A stretch of 64,000 nucleotides of DNA from Acidobacteriota bacterium. GTDB lineage: Bacteria; Acidobacteriota; Holophagae; Acanthopleuribacterales; Acanthopleuribacteraceae. The notes under the pieces are model-generated. The model did no database searches and was not told the origin of the DNA. It saw nothing but the letters and a program-made list of their open reading frames with translations. This document shows, in pieces, positions 1 through 64,000 of the stretch; the first letter of the stretch is position 1, and the number at the start of each line of letters is the position of its first letter. Both the position numbers and the translations under genes were made by a program. The stretch is from contig JAGQSC010000021.1 in assembly GCA_020439745.1 (NCBI GenBank), forward strand, positions 310,001-374,000, written 5' to 3'.

Positions 1-282
1 GGACATGCCCAGCTTATCGATAAGCGTATGGACCAACTCCTTACTGACTGCATCGGCATCGGACTTCTGACGGTCGTTGACCAGGGTTACCATCAGCCAT
101 CCTTTCCCTTCTGGAAACGCAACCAGGATCTGGTTACCGGCAGGTCCGGCCCTTTCGGTGACTTCCCAGTCCATGGGGTGTTCCAGGCGCATGGTGCCGG
201 ACTGAAACGATTGCCACGCCATGTCCGGAGCATCCTCTTGCAACGGACACAGAAATACAAAAACGCTCATAAAAAACATCAT
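1..282 (-). CDS. Secreted protein, PsbP/DUF1795-like (3' end beyond window)
   Basis: The first 94 residues are visible and the gene runs off the left edge, so the C-terminus is missing. The start could be either of two adjacent ATGs (282, 279) or the ATG at 270. A short hydrophobic stretch (FFMSVFVFLCPL) at residues 3-14 looks like a signal peptide. The next part (RLEHPMDWEV, then LVAFPEGKGWLMVTLVND) resembles the small secreted PsbP/DUF1795-type fold, in which a peptide is followed by a 'P-x-x-W' strand. Function is unknown. The plus-strand open frame over the same bases is a shadow, because only the minus frame gives a signal peptide and natural composition. It resembles the gene at 3562-4020 in size class and layout. 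Confidence 0.6.
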   Translation of the reverse strand, partial: MMFFMSVFVFLCPLQEDAPDMAWQSFQSGTMRLEHPMDWEVTERAGPAGNQILVAFPEGKGWLMVTLVNDRQKSDADAVSKELVHTLIDKLGMS

Positions 283-530
283 CGCTGTATTTTAACCCCA
301 GAGCATATAGCGCAACGGGACAACATCCATGTTCATGACCCCATTCTCTCGATCGGGTTACAGCGTCGTCTTGGGCAAAAGCCCATATTACGAGACCATT
401 TCCACCCGAGGGGGCAGATGGGTCCAACTCAATCATCTTGTTCTAACATGGTCGCCGCCCACCTAACCGGGCTCGATGCATTCTCGATAGGTTTGCAACA
501 TTTGTACGACGATTGAGTATGGAGTACTTC

Positions 531-1079
531 ATGACAAGCCTTGTTTTTCCCACCGCTGCGTCGGTGTTGCTGGTATTAAGTCTGATCGTTTTGGGTCGCC
601 GGAAGCCCAAATACAGTCATTGGGTCCACACAATTAGCGAATTAGGAGAAGTGGGCGCTCCCGATGAAAAGTTGGTGTCGTGGTTTGTCTTTTTTCCCAT
701 TGGGTTATTGCTGCTGCCGATCAGCTTTCAATATCACACCCCATCTCCCCCCATTGCTGCGCTCGCGGGATGCGTTGCAATTGGTTACTTGGTTGCTGCC
801 GTGTGCCCTTGCGATCCCGGTTCACCTGTTTCGGGCTCCACAAGACAGGCTATCCACAACGTGGGTGGGGGCATCGAATATGTCGGTGGCGGATTGTGTC
901 TGATTTGGGCGGCAGAGTCGATCGGATCCCATTTCAAATGGTTGGGATTCTTGGTGCTAGGTGCAGCGATGGGACTCACCGTTTTGCCTGCTGCGTCCCC
1001 ACGCGGATTGGTTCAAAGGTTGGCAGAAGTCTGCTTGTTTGGCAGTTTGATTTTCCTGGTTACCACCTCATCGGTTTGA
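531..1079 (+). CDS. DUF998-like integral membrane protein
   Basis: This 182-residue protein has about six hydrophobic segments. It carries the pattern seen in DUF998 proteins: a first helix, then a short loop with a conserved ISELG (residues ~34-38), and later helices with small residues. The start is the ATG at 531, because a GGAG lies seven bases before it; TTG 513 and ATG 519 are in frame but lack a spaced ribosome site. DUF998 proteins are inner-membrane proteins of unknown role. The gene stands alone, about 80 bases before a small ABM-like gene on the same strand. Confidence 0.7.
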   Translation: MTSLVFPTAASVLLVLSLIVLGRRKPKYSHWVHTISELGEVGAPDEKLVSWFVFFPIGLLLLPISFQYHTPSPPIAALAGCVAIGYLVAAVCPCDPGSPVSGSTRQAIHNVGGGIEYVGGGLCLIWAAESIGSHFKWLGFLVLGAAMGLTVLPAASPRGLVQRLAEVCLFGSLIFLVTTSSV

Positions 1080-1158
1080 CGCACTCTGATGCACTTGCAG
1101 ATCCTTATGTGTCATTGCCATAGCGGATGGCATTATGATTACCTTGTGAGGTGCATTC

Positions 1159-1488
1159 ATGGGTCGCATTGTCATTGCTTGTTATCGGCCAAAACCAGAC
1201 TGTGAGGATAAGCTGCACGCCCTGATGGCCGACCATTGGCTGGTTCTACGTGATCAGGATTTGGTTACAGACCGTGCATCGATCATGATGACCGCCTCAG
1301 ATGGAACGGTCGTTGAGGTTTTTGAGTGGAAGTCCCTTGCTGCCATAGAAGCAGCGCACGGTAATCCCGTAGTGGGTGCCATGTGGGAGAATTATGCTCA
1401 AGTCTGTGATTATGTCCCCGTATCGGTTTTGCCGGAAGCCCAGCAGCTATTTTCCTCGTTTTCACCCTTGGACCCACCGGGTCATTAG
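1159..1488 (+). CDS. Small dimeric alpha-beta barrel protein (ABM-like)
   Basis: The protein has 109 residues, no signal peptide and no membrane segment. The opening strand (RIVIACYRPKPD), the helix EDKLHALMADHW and the late VVEVFEWKS strand followed by a helix match the antibiotic-biosynthesis-monooxygenase / dimeric alpha-beta barrel fold. Such proteins are usually dimers and act on quinones, heme or small aromatics, but nothing here fixes a substrate. GAGGTG sits just before the ATG and supports the start. It could be transcribed with the DUF998 gene upstream. Confidence 0.55.
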   Translation: MGRIVIACYRPKPDCEDKLHALMADHWLVLRDQDLVTDRASIMMTASDGTVVEVFEWKSLAAIEAAHGNPVVGAMWENYAQVCDYVPVSVLPEAQQLFSSFSPLDPPGH

Positions 1489-1633
1489 CAGATACATCTA
1501 ATGCCAAGGTGGGCCTGTCCTGAGTTTGATGATGTGGCCTCGGCGATAGACTCATGAATAGAATCAATCAATGGCCGGTAATGCCTCTCGTCCACGTAAG
1601 GACACTTGTGGTTTAAGAGCGTCTTGAGGCAAT

Positions 1634-3412
1634 TCAATCGACGATGTAGGGGTGGAAACAGTTGACCATCTCGGTGATTTCGAGCATGGTGCTTCCGGCA
1701 TCGGGCCAATTTGGGGTAAGTGAACTGAGTGTGGCTGCGTGGATGACACTGCCGTAGGTGCCACCCATAAACAGCCCCTCTGCACCAAACACCATCAGCT
1801 CATTTGTCGTGATGTCAGGCTCTTGGGGGTGCTGAATCCAGTCCCAACCATTGTGACTGGTGGCCCAAAACTGATCTGAAACCGCAAAATAGGTGTATGC
1901 ATCTTTCACGATATCGTGGATTCGGTTTGGCAGACCGGTGGGATCCCACATCACGCCATCGGATGACCGCCATGAACCGCCCTGGCCACATACAAAGACA
2001 TCACCTTCGATCACAGCTATGTCGAAGATAGCGCTTGAAGTGGGCGATGTCCCCGGGACAAAATTGACGCCGTCATCGCTCCAGAAGAGCTCGCCTACCT
2101 GTGTGCCCACCACGTATGAAGTGCCATATCCCGCGACGGCGTTCACGCTATTGGCCGTGAATGCATTGGCGGGCGTCCAAATGGTCCCGTCGCTGCTGGT
2201 TTGAACCATGCCATTGGCGCCGCCCATGATCCAATTTACGCCTTTTTCGATGTCTTGGATCGCGTTGCCAAAGTTAGTGGCATGCTGCATCCAGGTCGTA
2301 CCGTCTTCCGAAGTAAATAGGTGACCGCCATTGGTACCCAGCATCCAGGTGCCGTCGGCATAGTGGTTCCCGTTGAATACCCAATTAGCGGCGATGATTT
2401 CCTGAACTTCGTAATCGAACGAATTGGTTGTGTTCAAAACCTTGCCTGTGTTGGTGCCAATCAGGAACCGACTACCGTCGGTGGCCATAGAATAGATGTG
2501 GCCTTTCCAACCTGATGTCCCGTCCTCCCAATTGATGGCATCGGTGCTGCGATAACGTTGGCCGCCGTACCCGGCAACCAGATACTCGACACCATCAAAA
2601 GTAATGTCTTCGTGGTTGCGGTTGTATGCCAAGGGTACGCCAGGCCAGTCGGTAAGGTTGCTGCTGCGCACCACGCCTTGGGTTTGTGTGGGACCTACGT
2701 ACTGGGTGCCGTCCCACACCAGCTCCAAGATGCCGAGGTTGGTGGACAAACCCGGGATAGCGTTCCATCCCATACCCTCATTGACAAAAACCTTGCCGCC
2801 ATATCCGGCGACAACAATCGTGCCGTTGTTGTCACCACAGATGGTGTTGAGCGTTTGTGTGACTCCAGTGGGGATCATGGTCCAGGTCATGGCGTCGGGA
2901 CTGGACATCAAGGCACCGTTGCCGCCGCAGGCGAAATACGCTCCTTCGTAAAATCCAACGTCGTTCAACCAAAACGTAGTAGGGGTGGTGTGCAGGGTCC
3001 AATTAACCGAGTCAGGCGAGGTGGCCACATGTCCGCCGGTGCCTACAGCCACATATTGACCGCCCCCAAAAATAATGTCGTTGAAGGTCACCGCCGGCCC
3101 TGTTACTTGATACATATCCCACGACAGGCCATCGTTGGAAATCACAATTCGACTGGATTCACCTACCATGACCAGTTGATTCTGGATGACAGCCAGTTTG
3201 TGCCAATTGGAGAATCCTACTTCGTGACGTGTCCAGTTTTGAAAATCAGGGCTTGAAAAATAGGTGCCGTCGCCACTTCCTGCATAGTACGTGCCCTGAA
3301 ATTTGACCAAGCTGTGAAAAACAAGGCCTTCGGGTGTGGGGTTGCGCCAATCCAGTGGCGCACACACCTGAGCAAAAAACATAGCCGAACACACATAGGA
3401 AAAGCTGAACAT
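1634..3412 (-). CDS. Secreted BNR/Asp-box beta-propeller protein
   Basis: The 592-residue protein starts with a hydrophobic leader ending near AQVCA (residues 14-18). The rest is built of about ten units of roughly 45-50 residues, each holding a variant of S-x-D-x-x-x-W, for example SSDGTIW, SEDGTTW, SPDSVNW, SNDGLSW and SDDGVNF. These are Asp-box (BNR) turns, so the fold is a beta-propeller of the sialidase/Ycf48 class. No catalytic residues of a sialidase are evident, so a binding or structural role outside the cell is more likely. The ribosome site before the ATG is poor. An overlapping frame from 3443 also encodes a leader-like peptide, but the propeller frame is continuous from 3412, so no frameshift is needed. 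Confidence 0.7.
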   Translation of the reverse strand: MFSFSYVCSAMFFAQVCAPLDWRNPTPEGLVFHSLVKFQGTYYAGSGDGTYFSSPDFQNWTRHEVGFSNWHKLAVIQNQLVMVGESSRIVISNDGLSWDMYQVTGPAVTFNDIIFGGGQYVAVGTGGHVATSPDSVNWTLHTTPTTFWLNDVGFYEGAYFACGGNGALMSSPDAMTWTMIPTGVTQTLNTICGDNNGTIVVAGYGGKVFVNEGMGWNAIPGLSTNLGILELVWDGTQYVGPTQTQGVVRSSNLTDWPGVPLAYNRNHEDITFDGVEYLVAGYGGQRYRSTDAINWEDGTSGWKGHIYSMATDGSRFLIGTNTGKVLNTTNSFDYEVQEIIAANWVFNGNHYADGTWMLGTNGGHLFTSEDGTTWMQHATNFGNAIQDIEKGVNWIMGGANGMVQTSSDGTIWTPANAFTANSVNAVAGYGTSYVVGTQVGELFWSDDGVNFVPGTSPTSSAIFDIAVIEGDVFVCGQGGSWRSSDGVMWDPTGLPNRIHDIVKDAYTYFAVSDQFWATSHNGWDWIQHPQEPDITTNELMVFGAEGLFMGGTYGSVIHAATLSSLTPNWPDAGSTMLEITEMVNCFHPYIVD

Positions 3413-3561
3413 GACGGGACCCCCGGAGGATTTTTCGATTCATAAAGGTAAAAGGGTCTTAGGTGTCCAAAGCGAACAGAGTTTTTTTACATCGCCGGAT
3501 TAAGGCATACTCGCGGTTTGTACATGAACCTCCTCCGAATGCCTGTTGCGGGTCGGCTGGG

Positions 3562-4020
3562 TCAGTGTGCGAGTTGGAGGCTATCCACGCAGCGAATCAA
3601 GTGGGACGCCGAGTTGGGCCATTGGTGTTGCAAGGCGGTCGCGGTGGCTAGGTACACCTTGTTGCGTCGTTTCACTGCGACTGCATAGAAGTGCATGGGT
3701 TTCCCGCTATTGAGCGAGCCGCTGTATTCAAAGGTGGCGCGGTTTCCACGTACTTCTTCGCGTATCACCGCAAGACCCATTTGGGCCACCTGATTGCGGC
3801 TCACTTCCATATAGGCCTCTATTGAATCTTCAAATACCTGCACTTGCACGTTCACGTTGGGCGCAAATCCATCCGTGGCTGGCAGGAACATCATCAAACT
3901 TTGGAAGCTCTCTTCTGCCGCCACGTCCAACGACTCTATGGTGTAGCCTGCATTTGGGAACTGAATCCGAGCACCTCCGTCCCACCAGGGTAGACACATC
4001 AATGCGAGACCTAGAAACAT
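3562..4020 (-). CDS. Small secreted PsbP/DUF1795-like protein
   Basis: This is a 152-residue exported protein. AGGAGGTG lies four bases before the ATG at 4020, which decides the start over the in-frame ATG at 4038. The leader MFLGLALMCLPWW is short and hydrophobic. The mature part shows the order expected of PsbP/DUF1795-like domains: an N-terminal strand, NVNVQVQVFEDSIEAYMEVSRNQ as strand plus helix, a central strand pair, and a final helix before the C-terminus. No function is assigned to this family in general. The gene is followed downstream on the same strand by the BNR propeller gene, 149 bases away. Confidence 0.55.
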   Translation of the reverse strand: MFLGLALMCLPWWDGGARIQFPNAGYTIESLDVAAEESFQSLMMFLPATDGFAPNVNVQVQVFEDSIEAYMEVSRNQVAQMGLAVIREEVRGNRATFEYSGSLNSGKPMHFYAVAVKRRNKVYLATATALQHQWPNSASHLIRCVDSLQLAH

Positions 4021-4097
4021 GGAACACCTCCTAGCCATCAGTATGGCATGCCTATTTGAGTGGCGCCAGGATCCTCGGAAAGCGTTAATATGGATCG

Positions 4098-5282
4098 ATG
4101 AAGAAAAGACGTTTGCTCCTGTATCTGGTGGGTTTCTTGGTGGTCCAACAGACCTGTGTGTATGTGCGTACCGAGGTCATTGGTCATAAAGACGTGCCGG
4201 AAGTACCTGCCGCATTCAAAGTCAAACAAATGCGTGAAGACGATTTGGCCTATCGCCATTTGATGGACGTCGGACAGAAGGTCATGCAGAAGCACAGAGG
4301 GCCTTGGTCCGAATGGCCGGCTGAATCGCTGGCCGAGTACCGAGCCGTTAATGGGCCGATCTTTGATGCCGTAGATTGGGAACTGCTGACACCTCAAATG
4401 CCCAACACGGGTGCGTCGCGAATACCTATCATCACAACCATGGAAGACCAACTGCCCTCGGCCCGTCCACTTTTTGATGTGTTTTATGTGGGTCTGGTGG
4501 AGGCTTGGATCGAAGGTCCCAGTCCACGGACCGCGCTATGCTTAGAGCGGTCGGTTCAAGTCAGTGGTCTCTTTTGGGAAAACGCAACGTCGTTGAATTA
4601 CATCATGGGGACCAGAGCCGATGTGGATATGGCTTCTGTAATTCTGGAGCAACCACCCAATACCTACTGGATTCGGGCCGCCCGACATTTGAGCGAGCGA
4701 CCTCTGGAACGGGCGTTTGGTCAAGCGGCTTATTCCGAAATACCGTTAGCTTTTGATATGTACGACAAGCTCTATGACCAGCCAGACGGATACGTGACGC
4801 GATGGGTGAATCGAGTGTTTGGCGTTTATAACCGGCACCTTACGAAACGCGAGGCTTTTGATCGTTTTGAGCATATGGCAGCAGCGATAGAGAAGCCTCT
4901 GGATGCCTATCAATCGGTGTCCACACGTAAGCTATCCCTCTACGAGACCAATTATCTAGGCAATTCCATTTTGCGATTGACGAGTCCGGTTTATGAGCCC
5001 TTGATGCATAAGCATGGCTTGGCTTGCATCCTACGCGATGCGATGCGGATTTGGATTTCGCTAGCAGAAGCTGAACAACCTTGGAATCGTGAATCTGTCT
5101 CGCAGCTTGTGCAGCAAGACGGGTTAACTAACCCCTTCAATGGTCAACGCTACACAGTGGATGAGCGGGGCAGGCTGAATGTGTTGCCACCCGAAGACAC
5201 TCGCTGGGACGGGCTTATCGGCAAGAATAGTCTCTTCCCCAGCTCGCGGTTGGTTCCTCATGACGTAGGGTCTGATCGTTAA
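4098..5282 (+). CDS. Unrecognised protein with N-terminal membrane anchor
   Basis: I do not recognise this 394-residue protein. MKKRRLLLYLVGFLVVQQTCVY is a basic start plus one hydrophobic helix, so it is either a signal peptide or an uncleaved anchor. The rest is soluble, rich in helices and aromatic residues, with no repeat and no clear catalytic motif. It is transcribed divergently from the small PsbP-like gene at 3562-4020, with 77 bases between the two starts. Confidence 0.6.
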   Translation: MKKRRLLLYLVGFLVVQQTCVYVRTEVIGHKDVPEVPAAFKVKQMREDDLAYRHLMDVGQKVMQKHRGPWSEWPAESLAEYRAVNGPIFDAVDWELLTPQMPNTGASRIPIITTMEDQLPSARPLFDVFYVGLVEAWIEGPSPRTALCLERSVQVSGLFWENATSLNYIMGTRADVDMASVILEQPPNTYWIRAARHLSERPLERAFGQAAYSEIPLAFDMYDKLYDQPDGYVTRWVNRVFGVYNRHLTKREAFDRFEHMAAAIEKPLDAYQSVSTRKLSLYETNYLGNSILRLTSPVYEPLMHKHGLACILRDAMRIWISLAEAEQPWNRESVSQLVQQDGLTNPFNGQRYTVDERGRLNVLPPEDTRWDGLIGKNSLFPSSRLVPHDVGSDR

Positions 5283-5402
5283 CAACATTTGTTGATGATT
5301 CCCAAAACTTTTGCTTTTTGAGAGCCTTGCGTGTTCCGGAGCCACCTGGCATGTATACTGAAAGCCGCATTCATGGGTGAGTCATGAGTTTGAGGGGGTG
5401 AT

Positions 5403-6011
5403 ATGGTCCAGGCAGTTCTGTCATCGATCGTGAATTTGGTCATTCTGGTTGCCATACCGGGCGGTATCTATGCATGGGTCCAGTGGTTCCGTCATAAAAG
5501 GTCTCTTGCGGACATGTGCCAGCGTTTGGGTTTGGAGCTGGGCGATCGGCGGTACTTATTGGGCTGTGCCGGATTATCCATACTGATCGTCCTGGTTCTG
5601 GTGCTTGCACCCATTCCGCTTGAACCACTGACCCGCAAAGGGTCTGCCATGGCTCAATTTGCGGGACTCGGGTTTAGTGGCCAAACGCTGTTCCGAGCGA
5701 TGCTTTATGGCATGGTTCAAACCGGATTCTGCGAGGAGTTTTTCTTTCGCGGCATGATCGCCGGCAGTTTGGGACGAAAGCTCTCGGTGCTGTGGGCGAA
5801 TGTTTGGCAAGCAGTCATCTTTCTTTTACCGCATTTGTTGATCCTATTCTTTGCGCCGGAGGCCTGGGGCTTGCTCGTATTGGTGCTGGTTGTCGGACTG
5901 TTCAAAGGGTGGGTGCGCATTAAGGCCCAGTCCATTTGGGGACCCTGGATGGTGCATGCGGCCGGAAACGTCACCATATGTGTGGTTGTTGCTATGCGCA
6001 CGATGGCTTGA
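5403..6011 (+). CDS. CPBP-family intramembrane metalloprotease
   Basis: The protein has 202 residues and about six membrane segments. Motif 1 of the CPBP (Abi/CAAX protease) family is present as CEEFFFRG near residues 109-116, giving the paired glutamates and the arginine. Motif 2 (a histidine in a helix, here PHLLILFF) and motif 3 (HAAGN near the C-terminus) follow, which complete the predicted metal site. Bacterial members are linked to bacteriocin immunity, protein processing or signalling; which applies here is unknown. A purine-rich GAGGGGGTGAT precedes the ATG. It stands 96 bases upstream of frmA on the same strand. Confidence 0.8.
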   Translation: MVQAVLSSIVNLVILVAIPGGIYAWVQWFRHKRSLADMCQRLGLELGDRRYLLGCAGLSILIVLVLVLAPIPLEPLTRKGSAMAQFAGLGFSGQTLFRAMLYGMVQTGFCEEFFFRGMIAGSLGRKLSVLWANVWQAVIFLLPHLLILFFAPEAWGLLVLVLVVGLFKGWVRIKAQSIWGPWMVHAAGNVTICVVVAMRTMA

Positions 6012-7220
<1,209 letters not shown>

Positions 7221-7222
7221 GC

Positions 7223-8047
7223 ATGAAAAGGCGTTCCACATACCGCGTATGCAATGGAGAATTGAGTTTCTGGTCTCATGAATCAGAAACTTGCGGGTTA
7301 CCGATGAACTTTTCGGTATTTATGCCCCCAGCCAGAGGGCCGGTGTTGTATTGGTTGTCCGGTCTTACCTGTACCGACGAGAATTTCATGGTGAAGGCCG
7401 CCCCATTCCGAAAAGCTGCCGAGTTGGGGCTGGCCCTTGTCGCCTGTGATACCAGTCCTCGAGATACAGGTATCCAAGGCGAAGATCGAGAATGGGACCT
7501 GGGTAGTGGGGCGGGTTTTTACGTGGACGCCACACAGCAACCTTGGGCTCCTTTTTATCAGATGTACAGCTATGTCGTGGATGAGTTACCGAAAGTGGTT
7601 GAGTCAAACTTCGACGTGGTAAAGGGCGTGCGTGGCATAAGTGGCCATTCCATGGGTGGACATGGCGCATTGGTCATCGGGTTACGTAATCCAAACTTGT
7701 ATCGCAGCCTATCGGCGTTTTCTCCCATATCAGCGCCCTCCAAATGCCCGTGGGGCGAAAAGGCATTTGGTGCTTATTTGGGCGATGACCGTAGCAATTG
7801 GCGTGCATACGACGCTCATTGTTTGATTGGGGAAAGCGATTGGGATCGCCCGATCCTTGTGGATCAAGGCCTGAACGATACGTTCTTGCATGAGCAATTG
7901 ATGCCCGAGCAATTGGTCAGCGCGGCAGAAAGGGCAGGCAAGAACCTAGACCTCCGTTATCACGAAGGCTATGGTCATTCGTATTACTTTGTACAGACAT
8001 TCATTGAAGAGCATCTGGCCTTTCATGCCGGATTCTTGATCCGTTGA
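7223..8047 (+). CDS. frmB: S-formylglutathione hydrolase
   Basis: An esterase-D-type alpha/beta hydrolase of 274 residues that releases formate and glutathione from S-formylglutathione. The nucleophile elbow GHSMGG places the serine at residue 143. The acid is in VDQGLNDTF and the histidine in GYGHSYYF near the C-terminus. The family signature LSGLTCTDENF is near residue 46. The ATG at 7223 lies two bases after the frmA stop, so the two genes form a tightly coupled formaldehyde-detoxification pair. Confidence 0.95.
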   Translation: MKRRSTYRVCNGELSFWSHESETCGLPMNFSVFMPPARGPVLYWLSGLTCTDENFMVKAAPFRKAAELGLALVACDTSPRDTGIQGEDREWDLGSGAGFYVDATQQPWAPFYQMYSYVVDELPKVVESNFDVVKGVRGISGHSMGGHGALVIGLRNPNLYRSLSAFSPISAPSKCPWGEKAFGAYLGDDRSNWRAYDAHCLIGESDWDRPILVDQGLNDTFLHEQLMPEQLVSAAERAGKNLDLRYHEGYGHSYYFVQTFIEEHLAFHAGFLIR

Positions 8048-8087
8048 TCCTGGTGGATGGCATTGCGATTCAAACTGGCAGTCTGAC

Positions 8088-8822
8088 TCAAATCGGTGGG
8101 TCCACGTTTGATTCGGGTTTGAGATCAGAGACAGCTCGATGAAGGGTGTCACCGATGGTTTGTACTGTGGTGCGACCTTTTGGGAGATGGCCAAACCTGA
8201 GGGGTTCACCGATGATTAGATGCACAGGTTTGGGCCTTGGAATCCAAGCACCCTTGGGATAGGCGTCGTGAGCCCCTATCAGTCGACAAGGAACCACGGG
8301 CACATCTGTTCCTTCAATCAGGCGGCCAATACCGCTACGAAACCTCCCCAAGGTGCCATCCGGAGAACGCGTCCCCTCGGGGAACAGAATCAGCACGTTG
8401 CCCGGTGTACTTAGTAATTCGCGACAGACAGCCAGGCTTTGTGCTCCTTTTGCTTCGCGATTGAAGGGAAGACCGTTAATGACAATCGACGTGAATATAC
8501 CGCGGGGCAAGTTGGAGAAGAAGTAGTCTTCCGCTGCCGCAGGGAAGGTTCTGTGCAGGCGCCGCAGTGGCATGGCTGCAAGCAGACAGGGTGCGTCAAG
8601 ATGACTCTGGTGGTTGGCCACCATCACAAACGAGGATTCAGGCAATTTACCTAATCTGGTGATGCGAAAACGATGATAGGTACGCAACCAGCCGCGAATC
8701 AGCATTGCTGCCGCTGACCTTAGAGCATAGACCCACATATGCGGTTCCCGTGGGAACCCCTTCAATCGGGTAGCGAAATCGTGGTTCAGATCTTGGGCTG
8801 GTTCGTAGGTCCAATCCTCCAT
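8088..8822 (-). CDS. plsC: 1-acyl-sn-glycerol-3-phosphate acyltransferase (PlsC-like)
   Basis: Acyltransferase of 244 residues that probably makes phosphatidic acid from lysophosphatidic acid at the inner membrane. The catalytic HX4D box is NHQSHLD, with H71 and D76, and the substrate motif FPEGTRS is at 148-154. A hydrophobic segment lies near residues 28-45. The start is the ATG at 8822, which overlaps the cdsA stop as TAATG, a classic translational coupling; the TTG at 8843 is less likely. It is the last gene of the long minus-strand purine/lipid unit. Its place after a CDP-diacylglycerol synthase suggests one route from lysophosphatidate to a head-grouped lipid, although substrate details are inferred. 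Confidence 0.88.
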   Translation of the reverse strand: MEDWTYEPAQDLNHDFATRLKGFPREPHMWVYALRSAAAMLIRGWLRTYHRFRITRLGKLPESSFVMVANHQSHLDAPCLLAAMPLRRLHRTFPAAAEDYFFSNLPRGIFTSIVINGLPFNREAKGAQSLAVCRELLSTPGNVLILFPEGTRSPDGTLGRFRSGIGRLIEGTDVPVVPCRLIGAHDAYPKGAWIPRPKPVHLIIGEPLRFGHLPKGRTTVQTIGDTLHRAVSDLKPESNVDPPI

Positions 8823-9772
8823 TAGTGGATTCCTTGGAACCAACGAACCATGTGAAAAAATAGGGGAGCCACATAGATGAGACTGTCCACCCGATCCAAA
8901 ATACCGCCGTGTCCCGGGATCACGGCGCCCATGTCTTTGATGCCCAAATCGCGTTTGATAAAGCTAATCGTCAGATCGCCCAACTGGCCACCAATCCCGA
9001 CGATCAAGCCCGTTAGCACTAACTCATGCCAGTTGAAGTGGGGGAACGAAGCGTGCAACAGCCAGGGCAACGTGAGTGAGACACAGAGTGCTCCCAACGA
9101 GCCACCCCAGGTTTTGTTGGGACTCACATGAGGACGGAGCTTCGGGCCGCCAACAGTTTTGCCAAAAATGAATGCAGAAACGTCGTTCAATTCGACAGCT
9201 ACCAGCAGAAAGAGTAAGTACCCATACATGTGGTGGGAATTGGTCAGGAATCCCAGATGCAAGAACATCCAACCAAAATAGACAAAGCCAACAATCGCCA
9301 ATGAGACCCTTTGGAGTTGGCCTTTGTAGGCGTCCCGAAAAACGGGAATGGCCAGCAACGCGGCGATGACATAGACAGGTGTAGCCATGAACAAACCGTA
9401 CCAACCTAAATCGCCCGTGCGCGGGTCTTTGATAGCGGTCAGTATCGCCAGGGCAGTGATACCCAAATAAACCGTTCCGGTGACCACCCAGTCCTTATAC
9501 ACACCGGTAGCTCGGGCAAATTCCTTGAAGCCCACGATGGCAATCAAAGCGAGACCCACAATGGTGGCAGTTCGCCCGAGCCAAAGCGCGGCAAAGGCAA
9601 TGGGTACCATAATTAACCAACCGCGATAAGTGCGCCAAACTCCTGAGAGGTCCTTTTTTGTGAGCAACGCGACAGCCCATATCAAAAGGGCCGCGCTCAC
9701 CAGCAGAATAACCGCGCCCAGAGTATAGGCGCGCAGGATGGGGTCGGCCGATTGCCAAAGGGACTGCATCAT
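8822..9772 (-). CDS. cdsA: Phosphatidate cytidylyltransferase (CdsA-like)
   Basis: The enzyme makes CDP-diacylglycerol from CTP and phosphatidate. It has 316 residues and eight or so membrane helices. The C-terminal signature is complete: SFIKRDLGIKDMG followed by PGHGGILDRVDS. The start ATG at 9772 overlaps the preceding stop as ATGA, so an upstream in-frame start at 9889 inside the neighbour is unlikely. The pairing of a CdsA-like gene with a CDP-alcohol phosphatidyltransferase resembles E. coli ynbA-ynbB. This may therefore be an accessory rather than the housekeeping CdsA. Confidence 0.88.
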   Translation of the reverse strand: MMQSLWQSADPILRAYTLGAVILLVSAALLIWAVALLTKKDLSGVWRTYRGWLIMVPIAFAALWLGRTATIVGLALIAIVGFKEFARATGVYKDWVVTGTVYLGITALAILTAIKDPRTGDLGWYGLFMATPVYVIAALLAIPVFRDAYKGQLQRVSLAIVGFVYFGWMFLHLGFLTNSHHMYGYLLFLLVAVELNDVSAFIFGKTVGGPKLRPHVSPNKTWGGSLGALCVSLTLPWLLHASFPHFNWHELVLTGLIVGIGGQLGDLTISFIKRDLGIKDMGAVIPGHGGILDRVDSLIYVAPLFFHMVRWFQGIH

Positions 9773-10410
9773 GACTTGAGTGCTCGAGTGATGTGGGACA
9801 GACGCGTCCAGGCGGTGAACACACAACCGATACAAATGATCAACAGCGTCCAACCACTGGGACCCCAACGCCAGAAGGTCCCCTGCCAAGTTATCGGTGC
9901 AAAGGCATAGAAAAGGCTACACAATGTGAGGAGAAACATGCGCTGCGGTTTCGACATCCAACCCTTGAAACACTGGCCTGCTCCAGCGGCAGCTCCCACC
10001 GCGCGGATATAAGAGACGAATAATGCCATTGCGGTGGCCGTGAATCCCAGAGTTAGATCACTCACCCATCCAAACGCAATGAAAAATAGGCTGTCAGAAA
10101 CACGATCAGGGATCTCATTGTACAGATCACCCAACTTGGATTGAGTGCCGCCACCTACAGCCACCATCCCGTCCAACATGTTGGCAAGCAGTCGAAATTG
10201 AATGGCTGCTGCGGTACCCAACCACAGCAAACGCTTTGTCAAGGGCTCGGCATCTGCAATAAATAGCAAAAAACCCGCACCGATGACCGCAAATACCATT
10301 GAGAAAACGGATATGGTGTTGGGAGAAATGTGGGCGTCAATCAGCTCTTGGGCCAGCCATTTGGCCCACCCTTTTTCTCGAGTGGTGAGGGGTCGCCGGT
10401 CGGCAGCCAT
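9769..10410 (-). CDS. CDP-alcohol phosphatidyltransferase family protein, variant motif
   Basis: A membrane enzyme of 213 residues expected to swap CMP of a CDP-lipid for an alcohol head group. The family motif is D-x2-D-G-x2-A-R-x8-G-x3-D-x3-D. Here it reads N-M-L-D-G-M-V-A-V, then eight residues, then G-D-L-Y-N-E-I-P-D, so the first and third aspartates are asparagine and the arginine is valine. Several hydrophobic helices follow. I recall a bacterial subfamily with this NMLDGMVAV/NExPDR pattern, so the change may be a subfamily trait, not decay. The ATG at 10410 lies one base after the stop of the upstream gene. Head group unknown. Confidence 0.75.
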   Translation of the reverse strand: MAADRRPLTTREKGWAKWLAQELIDAHISPNTISVFSMVFAVIGAGFLLFIADAEPLTKRLLWLGTAAAIQFRLLANMLDGMVAVGGGTQSKLGDLYNEIPDRVSDSLFFIAFGWVSDLTLGFTATAMALFVSYIRAVGAAAGAGQCFKGWMSKPQRMFLLTLCSLFYAFAPITWQGTFWRWGPSGWTLLIICIGCVFTAWTRLSHITRALKS

Positions 10411-10411
10411 A

Positions 10412-11746
10412 TTACAGCGTTCGTCGCATCTGGAGGATCTTGAGGAAGCTTCGGGTACGAAACTCCTCTTCCGAGAGCCCCGTTGCCAGTAATTCGTCCG
10501 CATCGATGGCGCCACAACCGAAGGCTCTTAGGAAGAAATTCAACAGGCCTTGTCCTGTCGCTGCGTCGTCGAAGACGTCGCCAGAAAGGGTGGCTTTGGC
10601 GGCAGTGTCCATAAAGTTCCGCAACCTCGTGGTGGCTGCGTCCTTGGACTCCAGAAAGAAACTGAACACGGCGGCATACCTCGCCACGAACTGGGCAGGA
10701 TGGAGGTCCCAACCCTGATATATGCCGTGCCGAAGCGAGTGGCGCGTGTGGTCAAAGGCCAATTTCCAAGCTGCATGCACGACGTCTTGATTTTCTTGAA
10801 GCTGGGTGTTGGTCAGTTGTTCACTGCGATGAGGACCCACGGGCATGACATTGGTTGCGCCATCGGAGATCAATACACCCGTTCCAGCTAGAGTCACCTT
10901 CATGACATGGCGCGCAAAATCGCAGGCGGGGTGGTCCATCGACTGCCAAGCAGCCGTTATATCCATGGACGCGGTGTAATCATAGGTTCCGAAATGGGCG
11001 CCACGACATCGTCCACGAGCATTGGTGACCAGCGTTGGCAAAGCGCAGGCACCTTGCTGATCGAATATGGATTCAGGGGTTTCAACCATCAACTCCATGC
11101 AAAGTGCTCCGTTTTGGAGTCCCAGCATGGGCTCCATGGTGTCCATGATTTCGGCCAATGCGGTTACTTGTCCGGGATGGGTAATCTTGGGGAGGGTGAC
11201 GGTGAATCCATCGGGTAGTTGTTTGGTTTTTCCGATCAAGGTGGAGAGAAACAGGTCGAGTGTTCGGATGGAACGCGCTTTCAATTCGTCATTAAACGGT
11301 TTGATCCGGATCCCAATAAAGGGTGATAGATCGTTTGATTGCATGGCATGGGCCAGGGCTTGTGCGGCTTTTATGGCGGTTGCGTCCTCTTCTTCGTCGG
11401 GTCGGTTGCCGAATCCGTCCTCAAAGTCGATGCGGAAATCTTCGACGGCTTCGGACGCCAATTTCTGTCCCACCTTGTCGTGCAGTCGTTGCGCCTGTTC
11501 CTGGCTGTAGTCAAGTCCCAAAGCCCGGCAAAGAGTGATGGCGTCTGGCGCGTAGGACGTAAAGGCTTGTCTTGCCATTTCGCCCAATCGGCGGATGGTG
11601 CGTTCCGAGAAGAGGTGAGCACCGCCATAGACTGTGTGAACGGGCTGGCGCCGGTCGGAAGGTCCTGGTTTGGCCGCTTGAGCATTGTCGCTTGCCAACC
11701 GATGATGGATGTGTTTTACAAAATCAGGATTCAGTGTGGTTTTCAC
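10412..11746 (-). CDS. CitE/malate-synthase-like TIM-barrel protein (DUF6986-like)
   Basis: The 444-residue protein has two motifs of the HpcH/CitE/malate-synthase superfamily. These are DFRIDFEDGFG near residue 105, an acidic metal-binding loop, and CMELMVETPESIF in the middle, the strand carrying the metal-ligand glutamate. I associate this family (DUF6986) with purine-degradation loci but cannot confirm that here. It starts with GTG two bases after the uraH stop, so it belongs to the ureide operon. Its place in the pathway suggests it acts on a glyoxylate-level product of allantoate breakdown, by lyase or condensation chemistry; this is inference. No true malate synthase or ureidoglycolate lyase was seen in the window. 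Confidence 0.7.
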   Translation of the reverse strand: MKTTLNPDFVKHIHHRLASDNAQAAKPGPSDRRQPVHTVYGGAHLFSERTIRRLGEMARQAFTSYAPDAITLCRALGLDYSQEQAQRLHDKVGQKLASEAVEDFRIDFEDGFGNRPDEEEDATAIKAAQALAHAMQSNDLSPFIGIRIKPFNDELKARSIRTLDLFLSTLIGKTKQLPDGFTVTLPKITHPGQVTALAEIMDTMEPMLGLQNGALCMELMVETPESIFDQQGACALPTLVTNARGRCRGAHFGTYDYTASMDITAAWQSMDHPACDFARHVMKVTLAGTGVLISDGATNVMPVGPHRSEQLTNTQLQENQDVVHAAWKLAFDHTRHSLRHGIYQGWDLHPAQFVARYAAVFSFFLESKDAATTRLRNFMDTAAKATLSGDVFDDAATGQGLLNFFLRAFGCGAIDADELLATGLSEEEFRTRSFLKILQMRRTL

Positions 11747-11748
11747 AA

Positions 11749-12078
11749 TTAGCTCCCGCGATAGGTTGAATAGCCATAGCCACTGAGGAGGAGTGGCACG
11801 TGGTAATGCTGTTGGGGGTCGACGACGTGAAACACGATTACGGCCATGGGATAGAAGGTCGGCCGTTTTTGGCTTTCAAAATAGGAACCTGTTTGGAACG
11901 TGATACGGTAGGTACCCTGCAGCAGTGGCTCAGTCATCCAGTCCCGTATCCGGCCATCGGCATCAGTGGTGCCTTGTCCCACCGCACGCCATGCCTCGCC
12001 TTGATGGTACTCGAGTTTGGCAGACATATGTGCGGCTGGTTTACCCAGTGCGGTATCCAGGACATGGGTGGTTATCAT
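11749..12078 (-). CDS. uraH: 5-hydroxyisourate hydrolase
   Basis: Transthyretin-like enzyme that hydrolyses 5-hydroxyisourate, the product of urate oxidation, to OHCU. It has 109 residues, normal for the family. It ends in the diagnostic tetrapeptide YRGS and begins with THVLDTALGKPA, which carries the conserved N-terminal histidine. The middle arginine motif is in DADGRIRDW. It overlaps the uraD stop as ATGA. Confidence 0.95.
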   Translation of the reverse strand: MITTHVLDTALGKPAAHMSAKLEYHQGEAWRAVGQGTTDADGRIRDWMTEPLLQGTYRITFQTGSYFESQKRPTFYPMAVIVFHVVDPQQHYHVPLLLSGYGYSTYRGS

Positions 12079-12560
12079 AGGAGTGGCTCCAAGCGAATAA
12101 GGGTAATCTTAAGTTGCTCTTGGGCGGCCAGCAACAATTCTTCAGATCGCGTGTGGTTCAGACGCTCTTTCAGAGCGGCCAGCATGGTCTCTGGGTCCAG
12201 GCCGGTGGCGCAGATGATGAAAATAAATCCGAATGTCTCGAAGTAGGTTTGGTTCAACTGGGCCAATTGACGAATGGTATCCGAACTGGCCTGGGCTATA
12301 CCCGATTGTTCCTTTTGGGACAAATCGGCACTGGCACCGAACTTTTCTCGTAACACCGCTTCTCCTATTCGCGGATGGTGGGAGAATGCTTCAAGCCAAT
12401 CAGTTTCTGAACATTGCATCCAAGTATCAGCAACCTGTTGACGGAACTTTGCCACGTCGGTCACTGGCAAATGTTGGGCTACCTTGTGGGCCCAGTTTCT
12501 TGAACCGCAACAGATCAAAAGATCTGCAACTGGATCAGAGGACCGGTTCAACTTAATCAC
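12075..12560 (-). CDS. uraD: OHCU decarboxylase
   Basis: Converts 2-oxo-4-hydroxy-4-carboxy-5-ureidoimidazoline to S-allantoin. The active-site histidine lies in SHHPRIGE and the catalytic glutamate in SQKEQSG; the C-terminal half has GFIFIICATG. I set the start at the GTG at 12560, because family similarity begins at LNRSSDPVADLL and the frame then gives 161 residues. This overlaps the end of alc by eight bases. The longer frame from ATG 12599 would overlap alc by 47 bases and has no ribosome site. It is followed by uraH with an ATGA overlap. Confidence 0.9.
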   Translation of the reverse strand: MIKLNRSSDPVADLLICCGSRNWAHKVAQHLPVTDVAKFRQQVADTWMQCSETDWLEAFSHHPRIGEAVLREKFGASADLSQKEQSGIAQASSDTIRQLAQLNQTYFETFGFIFIICATGLDPETMLAALKERLNHTRSEELLLAAQEQLKITLIRLEPLL

Positions 12561-13548
12561 AACGGCGACCCATGACTCTGAACCGACTAATGCCGCCATC
12601 GGGAAAAATATTCAGTCGAAGGTGTGTGAAAGGTCCACGATGTAGGAGTTCGGAAAAGATGTGCTCATGGTCAGCCCTTAGCTTCGATTCTCCCAGTACG
12701 GGAGACCAAATATCGGGCCGGTCGAGCGCTTTATGCACACCTGGACTGAGATTTGCCCCATCTACACTACAGCGGTCGGGGTAATTCCCTTTGAAGTGGG
12801 CGGTATCTACCACCAGATGATCCAGCTCCCCGCGTTTTCCCAGGGCAATGATCGCCCAATCGTGGCCCGGTCCTCGACGACGGCGCGTTTCCCAGCCATC
12901 ACCCATATCGGAACCGCGACCGGGCGCATTCATGTTGTCTTTATGGCCAAAATGCATGTCGCTGCACAGAATTACCTTACCCTCGTGGGTGACCGATGCG
13001 AGGTCAATTACAGCATCTTGCGGTATGGTGTCCCAATCGGCGCGTACCTCGCCAAACACGCGGAATCGCGCAACGCCCCCGTCGGGGTATATGTTCAGTC
13101 GTACATGTGTGAAGCGATCAGTGTTGTCGATCTCAAACAAATGTTGGCTACTAGGGCCGAGCGGCTGAGGCTCTAGGATGCATGTCCATGTCGTGTTCTC
13201 GTCTGGGTCATGTGGAAGGCAGGCGGCATCCACTGAAGCTTTGGTGGGCTGGTTACCATTGAAGTGATGGGTATCAATATCGAATCCGCGAATGCGACCA
13301 GAAAGGCCAAGTCGGATCCAGGCAAAATCGTGGCCCGGCTCACGCCTTCTCCTCGTCTCCCAGCCATCCATCCACTTGCCGGTGTCGACGTACTTGCCCG
13401 GGATGAAAATGGCCCGACCAGGCTTGATGAGGTTCTCCTTTGCTGCGAAGAATTCATCATTGGCGTAAAGTACTCGCGTGCCCAGACGTTCGGCAGCGAG
13501 ATTGATCCAACGGTCGGATAGGCGAGTGTTTTCCGGTTCGTGTTGCAT
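12553..13548 (-). CDS. alc: Allantoicase
   Basis: Hydrolyses allantoate to ureidoglycolate and urea. The 331-residue protein is a tandem duplication. Each half has a jelly-roll unit with a WETRRRR(E/G)PGHD segment and a closing strand, seen as THVRLNIYPDGGVARFRVFG and THLRLNIFPDGGISRFRVMG. This arrangement is the allantoicase fold. The gap to allB upstream is three bases and the end overlaps uraD, so all are one transcript. Allantoicase is the amidohydrolase route, which releases urea and not ammonia. Confidence 0.93.
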   Translation of the reverse strand: MQHEPENTRLSDRWINLAAERLGTRVLYANDEFFAAKENLIKPGRAIFIPGKYVDTGKWMDGWETRRRREPGHDFAWIRLGLSGRIRGFDIDTHHFNGNQPTKASVDAACLPHDPDENTTWTCILEPQPLGPSSQHLFEIDNTDRFTHVRLNIYPDGGVARFRVFGEVRADWDTIPQDAVIDLASVTHEGKVILCSDMHFGHKDNMNAPGRGSDMGDGWETRRRRGPGHDWAIIALGKRGELDHLVVDTAHFKGNYPDRCSVDGANLSPGVHKALDRPDIWSPVLGESKLRADHEHIFSELLHRGPFTHLRLNIFPDGGISRFRVMGRRCD

Positions 13549-13551
13549 GGT

Positions 13552-14868
13552 TTACCTCATAATCTTCTGGCCAATGGGCTGGTCGATAATCGTTCCCTCG
13601 TCGAAAATGCAGGTGCCACCCAACCATGTTTGTTTCACTTGCCCGAAAACGAGGCGATCCAGGTAGGGTGTCTCTTTGTGGCGGTGCCGAATGGAATCAA
13701 TTGTGATCCGCACTTGTTGCTCAGGATCCCAGACCACAAGATCGGCTCGATAGCCAGGCGCAATGCGTCCTTTGATGTCGCCCAATCCACACAGGACTGC
13801 TGGCGCGGCACTCATCCATTGAGCCAGTTGGTTTAAGCTGTAACCGCGATTGCGACATTCGGTCCAAACCAAGGGGAGGCTGAATTGGAGGGATGCAATG
13901 CCACCCCAGGCTTGTTCCAGATCTCCCCGTTCCAGTTCTTTGAGTGCAGGTAAGCACGGCGAGTGATCGGAAACGACCATGTCAATGACACCTTCTGCCA
14001 AACCTTGCCACAATGATTCGCGGTTGGCGTGCTCTCGAATGGGTGGGCAGCATTTATGGATGGGCGTTCCATCGGGAATGGTGTCCGCTTCTAGCACGAG
14101 GTAATGGGGACAGGTCTCGACAGAAAAGGGAAGTCCCTGGGACCGTGCCGTGCGAATGGCCGTAAGAGCCCCTGCATGGGAAAGATGCACGATGTGAACA
14201 CTCCCGCCTGTCTCGCGGCACAACGCAATCATCGTTTCGATCGCCTGTTGTTCCCAGTCAGGTGGCCTGGAGGCAAGGAATCGACGGTAACTACGGGCGT
14301 CTCCAGGCGGTACCTGCGCGCCTAGATCAAGTTCTGCATGGATCAGGTAAGGCTTTTTTGCATGGCGTAGGGTCGCAAGAGCAGGTCGCAAATGTGTCGC
14401 ATCCATGGGCGGAAACTCGGGGATTCCGGAATCGATCAGGAACGACTTCACACCCAACACACCAGCTTGCAGCAGCGCGGGCAAGTGGGGCAATGACTCA
14501 GGTACCACCCCGCCCCAAAAACCGCAGTCGACCCACATTTTTTCGCGAATGGCTTCCATTTTAAGGCGTAGTGCTTCAGCAGTGGTTGTGACCGGTAGAC
14601 AATTGAGGGGCATGTCCACCAGTGTGGTGATGCCACCGGCAGCAGCAGCCTGAGTGGCTGTGGTGTAGCCTTCCCAATCGGTGCGGCCCGGCTCATTGAT
14701 GTGCACATGGGTATCGACGATACCCGGCGAAATCGTCCAATGCCCCAGGTCAACTGCCTCGGGTATGCGGTTTGGTAGGACGTGCGTGATCGTGCCAGAT
14801 TCGATACAAATGGTGGCAGGTTCCACGCCACTTGGAGTCACGACTTGGTGACTGAAGAGTGCTCGCAT
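13552..14868 (-). CDS. allB: Allantoinase
   Basis: Cyclic amidohydrolase that opens allantoin to allantoate. The 438-residue protein shows the metal motif DTHVHINEPGRTDW near residue 51, the lysine that is carboxylated (GVKSFLIDSG), HAEL and HLSH for the second metal, and VSDHSPC with the catalytic aspartate. It is the first gene of the minus-strand ureide operon and is divergent from the urate oxidase, with 83 bases between the two starts. That spacer is the likely control point for the locus. Confidence 0.93.
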   Translation of the reverse strand: MRALFSHQVVTPSGVEPATICIESGTITHVLPNRIPEAVDLGHWTISPGIVDTHVHINEPGRTDWEGYTTATQAAAAGGITTLVDMPLNCLPVTTTAEALRLKMEAIREKMWVDCGFWGGVVPESLPHLPALLQAGVLGVKSFLIDSGIPEFPPMDATHLRPALATLRHAKKPYLIHAELDLGAQVPPGDARSYRRFLASRPPDWEQQAIETMIALCRETGGSVHIVHLSHAGALTAIRTARSQGLPFSVETCPHYLVLEADTIPDGTPIHKCCPPIREHANRESLWQGLAEGVIDMVVSDHSPCLPALKELERGDLEQAWGGIASLQFSLPLVWTECRNRGYSLNQLAQWMSAAPAVLCGLGDIKGRIAPGYRADLVVWDPEQQVRITIDSIRHRHKETPYLDRLVFGQVKQTWLGGTCIFDEGTIIDQPIGQKIMR

Positions 14869-14882
14869 TCAAGGCTCCGCAA

Positions 14883-14910
14883 TTGCACTATTTCTAAGGG
14901 CTGATAACAT
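14883..14910 (+). promoter_or_regulatory. Possible promoter for the urate oxidase gene
   Basis: In the spacer between allB and puuD a TTGCAC at 14883-14888 is followed 16 bases later by TAACAT at 14905-14910. These are partial matches to -35 and -10 boxes. They lie 41 bases before the GTG start. The spacer must carry both divergent promoters, but only this one could be suggested by eye. Confidence 0.25.
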
Positions 14911-14951
14911 AGGGCGAATCATCATGAACGCTTCATTAGAGGTGGGGTACC

Positions 14952-16544
14952 GTGTGGGCAAGTATACATGATTGGGCTGTGATTGTATTGCGTTGGCTGC
15001 ACTTGATTACGGCGATTACGTGGATAGGTAACTCCTTTTTATTCAACTGGATGGACCGGCGTTTCAACCGACGTGAGGAACGCACAGACGAAGGTTATTT
15101 AGGCGAATTGTGGATGGTTCACGGCGGTGGCTTTTACCAAGTGAACAAATTGAAGATGGGACCTGTCAGTGTCCCTTCAGGCGAGATGCTGCATTGGTTT
15201 AAGTGGGAGGCGGGCATAACTTGGCTCAGTGGGTTTCTGCTGTTGATTCTTGTGTTCTATGCCAGCGGCGTGACCTTTTTGGTGGATCCTGGTTCCGATA
15301 CGAGCTTGGGTGGTGCGGTGTTTGTTGGATTGTTCGCGTTGTTTGGCAGTTGGTTGGCTTACGATGCCATTTGGGAATCGCCGCTAGCGCATAAAGCAAA
15401 GTGGGGGCATGTAGCGACTGTGTTATTGGCATGCGTTGTAGCCTATGGACTTTGCCAATATTTTAGTGGTCGGGCCGCCTATATTCATATGGGTGCAGTG
15501 ATTGGAACGTGGATGGCAGCCAATGTTTGGATGCGTATCATTCCACGCCAAGTGAAGATGGTCGCCGCGATGGAGAAGGGTGAATCTGTCAATCCTCACT
15601 GGTCCGGCAACGCCAAGAATAGATCTGTCCACAATAACTACTTCACCCTGCCCTTGATCTTCATCATGATGAGCAACCATTTCCCCTCAACCTATGGTCA
15701 CAAACTGAATTGGGTCATTTTGATTTTGATTGGCATTTCGGGTGCTGCTATTCGTCACTACTTCAACGTGCGACACCAGCATGCATCCATTGGGGCGACA
15801 TGGCTACCAGCGGCCGCTTGTTTCTTGGTGGTATTTTGGATGACCGCAGAACGAAACGTAGACACAGAAAAACCGGCGGTCGAAGCCGCGGAGCTGTTTG
15901 TAGTGAATCCAGAAACCGCAGCGACGATTAGCGGCAGTGTATTGTATGAAGGTGAGCCCATCAAGCGAGGTAGTATTTCTCTGCCCCAAGAATGCGGGTC
16001 CCATGCGCGCAAGATACCGGCCCAATCCACGATTGTCGTCGATGGAAAAGTGGCGAACGCTTTGGTCTATGTAAGCCATGGACTGGAAGGCAAGCAATTC
16101 GCGATGCCGAGTGAGGTGGTAGAAGTGGATCAAGAGGGCTGTATGTATCATCCGCATGTAATGGGTGTACGTACCCATCAGGAAGTAGCTTTTCTCAACA
16201 GTGATGATGTCCTGCATAATGTGCGCGCAGATGCAGAATTGAATCAATCCTTCAATATTTCCATGCCCAACAAAGATTCCCGCATGACAAAGTCATTTGG
16301 CAAGGCCGAAGTGGCGGTGCACGTCAAGTGTAATCTACATCCATGGATGGGCGCATATATCGGCGTGTTTGATCATCCCTATTTTGCAGTGACCGATGAA
16401 ACAGGTGCTTTTGAATTAACGAGTTTGCCGCCGGGGACTTATGAATTGACCGTTTGGCATGAGACCTTGGGCACCACCCAGCAAACAGTCACTGTTTCGG
16501 AACGAGATGAGGTGCACACCCATTTCACATTGACACATAACTAG
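14952..16544 (+). CDS. puuD: Urate oxidase (PuuD type) fused to a cupredoxin-like domain
   Basis: Residues 1-~300 are the membrane urate-oxidase domain: about eight helices, with VHGGGFYQVNKLK at 56-68 and LHWFKWEAGITWLSG at 80-94, the hallmarks of PuuD. In known PuuD proteins a cytochrome c domain (CxxCH) follows. Here there is no CxxCH anywhere. Residues ~325-530 instead form an exported beta-rich domain. H422 (VLHNV), then C460, H463 and M466 in CNLHPWM, match the ligand set of a type I copper site as in amicyanin, and a PPGTYELTVWHE strand pair ends it. The protein should therefore hand electrons from urate to copper. GTG start with GAGGTGGG upstream. It is divergent from allB and next to all later steps of the pathway. 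Confidence 0.88.
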   Translation: MWASIHDWAVIVLRWLHLITAITWIGNSFLFNWMDRRFNRREERTDEGYLGELWMVHGGGFYQVNKLKMGPVSVPSGEMLHWFKWEAGITWLSGFLLLILVFYASGVTFLVDPGSDTSLGGAVFVGLFALFGSWLAYDAIWESPLAHKAKWGHVATVLLACVVAYGLCQYFSGRAAYIHMGAVIGTWMAANVWMRIIPRQVKMVAAMEKGESVNPHWSGNAKNRSVHNNYFTLPLIFIMMSNHFPSTYGHKLNWVILILIGISGAAIRHYFNVRHQHASIGATWLPAAACFLVVFWMTAERNVDTEKPAVEAAELFVVNPETAATISGSVLYEGEPIKRGSISLPQECGSHARKIPAQSTIVVDGKVANALVYVSHGLEGKQFAMPSEVVEVDQEGCMYHPHVMGVRTHQEVAFLNSDDVLHNVRADAELNQSFNISMPNKDSRMTKSFGKAEVAVHVKCNLHPWMGAYIGVFDHPYFAVTDETGAFELTSLPPGTYELTVWHETLGTTQQTVTVSERDEVHTHFTLTHN

Positions 16545-16556
16545 TTGGATCCTACC

Positions 16557-16618
16557 GACCCCAAAAACAAAAAAAGAGCAGACCGCCTTGGCAGCCTGCT
16601 CTTTTTGATTTTGGGGTC
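16557..16618. terminator. Strong bidirectional terminator
   Basis: A hairpin lies between two convergent genes. Its core AAAAAGAGCAG (16571-16581) pairs with CTGCTCTTTTT (16596-16606), and an outer GACCCC (16557-16562) pairs with GGGGTC (16613-16618). The A-run on one side and T-run on the other let it stop transcription from puuD and from the secreted-protein gene. Confidence 0.88.
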
Positions 16619-16626
16619 GTAGGGTT

Positions 16627-17307
16627 TTAGGCCGTTTGACGACGCTTAATGAACCACATACCCAACAGGGACAAACCTGCGATGAACGCGATGATCATGG
16701 CTGGGTTAAGCGCGGGAACCGGAGAGGCACCGCCGCCAGCAAAACTACCACCTGTGATGGTCAAGTCATAATCGCAACCGATTTCACCTGGGTTCGTGGT
16801 GTGCACGACAAGAATCAAGTCGTCTCCGGCTGCGAGATCGAAGCTAAAAGGTACTGGGCTAGGCGGTGTGCCACTGCTCATGCCCGGATCCGCAAGATAG
16901 TTGGTACAGATGTTCGCAGGGTCATATGAGTTAATGTAGGCGTTTACTTGCAAGTTGCAGGCCGTCATGGTCAACGTATCAAGCGTCACGTTGATACATT
17001 CGGAAACACCGCTGGTGTTGGTGAGGGTGTAGACGTCGGCAGCTCGCCCAGGAGTTGTATCAAAAATAAGGCAAGCTTTTGGGGCGCCACATGCTGACAC
17101 GACGAGGTTACGGTTCAAGCGACCGGTTTGAGTGGTACTGGTAGACATCGGCCAATTGCCGCCGCTACCCAAGGTGCCGTTTATGACAATTCCAGGTCCG
17201 CGGACAATCGGATGACCATTGGTTCCATCACCAACGTCAGATCGTTCGACTTGGCCAAATGCAAGTGCCCCGATTGCAATAATCATTGCAAATGTTAATT
17301 TTTTCAT
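16627..17307 (-). CDS. Secreted protein with C-terminal sorting-like signal
   Basis: The 226-residue protein starts with MKKLTFAMIIAIGALAFGQ, a clear signal peptide; GGAG lies eight bases before this ATG, so the in-frame codon at 17328 is not needed. The middle is beta-rich with paired cysteines and no known enzyme motif. The end reads VPALNPAM, then a hydrophobic helix, then KRRQTA. That three-part tail (short motif, helix, basic residues) is like IPTL-CTERM/PEP-CTERM sorting signals, though the motif is not exactly IPTL. It may be a surface-anchored protein. No sortase or exosortase gene is in the window. Confidence 0.65.
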   Translation of the reverse strand: MKKLTFAMIIAIGALAFGQVERSDVGDGTNGHPIVRGPGIVINGTLGSGGNWPMSTSTTQTGRLNRNLVVSACGAPKACLIFDTTPGRAADVYTLTNTSGVSECINVTLDTLTMTACNLQVNAYINSYDPANICTNYLADPGMSSGTPPSPVPFSFDLAAGDDLILVVHTTNPGEIGCDYDLTITGGSFAGGGASPVPALNPAMIIAFIAGLSLLGMWFIKRRQTA

Positions 17308-17369
17308 GGTTTTTACTCCAATCCCCATAGCAGTTATAAGTGAAGAAAACTGATCACATAAATTTTCTC

Positions 17370-17397
17370 AGTATAAACCGTACAGATTATGAGTCAC
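17370..17397 (-). promoter_or_regulatory. Candidate promoter for the secreted-protein gene
   Basis: On the minus strand GTGACT (17397-17392) is followed after 16 bases by TATACT (17375-17370), a five-of-six -10 box. It lies about 63 bases upstream of the ATG at 17307, in an AT-rich spacer that separates this gene from the kinase gene. Confidence 0.4.
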
Positions 17398-17442
17398 TTA
17401 GTCAACCACTAAACGGCTTCAAATTGGACATTTCTTGATGGC

Positions 17443-20286
17443 TCAATCATGCCCTGATGATTGATGTTTCCTTCGGTATTGGTTGAGGAATGTCATCACC
17501 CGACGAGAGTCATCTTCGATGATGTTTACCAACTCCGATGTGTTTATTTGCGGATCTGAGGATTGGACTTCCAGCAACAAGGCACTTCGTTCCAAATGCG
17601 CGGCACCCATATTTCCAGCCGACCCCTTTATCGAGTGGGAAAGCTCATTAAGGGCCGCCCTGTCTCCCAGGGTACTTGCCTGCTTTAGCTCTTCCAGTTT
17701 CTGTTGTAGGTTTTCCAAATACAAATCAATGATCTTGTCTCTAAAATCAGGATCACCGTCTGTGATTTCATGAACACGTTTCATATCGACTGGGTCTTGC
17801 GGATGTTCCCGTGCTACCTCGGCTTCAATAATGAGTCGGTCCAATTCATCGGCTAGCAAGTGTGGGTCGTAGGGCTTTGACACATAGGCGTTCATACCCA
17901 CAGAAAGACACTTTTGGCGGTCTGTGTGGGAAGCATGAGCTGTTACAGCAACGATGGGCACGTTTGCCCAGGGCATCTTTGATGCTCGAATTCTCTGGGT
18001 GGTTGCGTAACCATCAAGCACTGGCATGCGGCAGTCCATCATGATAACCGCAATATGCTCGTTTTGTAGGCAATCCAGCACCTGCATGCCTTGCGATGCA
18101 CAGACCACGTGATACCCGAGAGATTCGAGCGTCTTTTGGGCAACCAACTGATTGACCACATTGTCTTCAGCCACAAGGACCGTATATTGGTCTCGGTCGA
18201 TGGTTGTAAGTTCCTGGTCTACCGTGGTTTGCTTGGGTTCCAATGCCGCTAGGGTGCAGGCAAAAGTGGTGGTGCCACGTCGGCTTCGTAATGTGATGTC
18301 ACTGTTTAGTTGATGGGCCATTTTCTGGGCTATGGATAAGCCGATTCCCGCGCCAGTTGGGTTTTCGGAACGATGGTGGAGTTGGTAGAACGGCTCAAAA
18401 ACGTGACGGGCTTCCGCCTGAGGGATGCCCGGTCCGGTGTCAGTTACTCTGAAAAGGAGACTTTGATTGTTGGGCGCACTGATGCGAAAACGTACGCGGC
18501 CTGTCTGGGTGAACTTGATGGCGTTGCCCAGGATGTTGATCAGAATGTGAACCAACATGCGGCGATCGGTACAAAAGAGCAAAGGCACTCCGGCGTCGAC
18601 CTTAAGCTCAAGAGCCAGGTTTTTGCGCTGAGCCTCAAAGAAGAACATGTCTTTGATTTCGTGGAACAGCCCATGAGTATCAAACACAGTTGGTTGTACA
18701 CCTGAAATACCTCGTTCCAGACGAGATAGATCGAGCACGTCTTCCACCAATGTGTCCAGCACGTGTGCCGATGACATCAGGCTGCGGATCATCTCTGGGT
18801 CCGGCTGCGTATGGATATTCAACAAATGGCAAATACCAAGTATGGTGCTGAGCGGGGTTTTCAATTCATGACTCACGTTGGCAAAGAATTGGGTCTTCGC
18901 CTGGTTTGCAAGCTCAGCCTGTTTCAACGCCTCACTCAGTTGACTTTGGACCTCCATCTGTCGTGTCGTATCTATGGCCACGGTTACCCAAGTGGCGACC
19001 CCAGAGATATCGCTGTGTGGGAGCGTAAATACTTCAAAATGTTGATTGGGAATGGGACTAAGCGATTGGTGCATGGTTCCCGAGCCTTCGGGCATTTGGG
19101 TGAGTGTGAGGGTCAGTGGAGATTGGTGCAGTTGATCCAGACGTTTGCCTTCTACCTTAGTGGGCTTGCCCCCGAATAAGGCGGCGCCAGCTCGATTAGC
19201 GAGGACCAACGTGCCCGATACGTCATAGGCAATTATGGGGTGGGGTACCAAGTCAATGACCTGCCTCAATCGCCTTTGGCTTTGCAATAGCGTTTCTTTT
19301 CTTTGTGCGTGTTGAATCGCCAGTTGAAACACCTGGGCCAGGCTGTCCATGCGTTGTTCGTGGTCCGGATTGTCGCCTGCCTCCTTGGGCATGCAGCAGA
19401 CCACCATGCCCTCATGTTGACCCGCAATAAGGACCGGGCGCTGGCTGACAAGATACGAAGCGGTGGAACCTATATCATGCGAGGTAGGTGCTACTTCCGG
19501 TATGTGTTTTCTCAAGGGGCGGGGTAGCCGTTTAGGGGAAAATAGATTCAATTCTCCAACCTGGTTGGATCGATAAAAGAGGAGATAGTTTTTGGGATCG
19601 GTTCGCTCACAACCCCGACGCAAGATGGCCAGGACGTCCTGAACGGGATTGTCCGCCGCCAATGACTCCAGTGCTTGGGACAGCGTTTTTTGAAATCGTT
19701 CACTCTCGCGAATTCGATCCGCGTTTAATCGTAGGAATTTGTTGGCGCGATCTAGTCCACGAGTTCGTTCGCTTACCTTGCGTTCCAGATCCTCACGCGC
19801 TCGTTCAGCATCTCTTTTGGCATCCATTTCTGCGGTAATGTCCCAGGTCGCCCCATAAATACAAACTCCGTCGCCCTCCGGAACCACCCGCATGCGTTCT
19901 CGGAGCCAGGCAATGTGGCCATCCTTGTGCATAATGCGGAAATCAAGCTCAGTCACACCAAAAGGACCATCGACATGGTTGAGGGCATGTTTCAAGTCGT
20001 CGGGGTGGATAAGTTTTTCGCGACCAATCTGCTCAAACTCTTCTGGGGTGTATCCTGTAATGCGTTGGAACGATTCCGTTACCCACATGCGTTTCCGACG
20101 ACCTTCAGCGTCAATCCATCGGACCCAGCAGCAGTCTGATGTTAGTTCGGATATGACTCGGAATCGGTATTCGGTTTCGAAATTCTTCGGATCCTGTTTG
20201 AGCTTGGATTCCAATTCCTGAATGCGCAGCCGCGCCAATTCCAGTTCATCGATGAGTTGGGACTTGGTCTTGGTTTGATCACTCAT
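17443..20286 (-). CDS. Cytoplasmic hybrid histidine kinase (PAS-PAS-HK-REC-HPt)
   Basis: The 947-residue protein has no membrane segment. In order: a coiled coil (1-35), a PAS domain (~40-155), a second coiled coil (~155-200), a GAF-like region (~205-330), a second PAS (~335-445), HisKA with phospho-histidine H473 (FANVSHELKTP), an HATPase with NAIKF (588-592), DTGPGIP (616-622) and GAGIGLS, a receiver with phospho-acceptor D751 (MMDCRMP) and a closing HPt domain with H884 (HSIKGSAGN). This is a full His-Asp-His phosphorelay in one chain; the output partner is not in the window. Being soluble, it should sense an internal signal. It is 40 bases after the acyltransferase gene and probably cotranscribed with it. 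Confidence 0.93.
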   Translation of the reverse strand: MSDQTKTKSQLIDELELARLRIQELESKLKQDPKNFETEYRFRVISELTSDCCWVRWIDAEGRRKRMWVTESFQRITGYTPEEFEQIGREKLIHPDDLKHALNHVDGPFGVTELDFRIMHKDGHIAWLRERMRVVPEGDGVCIYGATWDITAEMDAKRDAERAREDLERKVSERTRGLDRANKFLRLNADRIRESERFQKTLSQALESLAADNPVQDVLAILRRGCERTDPKNYLLFYRSNQVGELNLFSPKRLPRPLRKHIPEVAPTSHDIGSTASYLVSQRPVLIAGQHEGMVVCCMPKEAGDNPDHEQRMDSLAQVFQLAIQHAQRKETLLQSQRRLRQVIDLVPHPIIAYDVSGTLVLANRAGAALFGGKPTKVEGKRLDQLHQSPLTLTLTQMPEGSGTMHQSLSPIPNQHFEVFTLPHSDISGVATWVTVAIDTTRQMEVQSQLSEALKQAELANQAKTQFFANVSHELKTPLSTILGICHLLNIHTQPDPEMIRSLMSSAHVLDTLVEDVLDLSRLERGISGVQPTVFDTHGLFHEIKDMFFFEAQRKNLALELKVDAGVPLLFCTDRRMLVHILINILGNAIKFTQTGRVRFRISAPNNQSLLFRVTDTGPGIPQAEARHVFEPFYQLHHRSENPTGAGIGLSIAQKMAHQLNSDITLRSRRGTTTFACTLAALEPKQTTVDQELTTIDRDQYTVLVAEDNVVNQLVAQKTLESLGYHVVCASQGMQVLDCLQNEHIAVIMMDCRMPVLDGYATTQRIRASKMPWANVPIVAVTAHASHTDRQKCLSVGMNAYVSKPYDPHLLADELDRLIIEAEVAREHPQDPVDMKRVHEITDGDPDFRDKIIDLYLENLQQKLEELKQASTLGDRAALNELSHSIKGSAGNMGAAHLERSALLLEVQSSDPQINTSELVNIIEDDSRRVMTFLNQYRRKHQSSGHD

Positions 20287-20326
20287 GTGTGTTCCACGTG
20301 GGTTTGTTGGGGCCGGGCCCTCTTCA

Positions 20327-21457
20327 CTAAGGTCGGTGATTTGGCATAAGTTCTTGAGTGGTAAGTGCCAAACGGGCGGCCATTTCTCGCGCTAGATTCA
20401 AAAGGATTTTGGCGGCAATGGTGGGTTCGCGTTTGATGAACCTATTGAGGAATTCTGCTCTTAATACGAGCACTTCGCCCGGTGTTTGAGCCATCACATG
20501 GGCCGTTCGAGGTGATGCCGTCAAGAATCCTATCTCACCAAAAGTATCGCCTGCGCCGACGATGGCCAACGGCGCGGATCCTTCTCCAAGTACGTGTGCA
20601 AGGCCCTTGAGCTGCACGAAGACGCTAGCGTCCACATCTCCCCTGCGAATAATCGAATCGCCAGGTTTGACTGGAAATATGGTCGCTTCCGAAAGAAATC
20701 TTTCAGCTTCTTGTGGCTCGAGGTCATGAAGCAAAGACAGGTGATGGACAGGGTCCATAGCAAGCCGCTCGTTGAGCAAATCGAGGAAGGCCGCGTCTTC
20801 CATGAAAACAGCGCTGCGCACATCCTTGTAATCTGGATACGTTTGTTCAAACCACGAGCGGGCCTCTTGGTCATCGGCTTCCTGTTCCGCCATTCGCAGC
20901 AGGAGTGATCGCACGGAGCTAAGGAATTGGTGGTCGCGAAACAGCATAAGGATCGGTATCTTGTAGCCGAAACTCGAATCGTTGAATCCAGTAGTGTAGC
21001 GGCGATACCCCATATGCTCATAAAAGGGAATCAGGTGTGGGCTGCAATCACCGAAGTTGAGTCGGGCACCTCTCTGCAGACAGTGGACATACGCGTTTCG
21101 CATGAGTTTGAAAATCAACTTCCCGTTGCGAAGTATGGGATCCACCATAAAGCGACTTGTCGTGCAAATGGCGGATGCGCCAAATGCATCAAGTGCCTGC
21201 GCCATGCGAAATTTTTCGATAAAGGGCTGTAGATCGGCAACACTGTCCATGAACAGCAAACGCAGCGACCCCACAACCTCGTCACCATCAAAAATTGCAA
21301 ATGAAGTGGCTACATCGTCGTAGTCATCTTTCAACCAGTTTTGTGCATGATCGGCATTTCTAGTGAATTTCTCTTCGTCCACGTAGATTCGGTAGCGAAA
21401 CCGATACAGCTTATCGCGTTCCGCTTCGGTTTCGACGACTCGGATGTCGAACTTCAT
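20327..21457 (-). CDS. FeeM-like N-acyltransferase fused to a cyclic-nucleotide-binding domain
   Basis: Residues 1-~200 resemble the GNAT-like N-acyl amino acid synthase (FeeM/exosortase-associated acyltransferase) family: an opening RYRIYVDEE element, the core strand SRFMVDP, and an LRNGKLIFKLMRNAY helix. Residues ~230-370 form a CRP-type domain whose phosphate-binding cassette FGEIGFLTASPRTA keeps the glutamate and arginine that hold a cyclic nucleotide. A likely reading is acyl transfer to an amino acid or amine, gated by cAMP or cGMP. The ATG at 21457 overlaps the preceding stop as ATGA; a TTG at 21466 is also in frame. Neighbours are a di-iron oxidase-like gene and the hybrid kinase. Confidence 0.75.
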   Translation of the reverse strand: MKFDIRVVETEAERDKLYRFRYRIYVDEEKFTRNADHAQNWLKDDYDDVATSFAIFDGDEVVGSLRLLFMDSVADLQPFIEKFRMAQALDAFGASAICTTSRFMVDPILRNGKLIFKLMRNAYVHCLQRGARLNFGDCSPHLIPFYEHMGYRRYTTGFNDSSFGYKIPILMLFRDHQFLSSVRSLLLRMAEQEADDQEARSWFEQTYPDYKDVRSAVFMEDAAFLDLLNERLAMDPVHHLSLLHDLEPQEAERFLSEATIFPVKPGDSIIRRGDVDASVFVQLKGLAHVLGEGSAPLAIVGAGDTFGEIGFLTASPRTAHVMAQTPGEVLVLRAEFLNRFIKREPTIAAKILLNLAREMAARLALTTQELMPNHRP

Positions 21458-22092
21458 GTCCCGCAATCGCGAAACAACCCGATATATAGGTCCTTAATTA
21501 CTTCGGCGGCATGCACCACATCCTCCAAGTCACTGCCAGTGATGTGGGATTGGATCATATTGGTAAGATCCGCGGTGTGAGCGACATCGGCCTCTCCGTG
21601 TCCCGCTACAAACTTGATGGATTGAGCCGTCACTGGATTTCGCGCCAGGTGTTGTGCGATCTCCTGGCCCAAATCGTCGCCCATGGCCTCAAGAACATAG
21701 AGCCAACCGAAAATGGAGATGGGATTGGCAACTAGAGCCATGAAGTATTCATAGCCGACCATGGCTGCACAGTGAGTGGTGGGTTTGGAGGCCCGGATCT
21801 CATCCTCAGACATACCCAAATTGATCAGATCTTCAAAAACCCATGCGTCGTGGCCCATCTCTTCCTGGGCATGATGGAAAAGATAATCGGCTAGAGGCGG
21901 TAAACATTGAACGGCTCTGCTTCCCGCGAGACCAATGACTACCGACGAGTGTTGCGCATAGTGCCAAACGTTAAGCAGGTACCTTCCGTACATGCGTTTG
22001 GACAAGGTACCTGCTCGTGCCGCTTGCGCGATGTGTGTTTTTGATATCCCTTCCACCGTAGCTGCACGCAGACGCAGTAACCGATCCACCAT
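21454..22092 (-). CDS. Heme-oxygenase-like di-iron protein
   Basis: The 212-residue, all-helical protein resembles the iron-containing redox enzyme (TenA/heme-oxygenase-like, HDO) family. Possible metal ligands are HHAQEEMGHD near the middle, a glutamate in VLEAMGDD, and HGEADVAHTADL later, spaced as in HDO proteins. Known members cleave or desaturate fatty acids, amino acids or N-containing substrates with O2. GGAGG precedes the ATG. It is the first gene of the three-gene unit and overlaps the acyltransferase by four bases, which suggests that the two enzymes work on one molecule. Confidence 0.7.
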   Translation of the reverse strand: MVDRLLRLRAATVEGISKTHIAQAARAGTLSKRMYGRYLLNVWHYAQHSSVVIGLAGSRAVQCLPPLADYLFHHAQEEMGHDAWVFEDLINLGMSEDEIRASKPTTHCAAMVGYEYFMALVANPISIFGWLYVLEAMGDDLGQEIAQHLARNPVTAQSIKFVAGHGEADVAHTADLTNMIQSHITGSDLEDVVHAAEVIKDLYIGLFRDCGT

Positions 22093-22155
22093 GTCCTCCC
22101 TATGTTTTGTTCCAGTATGAGTTGGATGGCTAAAGATCGCCAGAAAAAAAACAGC

Positions 22156-23493
22156 TCAAACGGCTGGCCAGGGACCCGTGATGGCCATGGTCACACCGGG
22201 ATGAAAAACGTTGAAGAAGAGTGTTGAACCATCGGGAGACCAGGTGCAGCCTGCTAATTCGCTGCGATTGGCAATATGCTCAGCAATCGGATAAACCTTG
22301 CCATGAACGTTCACACCCAAGAGCCTTTGGCTATTGTTCTTGCTGTCCTCTGCCACCACCAAATCACCGGTTGGCGCCATACACAAGTTATCGCACATGG
22401 CCATCATACGTGGGTCATCTGATTCGACGAATAATTCAAGGTGCCCTGGGCTATCGGCTTCTGCCGGTGTGCCTTCAGCGGGACTGGGAACATAGCGAAA
22501 GATCTGTCCCAGTTTTTTGTGCCCGCCCTCTGTGCAGGCGAAAAATATGGCTGACCCATCGCAGGTGACACCCTCGCCGCGACAAAAAACGGCTGCACCA
22601 CGGGTGCGTGCAAAACTGCGCAGTGTATCGCCTTCTGGATCAGGGTCGTCGATATCGATCCAACGGGCGGTAACTTGTTGACGGATTGGAAAGCTTTGTT
22701 TCAAGTGGTTGGTGGTGTCCTCGTAACCTAGCAATGCCAGAGCCTGAAGCTTTCCTCCGCCGTGTATTTCATGGGGCTTGTCTAACAGATAGCGGTAAAA
22801 GACGCTGTCCCAGCGATCTTCGGTCAAATAGGCTATGTGACCTTGAGGAAGAAAAGCGATGGCTTCGTGCCTGAAGAATCCTAGACGTTTGATGGGATTC
22901 GGGTTTCCGCCTTGGGTTGGATGGACCTCAAAGCAGTATCCGTGTTTTGCCAAGGGTCCACCTGCGGGGATGACTTCCTCCTCACAAGTAATCCAAGTCC
23001 CCCATGGCGTTGGGCCACCTGCACAATTGCGCACGGTACCCATGAGGCTCATTCGCTGATCGATGACCTGTCTGGTATTCATATCGTAAATCAGTGTGCT
23101 GGTTCCGCCGTCTGGGTATATGTTTCGTTTTCCCGTGTCATAGGTGATGGTGGATCTGGTGAACTCACGAGGTTTTGAGGAGCCGAACGCGGTAGGTCGG
23201 TCGTCGTTGGGGTTCAATTCATGGTTGCGGATCAAAGCCACTTTGCCATTGCCCAAGTCAAATGCGGCCATGCCATCGCAAGCACTCGGCACCAGGTACC
23301 CATCATTCATCAGATCCCCGGTGCGAGACAAGATGTGGTATTGGAAACCTGCGGGCAGATTGAGAATACCCGCTGGATCGGGCTGTAACTGGCCGAATGG
23401 CGAAGCCGTGACCTCTAACTGGTTTGGGGTGCAACAAGAGAGCGGAACCGCTGCGGCACGTGCCAGGAAGCTCCTTCTCGAGTGTCGTGCCAT
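22156..23493 (-). CDS. PhoX-like (DUF839) secreted phosphatase
   Basis: The N-terminus RHSRRSFLARAAAVPLS is a twin-arginine signal (SRRSFL), so the protein is exported folded. The 445-residue body begins with the PhoX/DUF839 pattern: FQYHILSRTGD, then RNHE, then GGTSTL and NCAGGPTPWGTWITCEE. PhoX enzymes are calcium/iron phosphatases, but many DUF839 proteins have not been tested, so activity is inferred. It sits six bases after acnA and may be read from the same transcript, an unusual pairing with no obvious pathway link. Confidence 0.85.
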   Translation of the reverse strand: MARHSRRSFLARAAAVPLSCCTPNQLEVTASPFGQLQPDPAGILNLPAGFQYHILSRTGDLMNDGYLVPSACDGMAAFDLGNGKVALIRNHELNPNDDRPTAFGSSKPREFTRSTITYDTGKRNIYPDGGTSTLIYDMNTRQVIDQRMSLMGTVRNCAGGPTPWGTWITCEEEVIPAGGPLAKHGYCFEVHPTQGGNPNPIKRLGFFRHEAIAFLPQGHIAYLTEDRWDSVFYRYLLDKPHEIHGGGKLQALALLGYEDTTNHLKQSFPIRQQVTARWIDIDDPDPEGDTLRSFARTRGAAVFCRGEGVTCDGSAIFFACTEGGHKKLGQIFRYVPSPAEGTPAEADSPGHLELFVESDDPRMMAMCDNLCMAPTGDLVVAEDSKNNSQRLLGVNVHGKVYPIAEHIANRSELAGCTWSPDGSTLFFNVFHPGVTMAITGPWPAV

Positions 23494-23499
23494 TGCGTC

Positions 23500-26181
23500 C
23501 TAGGACTTGGCCAACTGACGTAATACCGCATTCAGTATGCCGCCGTGTCGGTAATAGTCCACCTCTACGGGTGTGTCGATGCGTACATCCACCTGGAACC
23601 TCTTGGTTTCACCCTTTGCGGTAGCCGAAACCCATAGTTTCTGGCCGGCCTTGAGTTGGTCCGACAGACCCTCAATTTCGATTTCCTCGTGGCCAGTGAG
23701 GCCCAGCGAGTCGGCGTTTTCCCCATCGCTGAATTGGAGAGGTAGCACACCCATTCCCACCAGGTTGGAGCGATGAATTCGTTCGTAACTCTCAGCAATC
23801 ACAGCCTTGACACCTAAGAGAAGGGTACCTTTGGCAGCCCAGTCCCGAGATGAGCCGGTGCCATACTCTTTTCCGGCAAGAACCACCAGTGGGATGTTGT
23901 TTTGTTTGTACGCTTCCGCGGCCGTGAAAATGTCCGTGACGTCGCCTGTAAGTAGATTCGTGGTATAGCCACCCTCTGTCCCGGGTGCCAACTGATTTCT
24001 CAGGCGAATATTTGCGAAGGTACCGCGTGTCATGACACGGTCGTTTCCGCGACGGGACCCGTAGCTGTTGAACTCGGAATCTGGAACATGATGGTCGCGC
24101 AGGTAGGCCGCAGCCGGCGAGTTTTTTGCGATGGATCCGGCGGGCGAGATGTGATCCGTAGTCACCGAATCACCTAATTTGGCCAAAACTCGGGCCTTTC
24201 CAATGGGTTGGATGCTAGGTGTGTCCAGAGTTATGTCATCAAAAAATGGTGGTTCCTGAATATAGGTACTGTTGGGGTCCCAGTCGTAGAGATCGCTGGG
24301 TTGGCTGTCAATGGCGTTCCAGAGTTCATTGGCTTGGTAGGCATTGTCGTATTTTTCCCGAAACATTTCTGGAGTCAAGGCTTGGCTTAGCGCATCTTGG
24401 ATTTCTTCGTTCGTGGGCCAAATCTCGCGAAGGAATACCGGTGCCCCTGAAGGGTCATGACCAATGGGGTCGACATTCAGGTCTTTTTTGACAGTCCCTG
24501 CGATGGCGTAGGCGACCACAAGTGGCGGGCTAGCAAGGTAATTGGCCTTTACGTGTGGATTCACCCGTCCTTCAAAATTCCGGTTACCGCTCAGGACCGA
24601 GGCGGCCACAAGGTTGCCCGATTGAATGGCGTCCCGAACAGGATCGGGCAGTGGGCCCGAGTTGCCAATGCAAGTGGTGCATCCGTAACCCACGGTAAAG
24701 AAACCCATGGCCTCTAGGTCTTTATCGAGTCCTAGCCGCTCCAAATAAGAAGTCACGACACGGGATCCGGGTGCCAATGAAGTCTTGACGTAGCCAGGAG
24801 TTTTTAGGCCACGGGAAGCAGCTTTTCGCGCTAGTAGACCCGCACCAATCATCACTGAAGGATTCGATGTGTTGGTGCAACTGGTGATGGCTGCGATGAC
24901 CACGGACCCATGATCGAGCGATTCGTGGGATCCGTTGACGGCAATGGACTTGGTTTGTTCGGCTTCAGGAATGGCGAATCCACGTTCAGATATGGGCTTT
25001 TGCAAACTCGCTGTGAATTGTGGGCTCATTTGTGAAAGGCTAATGCGGTCTTGGGGTCGTTTGGGACCCGCGAGACATGGTTCCACAGTGCTGATGTCCA
25101 GTTCCAATTGCGACGTGAAAATGGGTTCAGGTGCATCGGTGCGGTGGAACAACATATTCTCTTTGGCATAGCGTTCCACCAGGTCAACTTGATCTTTGCT
25201 TCGCCCTGTTGTGCGCATGTAGATTAGCGTCTGTTCGTCAATGGGGAAGAAGCCCATGGTAGCCCCGTACTCTGGTGCCATGTTCGCAATCGTTGCCCGG
25301 TCGGCAAGTGAAAGCCGTTTCATGCCATCGCCGTAGAATTCAACGAATTTGCCCACAACGCCGTGTTTCCGCAGGATCTGCGTCACCGTAAGGACTAAAT
25401 CGGTAGCGGTGGCACCGGAGGCAAGATCGCCCGTCAGTTTGAATCCGACGACGTCGGGTGTCAGCATGTAGATGGGCTGGCCCAGCATGACGGCCTCTGC
25501 TTCAATACCGCCAACACCCCAGCCAACGACACCAATCCCGTTGATCATCGTGGTGTGGCTGTCGGTGCCAACGACACTGTCGGGAAATACCACACCATTT
25601 TGTGACATGACCACAGGTGCAAGGTGTTCCAGGTTGACCTGATGCACGATGCCTGTTCCAGGAGGGATTGCTTTGAAGTTGTCGAACGCCTTCTGTCCCC
25701 AGCTCAGAAACTGATAGCGCTCCTTATTGCGTTGAAACTCGATTTCCTCGTTTTTTGCCAATGCTTGGCTTGAGCCGAATACATCCACTTGAACGGAATG
25801 GTCAATCACCAAATCAACGGGAACTTGGGGATTGATTTTCTTGGGATCTCCGCCCAGGCGGGCCAAGGCAGAACGCAATGCTGCCAAATCAACCACGGCT
25901 GGGACACCCGTGAAGTCCTGCAACACAACCCTTGCCGGTTTGAATGGTATCTCTCCGCGAGATTCGTCTTTTGCTTGCCATTGGGCCAGCGAAATGACGT
26001 CCTTTTCTTGAACAGCAAAGCCATCCACATTGCGTAGACAGCTTTCCAACAGGACGCGAATCGAGTACGGCAGCCGATCGATGGCACCGTAGTTCGAAAG
26101 TTTGTCCAGTTGAAAAATATCTTGCGAGCCCTGGCGGGTCTGAATGGTTTTGCGGCTACCGAACGGGTTGTGTTGCGACAT
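23500..26181 (-). CDS. acnA: Aconitate hydratase A
   Basis: TCA-cycle enzyme that isomerises citrate and isocitrate. The 893-residue length fits AcnA/IRP1. The [4Fe-4S] cysteines are seen in TSCTNTSNP and in [12 protein letters not shown]. Active-site motifs GTDSHTTM and [10 protein letters not shown] are present. GGAGG stands before the ATG. Homologues can also bind RNA; nothing here argues for that. Confidence 0.96.
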
Positions 26182-26224
26182 ATGAATATGGACCTCCGAG
26201 GCGTTCTATCTTAGCAAATTGATG

Positions 26225-26881
26225 CTACTTAATTTCAATCAGTTCAACGTCGAAGATCAGCATCGCGTCAGGTCCAATTTTTGCGCCTGCGCCACGTTCT
26301 CCGTAGGCCAAGTCTGACGGAATGTAGAAGGTGTACTTGGCGCCTTCGTTCATCAGTTGAAGGCCTTCAACCCAGCCCTTGATCACGCCGTTTACAGCGA
26401 ATTCAGCAGGCGTGCCTCGTTCGACACTGCTGTCGAACACGGTACCGTCTATGAGTTTCCCGGTGTAGTGCACCTTGACTCGGTCGGTTTCCTTGGGTTT
26501 CTTGCCTGTTCCTTCGCTGTTGATTTTGTATTGCAGTCCTGATTCCGTGACCTTAACACCCTCGGCTGTTTTGTTCTTTTCCAGGAATGCCGTGCCTTCG
26601 GCTTTGTTTTTCGCTGCTTTTTCAATGCGCATCTGGTTCTGTTTCTCACGCATTTCGGTTTGAAATGCCATCATGATTTGGCTAATCTCTTCGGCTTTCA
26701 TGGTTGATGTACCCGCAATGCCATCGCGAATTCCTTGGATGAACGAGTCAATGTCCAGTTCAACACCTTGACTAGTAAGGCTCTCGCCCATTTGGGATCC
26801 GATGGCATAGCTGACTTTTTTCATGTCACTACCGGCCCATACCGCGGTGCTGACAAATAGGATGCAAATGATCGTTTTCAT
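26225..26881 (-). CDS. FKBP-type peptidyl-prolyl isomerase (FkpA/Mip-like)
   Basis: The 218-residue protein begins with a signal peptide (MKTIICILFVSTAVWA). An N-terminal dimerisation helix pair (residues ~20-105) is followed by the FKBP domain: VKVHYTGKLIDGTVFDSS, then GVIKGWVEGLQLM, YIPSDLAYGERG and LIFDVELIEIK. It should act in the periplasm as a folding helper. AAGGAGATAACC stands before the ATG. It lies on the same strand as the DUF2270 gene but 146 bases away, behind an inverted repeat. Confidence 0.92.
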   Translation of the reverse strand: MKTIICILFVSTAVWAGSDMKKVSYAIGSQMGESLTSQGVELDIDSFIQGIRDGIAGTSTMKAEEISQIMMAFQTEMREKQNQMRIEKAAKNKAEGTAFLEKNKTAEGVKVTESGLQYKINSEGTGKKPKETDRVKVHYTGKLIDGTVFDSSVERGTPAEFAVNGVIKGWVEGLQLMNEGAKYTFYIPSDLAYGERGAGAKIGPDAMLIFDVELIEIK

Positions 26882-26910
26882 GGTTATCTCCTTGTGGATC
26901 GTCTTTTGAA

Positions 26911-26964
26911 CCTGTTCAGGCTATTCGCCCGGGTCAAAAATGGTTCAAAAGGGCGAGGAACAGG
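26911..26964. repeat. Nested inverted repeat between DUF2270 and fkpA-like genes
   Basis: CCTGTTC (26911-26917) pairs with GAACAGG (26958-26964), and CGCCC (26926-26930) pairs with GGGCG (26951-26955) inside it. The loop is AT-rich. Its role may be to end the symporter-DUF2270 transcript or to bind a protein upstream of the FKBP gene. There is no T-run in the reading direction. Confidence 0.35.
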
Positions 26965-27027
26965 GTTTGTGCCGTTGGCAGCATAGATGAGCGACTTCAA
27001 TTGTGCAAGTGCTGCCTGACGAATCGA

Positions 27028-27711
27028 TTACAGGTCTGCGTTGTGCGAAAAGGGGCTGCCGGTCGTCCAATAGGCAAGTTCGGGCGGCTCGACCCGTGGG
27101 GCTAGAACCAAGATGGCCAACAGCACCAGATTGGTGCCGAATACAACGCTCATGATGAGCCATCCAGGAATGGGTGTGATACCCATGGATTCAATCCAAG
27201 GAGCTATTTCTGTGGCACCCAATGGGTGCGTCTTAACGAGCCATGCCACCAGAAGTACGGCGAAGAGGAACCAATAATTGCGTTTCAATCGAGCCCGAAA
27301 TGCCTGCAGAAACGTAATTTTGAAGCGTGGACGGAGCAGGTCGCCAGCAACGAGATTGCCCCAGTGACTGGTAGGGCTGCTGAGATCACGTGTGAGGATG
27401 GGTCCATAGAAGTTTTCTTCGATCATACGCACGCGGTTCCGCCACACATCGAAGAATCGGTAGCGACGCGCCTCAATAATCAGAAATTGCAGGGTAATGA
27501 AAATGCCCAGAACGATGGATCCATGGGACCGGTTATCTCCAGAGAATGAAAACGATAGCAATCCCATCACACTAATAATCGACCAATTCGTCGTGGTATC
27601 CAATCGAGCACGCCAATCGTTGGAGCGTGACAATTCGCCACGATAGAAATGCACCAGCGCAGATATGTACTCCGAGCGAGTAAGGGGGGAGTCTTCAAAT
27701 GAAGGCCGCAT
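27028..27711 (-). CDS. DUF2270 membrane protein
   Basis: The 227-residue protein matches DUF2270 in its conserved opening ALVHFYRGELSRSNDWRARLDTTTNW (given here in parts: FYRGELSRS, RLDTTTNW), then two hydrophobic segments, a soluble helical middle (EARRYRFFDVWRNRVRMIEENF), and two more helices at the end. Function is unknown. The ATG at 27711 overlaps the symporter stop by one base; a GTG at 27714 would overlap by four. Confidence 0.78.
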   Translation of the reverse strand: MRPSFEDSPLTRSEYISALVHFYRGELSRSNDWRARLDTTTNWSIISVMGLLSFSFSGDNRSHGSIVLGIFITLQFLIIEARRYRFFDVWRNRVRMIEENFYGPILTRDLSSPTSHWGNLVAGDLLRPRFKITFLQAFRARLKRNYWFLFAVLLVAWLVKTHPLGATEIAPWIESMGITPIPGWLIMSVVFGTNLVLLAILVLAPRVEPPELAYWTTGSPFSHNADL

Positions 27712-29120
27712 CACGCACCGTCTTCGCTAATTTTGACAAGTCTGCTCCTTAAGATGAAGAAGGTCAACACGACCAGTCCCCATTGCCAGATGCATTGAAT
27801 GGCGTATGTGGGGTAAGCAATGAGCCACCAACCCATTAAGATCAAAGCTTCGACCACGATCAGCCCAATTGCGATGGGAAACCATGCGGGCACGGATTGA
27901 CGATTGCGAAATAAGAATTCCAAGGCAAAGCGATTGACGCCCTTATGAATGACAAACAGCGCTAGAAAGAGGCCTGAAACAATCAAACCAACACCCCAAA
28001 CGAAATCTTGGTTGTCAAACATGTTGTCGCTCAGAGCCGAAGGTATGCCGAGGACCAGGCACAAACCTGCGGTTAATGACAATGCCGTCCCGCGGCTTAA
28101 CCTGAAATCCTGAAAGAACCGGGCACTGAGTTCCATCATGGCGATGAGTGATGTCAAGGCTGCCGAAGCCAGACCCAGAAAAAACAAAAGGCCGATAATC
28201 TGGCCGCCGGCCATCTCGCTGAACAGGATGGGCGCCACCTGAAATGCGATACCACCCTGAGACCTGGATGCCATCATATCTGCCAGAAAATCAGGTCCAA
28301 CCAATGCGAAGATAGCAGGAAACATCATCAGTCCTACCATGATTTCAATAAAGTTGTTGCCCAACCCTGTCGCAATGGGTGTGGTAACCGGGTCATCTTG
28401 ATCGCGTGCGTACACCGAATAAGACAGCATCAGTCCCCATCCTGCGCCGGTGGACCATGCCGATTGAGAAAGTCCGGCGATCCAGTGACCGGGTTCGGCG
28501 AGCCGATGCCATTCCACATGAAACAAATAGGCCAAGCCGGAACTGGCGCCGTCAAGCGTGAGCGAGCGAATGGCACCTAGAATCAGAATGGCGATCAAGG
28601 TGGGAATGAGTATTTTGTTCACCCGCTCAATACTTCGGGCTCCCTTGGCCACCAACAAGATGGCCACGGCCACCGCTGCTATATGGCAGACAATAGCCGT
28701 TGACGAGCCGCGTAGGGCATCGAATACGCCGAGCGTTTGCTCGCCATTCAGCCCAGCCAGACTTCCCGAAACGGCATAACCCACGTACCGAAACGTCCAT
28801 CCGGTAATCACCGCGTAGTAACACATGATCATCATGGCGCAGATGCTGATGAAACCGCCCATCCATGAGGCTTTGCTACCCAACGCATGTTGAAAGGCGC
28901 CAAATGGTCCGTGTCGAGTTCCCTTGCCAATCGAGAACTCCACCATCAGTAGTGGAATGGACCACAAGAAAAGAAAAATGAACCAGGGAATGAGAAAAGT
29001 GCCCCCACCGTGAGCGGCCACTTCACGTGGAAATCGCCAGATGTTACCCGTACCTACCGCCATTCCCATGCAGGTGAGGATCATGGCCCATCGTGAAGAG
29101 AATCGTTGCTGGCTGGACAT
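27711..29120 (-). CDS. Sodium-dependent symporter, NSS/SNF family
   Basis: The 469-residue protein has about twelve membrane helices. The first shows GMAVGTGNIWRFPREVAAHGGGTFLIPW, which carries the sodium and substrate contacts of helix 1 (read in parts: VGTGNIWRFP and GGGTFLIPW). Such carriers bring in amino acids or related amines with Na+. The ATG at 29120 is preferred over an in-frame TTG at 29138. It overlaps the DUF2270 gene, so the two are translated together. Substrate is not predictable by eye. Confidence 0.9.
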   Translation of the reverse strand: MSSQQRFSSRWAMILTCMGMAVGTGNIWRFPREVAAHGGGTFLIPWFIFLFLWSIPLLMVEFSIGKGTRHGPFGAFQHALGSKASWMGGFISICAMMIMCYYAVITGWTFRYVGYAVSGSLAGLNGEQTLGVFDALRGSSTAIVCHIAAVAVAILLVAKGARSIERVNKILIPTLIAILILGAIRSLTLDGASSGLAYLFHVEWHRLAEPGHWIAGLSQSAWSTGAGWGLMLSYSVYARDQDDPVTTPIATGLGNNFIEIMVGLMMFPAIFALVGPDFLADMMASRSQGGIAFQVAPILFSEMAGGQIIGLLFFLGLASAALTSLIAMMELSARFFQDFRLSRGTALSLTAGLCLVLGIPSALSDNMFDNQDFVWGVGLIVSGLFLALFVIHKGVNRFALEFLFRNRQSVPAWFPIAIGLIVVEALILMGWWLIAYPTYAIQCIWQWGLVVLTFFILRSRLVKISEDGA

Positions 29121-29329
29121 GGTCAGAGTATAGCTCAAGGGCCCGCAGCAACAATAGAGTCGCCTTAAGTGGACACTTGTGTCTTTGAGTGGGTTCTCTG
29201 AAACCAGAACAGCACCTCTCCGATGATGCCGTGTAATTGGCTACCTGCGCGACTTTTGGTGTTGGTCAGGTTATGATGGCATTGATTTTGCCCTTTCCAA
29301 ACCGAGCGCATTACGCAAAGGAGCATGGT

Positions 29330-30250
29330 ATGAATCGATGGCTGTTGTTACTCATGATTTCATCGTTCTTGGTTGCAGGAAACCAAGGACCTGTCCCCAT
29401 CAATCGCGAATCCGCACCTATAGACTGGTCGGCAGTTCCAGGCCGCGCGGGCAAAGCAACGCGAAGTAAGGATGCAAAAGCAGACGTGCTTAAGGTGGTG
29501 CCCCATTTATCGGCCAACAACTTGTGGAAATCATCGCTCCTAATTAGAAACGATGCGACTTACGACATCCAAGTATTCCTGGAATTCATCGCACCAGATG
29601 GGCTGCCCGTGGACGTTACCTTTGTCGATTCCGACGGTACCGAGTTCACGTCCAACGGATTTGCACCGGTACTTAGCGGATTCGAGATATTCGGAATGGA
29701 CTTCGATGTGGTTTCAGAGGGTTTTCAGAGTTTCCAAGTATTTGCATATACCGATAGCGCGGAGCGGTTCTATGGATTGGAAGCCATGTACCACCGCTAC
29801 GAAGGCGGGGTGAAAGTGGCCTCTGTGGGTGCAGCCTACTTGCCTTCTTTTCCGCGTTTCCTCTTCAACATGGACGAACGATTTGATTTGTTTTCCGGCC
29901 AGCAGAAGTTTCGCGGTCTTGCCTTGACCAATACCGAAGACGGTAACTGTGATTGCACGGCCTATCTATACGATGATGGATTGAACGGTGCCAATCTCAA
30001 CGGATACATCGACGCCGTCACCATTCAACTGGGCGCGCAACAAAAGTGGGTGGGCTACATTATTGAGCTTTTTCCGGAGATCGATACGCAACTGCAGCGC
30101 GGTTTCGGCTATATCGATGTGGATTGCCAAGGCCGACTTGTTTCAGCCATGGGTCTGGTCTTTGAAAACGATAGCCCGTTGGCGGGCTCTGTCCCTATAG
30201 ATCCTCTATATGCGGGCAACAAGGATCAGGTCCGTCCGCCGTCGCGTTAA
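29330..30250 (+). CDS. Unrecognised secreted protein
   Basis: I do not recognise this 306-residue protein. AAAGGAG lies before the ATG at 29330, which starts MNRWLLLLMISSFLVAGN, a signal peptide. The rest is beta-rich with many Phe and Asp residues. It holds cysteines in a NCDCTAYLYDD segment and lacks enzyme motifs. Upstream in-frame starts exist but give no leader. It converges with the MAPEG gene and the two ends overlap by four bases. Confidence 0.65.
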   Translation: MNRWLLLLMISSFLVAGNQGPVPINRESAPIDWSAVPGRAGKATRSKDAKADVLKVVPHLSANNLWKSSLLIRNDATYDIQVFLEFIAPDGLPVDVTFVDSDGTEFTSNGFAPVLSGFEIFGMDFDVVSEGFQSFQVFAYTDSAERFYGLEAMYHRYEGGVKVASVGAAYLPSFPRFLFNMDERFDLFSGQQKFRGLALTNTEDGNCDCTAYLYDDGLNGANLNGYIDAVTIQLGAQQKWVGYIIELFPEIDTQLQRGFGYIDVDCQGRLVSAMGLVFENDSPLAGSVPIDPLYAGNKDQVRPPSR

Positions 30251-30660
30251 ACCGCTTGCATTGCAATCATGGCCCAGATCACGATTAGGGTGGCATTGCT
30301 CAAGAGAAACGCCGTCATACGATACATGACGGCGTTTGTCGTTATGTGGATTGATGCATGGATCAAGCGGAAGAGGACGTATGCCCAGGCCAGCCCGATC
30401 AGCATTTGCTTTTCCAATTGCATGATTCTGCATGTCAGACAAGCGACATAGAAAAGCACGGGGAACTCAAACAAATTTGCCAAGTGTCGGGTGGTCTTAG
30501 CAACCAAAGGGGGTGCTTTTGAAAGTTCGAGCACCTTGAAATGACCGACCTTCATCTGGTGGGTTTTGACCGCGTGAAATCTGACACCCAGTGAGAAGAT
30601 CATCACCAGAAAAGTCAGGGCCACCATGGCGAACATCGGCAAAAGCATGGAGGGCAGCAT
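30247..30660 (-). CDS. MAPEG-family membrane protein
   Basis: A 137-residue protein with four hydrophobic helices. The typical MAPEG features are a basic loop after helix 1 (RFHAVKTHQMK), the middle RHLANLFEFPVLFY, and RLIHASIHI in helix 3. Members include glutathione transferases and eicosanoid enzymes, but most bacterial ones are untested. The ATG at 30660 is chosen because a purine-rich AAGGTCC lies before it; an in-frame TTG at 30684 is also possible. Confidence 0.8.
   Translation of the reverse strand: MLPSMLLPMFAMVALTFLVMIFSLGVRFHAVKTHQMKVGHFKVLELSKAPPLVAKTTRHLANLFEFPVLFYVACLTCRIMQLEKQMLIGLAWAYVLFRLIHASIHITTNAVMYRMTAFLLSNATLIVIWAMIAMQAV
30307..30337. terminator. Intragenic perfect hairpin near the end of the MAPEG gene
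   Basis: AAACGCCGTCAT (30307-30318) and ATGACGGCGTTT (30326-30337) form a perfect 12-pair stem with a 7-base loop. It lies 57 bases after the plus-strand gene's stop, inside the coding end of the convergent minus gene. It could stop transcripts of the plus gene; it lacks a long T-run. Confidence 0.4.
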
Positions 30661-30733
30661 AGCCGCGGACCTTGGGCGCGTCAATAGATATGGGCATCTG
30701 CGCTCGATTTAGGTCCGAATAATTGGTTATGCT

Positions 30734-31312
30734 ATGTCCATGTTCGAACTAGGAGATCCCAATCGTCTTTGTCACATGATCAAGGCGGGAAATGAAGACG
30801 CTTTTCATGAGCTGTATTTGAATATGGCAGAGCCCATGTATCGGTTCTTGGTTCGGAAAACAGGTAGTGAGAGTACTGCAGAGGACCTGGTTCAGGATCT
30901 GTTCGTGCGCATATGGAAACAACGAAAACGGTTGGATCCCAATCAATCGCTGAAGGCCTATTTGTATACAGCCGCTACTCGTTTAGCCATTGATCACCTT
31001 CGCCGTCACAGTGTCCGCAAGGAAGTGGGTGTGGACGAAATTGAGGTTGGCTTCGATGTCGGGAACCAGGAATTGAATGTGATCCACCAACAACAGGTTC
31101 GCGATGCCTTGGCCGGTCTTTCCAATCAGCAGCGCACTGTCTTTTGGCTGAGCCGCGTGGAGGGACTCACCTATCCAGAAATTGCGGATTGCCTTTCGAT
31201 GTCGGTGAAAACTGTGGAAACTCATATGAGCCGTGCTTTTGTTAAATTACGTGAGCACCTGAAGAACCACACCCTATTTTTTTTGCTATTTGTGTGGGGG
31301 TGGCCGTGGTGA
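30734..31312 (+). CDS. ECF-type RNA polymerase sigma factor
   Basis: The 192-residue protein has region 2 at DAFHELYLNMAEPMYRFL to LVQDLFVRIWKQRK and region 4 at NQQRTVFWLSRVEGLTYPEIADCLSMSVKTVETHMSRA, a helix-turn-helix that reads -35 boxes (shown in parts). This is the FecI-like class controlled by FecR. A hydrophobic tail (FFLLFVWGWPW) at the very end is unusual and may be a weak anchor. It leads the sigma-FecR-receptor unit, 31 bases before the FecR gene. Confidence 0.93.
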   Translation: MSMFELGDPNRLCHMIKAGNEDAFHELYLNMAEPMYRFLVRKTGSESTAEDLVQDLFVRIWKQRKRLDPNQSLKAYLYTAATRLAIDHLRRHSVRKEVGVDEIEVGFDVGNQELNVIHQQQVRDALAGLSNQQRTVFWLSRVEGLTYPEIADCLSMSVKTVETHMSRAFVKLREHLKNHTLFFLLFVWGWPW

Positions 31313-31343
31313 TGATGCGTATTGATCTGTTGGGAGGGGTATT

Positions 31344-32273
31344 ATGAGTCGACCCCAAGATGAACTCTTACTGCGCGTACTTAGCGACCAAGCTAGTGAA
31401 ACTGATCACCAGGTTTTTGAAGCATGGCTTAAGGAACCCGGCGCCATGGAGGACTGGGCCGAGATGCTCGATCGTTGGCGATCGGTGGAACCAACGGAGC
31501 CTCGCTTTGACGTGGATCGTGGATGGCTTGAGCTAAGCAGTCGTTTGGGACTTGGACGCAAACGGTTCCGGTTCCGCTTTTTCACCGTCGCGGCATCTCT
31601 CGCAATGTTGGTTGTACTGTTTGTTTTTGTCGGAATCCCCGAGGGTGAGTCTTGGCAGATCAGCGAGCAAACCACGACGCAAAAGGCACTCTTGCGCCTT
31701 CCAGATGGGTCACGCGTTACTTTGGAGCCTGGGTCGAGACTTGATTTCCGGATGGACAAAAAGCGAATCGTGTTGCTTGAAGGTCGAGCAGTTTTTGAGG
31801 TAACTCATACAGGCAAGCCTTTCCTGGTGAAGACGCCCGAGGCGGTTGTCGAAGTTACAGGGACGGTGTTTGATGTTTGGACCCGTTCCAACCGAACCGA
31901 TGTGGTCTTGTCCGAAGGTGCAGTTACCGTGAGGACTCTGAATGGAGAGATGCGGCACCTGAAACCCTTAGAGGCGTTGAGCTGCGATGCCGACGGGTTC
32001 GTTGGGGAGGTACGAAGGGATGCCCGGATCGAACTTGGCTGGAATGGCAAAGAGTGGATCTTTGATCGACAACCATTGGCGCGTATAGCAGCCGAACTAA
32101 GTGCTCAATTTCAATTGGAAGTTGTGTTGGGTCCGGGTGTTGACCCGGGACGGTCGGTAACCGGTCGGTTTCCCTGTGGGGATTTAAGTGGCATTCTGGG
32201 GGACATCGGACTTACGTTAGGGTTGAACGTCCTTCATACGGAGCAAGGCTATCAATTGATCCTAAAGGAATAA
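31344..32273 (+). CDS. FecR-family anti-sigma factor
   Basis: The 309-residue protein has a cytoplasmic N-terminal sigma-binding part (1-~75), one membrane helix at ~80-95 (FFTVAASLAMLVVLFVFVG), and the periplasmic FecR domain with LPDGSRVTLEPGSRL and AVFEVTHTGKPFLV, ending VVEVTGTVFDVW. Residues ~235-309 (FDRQPLARIAAELSAQF and later) look like the DUF4974/STN-like tail of Bacteroidota FecR proteins, which touches the receptor's signalling domain. GGGAGGGG precedes the ATG. The tail suggests direct contact with the STN domain of the next gene. Confidence 0.92.
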   Translation: MSRPQDELLLRVLSDQASETDHQVFEAWLKEPGAMEDWAEMLDRWRSVEPTEPRFDVDRGWLELSSRLGLGRKRFRFRFFTVAASLAMLVVLFVFVGIPEGESWQISEQTTTQKALLRLPDGSRVTLEPGSRLDFRMDKKRIVLLEGRAVFEVTHTGKPFLVKTPEAVVEVTGTVFDVWTRSNRTDVVLSEGAVTVRTLNGEMRHLKPLEALSCDADGFVGEVRRDARIELGWNGKEWIFDRQPLARIAAELSAQFQLEVVLGPGVDPGRSVTGRFPCGDLSGILGDIGLTLGLNVLHTEQGYQLILKE

Positions 32274-32284
32274 CACCGTCCTCA

Positions 32285-34798
32285 ATGATATTTGTTGGCT
32301 TGATTCTAATCATAGGTAGCGAGGTTCGTCTTCCCGATGGCGATGTATTGCTGCGCGACGCATTGTTGGCGGTGTCCCAACAGGGCGCTGTGCGCATCGT
32401 ATTTGCCGATGATCTGGTCGAAGGCGTCTATGTCACCTGTTCCGGCGAGGCCTTGAGTGTTCGCACAGCCATAGAGCAGCTGCTGCTTGGTTCAGCGGTC
32501 GTGGCCAATTGGCGCGAAGACAACCAATTGGTGCTATTGGAGGCCCCTCTGGATTGGGACTGCCACGGTCGAATCGTGGATATGAATTCGGGAGCACCCA
32601 TCGCTTATGCACGAGTCCTGTTGGAAGGTAGTTTCAGGCAAACGACCACCGATGAACATGGCGCGTTCTCCTTTGTCCATTTGGGTGATGGTTGTGTGTT
32701 TCGCATCATTGCACCCGGGTATCGCGAGCAGATGATCAAAGCTGCGGAACTGGGTGAGCGCAAACAGATTGGATTGACGGCCGTACCCCAAGTGGTTGAG
32801 CGTCTGCGCGTACTCGAGCATGACCAAACTGGGGTATCTCCCGACTCGCAGCACGCGTTTGTCATTCGTCCAAACCGAATGGTTGTGGCAAATGGCGGGG
32901 ACGATTTGTTTGATTTGTTACGGACGTTACCGGGCGTGAGTCCCAACAAACTCGGCGAGTCGGGCATCGGATTTCGCGGTAGCGAACCCGCTGAAAACCT
33001 AGTGTTTCTCGATGGGATCAGGTTGTATCAAATGGACCACGCATTGGGGTATTACAGCGCCATTAATGCCGACGTGGTCGATGAGGTACGCATCCATAAA
33101 TCCGGCTACCCAGCCACCTACGGAGAACGTACCTCCGGCGTGCTGGATATTCTCACATCCACAAGGCGGCCGGACGTAGCCGAGGGCTCGCTGGGCGTGG
33201 ATCGTGATATGGCCAAATTGACATTTGCTTTTCCTATGGGTGCCTATGCAGATGCCTGGTTCAGTGTGCGCAAGACTATTGACTCTCGGACCACCGATGT
33301 CGTGTATGGCCGCGTCTTCGAGCAGACTTTTAACGAGGAGCCTACAGATTTCGAGATGTATGAAGGCGTGTTTGATCATCAGGATTACGATTTTCAGGAC
33401 GCCATTGTGAAATTCAATGTGACTCCCAACAATCGCATGCGGCTGGGATTCACGCTATTCGAGGGCAAAGACGAAAGCAGAGAGGAAATCGGATTCGATT
33501 TGGACCCAACGCCATTCACGATTTACGAGAAAGCCGGGAACTGGGGGAACCGCGGAGCAAGTATGAACCTAAACCTCGCTGTGTCTGACCAAGTGGAACT
33601 GTTTGTTTCGGGTTCCTGGTCAGAGTATTTTTCTGATTTCACCGCCCATGAGGTCAGATTTCGGGAGCGCGACGAGGAAGGCTACGACGAATTCAATGGC
33701 TTTTTTCAGAACCGCATGGATGAATGGTTGGTCCGGATCGGCTCCGATTGGCATGCCCATGAGCGGTTGCGCGTAGAAGTGGGGATCGACAATGCCAACA
33801 TCGACACGCTGTATTACGAAGAGGAAAACGAGGATACCTATGACTGGCCGGCCGAAACCAGGCAACGCAGTGCCTATCTACAAATGACTTGGCAGGCCGC
33901 CGCTGCATTGACATTTGACTTGGGTGCGCGCACCATTCGTAACGAACTCACAGATACAGATGATGTGGAGCCTCGGCTGGCCGCATCGGCTCGCTTAGGG
34001 GCCAACGTCAGTTTGAGGGCGGCTTGGGGAAAGTACAGCCAACATGTCTTGCGTTCACCTGACACGCTGAACTATTTTTGGGGCATCAAGACATGGTTCC
34101 TAGCCCAAGAAAACATCCAGCCGGGACGCGCGGAACATTGGGTCTTAGGCTCGCGGATTGAATGGGACACGCTGCTTCTGGACATCGAGGCTTATCGTCG
34201 CGACTTCAGTGGTAACATCTCAAAATTGTTCGATCCAACCAGACCGGACGGCGGTGCCTACCAGACGGCAGGTTGGAACGAAGGAATTGATCTACACTTG
34301 GAAAAGGCCTTTGGCCCACACCGATTGCAATTGGCGTACGCTTACTTAAATACCAGAGTAACCGAAAACATCAGCTACGAGATCCCACTGGACTATGTGA
34401 CCGATACAGATCGTCCACATACGCTGAAACTCCTGGGCCAGGCCCATTTGGGTTCCTGGCTGACAGTGGGATCGTGGACGTATGCCTCGGGTCTGCCCTA
34501 CAGTGTTCCTGGTGTGGGTCTGCGGTTTGATGAACATGGTGCGCGCCATTACTATCTCACACAGTCGCGCGACCCCAATGGACAGCGTCTGGACGATAAT
34601 CACCAACTCGACTTGAGCTTGAGATATCGTTTCTCCATGAAGACCGTTCAAGGTGAGATTGGTATAGCTGTTACGAACATCTACGATCAAGACAATGCGA
34701 TTTACCGTTACTACGTGCTAGATCGCCATGAGGCAGTGCCTGTGGATGTGAAGGGTTTGGGCGCGACTTGGCATTTGCAAATGCGTCTCAATTTCTAG
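32285..34798 (+). CDS. TonB-dependent receptor with STN and carboxypeptidase-regulatory-like domains
   Basis: The 837-residue outer-membrane protein begins with a short leader (MIFVGLILIIGS). Residues ~17-80 form an STN signalling domain (LLRDALLAVSQQGAVRIVFAD). Residues ~95-160 are a carboxypeptidase-regulatory-like beta-sandwich (GRIVDMNSGAPIAYARVLLEG). A plug follows (RTLPGVSPNKLGESGIGFRG and VFLDGIRLYQ), and then a beta-barrel to a terminal aromatic residue (MRLNF). The STN domain should relay binding to FecR and so to the sigma factor. The substrate is not known. There is no SusD partner gene. Confidence 0.9.
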   Translation: MIFVGLILIIGSEVRLPDGDVLLRDALLAVSQQGAVRIVFADDLVEGVYVTCSGEALSVRTAIEQLLLGSAVVANWREDNQLVLLEAPLDWDCHGRIVDMNSGAPIAYARVLLEGSFRQTTTDEHGAFSFVHLGDGCVFRIIAPGYREQMIKAAELGERKQIGLTAVPQVVERLRVLEHDQTGVSPDSQHAFVIRPNRMVVANGGDDLFDLLRTLPGVSPNKLGESGIGFRGSEPAENLVFLDGIRLYQMDHALGYYSAINADVVDEVRIHKSGYPATYGERTSGVLDILTSTRRPDVAEGSLGVDRDMAKLTFAFPMGAYADAWFSVRKTIDSRTTDVVYGRVFEQTFNEEPTDFEMYEGVFDHQDYDFQDAIVKFNVTPNNRMRLGFTLFEGKDESREEIGFDLDPTPFTIYEKAGNWGNRGASMNLNLAVSDQVELFVSGSWSEYFSDFTAHEVRFRERDEEGYDEFNGFFQNRMDEWLVRIGSDWHAHERLRVEVGIDNANIDTLYYEEENEDTYDWPAETRQRSAYLQMTWQAAAALTFDLGARTIRNELTDTDDVEPRLAASARLGANVSLRAAWGKYSQHVLRSPDTLNYFWGIKTWFLAQENIQPGRAEHWVLGSRIEWDTLLLDIEAYRRDFSGNISKLFDPTRPDGGAYQTAGWNEGIDLHLEKAFGPHRLQLAYAYLNTRVTENISYEIPLDYVTDTDRPHTLKLLGQAHLGSWLTVGSWTYASGLPYSVPGVGLRFDEHGARHYYLTQSRDPNGQRLDDNHQLDLSLRYRFSMKTVQGEIGIAVTNIYDQDNAIYRYYVLDRHEAVPVDVKGLGATWHLQMRLNF

Positions 34799-34874
34799 GA
34801 ATCATGTGTAGGGGGATTCCCTGTCCTAAAGCGTAACAACCAATGACACAAACTGAACCAAGGGGGTTCTCGGA

Positions 34875-36182
34875 ATGCATCGTCGATCTTTTGTGAAGGG
34901 AATGGGGCTCGCAGCCTTTAGCGCCAGTCTCCATGCAGCTCCGCGCTGGAAGCCACTTTCGTTTAAAGGCATTGAAACGAGAAACACGGCACGAAACCTG
35001 ATTTTTGTGTTTTTGGACGGAGGCCCCAGCCATGTGGATACCTTCGATCTGAAAACAGCCAGTTACACGCCGAGTTCGCTGGGTGCGACTACCTTGGCCA
35101 ATGGCCTGAAATGGCCATCTGGGATCATGCCTGAGTTGGCTCAACTTTCGGACAAATTTGCCATTTTGCGTTCGGTCACGGCCATTGAAGCTGTCCACGA
35201 ACGAGCCACCTACCACATGCTGACATCTCATCGTCAGAACGCTGCGGCCATGGTCGATGTCCCTCACTTTTCGTCGGTCCTGTCCTATTTTTTTGAGTCT
35301 TCGAGAAAACCGACCGACAGCCTGCCTTCGTCGATCTGGATTGGTCCCAATCCCGCCAAGAACGGATTGTTCTCAACGGATCATCTGGGGTTACAACTCA
35401 GTCAGAATGGTCAGGTTCGGAACCTGACACACCGTCAGGACGGGTTGGATGAACGACTCAGTCTGGTCGATCAACTTCGCGTCGCAGGAAATGGTGGTTC
35501 AGATGTTCGCCAGGACCACTATCGGTTTCAGGATCAGGCACGTGACATGATGGCCGATCCCACCTTAAATGCACTCATTGATGGCGAAGATGACAACTAC
35601 GGCGGCGACCGCCGAAACCAGGGTTTTCTCGGTCAGGCAGAAATGGCCGTACGCGTTTTGGAGGCGGACCGGGGTACACGGGTGATTCAGTTGCAAAGTG
35701 GTGGTTGGGACCATCACAACCAGATCTACCAAGTGCTTCCAAACTTGGCCCGCGATTTTGACCGCGGCATGGCCTACCTCTTACGTGAGCTCGATAGTCG
35801 ACCCGCCCGATATCAGCAGGGCAGTCTGCTGGATGAAACGCTTGTGGTTGCGGTAGGTGAATTCGGGCGGACGACGGGCCGATTGAACAATGCGTCCGGT
35901 CGAGATCACTATCCTTACGTGGTGCCCGCCTTGATTGGCGGTGGCGGCGTCCGCACGAATGTCGCCATCGGTGGCACCAACGCAGATGGCAGTTCGATCG
36001 TGGATCCGGGCTGGTCATTCAACCGTTACATGACCATCAGCGACTTATTTGCAACCATTTACAGCGCATTGGGCGTTGACTACACGACCACATTTCAAGA
36101 CACGCCTTCTGGGCGACTATTTGAGTTGACACCGGCCGAAACTGCTGGCTCCGTCAACGAAATAGACAGCTTGTTCGCGTAA
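34875..36182 (+). CDS. DUF1501 exported protein (sulfatase-like fold)
   Basis: The 435-residue protein has a twin-arginine signal (HRRSFVKGMGLAAFSASLHA). DUF1501 motifs are clear: NLIFVFLDGGPSHVDTFDLK, later QSGGWDHHNQ and AVGEFGRTTGR, then GRDHYPYVVPALIGGGGVR. The family is related to alkaline-phosphatase/sulfatase enzymes and keeps metal-type Asp and His residues. It lies behind the receptor and its stop overlaps the ribosome site of the next gene. Confidence 0.88.
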   Translation: MHRRSFVKGMGLAAFSASLHAAPRWKPLSFKGIETRNTARNLIFVFLDGGPSHVDTFDLKTASYTPSSLGATTLANGLKWPSGIMPELAQLSDKFAILRSVTAIEAVHERATYHMLTSHRQNAAAMVDVPHFSSVLSYFFESSRKPTDSLPSSIWIGPNPAKNGLFSTDHLGLQLSQNGQVRNLTHRQDGLDERLSLVDQLRVAGNGGSDVRQDHYRFQDQARDMMADPTLNALIDGEDDNYGGDRRNQGFLGQAEMAVRVLEADRGTRVIQLQSGGWDHHNQIYQVLPNLARDFDRGMAYLLRELDSRPARYQQGSLLDETLVVAVGEFGRTTGRLNNASGRDHYPYVVPALIGGGGVRTNVAIGGTNADGSSIVDPGWSFNRYMTISDLFATIYSALGVDYTTTFQDTPSGRLFELTPAETAGSVNEIDSLFA

Positions 36183-36194
36183 GGAGGCCCTGTG

Positions 36195-38057
36195 ATGTAC
36201 CGACTTTTACTTACCTTAATTCTGGTTACAAGTACCTTCGCTTGGGCTGAAAATCCCAACAGTGGTGTGACGGGGCTTGAACGGGTGTCTGATTGCGCCT
36301 CAGATCCTGCGAACTTGATTGATGACCGAGCGTTTATGCGTCGGGTTTGGCTAGATATTACCGGTGTGATTCCCGAAGAGTCCGTGATTCAGAGTTTCGT
36401 CAACTCCAACGATCCTGACAAACGCCATAAAATGATTAACCTTGCACTGAACTCCAGTGCTTTCACAGACCGCTGGACCAACTTCTTTGAGGAGATGTTC
36501 CGTAGCCGCTACATCTTCTTTTTCAACCCGATGTTCCGCAACGCTTTCCATGCGCATATTCGCGAAATGGTCGCTGCCAATACGCCCTGGGATGAGATGG
36601 CAAAGGACATCATTGGCTATTCAGGACTGGGCATTGGTGAACAATCATCGATGACATTTTACCTGACCACCTTTATCGATGCGGATTTCCACCTAGACTT
36701 TCTTGATGACCAAACGACGCTGATTACCGAGACCATGTTGGGCCTGAAGACAGATTGCATATCGTGCCACGACGGCGCCTATCACCTTGAAGAGATTAAT
36801 AAGGGTCTGTCGGTTATGACACGTCAGCAGTTTTGGGAGTTGTCAGCTTTTCTGGCGTCATCATATCTGTACCTGCCTTATGAAGCCTTGGGCGACCGAG
36901 GCAATGATGAAGCGTTCTTCTCGCAGCTGTCCCTTGTGGAAGTGGACGATCCCGAATTCGAATTAGCAGGTTATTTGGTCGCCGAAGAACCCTATCATAC
37001 AGGTGAATACTACGCCTTCTCCGAGGCGGGTGACGGTATGCGCAAACCCCGCAATGGGGGAGTGGTAGCGCCTCGTTACTTCAGGACTGGGGAAACGCCT
37101 AAAGCGGGCGAAACACGACGACAGGCTCTGGCGCGCATGATCACTGCAGACCGTCAGTTCGCGCGCAACATGGTCAACCGGGTTTGGGCACACATGATTG
37201 GCGAGGGATTCGTCGATCCAGTCGATGCCTGGGACCTTGGACGCATTGATGCCGAAACTGCTGAAGCTTTTGAGACCACCGTTCAGTCGCGTACACCTGA
37301 ACTGATGGAGTCGCTGACGGACTTTTTCATTGAAGCCAACTACGACATCAAGGAACTTATCCGAACCATTGCCCAGTCACCCATCTACCAGTGGGATTAC
37401 ATGCAGAAGCAGCCCTGTGAGGATGCCTACAGCTACTGGCGCGATGACCACCGCGTGCGACGCCTGGAGGCGGAAGCCATTTATGAGTCATATCTTAGGT
37501 TCCTGGATGTAGACTTCAAATACATCATTTCAGGTATTTACGATAAGACATTCCATTCCACTTGGCAGATGCCAGGAACGATTGAACCCAACCCCTATGG
37601 CCTGATCCGAGAAACCGATCGCGGAGAGTATTACTTTGTGGTCGATCCAACGGAATTGGGATTTGCCTCCGTGGAAGAGTTCTTCTTCCAACAAGAAATC
37701 ACGTTGCGTATGATGCGTGACCTGGGTCGGGACGACCGATTGAACAGCATTCCTCGGCTGAACGAGAGCAGCATCCAACTTTCGCTGTTGCTGATGAATA
37801 GTCCCATCACCACGTTCTTCCTCGAAGACGCCCGCAATTCTCCATACCTCCAGAGCATGATCAATCGCGCAGAGAGTGGCGGTCACGCAGATCGAGAATT
37901 CGTGATCAATGACATGTTCAACAAGGCCTTGATCCGCCCACCCACACCTGCAGAGTTGGATGTGGCACATGCGAGTTACCATTCTGGGAATGCCCATCAG
38001 TTTGTCACCAACCTCGCTTGGGCTTTGGTGAACCACCCTGACTTTGTTTACAAGTGA
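36195..38057 (+). CDS. DUF1549/DUF1553 secreted protein with one CxxCH
   Basis: The 620-residue protein has a leader (MYRLLLTLILVTSTFAWA). The DUF1549 part begins FMRRVWLDITGVIPEE and continues to a DRWTNFFEEMFRS segment; the DUF1553 part has LARMITADRQFARNMVNRVWAHMIGEGF and ends with ALVNHPDFVYK, both typical. A single heme motif CISCH sits near residue 195. Family members are often longer and have a separate planctomycete-type cytochrome c domain, absent here. AAGGAGG lies seven bases before the ATG at 36195. DUF1549/1553 genes often pair with DUF1501 genes, as here. Confidence 0.85.
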   Translation: MYRLLLTLILVTSTFAWAENPNSGVTGLERVSDCASDPANLIDDRAFMRRVWLDITGVIPEESVIQSFVNSNDPDKRHKMINLALNSSAFTDRWTNFFEEMFRSRYIFFFNPMFRNAFHAHIREMVAANTPWDEMAKDIIGYSGLGIGEQSSMTFYLTTFIDADFHLDFLDDQTTLITETMLGLKTDCISCHDGAYHLEEINKGLSVMTRQQFWELSAFLASSYLYLPYEALGDRGNDEAFFSQLSLVEVDDPEFELAGYLVAEEPYHTGEYYAFSEAGDGMRKPRNGGVVAPRYFRTGETPKAGETRRQALARMITADRQFARNMVNRVWAHMIGEGFVDPVDAWDLGRIDAETAEAFETTVQSRTPELMESLTDFFIEANYDIKELIRTIAQSPIYQWDYMQKQPCEDAYSYWRDDHRVRRLEAEAIYESYLRFLDVDFKYIISGIYDKTFHSTWQMPGTIEPNPYGLIRETDRGEYYFVVDPTELGFASVEEFFFQQEITLRMMRDLGRDDRLNSIPRLNESSIQLSLLLMNSPITTFFLEDARNSPYLQSMINRAESGGHADREFVINDMFNKALIRPPTPAELDVAHASYHSGNAHQFVTNLAWALVNHPDFVYK

Positions 38058-38078
38058 TCGTCCATGTAATCAGCCTCC

Positions 38079-38113
38079 AAGGGGCCGCCCGAACTGGGGC
38101 GGCCCTTTCTTTT
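38079..38113 (+). terminator. Rho-independent terminator after the DUF1553 gene
   Basis: GGGCCGCCC (38082-38090) pairs with GGGCGGCCC (38097-38105), with a six-base loop. TTTCTTTTT follows. It ends the sigma-to-DUF1553 transcript and so defines a five-gene unit. Confidence 0.92.
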
Positions 38114-38169
38114 TGGCATAACGCTTGCCCTTTGGTTGTTAAGAAGAGACCCACGGCATGGAGGTTCAC

Positions 38170-40194
38170 ATGGTTGTTTTTGCGTTGATCGGTGTATTGG
38201 GGCAGTTCTCGGTCACTGGTGCCGATTCCGTGGCATTTACGGGATCAGACGAATCGGTGATTTTGGATGTCACCGTGCGCAATGACAGCGCCTCTTCGAT
38301 TGCTTGGGCTGAAGCCGAGTTACGCGTGAATGGTTGTGATGGATCTGCTTTTAACGTGACCAATTTAAACCCGGCATGGACGGATTGGTTACCCGGAACT
38401 GAAAGGACGAGCAGTTTTGTCGTGCATCATTTTGAGCAGGCGAGTTGCGGCCTATGTGGCAGTAATGTCGATCTCAGCGCATGGATCAGAAACGCGAATG
38501 GCGCACCCACTCAAGCTGCAGGAACAATTCAGATAGGCATGGGTCAGCAAGGTGTTCAAATCGTTGAGCAAGTTTCCGAATTTGCCCAACCATTGGGGTT
38601 TATTGGGCATAGTGTCGAGTTTCAATGGCCTTTGGCCACTGTCAACCCCATCCAAACGAATCTTTTGGATCCAGATACTGAAATTTATTTGGCCTTTGAT
38701 TGGGATACTTTTGGGTTCAATCCAGATTTTATCTGGAACTTTTATGTGTATCCCATCCGAACCGTTTGCGGTATTAACCACCTGCACATGCCCTCCATCC
38801 CAGAAGCGTCGGATACCTTGCTTGATCCATTTGGGCTGGTGGCGGGATCGGCGAACGGTGTCGTGCAGGTGGTGCCGAGAGGGGGAGCAGGAGGTGCCGG
38901 AGGGTTGCCTGGTTCCGGATGGAACTTCTTCGATATTGGAGACTTTGCCAGCCCATGCGGGACAGTTCGCAACCAATTGAATTACAGCAACCCGCCCTAC
39001 AGCGTGACGATGTCGGTGTTTCAGGTCCCGATTATCGTACGTGAAATGGCGATCTTCATAGGCGTACGGTCAGACTGCGTACCCCCGTCCTTTGTCTTCG
39101 GCACGTCTCCCTCGCCCTTTCAAATCACTGATTTTAGCTTGGCTGTAGACGGTACCTGTACGGCAGAAGTTGAGGTACCAAGTGCCTGGAAGTCCGGATT
39201 GACCTTAGCCTCAGCCTACCAAGCCTCTTGGCACCACGTACAGAATGGATCGATCGCGCAGCTATCGGTGGGCAACCCACAATCGCTTTCATTCTCTGGT
39301 GTGTTGGCCGGATGGGATGCCTCCAGCCGCATTGAGTGCCGAATCGAACACATCGCCAGTGGCAGTCAAGTCTCGGTCCGGTCGCCCTTTCAGCCGATTA
39401 CGGCTCAATTGCAATCGACTTCATGGCAGTTCGCCGAAGTGCCGGCTGATGACTATTTGGACCCAGGCGAGATCGGCACGTTTACTTGGAACCTCATGAA
39501 CACGGGTGCAGGCGATGTGACTGCCCTTTCTGTAACCGCGGAAGAGTCTCCTGATTGGGTCGCATCCAGTGGTGTTTTGTTTGCGCCACCTGGAACGATT
39601 TCCATGGGTGCTCAGGTGGGTGCTACCACCACCCATGAACTGCTGAGGAGTGGTTGCTGCACGGTGCTCAACGCATATTTGCAGTCCAGTTTCATGTTCG
39701 ATGGCACACAGTTCGATGTACCCATCGCACTACCGATTACTGTCAATGCTGACGATGTGGTGGAAGGTGTCCTAGTCGAAGATCAACAATTAAGGACCGG
39801 CCCGCTTCCGAATCCCTGTGTCTCGGATTCGATCAATATCGGACTGGAAGCAGGTAGTTATGATGTGTGGGGTTATGCCACCGAACCCGATTTGGTGAGT
39901 AGTATGAGTGTTTTTTCGGTTACAGGCGTGGGCAGCGTGAGTTGGGGCATGCCTCCCGTCCCTGCGGTCATGGACCCCTTCTTGTTTGTGCGTGTACAAC
40001 GCGCTTCGGATATGACGCAACGCGTGTGGTCGGTGCCGATTAACGTGCCCATGTGGCAGGGTGGACCCGTGCCGCCTCTTAACTTGGGTCTGCCCTCGTG
40101 GACCACCATGGATACGGGCTATGACATCGACCTCAATGGTGTGGTCAACATACTCGATTACGTTGAGCTACTAAACCTCAACGAATGTCTCTAG
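38170..40194 (+). CDS. Large secreted protein with dockerin-like C-terminus
   Basis: I do not recognise the body of this 674-residue protein. GGAGG stands five bases before the ATG at 38170; an ATG at 38158 is in frame. The N-terminus (MVVFALIGVLGQFSVTG) is a signal peptide. The body is beta-rich with cysteines in pairs and looks like several sandwich domains. The last residues (TGYDIDLNGVVNILDYVELLNL) resemble one half of a type I dockerin calcium loop, D-x-D-x-N-G-x-V-N-I-x-D. Such tails anchor or stabilise exported proteins outside cellulosomes too. Confidence 0.68.
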   Translation: MVVFALIGVLGQFSVTGADSVAFTGSDESVILDVTVRNDSASSIAWAEAELRVNGCDGSAFNVTNLNPAWTDWLPGTERTSSFVVHHFEQASCGLCGSNVDLSAWIRNANGAPTQAAGTIQIGMGQQGVQIVEQVSEFAQPLGFIGHSVEFQWPLATVNPIQTNLLDPDTEIYLAFDWDTFGFNPDFIWNFYVYPIRTVCGINHLHMPSIPEASDTLLDPFGLVAGSANGVVQVVPRGGAGGAGGLPGSGWNFFDIGDFASPCGTVRNQLNYSNPPYSVTMSVFQVPIIVREMAIFIGVRSDCVPPSFVFGTSPSPFQITDFSLAVDGTCTAEVEVPSAWKSGLTLASAYQASWHHVQNGSIAQLSVGNPQSLSFSGVLAGWDASSRIECRIEHIASGSQVSVRSPFQPITAQLQSTSWQFAEVPADDYLDPGEIGTFTWNLMNTGAGDVTALSVTAEESPDWVASSGVLFAPPGTISMGAQVGATTTHELLRSGCCTVLNAYLQSSFMFDGTQFDVPIALPITVNADDVVEGVLVEDQQLRTGPLPNPCVSDSINIGLEAGSYDVWGYATEPDLVSSMSVFSVTGVGSVSWGMPPVPAVMDPFLFVRVQRASDMTQRVWSVPINVPMWQGGPVPPLNLGLPSWTTMDTGYDIDLNGVVNILDYVELLNLNECL

Positions 40195-40240
40195 CCATAC
40201 AACGCGCTAGAATGGCTGCACCAGTTAAGGAGTCATGGTG

Positions 40241-42394
40241 ATGTGGTTTGTGTTGTTGTTTCTTGTGTCCGAAAATCATGAGGCGTTTTGGGAGGCAGCA
40301 AGAACAGGCGATCTTGCCGTGATCAAACAGCTGGTGGATGCGGGAACGCCGGTAGATGCCCCTACCAAATATGGGGCAACTGCATTGATTTATGCCTGTG
40401 ACAAGGGCCATTTGGATGTCGTGACCTACTTGTTAGACCGGGGTGCGGACATCAATCACAAAGATAGTTTCTACGAGGCAACCGCTCTTAGCTGGGCGCT
40501 TTTTGCAGAACATGATGAGATCGTAGCGCTGCTTCTGGCTCGTGGGGCGGATGGGGCCGATCAGGTGCTTAGCTTTGGAATGCGACGCGGTAGTCTAGTC
40601 TTGGTTAAGGCGGCACTTGATGCCGAGAAACTGACACCGGCGCAACTGGTGGCAGCGAAATCACAAATAAATAATGAGACGCCTACAGAGATTCGCGCGT
40701 TACTGGATGCGGTTCCAACGGAAGGCATGGGCGAGGTACACGAGGTACCTGACGCAACGCTTCAGCTGTACGCAGGGGCCTATCACAGTGTTGATTTGGG
40801 GATGACCGTCCGTTTTACAGCCGGCGATAACTTACTCAATGGTGCCATAGATCCCGATCAACCCTTCACTTTGCGGCCAAAGAGTAATACGGCATTCGAT
40901 GTGGTTGAACAAACGGGCCAGGTTTTTGAGTTTCAAGTGGATAATGAAAAGGTCACCGGTTTGGTGGTGACCTCAGGCCCGCGAACTTACGCGTTTAAGA
41001 CCGGTGAGATGCCCGAAGCCGAATCGCCTGCAGTGACGGCTGAGCCTGAAGCGGAACCGCAGCCTGTGTTGGGGGCCAAACGACCATGGCCCATGTTCCG
41101 TGGGGTGGATGCAGATGGAATTGCTGATGGACAGGGTGTGCCGACTCGGTGGAACGTAAAGACGGGTGAGAACATTGCTTGGTCAACACCAGTCGCGGGT
41201 CTCGCCAATGCGAGCCCCATCATTTGGGGTGATCAGGTGTTTCTGGTAACTGCTGTCAGCAGCGCCAATGACCAGACCTTCAGACCCGGTCTTTATGGTG
41301 ACGTGGATTCTGTAGAAGATGTCTCGGAACACAGTTTTCGACTCATGTCGTTGAACCTGCAATCGGGTACCGTGGCATGGGACGTGGAGTTAGCGAATAG
41401 AGCACCTGCAGTGAAGCGACACTTGAAAAGTACCCAGGCAAATTCAACACCTGCCACCGATGGCACGCACGTAGTTGCACTTTTCGGTTCAATTGGTCTT
41501 TTGGCTTGTTATGACTTGGAAGGCCACAAAAAGTGGCACACCGATGTGGGCGTGATGGATTCCGGCTGGTTTTATGACAAGTCCTATCAGTGGGGTCACG
41601 CAAGTTCCCCCATCATCTATCGCGATCTGGTGATAATACAGGTGGATATTCAAGGACAGTCGTATGTGGCAGCCTATCGACTATCCGATGGGACTCAAGC
41701 TTGGCGCACCGACCGCGATGAGATCCCAACTTGGGGTACGCCCAATGTAGTCAGAGGGCCCCGCGACGAACTGGTGACCAACGGTCCCAAGATCAGAAGT
41801 TACGACGCAAAAACGGGTGAACTGTTGTGGCAATTGGGTCCTAATTCCGAAGTGACCGTGGCCACGCCCATCTATGCTCATGGACTGATTTACTTTACGG
41901 GTGGCTATCCGCCGGCGCGACCGGTGTATGCGGTTCGGCCCGGTGGAACCGGTGATTTGAGTCAAATCGACGATAAGAAGTCCGAATGGTTGGTTTGGTC
42001 CAAATCAAAAGGAGGCACATATATGCCTACGCCCGTCGCCTATCGAGATACGCTTTACACGGTGGCCAACGACGGACGGGTGAGTTTTTATGATGCAGAG
42101 ACCGGCGATGAGACGGGTCGTTACCGACTAGGCGCTGGCGTTTCCATTTGTGCCTCTCCGATTGCGGCTGATGGGCGTCTGTTCTTTACCGCGGACTCCG
42201 GCGATGTGATTGTCACAACTACGGGTCCGAACATGCGAGAACTGGCGCGCAACGAGATGGGTGAAATCTGCATGACCACACCTGCAGCGTCTTCCGGAAT
42301 GCTGGTCATACGCACCTTGAATCACGTCTACGGCATTAAACAGAAGATCAATGAATCGGCATCAGAACAACAGGAGGCGCTTCAGATGAAGTAG
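40241..42394 (+). CDS. Ankyrin-repeat/PQQ-like beta-propeller fusion, exported
   Basis: The ATG at 40241 has AAGGAG eight bases upstream; an ATG at 40235 is too close to it. A short hydrophobic start (MWFVLLFLVSEN) may be the signal. Residues ~10-150 hold about four ankyrin repeats (AARTGDLAVIKQLVDAG, YGATALIYACDKGH, TALSWALFAEHDEIVALLLARGAD; read in parts). Residues ~170-270 are a beta-rich linker with a DLGMTVRFT lipocalin-like strand. Residues ~285-717 are a PQQ-type propeller with WPMFRG, AWSTPVAGLANASPI and YDAETGDETGRYRL. No quinoprotein active site is clear. I know of no common architecture of this order. Confidence 0.75.
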   Translation: MWFVLLFLVSENHEAFWEAARTGDLAVIKQLVDAGTPVDAPTKYGATALIYACDKGHLDVVTYLLDRGADINHKDSFYEATALSWALFAEHDEIVALLLARGADGADQVLSFGMRRGSLVLVKAALDAEKLTPAQLVAAKSQINNETPTEIRALLDAVPTEGMGEVHEVPDATLQLYAGAYHSVDLGMTVRFTAGDNLLNGAIDPDQPFTLRPKSNTAFDVVEQTGQVFEFQVDNEKVTGLVVTSGPRTYAFKTGEMPEAESPAVTAEPEAEPQPVLGAKRPWPMFRGVDADGIADGQGVPTRWNVKTGENIAWSTPVAGLANASPIIWGDQVFLVTAVSSANDQTFRPGLYGDVDSVEDVSEHSFRLMSLNLQSGTVAWDVELANRAPAVKRHLKSTQANSTPATDGTHVVALFGSIGLLACYDLEGHKKWHTDVGVMDSGWFYDKSYQWGHASSPIIYRDLVIIQVDIQGQSYVAAYRLSDGTQAWRTDRDEIPTWGTPNVVRGPRDELVTNGPKIRSYDAKTGELLWQLGPNSEVTVATPIYAHGLIYFTGGYPPARPVYAVRPGGTGDLSQIDDKKSEWLVWSKSKGGTYMPTPVAYRDTLYTVANDGRVSFYDAETGDETGRYRLGAGVSICASPIAADGRLFFTADSGDVIVTTTGPNMRELARNEMGEICMTTPAASSGMLVIRTLNHVYGIKQKINESASEQQEALQMK

Positions 42395-42557
42395 CCAACA
42401 TGAGGCTTGGCGTCGTGCGCAGTTAGGATGCGTTTTGATCGTACTCGGTTGTGGAAAAATCGAGTCTTGACGAAAAAATAAGTTGAACGTGAATTAATGC
42501 TTCTGAATCACGCTAGTGGCGTGGTATTTTTTCAAGAAATCCAATTGGATTCTTAAT

Positions 42558-43583
42558 ATGAAAACGGGACCGAACAAAGGGGTAGTTGTTGGGGATCATG
42601 TTCGCCAATTGGCGATCATGAAGAACCTTTGCTTTGTGGTCGCGGCCGTTTTGATTCCTATAGCTGCCTTCAATATCACTCAAGACCCGCTCATAGGTTG
42701 GGTGAACTTCATCTGTATTGCAGGTTTGGTCACCGCCGGAATGGTCATGAGAACGGGTAAGCGGCTTCCCTGGCATGGCGTCGAAATCCTTTTGTTGGTC
42801 TCGTTAGTGATCTTTGTTTCTGTGCTGAGGCAAGGACATATTGGCGTGTACTGGAGCTTTGTGCTCGTACCGTGTATTCACTTCAGTCTCAAACGAATCG
42901 CGGCTATTGCCTATAACTGTGGGTTCGTAATTGTGCTTGGCTACTTGTGTTTTGACGTGTTTGGTGGCGCGGAGACCCTGCGTATCGTCTTGTCTCATGG
43001 GCTGATGGGTTGGGTGATTGCCATTTTTTCTGCCAAAGTCTTATCCCATCAGAATGCCCTTGCATCACTGGCAATTGTGGATCCACTGACCCAAACCTAC
43101 AATCGACGGCATCTGGACGACATGTTGAACGAAGCAGTTCATGAGTTCTCGCGATACAAGGTCCCCTTCTCAATCATTGTTTACGATTTGGATCACTTTA
43201 AACGGGTCAACGACGAATTGGGGCATGAAACTGGCGACATCGTTTTGCAGAAGTTGTGTCATGTTGTGATGGCTCGTATGCGTAAGTCCGATCTTGTGTT
43301 TCGCTATGGTGGTGAAGAGTTTGTCATCATATTGCGCCACACCCATTCGGATCGAGCGTTGGACGTGGCCAAAGATCTGGTGGAGATTGTTTCTCGGTCC
43401 GAGATACTGCGTGAACGCAAGATCACCATGAGTTGTGGGGTAAGCGAGTACCGCGAAGGCGAGTCGGTGCAAGAACTCATACGACGCGCGGACGAAGCAC
43501 TGTATGAGGCCAAACGTCTGGGTAGAAATCGCGCTCACTTGGCGGCACGCGACCGCCGAGCCGCCGTAAGCTACGCCGACTAA
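42558..43583 (+). CDS. Membrane diguanylate cyclase (GGDEF)
   Basis: The 341-residue protein has five or six membrane helices (~20-180), then a GGDEF domain. The active site is GGEEF, preceded by the inhibitory I-site RKSD five residues earlier. DLDHFKRVNDELGHETGD is the substrate-binding stretch. It makes c-di-GMP. An in-frame GTG at 42516 would add 14 residues; neither start has a strong ribosome site. It stands alone with 130-160 bases on either side. Confidence 0.92.
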   Translation: MKTGPNKGVVVGDHVRQLAIMKNLCFVVAAVLIPIAAFNITQDPLIGWVNFICIAGLVTAGMVMRTGKRLPWHGVEILLLVSLVIFVSVLRQGHIGVYWSFVLVPCIHFSLKRIAAIAYNCGFVIVLGYLCFDVFGGAETLRIVLSHGLMGWVIAIFSAKVLSHQNALASLAIVDPLTQTYNRRHLDDMLNEAVHEFSRYKVPFSIIVYDLDHFKRVNDELGHETGDIVLQKLCHVVMARMRKSDLVFRYGGEEFVIILRHTHSDRALDVAKDLVEIVSRSEILRERKITMSCGVSEYREGESVQELIRRADEALYEAKRLGRNRAHLAARDRRAAVSYAD

Positions 43584-43713
43584 AGTCGACTGTCCACGAT
43601 GGCTCAAGTCGTTTTGCGTGGGGCAATCTCTAGAAGCCGAATGATGGGTTAGGGGTTGACGCATTTCTTGCGTGAGACTGTAATGATGCTTACCAATTCT
43701 GGCGTGGAGGACT

Positions 43714-44208
43714 GTGACATTGAAGGCATTTCAACATGCACTGGGCGGACTCACGTTACCGCTTGCCATGGTCATGGTCTGGATGCCGGTGGGCGTTGCT
43801 ATCCAATTCAAGCAAATTGAACTGGGCCTGGCCTGGGCGTTTGTACCAGCGATGGTGACGATGTTGGCGTTTTGGCTAGTGGGCACATTGGGCGGAAAAT
43901 TGAGTGCAGACCGCAAGCTGGTCATCTGGCTGACGATGTTCGCTGTGTTGTTGGCCACACCCTCATTTGCCGTTGGGTTCAGTGCTGGCGTTGCCGGTAT
44001 CTGCTGCGGCGTTTCGGGTTTGGCAAATGCGGTCTTTTACCGGAGCATGACCCTGGGTTTGTGGGCGTCTGGCGTTTTGGTCATCGGAGCGTTGGGTTGG
44101 TGGGGCCAATCAACCGATCTAGCGACGATACCTCGTCTTGTAGGATTTTCTTTGTTTTGCGTGTTCTTGGTTTGGTGGGAATATGCGCGGCAATCGTCTG
44201 AAAAATGA
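43714..44208 (+). CDS. Small multi-helix membrane protein
   Basis: I do not recognise it. The 164-residue protein has about five hydrophobic helices and a short KLSADRKLV loop in the middle. It starts with a GTG (GGAGG before it), with an in-frame TTG six bases later that is better spaced. It is followed by a hairpin terminator. Confidence 0.6.
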   Translation: MTLKAFQHALGGLTLPLAMVMVWMPVGVAIQFKQIELGLAWAFVPAMVTMLAFWLVGTLGGKLSADRKLVIWLTMFAVLLATPSFAVGFSAGVAGICCGVSGLANAVFYRSMTLGLWASGVLVIGALGWWGQSTDLATIPRLVGFSLFCVFLVWWEYARQSSEK

Positions 44209-44234
44209 GAAAGGCCGCATGGTCGCGGCCTTTC
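44209..44234. terminator. Bidirectional hairpin between convergent genes
   Basis: GAAAGGCCGC (44209-44218) and GCGGCCTTTC (44225-44234) form a perfect ten-pair stem with a six-base loop. It sits between the membrane-protein gene and the TonB receptor gene. Confidence 0.75.
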
Positions 44235-44255
44235 GATCAGCAGGGCGAGAATCGA

Positions 44256-46235
44256 TTAGTTGCGCGAGCTCCATTGGTACTTCGCTTCGATGAAGAAGCT
44301 TCGACCCCAACCCACTGAATCTTGTGCATGGGCCTGACCCATGGCGTTGATGTGCGCCACGCTTTCCACGTCGAACAGGTTACGTACGCCGGCTATTAGT
44401 TGAAGTTGGCGGTTCCCAAGCCATCGGGTGATGCTGGCGTCGGCCATGTGAATGGCCTCCGATTCGGTGATGGTAAGTGTCGTCTCACCCGTGGTCCGAT
44501 TGGTGGCTGTATAGAAGCCCGGTCTTGAGCCGCGGTAGGTGTAGAAAATGGATCCCTGCCAGAGGCTCTTTTGACGGCCCAGATGAAACCGTGCCGACCA
44601 GTCAGTGGCATCTGTTTCGTTATCAATCTCAAAGGATTCAGAGAATCTGTTGTATTGCACCTGGTGCGCCACACCCAAATTGAGTTTCATCCATTCATAA
44701 GCCCAACCGAAATGGAGATCGGCACCCTTTGTGCGGTGGTGGTCCACGTTGATGTAACTGCGTTCAAAACGACCCGGATCGCCTACAACCGGGATCAACT
44801 GTGAGAGCGCGATGAGATCGTTGAGCGTGTTGTAATAGAGCTGACCACTCAGTTCGAGGGAATGACTAGCTGCCAGCCAGACTCTTTGCGTATCCAGACT
44901 CCAGTGATCTCCTTCTTCCGGAGCTAAGTTTGGGTTCCCCAAAATGTCGTAGCGATTGGGTCCTGCTTGCATATGGAAATCGAGATACAACTCTTTGATG
45001 GATGGCGCTCTGAATCCGCGGCTATAGTTAAAACGCACCTCTTGTGTTTCGCCTGCATAAAGTACGTGAAGCGCAGGGGTGATGGGTGCGTCGAATTCCG
45101 AATGGTCGGCAATTCGCAGCGATGGTTGGATCTGAAAACGGGTGCCCAGCTCCAGTTTGACGCCTGAGAAAAGGGCGTTGTCGGTCAGGTCTTGCGTCTG
45201 ATTCAGAATGCGAGGACCGTCGCCGGACTCGCGATTCAGGTCCAGTCCCGTAAACACATGGCCCCAAGTGTAGGTGTGCGACCACATACCACGCAAACGC
45301 CATTGATCGAAACGATTCAAATCTGGATCGGCGCCTGTAGGCTCCCGGGTCCCTGTGCCTAAATCGATATGGGTGGTATCGCGGTACCGCTCATAATCGG
45401 CATAGGAAAGTGATACGTCCAAATAGTGGTCATTAATGAATCCCTTGGTGTACACCTGATTGACCGAACGATCCGTGACATACTCGGTGTCGGTAGCGGA
45501 TTGGTTACTGACTGCACCGAGATCAATCAAAGACTCGTCAAAAACCTGCGTGCTCACACCCAATTCCATGGTGCCGAACAAAACGCGATATCCCAAAGAG
45601 GCCCAATTCTGGTCTCGTTCATTCCATTCGCGTTTCCTGGTTTCTGTTTCAATGCCAGCGAACATCCTGGTTCCTGCAGCCAACTGTACCGATTGGCGAC
45701 CGAAGTTAAATCCCGTGTGCGTTGCGAGTGTACGTTCATCGACTGAGTCCCATAGCCCTTGTACCTGAGCTTGGATCCTTTTGGAATCGATTCGCTTGGG
45801 GATGAGATTAACCACGCCCGCAAAGCTATCCGTACCGTAATAGACGCTGGTGGGGCCGCGGATTAACTCCACGCGTTCAAACAGGTCCAGGTTGATTTGG
45901 TCCAGGTCAATGACGCCATTGAGTCGGCCCACAAGGGGTACGCCATCGATAAGAATGCGAACATGTTCGCTGGAAAGACCCTGTACGGTGAGGCTGCCGC
46001 CGAACACAGAATGCTGGCCCAAATCGATAAGCAACTCATGAACCAGAAGGTCTCGCAGGGTTGTGGCCCCTTGTTCAGCAATGCGTTCCGCGTTAAAGAC
46101 TTCGACACGATGAATGGATTCCTTTTGGCTGACAGGCTCGGATTGTCCCGTAACAATCATGGTCTCCGCCATGGGTGTTGGCTGAGTGGCCGGCGGCTCA
46201 ATCGGAATCAACAAAAAGATGATGATTAAGTTCAT
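44256..46235 (-). CDS. TonB-dependent receptor
   Basis: The 659-residue protein has a short leader. The TonB-type box is not obvious, but the plug reads TLRDLLVHELLIDLGQHSVFGGSLTVQGL and LIDGVPLVGRLNG, then IELIRGP-like VELIRGPTSVYYGTDSFAGVVN (in parts). The barrel ends in a terminal aromatic area (YQWSSRN), where the last residue is not the usual Phe. The type is like those for vitamin B12 or iron-siderophore uptake; the substrate is unknown. AGGAGA precedes the ATG. It is divergent from the S9 peptidase gene. Confidence 0.88.
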   Translation of the reverse strand: MNLIIIFLLIPIEPPATQPTPMAETMIVTGQSEPVSQKESIHRVEVFNAERIAEQGATTLRDLLVHELLIDLGQHSVFGGSLTVQGLSSEHVRILIDGVPLVGRLNGVIDLDQINLDLFERVELIRGPTSVYYGTDSFAGVVNLIPKRIDSKRIQAQVQGLWDSVDERTLATHTGFNFGRQSVQLAAGTRMFAGIETETRKREWNERDQNWASLGYRVLFGTMELGVSTQVFDESLIDLGAVSNQSATDTEYVTDRSVNQVYTKGFINDHYLDVSLSYADYERYRDTTHIDLGTGTREPTGADPDLNRFDQWRLRGMWSHTYTWGHVFTGLDLNRESGDGPRILNQTQDLTDNALFSGVKLELGTRFQIQPSLRIADHSEFDAPITPALHVLYAGETQEVRFNYSRGFRAPSIKELYLDFHMQAGPNRYDILGNPNLAPEEGDHWSLDTQRVWLAASHSLELSGQLYYNTLNDLIALSQLIPVVGDPGRFERSYINVDHHRTKGADLHFGWAYEWMKLNLGVAHQVQYNRFSESFEIDNETDATDWSARFHLGRQKSLWQGSIFYTYRGSRPGFYTATNRTTGETTLTITESEAIHMADASITRWLGNRQLQLIAGVRNLFDVESVAHINAMGQAHAQDSVGWGRSFFIEAKYQWSSRN

Positions 46236-46372
46236 ACTGCTCTCCTAAGTTCCGTCTACGGGATTATTTTCTGCGAATCGTCTGATGGTCTTTATGACAG
46301 GTGTCATACATGCCTCTATCCGTGGCTGCCTTGTGTATAATCCCTGGAACCGTTTTACCTTGGAGGCTTTTT

Positions 46373-48316
46373 GTGTTGATTCAGGTTTTGGCCCTAACGC
46401 TAGTCTTTTCCGGGACCCGTCCCATGACGTTTGAGGATATGTTCACGATGCACCGTGTCAGCCAGGTTGCGGTATCGCCAACCTCGCAACATGTCTTGTT
46501 TCGGCTGCAACAAGCCGACATAGAGAAGAACAGCTACGTTAATCGGATCATTTGGATGGACCTAGCCACAGGCAAAACGCGGAACATGACACCGGACGGC
46601 CAGTCCCACAGTTCACCCGTTTGGCGTCCTGATGGAAAGGCCTATGCCTACGTGTCCGGTGGGCAGATTTTCATCAATCCTCTGGATGGAAGCGCGCCTT
46701 ATCAAGTCTGCACCCAGTCAGGCGGGGGCCCCGTCTTTTCCCCTGATGGGAAATGGCTATTGTTTAGCGGACCTGTGGAAGGTAAAGGGTATGGCGATCA
46801 CAGCGGTAAACGTCTAGAGTCCTTGATGTATCGTCATTGGAATGAATGGACCGACCAAACCAAGACCCACCTCTTCCTGGTGGCCGCAAGCGCGAATGGC
46901 GAGGCCAAAGACATCACCCCTGAGGCTAATTGGGTGCCGCCTATCTCATTGGGAACCGCAAGCGACTATCAGTTTTCGCCCGACTCCCGTGAAGTTGTTT
47001 ATGTGACCAATGTCGATCCAGTGGTCGCCATATCGACCAATAATGATCTGTTTACCTATCAGGTGGATTCGGGCATGACGACGAAGGTCACGGAGAATGG
47101 GGGCGTGGATGCAGGCCCCAGCTATTCTCCTGATGGTCGATATATTGCCTACGAGTCCATGGCACGCGCTGGATTTGAAGCAGATCAGACCGTCATCTGG
47201 TTGTACGACCGCAAACAGAGCACCCATACCGCCTTAAGCCAATCATTTGCCGATTCGGCCCATGAGCTCAACTGGTCGAAAGATAGCAAACAGGTCTATT
47301 TCACATCAGAGGTGCAGGGTGCTCGGTCGATCTTTTCGGTAGATTTGAAAGGAACAGTGACACGATTGACCGAAGGCGCATTTGATCGTTTGCCTGTACA
47401 AAACATCCAACAGCAGATTGTCTTTTTACGCGAGGAAACCCATTACCCAGCCGAAGTTCACCTGCTGGATGTGAAAACCAAGAAGGTCAAAAAAGTCAGC
47501 GCGTTCAATGATCAACGATTGGCTGAATTGGATATGCAACCATGGGAATCGTTTTGGTTTACCGCGACCAATGGCGACAAGGTGCAGGGTTTTGTCGTGA
47601 AACCGCCCGGATTTGATGCCTCTCGAAAATACCCCATGATTTATTTAATTCACGGGGGTCCGCAAGGCATGTGGGGCAACCAGTTCCATTACCGATGGAA
47701 CGCGCAGATGTTTGCAGCACCTGGATATGTAGCGGTGTTGGTGAATCCCCATGGTTCCAAAGGTTATGGTCAGCCGTTTTGTGATGCTGTGTCCAAGGAT
47801 TGGGGCGGTCTCCCATATGAGGACCTAATGAAGGGCGTGGACGTGGCTTGCGAACAATATCCCTTTATCGACAAAGATCGTATGGGCGCCGCGGGGGCTT
47901 CTTACGGTGGTTATATGGTGGATTGGATTGCTGTTCACGAGCATCATTTCAAGGCCTTGGTTTCGCACAACGGTGTTTACAACCTGCCTTCTATGTATGG
48001 GGCCACAGAAGAGCTTTGGTTCCCTGAATGGGAGTTTGGTGGGACCTATTATGAGAATCCAGAACTCTATGAGAAGTGGTCGCCGCATCGCTATGCTGCG
48101 GGATTGAAGGCACCCACACTCGTCGTTCACAGTGAGTTGGATTACCGCGTGCCGCTAAACCAGGGTATGGAGCTCTTCACAGCATTGCAACGACAGGGTG
48201 TGCCATCTCAGTGGTTGTACTTTCCGGATGAAGATCACTTTGTGTCGAAACCAAAGAACGCCCGTATGTGGTGGCAGTCGATTTTCAACTGGTTTGATCA
48301 CTACTTGAAACAGTGA
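46373..48316 (+). CDS. S9-family prolyl-oligopeptidase-like peptidase
   Basis: The start is taken as GTG 46373, because GGAGG lies six bases before it and the peptide (VLIQVLALTLVFSG) is a signal-like leader. Longer frames from 46301 are less likely. The 647-residue protein has a propeller (TolB/WD-like SPDGKWLLF and SPDGRYIAY repeats) and a C-terminal hydrolase. The catalytic serine is in GASYGGYMVDW, the aspartate in SELDYRVP and the histidine in DEDHFV. It should cleave dipeptides from peptides in the periplasm. Confidence 0.9.
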   Translation: MLIQVLALTLVFSGTRPMTFEDMFTMHRVSQVAVSPTSQHVLFRLQQADIEKNSYVNRIIWMDLATGKTRNMTPDGQSHSSPVWRPDGKAYAYVSGGQIFINPLDGSAPYQVCTQSGGGPVFSPDGKWLLFSGPVEGKGYGDHSGKRLESLMYRHWNEWTDQTKTHLFLVAASANGEAKDITPEANWVPPISLGTASDYQFSPDSREVVYVTNVDPVVAISTNNDLFTYQVDSGMTTKVTENGGVDAGPSYSPDGRYIAYESMARAGFEADQTVIWLYDRKQSTHTALSQSFADSAHELNWSKDSKQVYFTSEVQGARSIFSVDLKGTVTRLTEGAFDRLPVQNIQQQIVFLREETHYPAEVHLLDVKTKKVKKVSAFNDQRLAELDMQPWESFWFTATNGDKVQGFVVKPPGFDASRKYPMIYLIHGGPQGMWGNQFHYRWNAQMFAAPGYVAVLVNPHGSKGYGQPFCDAVSKDWGGLPYEDLMKGVDVACEQYPFIDKDRMGAAGASYGGYMVDWIAVHEHHFKALVSHNGVYNLPSMYGATEELWFPEWEFGGTYYENPELYEKWSPHRYAAGLKAPTLVVHSELDYRVPLNQGMELFTALQRQGVPSQWLYFPDEDHFVSKPKNARMWWQSIFNWFDHYLKQ

Positions 48317-48317
48317 G

Positions 48318-49373
48318 TTACAGCCAGTCCCGCGACCGAAAATAGATCAATAAGGCCACGGCGGCCAATGCCATGCCGATCATGGTAATGGGGTAGCCCA
48401 GCTTGGAATGCAGTTCGGGCATGTGCTCGAAATTCATACCGTACACACCGACGACAAAGGTGAGTGGTATGAAAATCGTGCCCACGATTGTCAGGAACTT
48501 CATGATCTCGTTCATCTTATGGCTCATGAGTGACAAATAGAGGTCTGTCATGTCGTTCAGCATGTCGCGATAGGAGTCGATGGCATCGGCAAGCTGATGG
48601 GCGTGGTCGTCCAGGTCACGCAAAAAAGGGTGGGTGAATGGCGTGATATGGGGTGCATCGCAATTGACCAGTTTTTGGATGATGTCTCGCAACGGTAACG
48701 CCATTCGTCGGACCTTGAGTACCTTCTTTTTGACCGATTGAATGTCGCGCATGATCGATTCGTTGGGTTGCTCGGCGAGCCGCTCATCTAATTCCTCAAT
48801 CGTCTCACCCAAGTAATGAGCGGTGTGCTGATAATGATCCACAATGGTATCCAAGATGGCATAAGCCAAATAATCTGGGCCATTTTTACGCATGCGACCG
48901 TTGATGTTGTTGAGGCGTTCCCGAATAGGGTCGAATACGTCGCCTTCATGTTCCTGAAAAGAAAGTAAGTAGTTTGAACCTATGATCAAACACACTTGTT
49001 CACTTTGAAGGTCACTACTGGCTGGCCGCAGCATGCGGATCGCAAGAAAGATATGATCCGGCAGCACGTCCAACTTTGGCCGTTGTTCGGTATTGGCCAC
49101 GTCCTCCAGAATTAGGGCATGGAGCCCTAATGCCGAGCCGATCTCATGAAGGGCATCCACATCGTGCACGCCAATGACGTTGATCCAACTCATTTTGTCG
49201 TTGTGGATGCTGGCAACCAGTTCACTGAGCGAGCCGTGCTTGCGCTGAATCGACGTTGCATCGTATTCAATCAGTTCCATCTGCACTGAATCAAATCGAT
49301 CGATACCTGTGTATACGACGGTACCTGGTGGGGTACCCGGCTTTTTGCGTTTACGCTTGTGACGTGCGGTCAT
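48318..49373 (-). CDS. corA: Magnesium/cobalt transporter CorA
   Basis: The 351-residue ion channel has a large helical cytoplasmic part and two membrane helices at the end. The signature YGMNF lies between the two helices. The ATG at 49373 gives MTARHKRKRKKP; upstream in-frame codons only add an unusual extension. The gene is divergent from ppk1, with 72 bases between. CorA brings in Mg2+, and Mg2+ is a partner of polyphosphate. Confidence 0.92.
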   Translation of the reverse strand: MTARHKRKRKKPGTPPGTVVYTGIDRFDSVQMELIEYDATSIQRKHGSLSELVASIHNDKMSWINVIGVHDVDALHEIGSALGLHALILEDVANTEQRPKLDVLPDHIFLAIRMLRPASSDLQSEQVCLIIGSNYLLSFQEHEGDVFDPIRERLNNINGRMRKNGPDYLAYAILDTIVDHYQHTAHYLGETIEELDERLAEQPNESIMRDIQSVKKKVLKVRRMALPLRDIIQKLVNCDAPHITPFTHPFLRDLDDHAHQLADAIDSYRDMLNDMTDLYLSLMSHKMNEIMKFLTIVGTIFIPLTFVVGVYGMNFEHMPELHSKLGYPITMIGMALAAVALLIYFRSRDWL

Positions 49374-49445
49374 GCATGTACCTGATAGGCCTGAAAGGGT
49401 TGATGTACAATCATACACGAGTAACGAACGAAGCGAGGGGAATCG

Positions 49446-51653
49446 ATGCCGAGACAAAGTGTCGCCAAAAAGCCATTACACGTGGTGAAACCAGCCAAAG
49501 AACAGTTCGATCTTTCTTCTCCAGAATGGTATATGAACCGCGAATTGACCTGGCTTGCATTTAATCGCCGGGTACTGCACGAGGCTGAGGATTCCCGCAC
49601 ACCATTGCTTGAACGATTGAAGTTTGTGGCCATTGTCTGTTCCAACTTGGATGAGTTCTTCATGAAGCGCATTGGCGGTCTGAAACAGCAGATTTTTGCG
49701 GGCGTTACGGAAACTACGATTGATGGCCGCACACCGGTGGACCAGTTAAAGGAATGTCATGCAGTGATACGCGAGATTGACACGGTGAAAAGCCGTGTCT
49801 ATCACGTGCTCATTTCGGAACTCAAAAAGCAAGGGATTGAGCTGTTGCGCTATGACGACCTGACAAAAGATGAAAAAGCGGAGATGCGGTCATACTACTT
49901 CGACAACATATTCCCGTTAATGACACCTCAGGGCATTGATCCTGCCCACCCATTTCCATTCATATCCAACCTCTCACTGAATCTGCTTGTCGCGTTGCGC
50001 CACAGCCGAAGCCAGGATATTTCACTGTCTCGGGTAAAAGTTCCAGTTGGGCATGACGTGCCTCGATTTCTCGCCGTGGGTGACAGCAGGCGTTTTGTAA
50101 CTATTGAAGATGTCATCGCCCACAACCTCGATTTGTTGTTCCCAAAAATGAATGTGCTCAGTTGCGAAGTTTTTCGCGTCACTAGAAACGCAGTTACGGA
50201 ACTGGATGAAGATCAGGCAGATGACCTCCTGGCCATGATCGAAACGGAGCTGCGTTATCGAAAGTTCGCCTCAGTGGTGCGGTTACAGGTGGAACCGGGC
50301 ATGCACCCCACCCATCGCGGTATGTTGGCGGCGGAGTTGGGCTTAGATGAAATGAATGACGTGTTTGAAGTGGAAGGCATGATTGGTAAATCAGGGTTGA
50401 TGGAGATCTGGAATCTGGATTTGCCCGAGCTCAAGGATCCACCTCATTACCCAATCGATCACCCACGGACCATGTACACCACCAACATCTTCCACAACAT
50501 CAGACGCAATGGTGACATCCTGCTGGCACATCCCTATGAATCGTTTTCCACCTCGGTGGAACGATTCCTGGCTCAAGCCTCTGAAGATCCAAAGGTGCGT
50601 GCCATCAAGATGACGCTATACCGCACCGCCAAGAACTCACAAGTGATTCAGAGCCTGATTAATGCGGCCCGCAATGGGAAACAGGTTGCGGTGGTGGTGG
50701 AGCTGAAAGCGAGATTTGATGAGGCCGCCAACATTCGCTGGGCCAACCAATTGGAACAGGCGGGCATTCATGTGACCTATGGTGTGGTAGGACTCAAGAC
50801 CCATACCAAGGTGATCTTAGTCGTTCGACGTGACTATGACCGAATTCGTCGCTACGCCCATTTTGGAACCGGCAACTACAACTCGTTTACCGCACGAATC
50901 TATACGGATTTTGGTTTGCTAACCTGTGATGATGAGTTAGGAGAAGATCTCACTGAACTTTTCAACTATCTAACCACCGGTTACACACCCAACCGCACCT
51001 ATAAGCGCATCATTGTGGCTCCCAGCGACATGAAGAATCGCTTGCTGGGGTTGATCGACCGTGAGATCAAGTATCATCTGCAGCACAAAAACGGATACAT
51101 CTTGATGAAGATGAATGCATTGGAAGATCCGGATATCACCCGTCAGTTGTATCGGGCGGGTCAAGCCGGTGTGAAGGTAGATCTGATCGTCCGTGATACC
51201 TGTCGGCTGAGACCGGGCATCGAAGGGCTGTCGCAGTCGATTCGCGTGATTAGTGTTGTCGGCAGGTTTCTGGAGCACGCACGGGTTTTTCATTTCCACA
51301 GCAATGGTGAGGAGTTGTTCTATATCGGTTCGGCAGATTGTATGAAGCGGAACCTGGAAAGCCGAGTTGAGGTGTTTGCTCCGGTTTTGGAGGACCGACT
51401 GAAACGTGAATTGCGATGTATTTTGAATTGGCAACTGCAAGATACCCGTGGGGTTTGGGAAATGCAGTCCGATGGATCCTATGTCCAATTGACGCCCAAA
51501 AGCGCAACAGAACTTCACAGTCAGTCCACCATGATTGAAGTTGCTCGTAAGCGTGCCCAGGCGATCTCTAAACCCAAACGTCTCAAAACCAAGGGCAAAT
51601 CGCGTAGGGCATTTTGGGCGGCCTATTCCGCACTGGCAAAGGAACGCGCATGA
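49446..51653 (+). CDS. ppk: Polyphosphate kinase 1
   Basis: Makes long-chain polyphosphate from ATP. The 735-residue protein begins with RELTWLAFNRRVLHEA, the PPK1 N-domain, then has the head domain, and the two C-terminal phosphatidyltransferase-like domains. The phospho-histidine area is GLKTHTKVILVVRRD and the second histidine motif is HFHSNGEELFYIGSAD. A basic tail (KPKRLKTKGKSRR) lies at the end. It overlaps sixA by four bases. Confidence 0.95.
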   Translation: MPRQSVAKKPLHVVKPAKEQFDLSSPEWYMNRELTWLAFNRRVLHEAEDSRTPLLERLKFVAIVCSNLDEFFMKRIGGLKQQIFAGVTETTIDGRTPVDQLKECHAVIREIDTVKSRVYHVLISELKKQGIELLRYDDLTKDEKAEMRSYYFDNIFPLMTPQGIDPAHPFPFISNLSLNLLVALRHSRSQDISLSRVKVPVGHDVPRFLAVGDSRRFVTIEDVIAHNLDLLFPKMNVLSCEVFRVTRNAVTELDEDQADDLLAMIETELRYRKFASVVRLQVEPGMHPTHRGMLAAELGLDEMNDVFEVEGMIGKSGLMEIWNLDLPELKDPPHYPIDHPRTMYTTNIFHNIRRNGDILLAHPYESFSTSVERFLAQASEDPKVRAIKMTLYRTAKNSQVIQSLINAARNGKQVAVVVELKARFDEAANIRWANQLEQAGIHVTYGVVGLKTHTKVILVVRRDYDRIRRYAHFGTGNYNSFTARIYTDFGLLTCDDELGEDLTELFNYLTTGYTPNRTYKRIIVAPSDMKNRLLGLIDREIKYHLQHKNGYILMKMNALEDPDITRQLYRAGQAGVKVDLIVRDTCRLRPGIEGLSQSIRVISVVGRFLEHARVFHFHSNGEELFYIGSADCMKRNLESRVEVFAPVLEDRLKRELRCILNWQLQDTRGVWEMQSDGSYVQLTPKSATELHSQSTMIEVARKRAQAISKPKRLKTKGKSRRAFWAAYSALAKERA

Positions 51654-52162
51654 CGCTTCACCTACTGATCATGCGCCATGCAAAGTCATCGTGGGACCAT
51701 CTTGATTTGGACGACGCAGATAGGCCGTTAGCGAAACGCGGCAAACGAAATATTGACCATATGGGACGTTTTCTTGGCCGATTGGAACAGAAACCCGAAG
51801 TAGCGGTCTGTTCACCGGCCAAGCGAGCACGAGACACGGCTCGACGCGTTTTGCACATCATGGGCTTGGACGTGTCTATTGAATTGGATAACACCCTTTA
51901 CATGGGTGGTTTGGAAGCGCATCGCTTGGCTATCGCCAACCTCAGAGAGGCACGTGTGAACTGCGCATTATTGGTGGGCCACAACCCGGATTTGGAAGAA
52001 CTGGTGAGATTCCTGTGTCCCTCAGGCATCGAGGAAATGCCCTACAAGAAGCTCATGCCCACCTGTGCCGTAGCCCATATTCGGTTGGCGTCAACCCGAG
52101 GTCGCCCTGGAGCTGGGAGTGGTGAATTAGTGGATTTGTATCGTCCAAAAACCATTAACTGA
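51650..52162 (+). CDS. sixA: Phosphohistidine phosphatase SixA
   Basis: A short (170 residues) histidine phosphatase. The catalytic motif RHAKSSW sits at residues 9-15 and the second His in LVGHNPDLEEL. It starts at the ATG of an ATGA overlap with ppk1, so the two are translated together. SixA removes phosphate from histidine in HPt-type proteins. Pairing with ppk1 is seen in other bacteria. Its end overlaps the convergent radical SAM gene by eight bases. Confidence 0.9.
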   Translation: MTLHLLIMRHAKSSWDHLDLDDADRPLAKRGKRNIDHMGRFLGRLEQKPEVAVCSPAKRARDTARRVLHIMGLDVSIELDNTLYMGGLEAHRLAIANLREARVNCALLVGHNPDLEELVRFLCPSGIEEMPYKKLMPTCAVAHIRLASTRGRPGAGSGELVDLYRPKTIN

Positions 52163-53414
52163 CAGCGGCAGTGGCCAATTGTCTACGGTGGTCGTAAACA
52201 GCCAGTTTCTTTTGAAACCTAGAACTGAAAACCCAGCGCTTGACACCCAAACCCAATTTCTTGGGCACCATGGACCACGCGTTGGACTGTGGTGAAAGGT
52301 GGGCGCATTCCTCCGGAAGCATTACGAGGCTCACATGAATATTCGGCGCCAAACCAATGGGCAGTCCCGCCGACATGCATTGCTCGTAAAGGTGTCTGAA
52401 AACAGGGATCATCTCGTTGGTCTTGGGTGGATCGAGATGTTCGTAGGCCGTTCCAATGAGGGGTCTGAAGACGCATACGGTGGGAATGGCACCCACCGAG
52501 CAAATGCGATCAATTGCTTTGATGCTCCATTCGGCAGGTTCCAGTCCTGCGATGATCTCACCGTTGGTGACCCATGGCTCACTCAATGATTGCCTACTCG
52601 ATAGCGAGGCGCAAAAGTCCATAGTTTCCAGGTAGCGATCGAGTCCGTAGAAACGTTCCTTTCCCGGGCAGATCTCAGAAAAACGTTCTGGGTTATAAAT
52701 TTCAAAACAAAAAGACACGCGATTGACGCCCAAGTCCCGTAGTCGTCTATATCGGTCCAGATTGGAGTGAGGAGGCGTTTGTACCCCTATTAACAAGCCG
52801 GTCCGTTTCTTCACTTCGATCAGGATCGGCTCCAACACATCCAGATAGGATTCGTCTTCATAGTGACCTGTATTGAAGTCTACATACGTGATTTTGGAGC
52901 TATTGCGGGCTCTTTCTACGACCTCAATCACTTCGTCTAGGCGTTTCTCCGGTGCGTCCCAATTTCCCAGGTTCAAGCCAACCGAGCAAAACTTGCAGTT
53001 TTCCTTGGTCGAGCCTTGCCAGAACTCGCAGACTTTTGTGGGGTAGATGCCCAGATAGGTGCCCTGCAGCGTGCCCACCGATGTCATGGCTTTCCCGGTC
53101 GAACATGACGCGTCATACCACTCCGGCCGAGGAGCAAGTGCAACTTCTATAGCTTGACCTGAAGGCTCATGGACGATCTGACAATTTCCATTTTTGATGT
53201 GAAAGACAAAGGGTGATTGTTGGCAAAACGGCTCTTCCACAGGCACATTGGTCCAAAGGTTGGGGGGAATGATCAATTCCAGCCCACTTCCCAGCCCAGC
53301 TCGCGTACGCATGATCTCGCGCCCAGACTCCAGTTCATTACGCGCTTCTGGATCAATGCGCATCCCTTCGCAATAGAGTGCGAGTTTCAACAGAGCTGGA
53401 TTCCTGAAGTCCAT
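52155..53414 (-). CDS. Radical SAM enzyme with C-x10-C-x2-C spacing
   Basis: The 419-residue protein has C129, C140 and C143 in KVCEFWQGSTKENCKFCSVG. The spacing C-x10-C-x2-C differs from the usual C-x3-C-x2-C, but the FC-S-V-G-L motif and the TIM-barrel order that follows (FNTGHYED, PPHSNLDRYRRLRDLGV, VSFCFEIYNPERF) are radical-SAM-like. The ATG at 53414 has GGAG six bases before it; ATG 53420 is also possible. The substrate is unknown. It is divergent from a PLP aminotransferase, with 111 bases between the starts. Confidence 0.78.
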   Translation of the reverse strand: MDFRNPALLKLALYCEGMRIDPEARNELESGREIMRTRAGLGSGLELIIPPNLWTNVPVEEPFCQQSPFVFHIKNGNCQIVHEPSGQAIEVALAPRPEWYDASCSTGKAMTSVGTLQGTYLGIYPTKVCEFWQGSTKENCKFCSVGLNLGNWDAPEKRLDEVIEVVERARNSSKITYVDFNTGHYEDESYLDVLEPILIEVKKRTGLLIGVQTPPHSNLDRYRRLRDLGVNRVSFCFEIYNPERFSEICPGKERFYGLDRYLETMDFCASLSSRQSLSEPWVTNGEIIAGLEPAEWSIKAIDRICSVGAIPTVCVFRPLIGTAYEHLDPPKTNEMIPVFRHLYEQCMSAGLPIGLAPNIHVSLVMLPEECAHLSPQSNAWSMVPKKLGLGVKRWVFSSRFQKKLAVYDHRRQLATAAVS

Positions 53415-53525
53415 GGACATCTCCGACTAAACGACCTATTACTCATGTATTATCGGTTGGTGCGAAGATGTTTGCAAGCTTGACCTGCCTCCGGAACCCG
53501 GCGAGAATGCGCGACTGGAGGCGCT

Positions 53526-54764
53526 ATGGTCACCATGGACGAGGGACCTTTTCGAACGGTTCCCAAGACAGGCGTTATTTTTGTGATGGGTGAGGCTGCT
53601 CGCTTTGGCTATACACCTGAGAACCGAGCTTGGGCGAACTTAGGCCAGGGCGCACCAGAAACAGGTCCCCTTCCTAACAGTCCGCAAAGGCTCACAGAAA
53701 TCACCTGCGATTTGGCAACATCTGAATACAGTCCGGTTGTAGGTGCATATGCTCTTCGTCAAGCAGTGGCCGATTTGTACAACCAGAGATATCGGGCAGG
53801 ATCCGCGTCGCTGTTCACGGCCGAAAACGTGGCGATTTCGCCTGGAGGCAGGTCGGCCCTTACTCGGGTGGCTGCGGCACTTGGGCGGGTAAATTTGGGC
53901 CATTTTTTGCCGGACTACACAGCTTACGAAGAGTTGTTGGACCTGTTTCGCCGGTTCGTTCCCATACCGATTGCTTTGCGACGTGATGCCGGATTTCGCA
54001 TCGAAGTGAATGAATTGGAGCGTGAAATCAACGGCCGCGGGCTGAGCGCCTTGCTAATTTCTAACCCTTGTAATCCAACCGGTCAGGTTATTGATGGCGA
54101 TGAATTGCGAGCCTGGTTGGACATGTGTCGACAGACACAATGTGCCACCATTTGGGATGAGTTTTATGCTCATTACCGCTACGGAGACTTGAAATTCGAC
54201 AGTGCTGCGAGGTATATCGAGGACGTGGACGCGGATCAGGTGGTCATACTTGACGGACTGACGAAGAACTGGCGCTACCCAGGGTTGCGTATCTCTTGGA
54301 CGCTGGCGCCCAAGCAAGTGATTCAGCGCATTGCGTCTGCAGGTTCGTTTTTGGATGGTGGAGCGCCTCATCCGGTCCAGCTGGCGGCTATTCCGCTGAT
54401 TGAACGATCGCGTGCGGACCAAGAGGCACACAGCATCCAGGCAGCGTTCAAAAAGAAACGCGACTATGCGGTCCAACGTCTTACAGAGCTGGGCATGCGA
54501 TTAGTGCTTCCGCAGGGTAGTTTTTATGTGTTCGCAGATTTGAGCGGATTACCCGAACACCTGCGTGATGGTTTGGATTTCTTTAGGCGTGGTCTGGAGC
54601 ATCAGGTGATAACGGTGCCAGGTGAATTCTTTGATGTGAATCCCGGCAAACGGAGGCGCGCCACATCGCGCTTGCGTCACTATGTTCGAATCAGCTTTGG
54701 ACCCAGCATGGACGAATTGAAGCGAGGTTTTGAAGCATTAACACGTTTGGTGCGCTCAAAATAA
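53526..54764 (+). CDS. PLP-dependent class I/II aminotransferase
   Basis: A fold-type I enzyme of 412 residues. The family motif SNPCNPTGQ is at the middle, followed by the PLP-binding Asp/Tyr region (WDEFYAHY) and the catalytic lysine in DGLTKNWRYPGLRISW. The C-terminal arginine is in YVRISFGPS. The substrate is not known. GGAGG precedes the ATG. It is divergent from the radical SAM gene and convergent with proA, whose stop overlaps its own by nine bases. Confidence 0.88.
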   Translation: MVTMDEGPFRTVPKTGVIFVMGEAARFGYTPENRAWANLGQGAPETGPLPNSPQRLTEITCDLATSEYSPVVGAYALRQAVADLYNQRYRAGSASLFTAENVAISPGGRSALTRVAAALGRVNLGHFLPDYTAYEELLDLFRRFVPIPIALRRDAGFRIEVNELEREINGRGLSALLISNPCNPTGQVIDGDELRAWLDMCRQTQCATIWDEFYAHYRYGDLKFDSAARYIEDVDADQVVILDGLTKNWRYPGLRISWTLAPKQVIQRIASAGSFLDGGAPHPVQLAAIPLIERSRADQEAHSIQAAFKKKRDYAVQRLTELGMRLVLPQGSFYVFADLSGLPEHLRDGLDFFRRGLEHQVITVPGEFFDVNPGKRRRATSRLRHYVRISFGPSMDELKRGFEALTRLVRSK

Positions 54765-56051
54765 CTGCATCAACGATGCTGCACGCACCGGCCATATCTT
54801 TTTGTGCTTTTTGCCGACCAAATAGCCATGACCCTTCGCGCGGTAGGCATAGGTCACCAGTCCGTCCAGTCCCACGGGGCCACGCGCGTGAAGACGACCA
54901 GTGCTAATGCCCACTTCGGCACCAAACCCGTAGCGAAACCCGTCCGCAAATCGAGTCGAGATATTGTGGAACACCGAAGCACTATCTACCTTTTGAAGGA
55001 ATTCATGAGCACGATCTTCGGATTCAGTGACAATGGTGTCGGTGTGTCCGGAACCATATGTATTGATATGTTCAATGGCATGGTCCAGATTGGGCACCAG
55101 TTCCAAAGTAACGGCGAGATCTGAGTATTCCCAATGTAGCGATGGGGCGGGCGGGAACCCTTTCTTCAGGGCCATATTGGGACCGGCATAAATCGAAACA
55201 TTTGACGTTGTCAACTCATCACAAAGTTGATCCAACCACGGTCCATGGTGATGATCATGGACAAGAATCGTTTCGACGGCGTTGCATGCCGCCGGGTAAT
55301 TGGTTTTGGCGTCCAAGCAGATGTTCAGGGCCATTTGAGGGTCAGCGTGTTCATCAACATACACATGGCATATGCCCTCAGCGTGGCCCATAACCGGGAT
55401 CTTGGTTTGCTGCTGAATCGCGCGCACTAATTCAGAGGACCCCCTAGGAATCACAAGGTCGATCTCATCGTCCATTTTGAGGAGTTCACCCATGGCTTCA
55501 CGAGACTCGATCAAATGAATCAGATGGGCAGGCATGACATCTTCAATGGCCTTTTGGGTTACGTCGAAAAGGATCCTGTTGCTCTTGGCAGCTTCCCGTC
55601 CTCCTTTGAGCAACAAAGCGTTGCCTGTCTTAACGGCCAATGCCGTGATTTGTGGCAGCGCATCCGGCCTCGACTCGAAAATGACGGCTAGAACACCAAT
55701 AGGTACCGTTACTTTGCTTAAATGGATGCCCGGTTGCGGCTCACTGGACATGAGCACCTTGCCCAGTGGGTCGTCCATCGCCGCAATCTGCTTGATGCCA
55801 TCTGCAAGTTCAATCAGTCGCTGTTCCGTCAACTTGAGACGGGCAGCCAATGGCTCACTCATTTCGCCCGCAGCGACTGCTTCTTTGGCGATTGCTAAAT
55901 CAACCTCATTGGCAGACAGAATGATGTCCTTATGGGCAATGAGGGCACGTGCCATGCTACGCAATGCACGGCATCGTTGTTCGTGGGATAGGTGGGCAGC
56001 CTGGCGGCTTGCCTGCTTGGCGTCCTTGGCGGCCTGGTTTAGTTGAGTCAC
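54756..56051 (-). CDS. proA: Gamma-glutamyl phosphate reductase
   Basis: Second step of proline synthesis, reducing glutamyl phosphate to glutamate semialdehyde. The 431 residues have the family pattern: VIFESRPDALPQ, LLKGGREA near the middle, and the catalytic cysteine in YPAACNAVET. It starts with a GTG that overlaps the proB stop as GTGA. Confidence 0.95.
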   Translation of the reverse strand: MTQLNQAAKDAKQASRQAAHLSHEQRCRALRSMARALIAHKDIILSANEVDLAIAKEAVAAGEMSEPLAARLKLTEQRLIELADGIKQIAAMDDPLGKVLMSSEPQPGIHLSKVTVPIGVLAVIFESRPDALPQITALAVKTGNALLLKGGREAAKSNRILFDVTQKAIEDVMPAHLIHLIESREAMGELLKMDDEIDLVIPRGSSELVRAIQQQTKIPVMGHAEGICHVYVDEHADPQMALNICLDAKTNYPAACNAVETILVHDHHHGPWLDQLCDELTTSNVSIYAGPNMALKKGFPPAPSLHWEYSDLAVTLELVPNLDHAIEHINTYGSGHTDTIVTESEDRAHEFLQKVDSASVFHNISTRFADGFRYGFGAEVGISTGRLHARGPVGLDGLVTYAYRAKGHGYLVGKKHKKIWPVRAASLMQLF

Positions 56052-57157
56052 TGGTCTCCCTCCTCAAAGATGACGAGATCGTCCCGCCTGATGAGTGTGG
56101 CGGACTTTTGTCTTTGTGCGACCGCTTCGCGCACTTCGGTGCTGGATTTGGTACAAATGCCGCGGCCAATTACCAATCGATTTTCGTCCTTAATGGCCAC
56201 CACATTTGCCGCATCGAATTCGCCTTCTACGGCCATGAGGCCTGCGGAAAGAAGGCTAGATGTGTGATGATGCAGCGCTACAATGGCTCCGTGATTGATC
56301 ACGAGTGAACCTCGGGGTGAGGTTGCCTGAGCGATCCAGCGTTTGCGTTTGTTCATGCGTGGGGCAGGTGGGAAAAGCGTACCACCTGGGAACCCGCGCA
56401 ATATGCTTCGCAGCGAATCAGGTCGGCACCCATTGGCAATATATGCGGGCACGCCGGACCGGGCCGCACGCTGTGCTGCTCGAATCTTGGCTCCCATACC
56501 GCCTCTGCCTAAGCTGGAGGCTGAGCCCAATTGAACAAGTGAGGCATCGTGCCATTCATTCAGCAAAACGGCACCGTCTTGGTGGGGCGGCCGATCAAAG
56601 ACACCGTCCACGTTTGTAAGCAGTAATAGACCGCAAGCATCGATACTAGAAGCGACTAATGCAGCCAAGCGGTCATTGTCGTCGAAAACCGTACTGGGTC
56701 TTCGAGCTGTTTTGCCGCTGGCCGTGTCGTTCTCGTTGATGACTGGCACGGCTCCCAGTCGCATGAGTTTCACAAGTACATCGGCGGTCTGCACGTACCG
56801 GTCGCGTTCGCTGAAGTCACTTTCGGTGAGTAGCACCTGCGCAGGGACTCGGTGACGTTCTTGTAACAGGTCGTTCCAATGTCGCCAGTTGGCCCCCTGA
56901 CCGGCAGCAGCGCAGGCCCATCGTGTTTCACCCTTGGCCTTAACGTGGTTAACGCCCAGAGCCAGCATACCAGCCGCAACTGCACCTGAACTGACGATCA
57001 CCAAGTGGCAGGTGTCGCTGGTTTCCTGGAGGATGGCGTCGAGAATATCGGCCACGCGGCGCCGTGCAAACCCGTGATCATCTACGACGATAGCCGAACC
57101 CATCTTTACGACAAGCCGTTTGGCTTGGTGCAACGCTGTTCGATGTGGACAGGTCAT
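56048..57157 (-). CDS. proB: Glutamate 5-kinase with PUA domain
   Basis: Phosphorylates glutamate in proline synthesis. The 369-residue protein starts at ATG 57157 (MTCPHRTALHQAKRLVVKMGSAIV). The kinase core has VIVSSGAVAAGM, VINENDTAS and LLLTNVDGVF. The PUA domain follows (residues ~285-369). Longer frames from 57325 overlap hemN's start region and give no family match, so they are rejected. Confidence 0.93.
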   Translation of the reverse strand: MTCPHRTALHQAKRLVVKMGSAIVVDDHGFARRRVADILDAILQETSDTCHLVIVSSGAVAAGMLALGVNHVKAKGETRWACAAAGQGANWRHWNDLLQERHRVPAQVLLTESDFSERDRYVQTADVLVKLMRLGAVPVINENDTASGKTARRPSTVFDDNDRLAALVASSIDACGLLLLTNVDGVFDRPPHQDGAVLLNEWHDASLVQLGSASSLGRGGMGAKIRAAQRAARSGVPAYIANGCRPDSLRSILRGFPGGTLFPPAPRMNKRKRWIAQATSPRGSLVINHGAIVALHHHTSSLLSAGLMAVEGEFDAANVVAIKDENRLVIGRGICTKSSTEVREAVAQRQKSATLIRRDDLVIFEEGDQ

Positions 57158-57227
57158 AGTCGCTTGCAACGTCAACGCTCCTGGCGATCCCCGATCGCGA
57201 TTTGCGGGATTATGCATGAATATCCGA

Positions 57228-57233
57228 TATAAT
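57228..57233 (+). promoter_or_regulatory. Possible -10 box upstream of hemN
   Basis: TATAAT lies in the spacer shared by divergent proB and hemN. The nearest -35-like sequence, TTGCGG at 57202, is 20 bases away, longer than usual. Confidence 0.35.
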
Positions 57234-57293
57234 GCAAGTTCATTTGCGGTTCGGGTCGAGCGGCAGGTGGTAGAATTTGGCTGAGGTACTGTC

Positions 57294-58670
57294 ATGACCA
57301 CCTTCGATCTCGACCTGATCCGCAAGTACGATAAGCCAGGACCGCGCTATACGTCATACCCAACGGCTCCACTGTTTGAAGAGGCTGTGGCAGCCGATGC
57401 GTTTCGAGATGAATTGAAAGCCTCCTATGAGCAATCCAACGGGTGGTCGTTGTATTTGCATGTGCCCTTTTGTCATAAGCTCTGTTGGTTTTGCGGATGC
57501 AACATGGTGGTTTCAAGGGTTGAGCAGGATCGCTTGGATCATGTGGGTATTCTCAAACAGGAGATTCATCGAGTTGCTGATGCGGTCAATCCCAAACGTC
57601 TTGCCGAACAGGTTCATTTGGGTGGTGGCACACCGACGTATCTGACGCCAAATCAATTAGAAGACGTGGTTGAGACACTACGGCGCAAATTTCGCTTTTC
57701 AGAGGATGCGGAAGTATCGATTGAGGTAGATCCCCGTCAATTGTCTGATGATCATGTTCGCTTGATTGATCAATTGGGTTTCAATCGAGTGAGCATGGGC
57801 GTCCAAGACTTTAATGCCGATGTGCAACGTGCCATTAACCGTGATCAACCCTTTGAGCTAGTGCGGGACCGGGTGACACAATTGCGCAAATTCCCGTTTG
57901 ATTCCATCAATATGGATTTGATTTACGGGTTACCCCATCAAACGCTGGCTACTTTTGGACGTACGCTTGATCAAGTGATTGAATTGTCGCCAGACCGCAT
58001 CGCGTTGTTTAATTTTGCGCATGTGCCCTGGCTAAAAGCGCACCAGAAGCTGATTAAGGCTGAAGACCTACCACAACCGGAAGAAAAGCTGGAGATTCTC
58101 AGACTGTCTGTAGATCGGCTTGGTGAGGCAGGGTATGTATTCATTGGCATGGACCATTTTGCCAAGGAAGATGACTCCATGGTCCAGGCATTCTTTAACC
58201 ATTCTCTTCATCGAAATTTCCAGGGCTACACCACTAAATCAGGTCTGGAGATGTTGGCGTTTGGAAGCTCTGCCATTTCAATGCTTGATCGGCTCTATGT
58301 GCAGAATCAACACACTGTCTCTGACTACGAGACGGCCATACAAAAAGGTGATTGGGCAACCTGGAGGGGCGTCAAACTGACTGATGACGATGTGTTTCGA
58401 CGCAATTTGATTCAACACCTGATGTGTCGATTCGAAATCAATTTGAGTGAGATTGAAGCTGCAGGCGGATCCGCATTTGATGACCTGTTTCCAGACGCCC
58501 GCGCCCAACTGGATGAAATGGTTGCAGATGGGTTGTTGTCGAACGATCCAGGAGGCTATTTGGTGACGGACTTGGGTCGATTATTGATCCGAAATGTGGC
58601 CATGGTTTTCGATGCATATCTGGAAGAAATGAAGCGTAAAAACAAGGCTCGTTTTTCGCGTACGGTTTAA
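57294..58670 (+). CDS. hemN: Oxygen-independent coproporphyrinogen III oxidase
   Basis: Radical SAM enzyme of heme synthesis that works without O2. The 458 residues include the 4Fe-4S motif CHKLCWFCGC (C-x3-C-x2-C), the N-terminal signature PRYTSYPTAPLF, the GGGTPT loop and the family's ARP-type tail. The start has GAGG upstream. A perfect TATAAT lies at 57228-57233, about 60 bases before the ATG, but with no good -35 partner. Confidence 0.95.
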   Translation: MTTFDLDLIRKYDKPGPRYTSYPTAPLFEEAVAADAFRDELKASYEQSNGWSLYLHVPFCHKLCWFCGCNMVVSRVEQDRLDHVGILKQEIHRVADAVNPKRLAEQVHLGGGTPTYLTPNQLEDVVETLRRKFRFSEDAEVSIEVDPRQLSDDHVRLIDQLGFNRVSMGVQDFNADVQRAINRDQPFELVRDRVTQLRKFPFDSINMDLIYGLPHQTLATFGRTLDQVIELSPDRIALFNFAHVPWLKAHQKLIKAEDLPQPEEKLEILRLSVDRLGEAGYVFIGMDHFAKEDDSMVQAFFNHSLHRNFQGYTTKSGLEMLAFGSSAISMLDRLYVQNQHTVSDYETAIQKGDWATWRGVKLTDDDVFRRNLIQHLMCRFEINLSEIEAAGGSAFDDLFPDARAQLDEMVADGLLSNDPGGYLVTDLGRLLIRNVAMVFDAYLEEMKRKNKARFSRTV

Positions 58671-58799
58671 CCTAACTTAGGAATCATACGTTAGCTGTAC
58701 ACGTACAAAAGACAGGTTAGGGATTGTGGCTGGCTGTCTCGATTTTCGGATCATGGCATCTTTTCTGCACACGATTTGATTGGCAGAAAGGATGTGTTC

Positions 58800-59027
58800 A
58801 TGGCTCACTTCCACGAAATCTCATTTGAACACTGCGGCAATTGCTACCAAACCGTCGATACCAATGCATACGATGAAACTTGGTTGCGATGTGACGTTTG
58901 CAATCATGTTCGCTGTCATGCGTGTCGCTATGATACGTGCATGGTGTGCCGCAACGAGCGCCGCCGTTTAGACACGGAACCCAAGAAACCAGACGTCTTC
59001 GAAATTACGGCCCTGCCAGGCACCTGA
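58800..59027 (+). CDS. Small eight-cysteine zinc-finger protein
   Basis: The ATG at 58800 has AAAGGATG upstream and gives a 75-residue protein. Eight cysteines lie as four CxxC-type pairs: HCGNC, RCDVC, RCHAC and TCMVC, after a basic start. This looks like a double zinc ribbon or treble-clef protein. The role is unknown; such proteins often bind RNA or serve as adaptors. Confidence 0.65.
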   Translation: MAHFHEISFEHCGNCYQTVDTNAYDETWLRCDVCNHVRCHACRYDTCMVCRNERRRLDTEPKKPDVFEITALPGT

Positions 59028-59030
59028 CTG

Positions 59031-59050
59031 GGCCGACAACGAAGTCGGCC
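59031..59050. terminator. Hairpin between the zinc-finger and nhaC genes
   Basis: GGCCGAC (59031-59037) pairs with GTCGGCC (59044-59050) with a six-base loop. The genes on either side are convergent, so it may stop both. There is no long T-run. Confidence 0.6.
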
Positions 59051-59063
59051 TATCGTTCTGAAA

Positions 59064-60527
59064 TTACGCCACCACGTCCTCATTTTCGGCATCTATTTTC
59101 TCGATGGTGAACCCGGTGAACCCATAGATCGCTGAGATGATGGGGTTTGCCATATTGAAAAAACAGAATGGAAGATAGACTAATGTGGGTACGCCTAAGT
59201 TGGCGGCCATGAACGCACCACATGTGTTCCAAGGAATCATGGGTGACGTGAGGGTGCCTGCGTCTTCCAGGCAGCGCGACAAGTTCTTAGCATGCAACCC
59301 ACGGTTTTCGAATTCCGCGCGGAACATGCGGCCTGGAATGACGATGGCAATGTATTGATCGGAAGCGACAATATTCATGCCGATACTGGTAGCCAGCGTG
59401 GATGCCACCAGGCTCCCGGTCGACTTGGCAAGTTTCAGAATTGAACGAGCAATTCGTTCCAGCATACCCGTGGTTTCCATCACACCACCAAAGGTCATGG
59501 CGGACATAATCAGCCACACCGTATTCAACATATCGCCCATGCCCCCACGGGTGAGTAACTTGTTGAGATCGGCACTTGCGGTGGAGGCTTCGTAATTGGA
59601 AAATAGCGCCATCCAGAATCCCTTGAGCAAGGCGGGCACACGAGCCAGTTCGGGATCGTTGACATACTTGAGTACGGCATCTTGTTGAAACATGACGGCG
59701 AACAAGCCTCCCACCAGGGCTCCTATCAAAAGCGCAGGAAAGGCGGGCATCTTCTTGATAACCAGAAACAAGACAATGGCTGGCGGAATTAACAAATGAG
59801 GACCCAGCGAGAAACTGTCGGCCAATGCCTGGTTAAAAGTGGTGAGATCGGCTCGACCGTGGGCGGAGGAAAAGACGCCAATAATGGCAAATAAGATCAG
59901 CGCCAGCGTCATGCTTGGAATCGTTGTCCATAACATATGGCGAATATGTGTGAACAGGTCGGTACCGGCCATGGCTGGCGCGAGGTTGGTTGTATCGGAG
60001 AGCGGTGACAGTTTGTCACCGAAATAGGAACCGGAAATGATGGCTCCGGCCGCGATGCCGACGTCCAGACCCAATGCCGTGGCAATACCGATCAAGGCAA
60101 TGCCCACGGTGCTTGCGGTGGTCCACGAACTTCCTGTAGCGATCGCCACCACGGCACAAATGGCACAGGCTGCAGCATAAAACACGGAAGGGTGCAAAAT
60201 CATCAATCCGTAGTAGATCATGGTGGGCACGACACCGGACAGAATCCAGGTACCGATGAGAGATCCCACCACCAGAAGAATCAACAAAGCACTGGTGGAC
60301 AAAGAGATGCCATGGACGATGCCTTTTTCCAGTTCCTTCCAGGTAAAGCCATGCTTCAGTCCCAGCAATGCCGCCACAGCCGCGCTCAGAATCAGTGCGA
60401 TTTGGTTGGGGCCGTATGATGAATCATCCTTGAAGAAAAAAACGGAACTGGCCAGCAGTGTGATAAGCACGATAACCGGCGTAAGCGCATCAAGGAGACT
60501 GGGCGCGCTGTGGCTGTTGGGTTTCAT
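59064..60527 (-). CDS. nhaC: Na+/H+ antiporter NhaC-like
   Basis: The 487-residue carrier has about ten to twelve helices. The NhaC family pattern is seen in GSSWTTASTVGIALIGIA, GAIISGSYFGDKLSPLSDTTNLAPA (read in parts) and near the C-terminus MIPWNTCGAFMAANLGV. It exchanges Na+ for H+ at the inner membrane. A GAGGATCACTTT stretch precedes the ATG. Confidence 0.9.
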   Translation of the reverse strand: MKPNSHSAPSLLDALTPVIVLITLLASSVFFFKDDSSYGPNQIALILSAAVAALLGLKHGFTWKELEKGIVHGISLSTSALLILLVVGSLIGTWILSGVVPTMIYYGLMILHPSVFYAAACAICAVVAIATGSSWTTASTVGIALIGIATALGLDVGIAAGAIISGSYFGDKLSPLSDTTNLAPAMAGTDLFTHIRHMLWTTIPSMTLALILFAIIGVFSSAHGRADLTTFNQALADSFSLGPHLLIPPAIVLFLVIKKMPAFPALLIGALVGGLFAVMFQQDAVLKYVNDPELARVPALLKGFWMALFSNYEASTASADLNKLLTRGGMGDMLNTVWLIMSAMTFGGVMETTGMLERIARSILKLAKSTGSLVASTLATSIGMNIVASDQYIAIVIPGRMFRAEFENRGLHAKNLSRCLEDAGTLTSPMIPWNTCGAFMAANLGVPTLVYLPFCFFNMANPIISAIYGFTGFTIEKIDAENEDVVA

Positions 60528-60622
60528 AAAGTGATCCTCAAATTGAAAATGGGATGAGTATAGCAGCCCAGGGGCCTGTTCGGCTGCTAGAATGCCTTCT
60601 TCGAAACATGATAGAGGGTGTT

Positions 60623-61993
60623 ATGGACCATGAGCGTTTCAGGCAAATAGGACATCAGCTGATTGATTGGGTGGCGGACTATATGGAGAACGGTCACGAC
60701 GGGCCGGTTGTACCGGATGCGCTACCGGGAGACGTATTGCGCAGGATCGCCGCGCACGCGCCACAAGAGGCCGAACCACCGGACCAAGTGATTGAAGACT
60801 TCAAAACATTGATCGTACCCAACCTGGCTCATTGGAATGATCCTCGTTACATGGGTTACTTCCCCTGTAACCACTCAGGCCCCGGGATCTTGGGCGAATT
60901 GCTGAGTGCCGGATTGAATGTGAATGCCATGAGTTGGGCCACGAGCCCTGCGGCTACTGAGCTGGAAATTGCCATGATGCGATGGCTGGGTGAGATGATT
61001 GGCTTGGCTTGGCCAGGTACCATTCAGGACACCGCTTCTACAGGTACGTTTTGCGCCATGTTGGCAGCTCGAGAACAGGTCGCTCCCATTAATAGAGAAG
61101 GTTATTACGGTCGTCCCCCACTAGTCGCCTATGTCTCGGACCAGGCCCATAGCTCCGGTATCAAAGCTGCAAGGATGGCAGGGATTGGTGATGCCTACCT
61201 GCGTGCAGTCCCAAGCGACGCGCAGCAGGCCATGAATGTCCAGGAGTTGGCGAGGCTGATCAAGGAAGATCGGTTGGCAGGTCGTGTTCCTTTTTTCGTG
61301 ATGGCTACCGTGGGCACGACATCGACAACAGCCATTGATCCGGTTCCAGAAATAGCGGGGTTGTGTCGACGTGAAGATCTGTACTTGCACGTAGATGCTG
61401 CTTTGGCCGGGACTGCTGCCATTCTGCCTGAAATGCGCTGGATCATGAATGGCGTAACCGAAGCAGACTCCTTCTTGTTTAACCCCCACAAATGGATGTT
61501 CACCAATTTCGATTGTTGCGCCTATTTCTGTAAGGACCCGATGAAACTGAAACACGCCTTGGCCATTCAACCTGAATACTTGAAGACCCAGCACGATGCA
61601 TCGGTGGAGAACTTCCGCGACTGGTCACCCCAATTGGGGCGTCGGTTCAGGGCCCTTAAGTTGTGGTTTGTGATGCGCATGTTTGGTGTTCATGGACTTC
61701 AGGAAAAGGTCCGTAGCCACCTGAAGTTGGCAAAGTGGCTTTCCGCTCAAATAGCCGCGCATCCAAGATTGCATTTATGGCGCGAGCCTACGCTAAACAC
61801 GGTGTGTTTGCACCTGGGGAACCGTGCAGAGACCGAAGCTTTCATGCTGCGCTTGAATGACACCGGAAAAGTCTTTCTAACCCACACTATCGTGCAAGGT
61901 ACCTACCTGATCCGCATATCGCTCGGTCAAACCCATCAGACGGCCGAACATGTGCACCAACTGTGGCAATTGATGAACGAACAACTCACCTAA
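60623..61993 (+). CDS. PLP-dependent decarboxylase (aromatic L-amino-acid type)
   Basis: The start is the ATG at 60623, preceded by GAGGGTG, giving 456 residues. Group II decarboxylase features are present: MGYFPCNHSGPGILGELLSAGLN, VDAALAGTAAI and the PLP lysine in NPHKWMFTNFDC. These enzymes turn aromatic amino acids such as tyrosine, tryptophan or DOPA into amines. The substrate cannot be read by eye. Confidence 0.88.
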   Translation: MDHERFRQIGHQLIDWVADYMENGHDGPVVPDALPGDVLRRIAAHAPQEAEPPDQVIEDFKTLIVPNLAHWNDPRYMGYFPCNHSGPGILGELLSAGLNVNAMSWATSPAATELEIAMMRWLGEMIGLAWPGTIQDTASTGTFCAMLAAREQVAPINREGYYGRPPLVAYVSDQAHSSGIKAARMAGIGDAYLRAVPSDAQQAMNVQELARLIKEDRLAGRVPFFVMATVGTTSTTAIDPVPEIAGLCRREDLYLHVDAALAGTAAILPEMRWIMNGVTEADSFLFNPHKWMFTNFDCCAYFCKDPMKLKHALAIQPEYLKTQHDASVENFRDWSPQLGRRFRALKLWFVMRMFGVHGLQEKVRSHLKLAKWLSAQIAAHPRLHLWREPTLNTVCLHLGNRAETEAFMLRLNDTGKVFLTHTIVQGTYLIRISLGQTHQTAEHVHQLWQLMNEQLT

Positions 61994-62019
61994 TCTGGGC
62001 GCAAGTCCTTTTTCCGTGT

Positions 62020-63354
62020 TCATGCGATGCGATTGATTTTGGGTCGATCATGGGCCAGATCCAGTACAGCTCTCTGGGCGCCCTGGAACTGGTGGTGAAT
62101 AGATGTGTAGTTGAAATTGGCATTCCGTCCCACAACGTGCATGTTCTTGAGCGATTTGAGATATTGCAAACAACGGGCTGTGTGTTTTGTGCCATACACA
62201 TCGATAACGGGATAGGCTTTTCTTAACCTGACCACATGGAACCCAGTGACCGATCGAGGATTAAGCATGTTTAGATCGTTCAGATGTTGCACCGTTTGTT
62301 CCACGATCGTGCCGTCCTCGCAAAGCCAAGTTGGGTCGCCAAACATACACGGGTTTTCAATGACTAAGGAAGTATGGCCTGGCGGTGACATCCGTGCGCA
62401 ACGGTTGTTGGGCTCAAAAACTCGGGTGAATGGGATGAACGGGTCAGGGAAATAGAGCGTGGCGAAGGGCGTCACTTGTGGCTGTTCAATGAATAACGCG
62501 ACCAGGACTAAATCGCGAAACCGAAGTTGACGACTTGCGTGGATGATATCTTCGGGTGGCGGGGGATCCAATAGGTGTACGAGGGAAGTCATGGGCAAGC
62601 TGGAAATGACCTGATCCACCGGATACTCAAGGGTGCCGTTGATCTGTACCGAGTGGATCTGGCTGTCTTCCACGAGTAACTTGGTCACTCGGTGATTTGT
62701 ATTGAATTGATGAGCGCCCAAAGAGCAAGCCATGGATGGCCAAAGACTCCCGATGCCGTTTTCCGGATAGTAGAAGGCACCTTCGGCTGACGCGGTTCTG
62801 CGACCCACGATGGATTGGATGAGGCTCTTTGCGTCGAGGCCGCGTAAGCGGGGGCCAGCTACTGCGTGTGAGAGCTGGTTACAGGGTATCCCCCACAGCT
62901 TTCTTGAATAATTCAACAGAAATCGATCGGCGAGGAAACCTCCGTATCGGTGTCTGGCTATGGCTTCAAAGTTTTCAGCGATCTGAGGGCGCAAGCGTTG
63001 ACTGATCAAGTCAATTCCGGCACGCGCCATCCACGTCCATCCCAAACTGCGCATGATGCCACCGAGACTGAGTGGGAACTCGATAAACCGGTTCCCGTCC
63101 ACGATGCGGCTTGACGCGTTCACACGATTCAGGGGCGCATATTTGCCCAGAATATCCAGCACTCGCCCGTCGGTGTCGTGAATGCGGTGAGCGCCTGTAT
63201 CAAAACGGAATCCATGCGCTTCCAGAGTCCGACATAACCCACCCAACTGGCTATTGCCCTCAAACAACTGAAATTCAAGGTTGTGTTCAGAAGCGTAGTG
63301 GGCGGCAGCCATTCCCGCCGGGCCGCCCCCCAAGATTGCGATCGGTAGGCGCAA
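62020..63354 (-). CDS. FAD-dependent oxidoreductase (protoporphyrinogen oxidase/amine-oxidase-like)
   Basis: The 444-residue protein begins with the dinucleotide motif PIAILGGGPAGMAAAHYA and the second FAD motif GGLCRTLEAHGFRFDTGAH. The fold is the protoporphyrinogen oxidase/amine oxidase type. An FYYPENGIGSLW stretch is like that of proteins near UDP-galactopyranose mutase. The substrate is unknown. It starts four bases after the stop of the gene upstream, which implies one transcript. Confidence 0.85.
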   Translation of the reverse strand: MRLPIAILGGGPAGMAAAHYASEHNLEFQLFEGNSQLGGLCRTLEAHGFRFDTGAHRIHDTDGRVLDILGKYAPLNRVNASSRIVDGNRFIEFPLSLGGIMRSLGWTWMARAGIDLISQRLRPQIAENFEAIARHRYGGFLADRFLLNYSRKLWGIPCNQLSHAVAGPRLRGLDAKSLIQSIVGRRTASAEGAFYYPENGIGSLWPSMACSLGAHQFNTNHRVTKLLVEDSQIHSVQINGTLEYPVDQVISSLPMTSLVHLLDPPPPEDIIHASRQLRFRDLVLVALFIEQPQVTPFATLYFPDPFIPFTRVFEPNNRCARMSPPGHTSLVIENPCMFGDPTWLCEDGTIVEQTVQHLNDLNMLNPRSVTGFHVVRLRKAYPVIDVYGTKHTARCLQYLKSLKNMHVVGRNANFNYTSIHHQFQGAQRAVLDLAHDRPKINRIA

Positions 63355-63358
63355 GCGA

Positions 63359-64000
63359 TCAGGATTCTGCTGCGATTGTCAATTCTGCGATCGACATCTC
63401 TCCTTCGTCGTCCACAATCACGCCCAGAATACGTCCACGAGCGCCCATGAGTCCTCCGCCCTGACCTAAAGTAACCTGCACCCTACCAAGTAGCTTGCCT
63501 TTGTTCGTGGCCAAATAGCCATCTACTTTTTTGTTGAAGGGAGACTCATGATAAAGCAGGTAATGGGGTCCCAGTTGCAGGATAGCCGAAAAGAAAGGCA
63601 TCTTTTCACCAAACTCCGTCTTGAAGAAAGTGGAGTTCTTGATGAATGGCTGTTCGTTGAATTCGAAGATATCGTCCTTTTCAACGTCCCTCTGCGGGAT
63701 GGCCACTTGAATCGTCTCCATCTTTCCGCCCAATACACCGGTTTCAAACTGGGGCTTGCCCGTGTCAGCGGTGATGATGCGGTTGTCGGCTGCGTTGTAC
63801 GACATGATCAATGTGGGTGAATAGGCTTGGATATAAATGGCCGTGGGACGGCTCCCCGGCTCACCTTCGCGCCGAAAGCTCTTGTCGTCGATGGAGACAA
63901 GCGTTTCGGATTTCGTGCCGTCCTTGCTCACGAGGAGAATGTCTCTTGAAGGTGTATCGCGAATGAAGCTCTGTTGGTAAAGGAGGAACTCATCATTTGG
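63359..64000 (-). CDS. Unrecognised protein, 5' end beyond window
   Basis: The C-terminal 213 residues are visible; the frame stays open to the right edge, so the true start lies outside. I do not recognise it. The visible part is rich in beta-strands (IYIQAYSPTLIMSYNAADNRI, LGRVQVTLGQGGGLMG) and may be part of a beta-propeller or barrel. It is followed by the FAD oxidoreductase after four bases. Confidence 0.6.
   Translation of the reverse strand, partial: PNDEFLLYQQSFIRDTPSRDILLVSKDGTKSETLVSIDDKSFRREGEPGSRPTAIYIQAYSPTLIMSYNAADNRIITADTGKPQFETGVLGGKMETIQVAIPQRDVEKDDIFEFNEQPFIKNSTFFKTEFGEKMPFFSAILQLGPHYLLYHESPFNKKVDGYLATNKGKLLGRVQVTLGQGGGLMGARGRILGVIVDDEGEMSIAELTIAAES

Follow-up and report, generated by a model that had tools for sequence, protein, structure and literature searches.

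The window, a 64,000-nucleotide stretch of an Acidobacteriota genome, carries at 14952..16544 (+) a gene for a 530-residue protein in which a PF06181 membrane domain is joined to a cupredoxin/transthyretin-like tail. The open reading frame starts with GTG and has a AGAGGTGG-type ribosome site ahead of it. Across an intergenic region of 83 bp (14869..14951) lies a divergent allantoin operon on the reverse strand. This encodes allantoinase AllB (13552..14868; TIGR03178, E 1e-160), allantoicase (12553..13548; TIGR02961, E 1e-127) and, each from a profile match, the OHCU decarboxylase UraD (12075..12599), the 5-hydroxyisourate hydrolase UraH (11749..12078) and a DUF6986 protein that is a conserved neighbour of urate genes (10412..11746). 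The genome also encodes the large subunit of a molybdenum hydroxylase of xanthine dehydrogenase type. A search of the genome for Uricase genes gave none, and as far as that enzyme type goes the fusion gene has the linkage that marks PuuD, namely to UraH and UraD genes with no other urate oxidase. DUF6986 (PF22484) recurred beside urate or allantoin genes at 9 of 15 loci as well as in both genomes that have the fusion, and the protein is probably involved in the metabolism of ureides or glyoxylate. On the other flank, 16627-17328(-) encodes a secreted-looking protein of 233 residues with no Pfam match, whose C-terminal hydrophobic stretch and basic residues resemble a sorting signal.

The initial annotation had suggested searching for this architecture across genomes. 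A search in depth of the Acidobacteriota, a Pseudomonadota sample and a plasmid collection, with one genome per species, found the same fusion in a single frame in Holophagae bacterium OFTM365 (JAJCXM010000003.1), which shares its genus with the window genome. This sister gene also starts with GTG, with GAGGTGA ahead, and is likewise divergent from an allantoinase, allantoicase, UraD, UraH and DUF6986 operon of the same order; the downstream pathway that the initial annotation had placed next to the oxidase gene is thus present in both genomes. The two proteins are ~65% identical overall (68% in the membrane part, 64% in the tail), and the linker between the parts has drifted to 23%. For the membrane part and the tail, respectively, pN was 0.21 and 0.26 and pS 0.78 and 0.87 (saturated); low pN against saturated pS in both halves indicates that both are under purifying selection. 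Just two genomes show the fusion and both are draft, which could point to two genes joined by an assembly or annotation error, but an independent genome with the same frame and neighbours at this level of identity, and with saturated synonymous sites, reduces the probability of such an error to almost nothing; an assembly chimera is ruled out by the second genome. The PF06181-cupredoxin fusion is narrow in distribution, being confined to one genus among those searched, and PF06181 itself was absent from all other genomes of the class (93 searched). A literature search of partial coverage found no paper describing a urate oxidase-cupredoxin fusion.

The membrane domain

Residues 4-297 (14961..15842, +) form a Urate_ox_N (DUF989) domain, matched by PF06181 with an E value of 7e-103 and a score of 344 bits (curated cut-off 26.9), over positions 2-294 of the 295 in the profile. 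Comparison with 39 family sequences showed that 35 of 36 near-invariant positions are kept, so the PuuD-like character that the initial annotation had assigned to this domain was borne out. The model has eight predicted transmembrane helices, as in PuuD, at residues 2-35, 84-103, 119-142, 149-170, 173-208, 215-241, 253-275 and 281-299. The eighth (15792..15848, +) is common to heme-tailed PuuDs and missing in tail-less PuuDs of the Acidobacteriota; it is followed by the poorly conserved linker, residues 300-322 (15849..15917, +). In the sequence, the loops that follow helices 1, 3, 5 and 7 are basic, in keeping with the N-out/C-out arrangement published for PuuD, which would place the tail in the periplasm. 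A structure search with the full model returned, among the top matches listed, relatives of the tail only.

The predicted copper domain of the tail

As the initial annotation had observed, the tail has no CxxCH; the profile search gave no cytochrome c match either, and instead detected CarboxypepD_reg at residues 467-528 (E 1e-9). The structure prediction that had been proposed for the tail was made with AlphaFold2 from an alignment of 41 sequences, plasmid proteins left out, and reached a pLDDT of 95.1. When compared with known structures by Foldseek and VIA-align, residues 387-473 matched plastocyanin (Z 13.1, 1.4 Å over 84 residues) and amicyanin (Z 12.3, 2.0 Å over 86 residues), and carboxypeptidase D-type transthyretin-like structures aligned 80 residues spread over the model range 324-530. 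In the model, then, a transthyretin-like domain (~320-380 + 474-530) is interrupted by a copper domain (~387-473), and the predicted tail is more than the cupredoxin described at first. The first transthyretin-like part, residues ~324-380 by structure alignment, lies at 15921..16091 (+), the inserted cupredoxin at 16110..16370 (+), and the second part, residues ~478-528 by structure alignment and the CarboxypepD_reg match, at 16383..16535 (+).

The predicted copper ligands are H422 (16215..16217, +), C460 (16329..16331, +), H463 (16338..16340, +) and, in the axial position, M466 (16347..16349, +), equivalent to H53, C92, H95 and M98 of amicyanin. Their assignment rests on structural and sequence alignment: a profile of residues 387-473 set them on the four ligand positions of amicyanin, and in these columns a Nitrosopumilus multicopper oxidase has the His, Cys, His and Met of its C-terminal cupredoxin. 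All four, together with C348 and C397, were invariant in the 41 homologous tails, which upholds the amicyanin-type ligand set originally read from the sequence. By fold and by its His/Cys/His/axial Met ligands the inserted domain is a type 1 cupredoxin with a predicted copper site. A CuA centre was ruled out because the C-terminal ligand loop, CNLHPWM, has one cysteine and CuA has two.

The initial annotation had also proposed that C397, H400 and H402 might form a metal cluster or contribute a disulfide. The three residues are where it put them, but the sister protein has D in place of H400 and several homologues have R in place of H402, a variation that makes an extra metal site unlikely. The disulfide option fared better: C397 (16140..16142, +) is as invariant as C348 (15993..15995, +), in the first transthyretin-like part, which suggests that the two are paired; a C348-C397 disulfide is the more likely arrangement.

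The tail has its fold and its four copper ligands in common with amicyanin and plastocyanin. It differs from them in being only ~20% identical, in its extra cysteine pair, in its insertion in another domain and, presumably, in not serving as a methylamine or photosynthetic partner. The resemblance to amicyanin is one of ligand set, and the tail is not filed as an amicyanin.

Tailed, tail-less and free relatives

The fusion protein resembles PuuD (Doniselli 2015, PMC4562309) in its eight-helix Urate_ox_N domain with the conserved residues, in having a periplasmic C-terminal redox domain, and in its urate operon. The difference is that PuuD has a cytochrome c in that position, whereas the fusion has a predicted type 1 cupredoxin set into a domain of transthyretin-like fold. 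CxxCH was present in 54 of 54 heme-tailed PuuDs from Pseudomonadota genomes and plasmids. In contrast, the 17 other full-type PuuDs of the Acidobacteriota end after the seventh helix, at ~275 residues, with neither the eighth helix nor a redox tail, although they share the membrane domain family, the pathway neighbours and the phylum of the fusion. They sit in complete urate operons (e.g., frame L050:7578-8408), and UraH and UraD genes were found in 12 of 15 of their neighbourhoods. A hidden, split cytochrome gene was rejected for these proteins, 13 of the 15 neighbourhoods having no CxxCH frame of at least 70 residues. The PuuD cytochrome c tail has been described as invariant (Doniselli 2015, PMC4562309); the tail-less Acidobacteriota proteins and the copper-tailed genus together contradict this. 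The tail-less PuuDs in complete urate operons show that the PF06181 domain does not strictly need a tethered redox domain.

A tree placed the fusion pair as the sister group of the heme-tailed PuuDs as a whole (100/99) and left the tail-less PuuDs outside; the eighth helix accompanies the tail in both tailed lineages. Since it has no CxxCH and no cytochrome c match, the protein is filed in the PF06181 family next to cytochrome c PuuD, as its sister, rather than among the cytochrome c urate oxidases. The initial annotation had described a cytochrome tail replaced by a cupredoxin. The absence of the heme tail and the presence of the cupredoxin stand; replacement itself does not follow, because the pair lies beside the heme-tailed clade, as its sister, rather than nested in it and the other Acidobacteriota PuuDs are tail-less. 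It is possible that a cupredoxin replaced an ancestral cytochrome, or two lineages may have gained different tails; the tree fits either. Missing heme c assembly was ruled out as the cause of a copper tail, because the genome of the window has c-type cytochrome assembly genes.

Free relatives of the tail, i.e., cupredoxin/CarboxypepD_reg proteins, occur in 107 of 199 Acidobacteriota genomes. They are co-linear with the whole tail at ~38-46% identity (E down to 1e-58) and have the four ligands and both cysteines. Unlike the tethered tail of the fusion, they are stand-alone, secreted proteins, several of them encoded beside cytochrome oxidase genes. The closest in the genome of the window (42%) lies directly upstream of COX1, which is followed by COX3, COX4, COX2 and SCO1, with c-type cytochrome genes preceding; six further Acidobacteriota relatives adjoin COX1 or COX2. 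These secreted proteins beside COX1 or COX2, at seven loci in all (e.g., L069:5618-6322(-)), probably use copper to carry electrons to heme-copper oxidases in the Acidobacteriota. Other free relatives adjoin short DUF989 genes, and at several of these loci there is a radical SAM gene as well. The tail family thus keeps two kinds of gene company: genes of respiratory electron transfer and, apart from these, genes for DUF989 membrane proteins.

Several further observations were made at these loci. In six genomes, short DUF989 genes are found no more than 3 kb from free cupredoxin genes, in several of them together with a radical SAM gene and in one with a chlorite dismutase-like gene, and one short DUF989 relative has a weak HemJ-like match (UPF0093, E 0.004) that is a lead only. 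Upstream of the cytochrome oxidase cluster at this L069 locus, L069:9353-12001(-) is an 883-residue frame in which a cytochrome bd subunit I-like domain is joined to a cytochrome c. In the genome of the window, a 468-residue frame (C63) has two tandem cupredoxin-like stretches.

A proposed route for urate electrons

From the computed domain content, fold, ligand set, conservation and gene context we infer urate activity, copper loading, and the flow and direction of electrons. The protein would be a PuuD-type integral-membrane urate oxidase with a periplasmic type 1 copper domain instead of cytochrome c, passing electrons from urate to copper and on to an oxidase, a reading to which we assign a probability of roughly three in four. 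By inference from PuuD, the eight-helix domain would oxidise urate on the cytosolic side of the membrane, where UraH and UraD would process the 5-hydroxyisourate that it forms. Helix 8 would put the C-terminus in the periplasm. Electrons would cross the membrane domain one at a time to the tethered cupredoxin, cycling it between Cu(II) and Cu(I), and the copper domain would hand them on, either to a soluble carrier or straight to a heme-copper oxidase, where oxygen would be reduced to water without H2O2. A choice between cytochrome c and a cupredoxin as tethered partner has a parallel in the copper nitrite reductases, of which RpNiR has a cytochrome c and HdNiR an azurin (PMC9358711). The enzyme is a different one, and its tether delivers electrons, whereas that of the fusion would accept them.

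For PuuD, electron transfer through the cytochrome c was inferred and superoxide scavenging was also considered (Doniselli 2015, PMC4562309). The copper tail might likewise be an accessory to a urate oxidase domain, e.g., disposing of superoxide from the reaction, and the tail-less relatives in complete urate operons suggest that it may be dispensable. On the other hand, relatives in the tail family are encoded with cytochrome oxidase genes, which fits electron carriage, and the occurrence of two unrelated electron carriers in one position argues for electron transfer; we consider an accessory role improbable, though it is the strongest of the competing explanations. Metal content bears on the electron-transfer reading too. 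A Bacillus cupredoxin of similar fold, found in the structure search, was crystallised with zinc (4hcg), which by analogy would count against the assumed copper loading, and the transthyretin-like domain in the tail has a fold often used for binding. A tail that holds zinc or no metal and serves in binding or assembly nevertheless seems quite unlikely given the match to amicyanin of four ligands invariant in 41 sequences across the phylum, and given the oxidase genes that neighbour free relatives.

A further doubt concerns the substrate. Short DUF989 proteins, which probably act on something other than urate, have genes for free cupredoxins and radical SAM proteins as neighbours, and not urate genes, and the fusion could in principle share such a substrate. 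We give this little credence, because the fusion falls with the full-length PuuDs in the tree, as the sister lineage to those with heme tails, keeps the conserved PuuD residues, and adjoins the downstream pathway in both genomes. More tentatively, and with the odds against it, Acidobacteriota DUF989 membrane oxidases might use cupredoxins generally as acceptors, fused as here, supplied by an adjacent gene in the case of some short DUF989 proteins, or free in the periplasm for tail-less PuuDs.

The fusion would be a known kind of enzyme with a tail type new to it, a predicted copper domain in place of heme. Because all known tailed relatives carry heme as cytochrome c, it is a natural part-swap that could show how this family disposes of its electrons. 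The 2015 study of PuuD left the choice between electron transfer and superoxide scavenging open, and an unrelated carrier in the same place offers a ready-made domain swap with which to decide it. For the organism, the fusion would link purine breakdown to respiration by a copper-dependent route, and would possibly be a urate oxidase free of both peroxide and heme c. Were cupredoxins indeed the general acceptors of these oxidases, much of the phylum would respire urate by way of copper, with no heme c at the first step.
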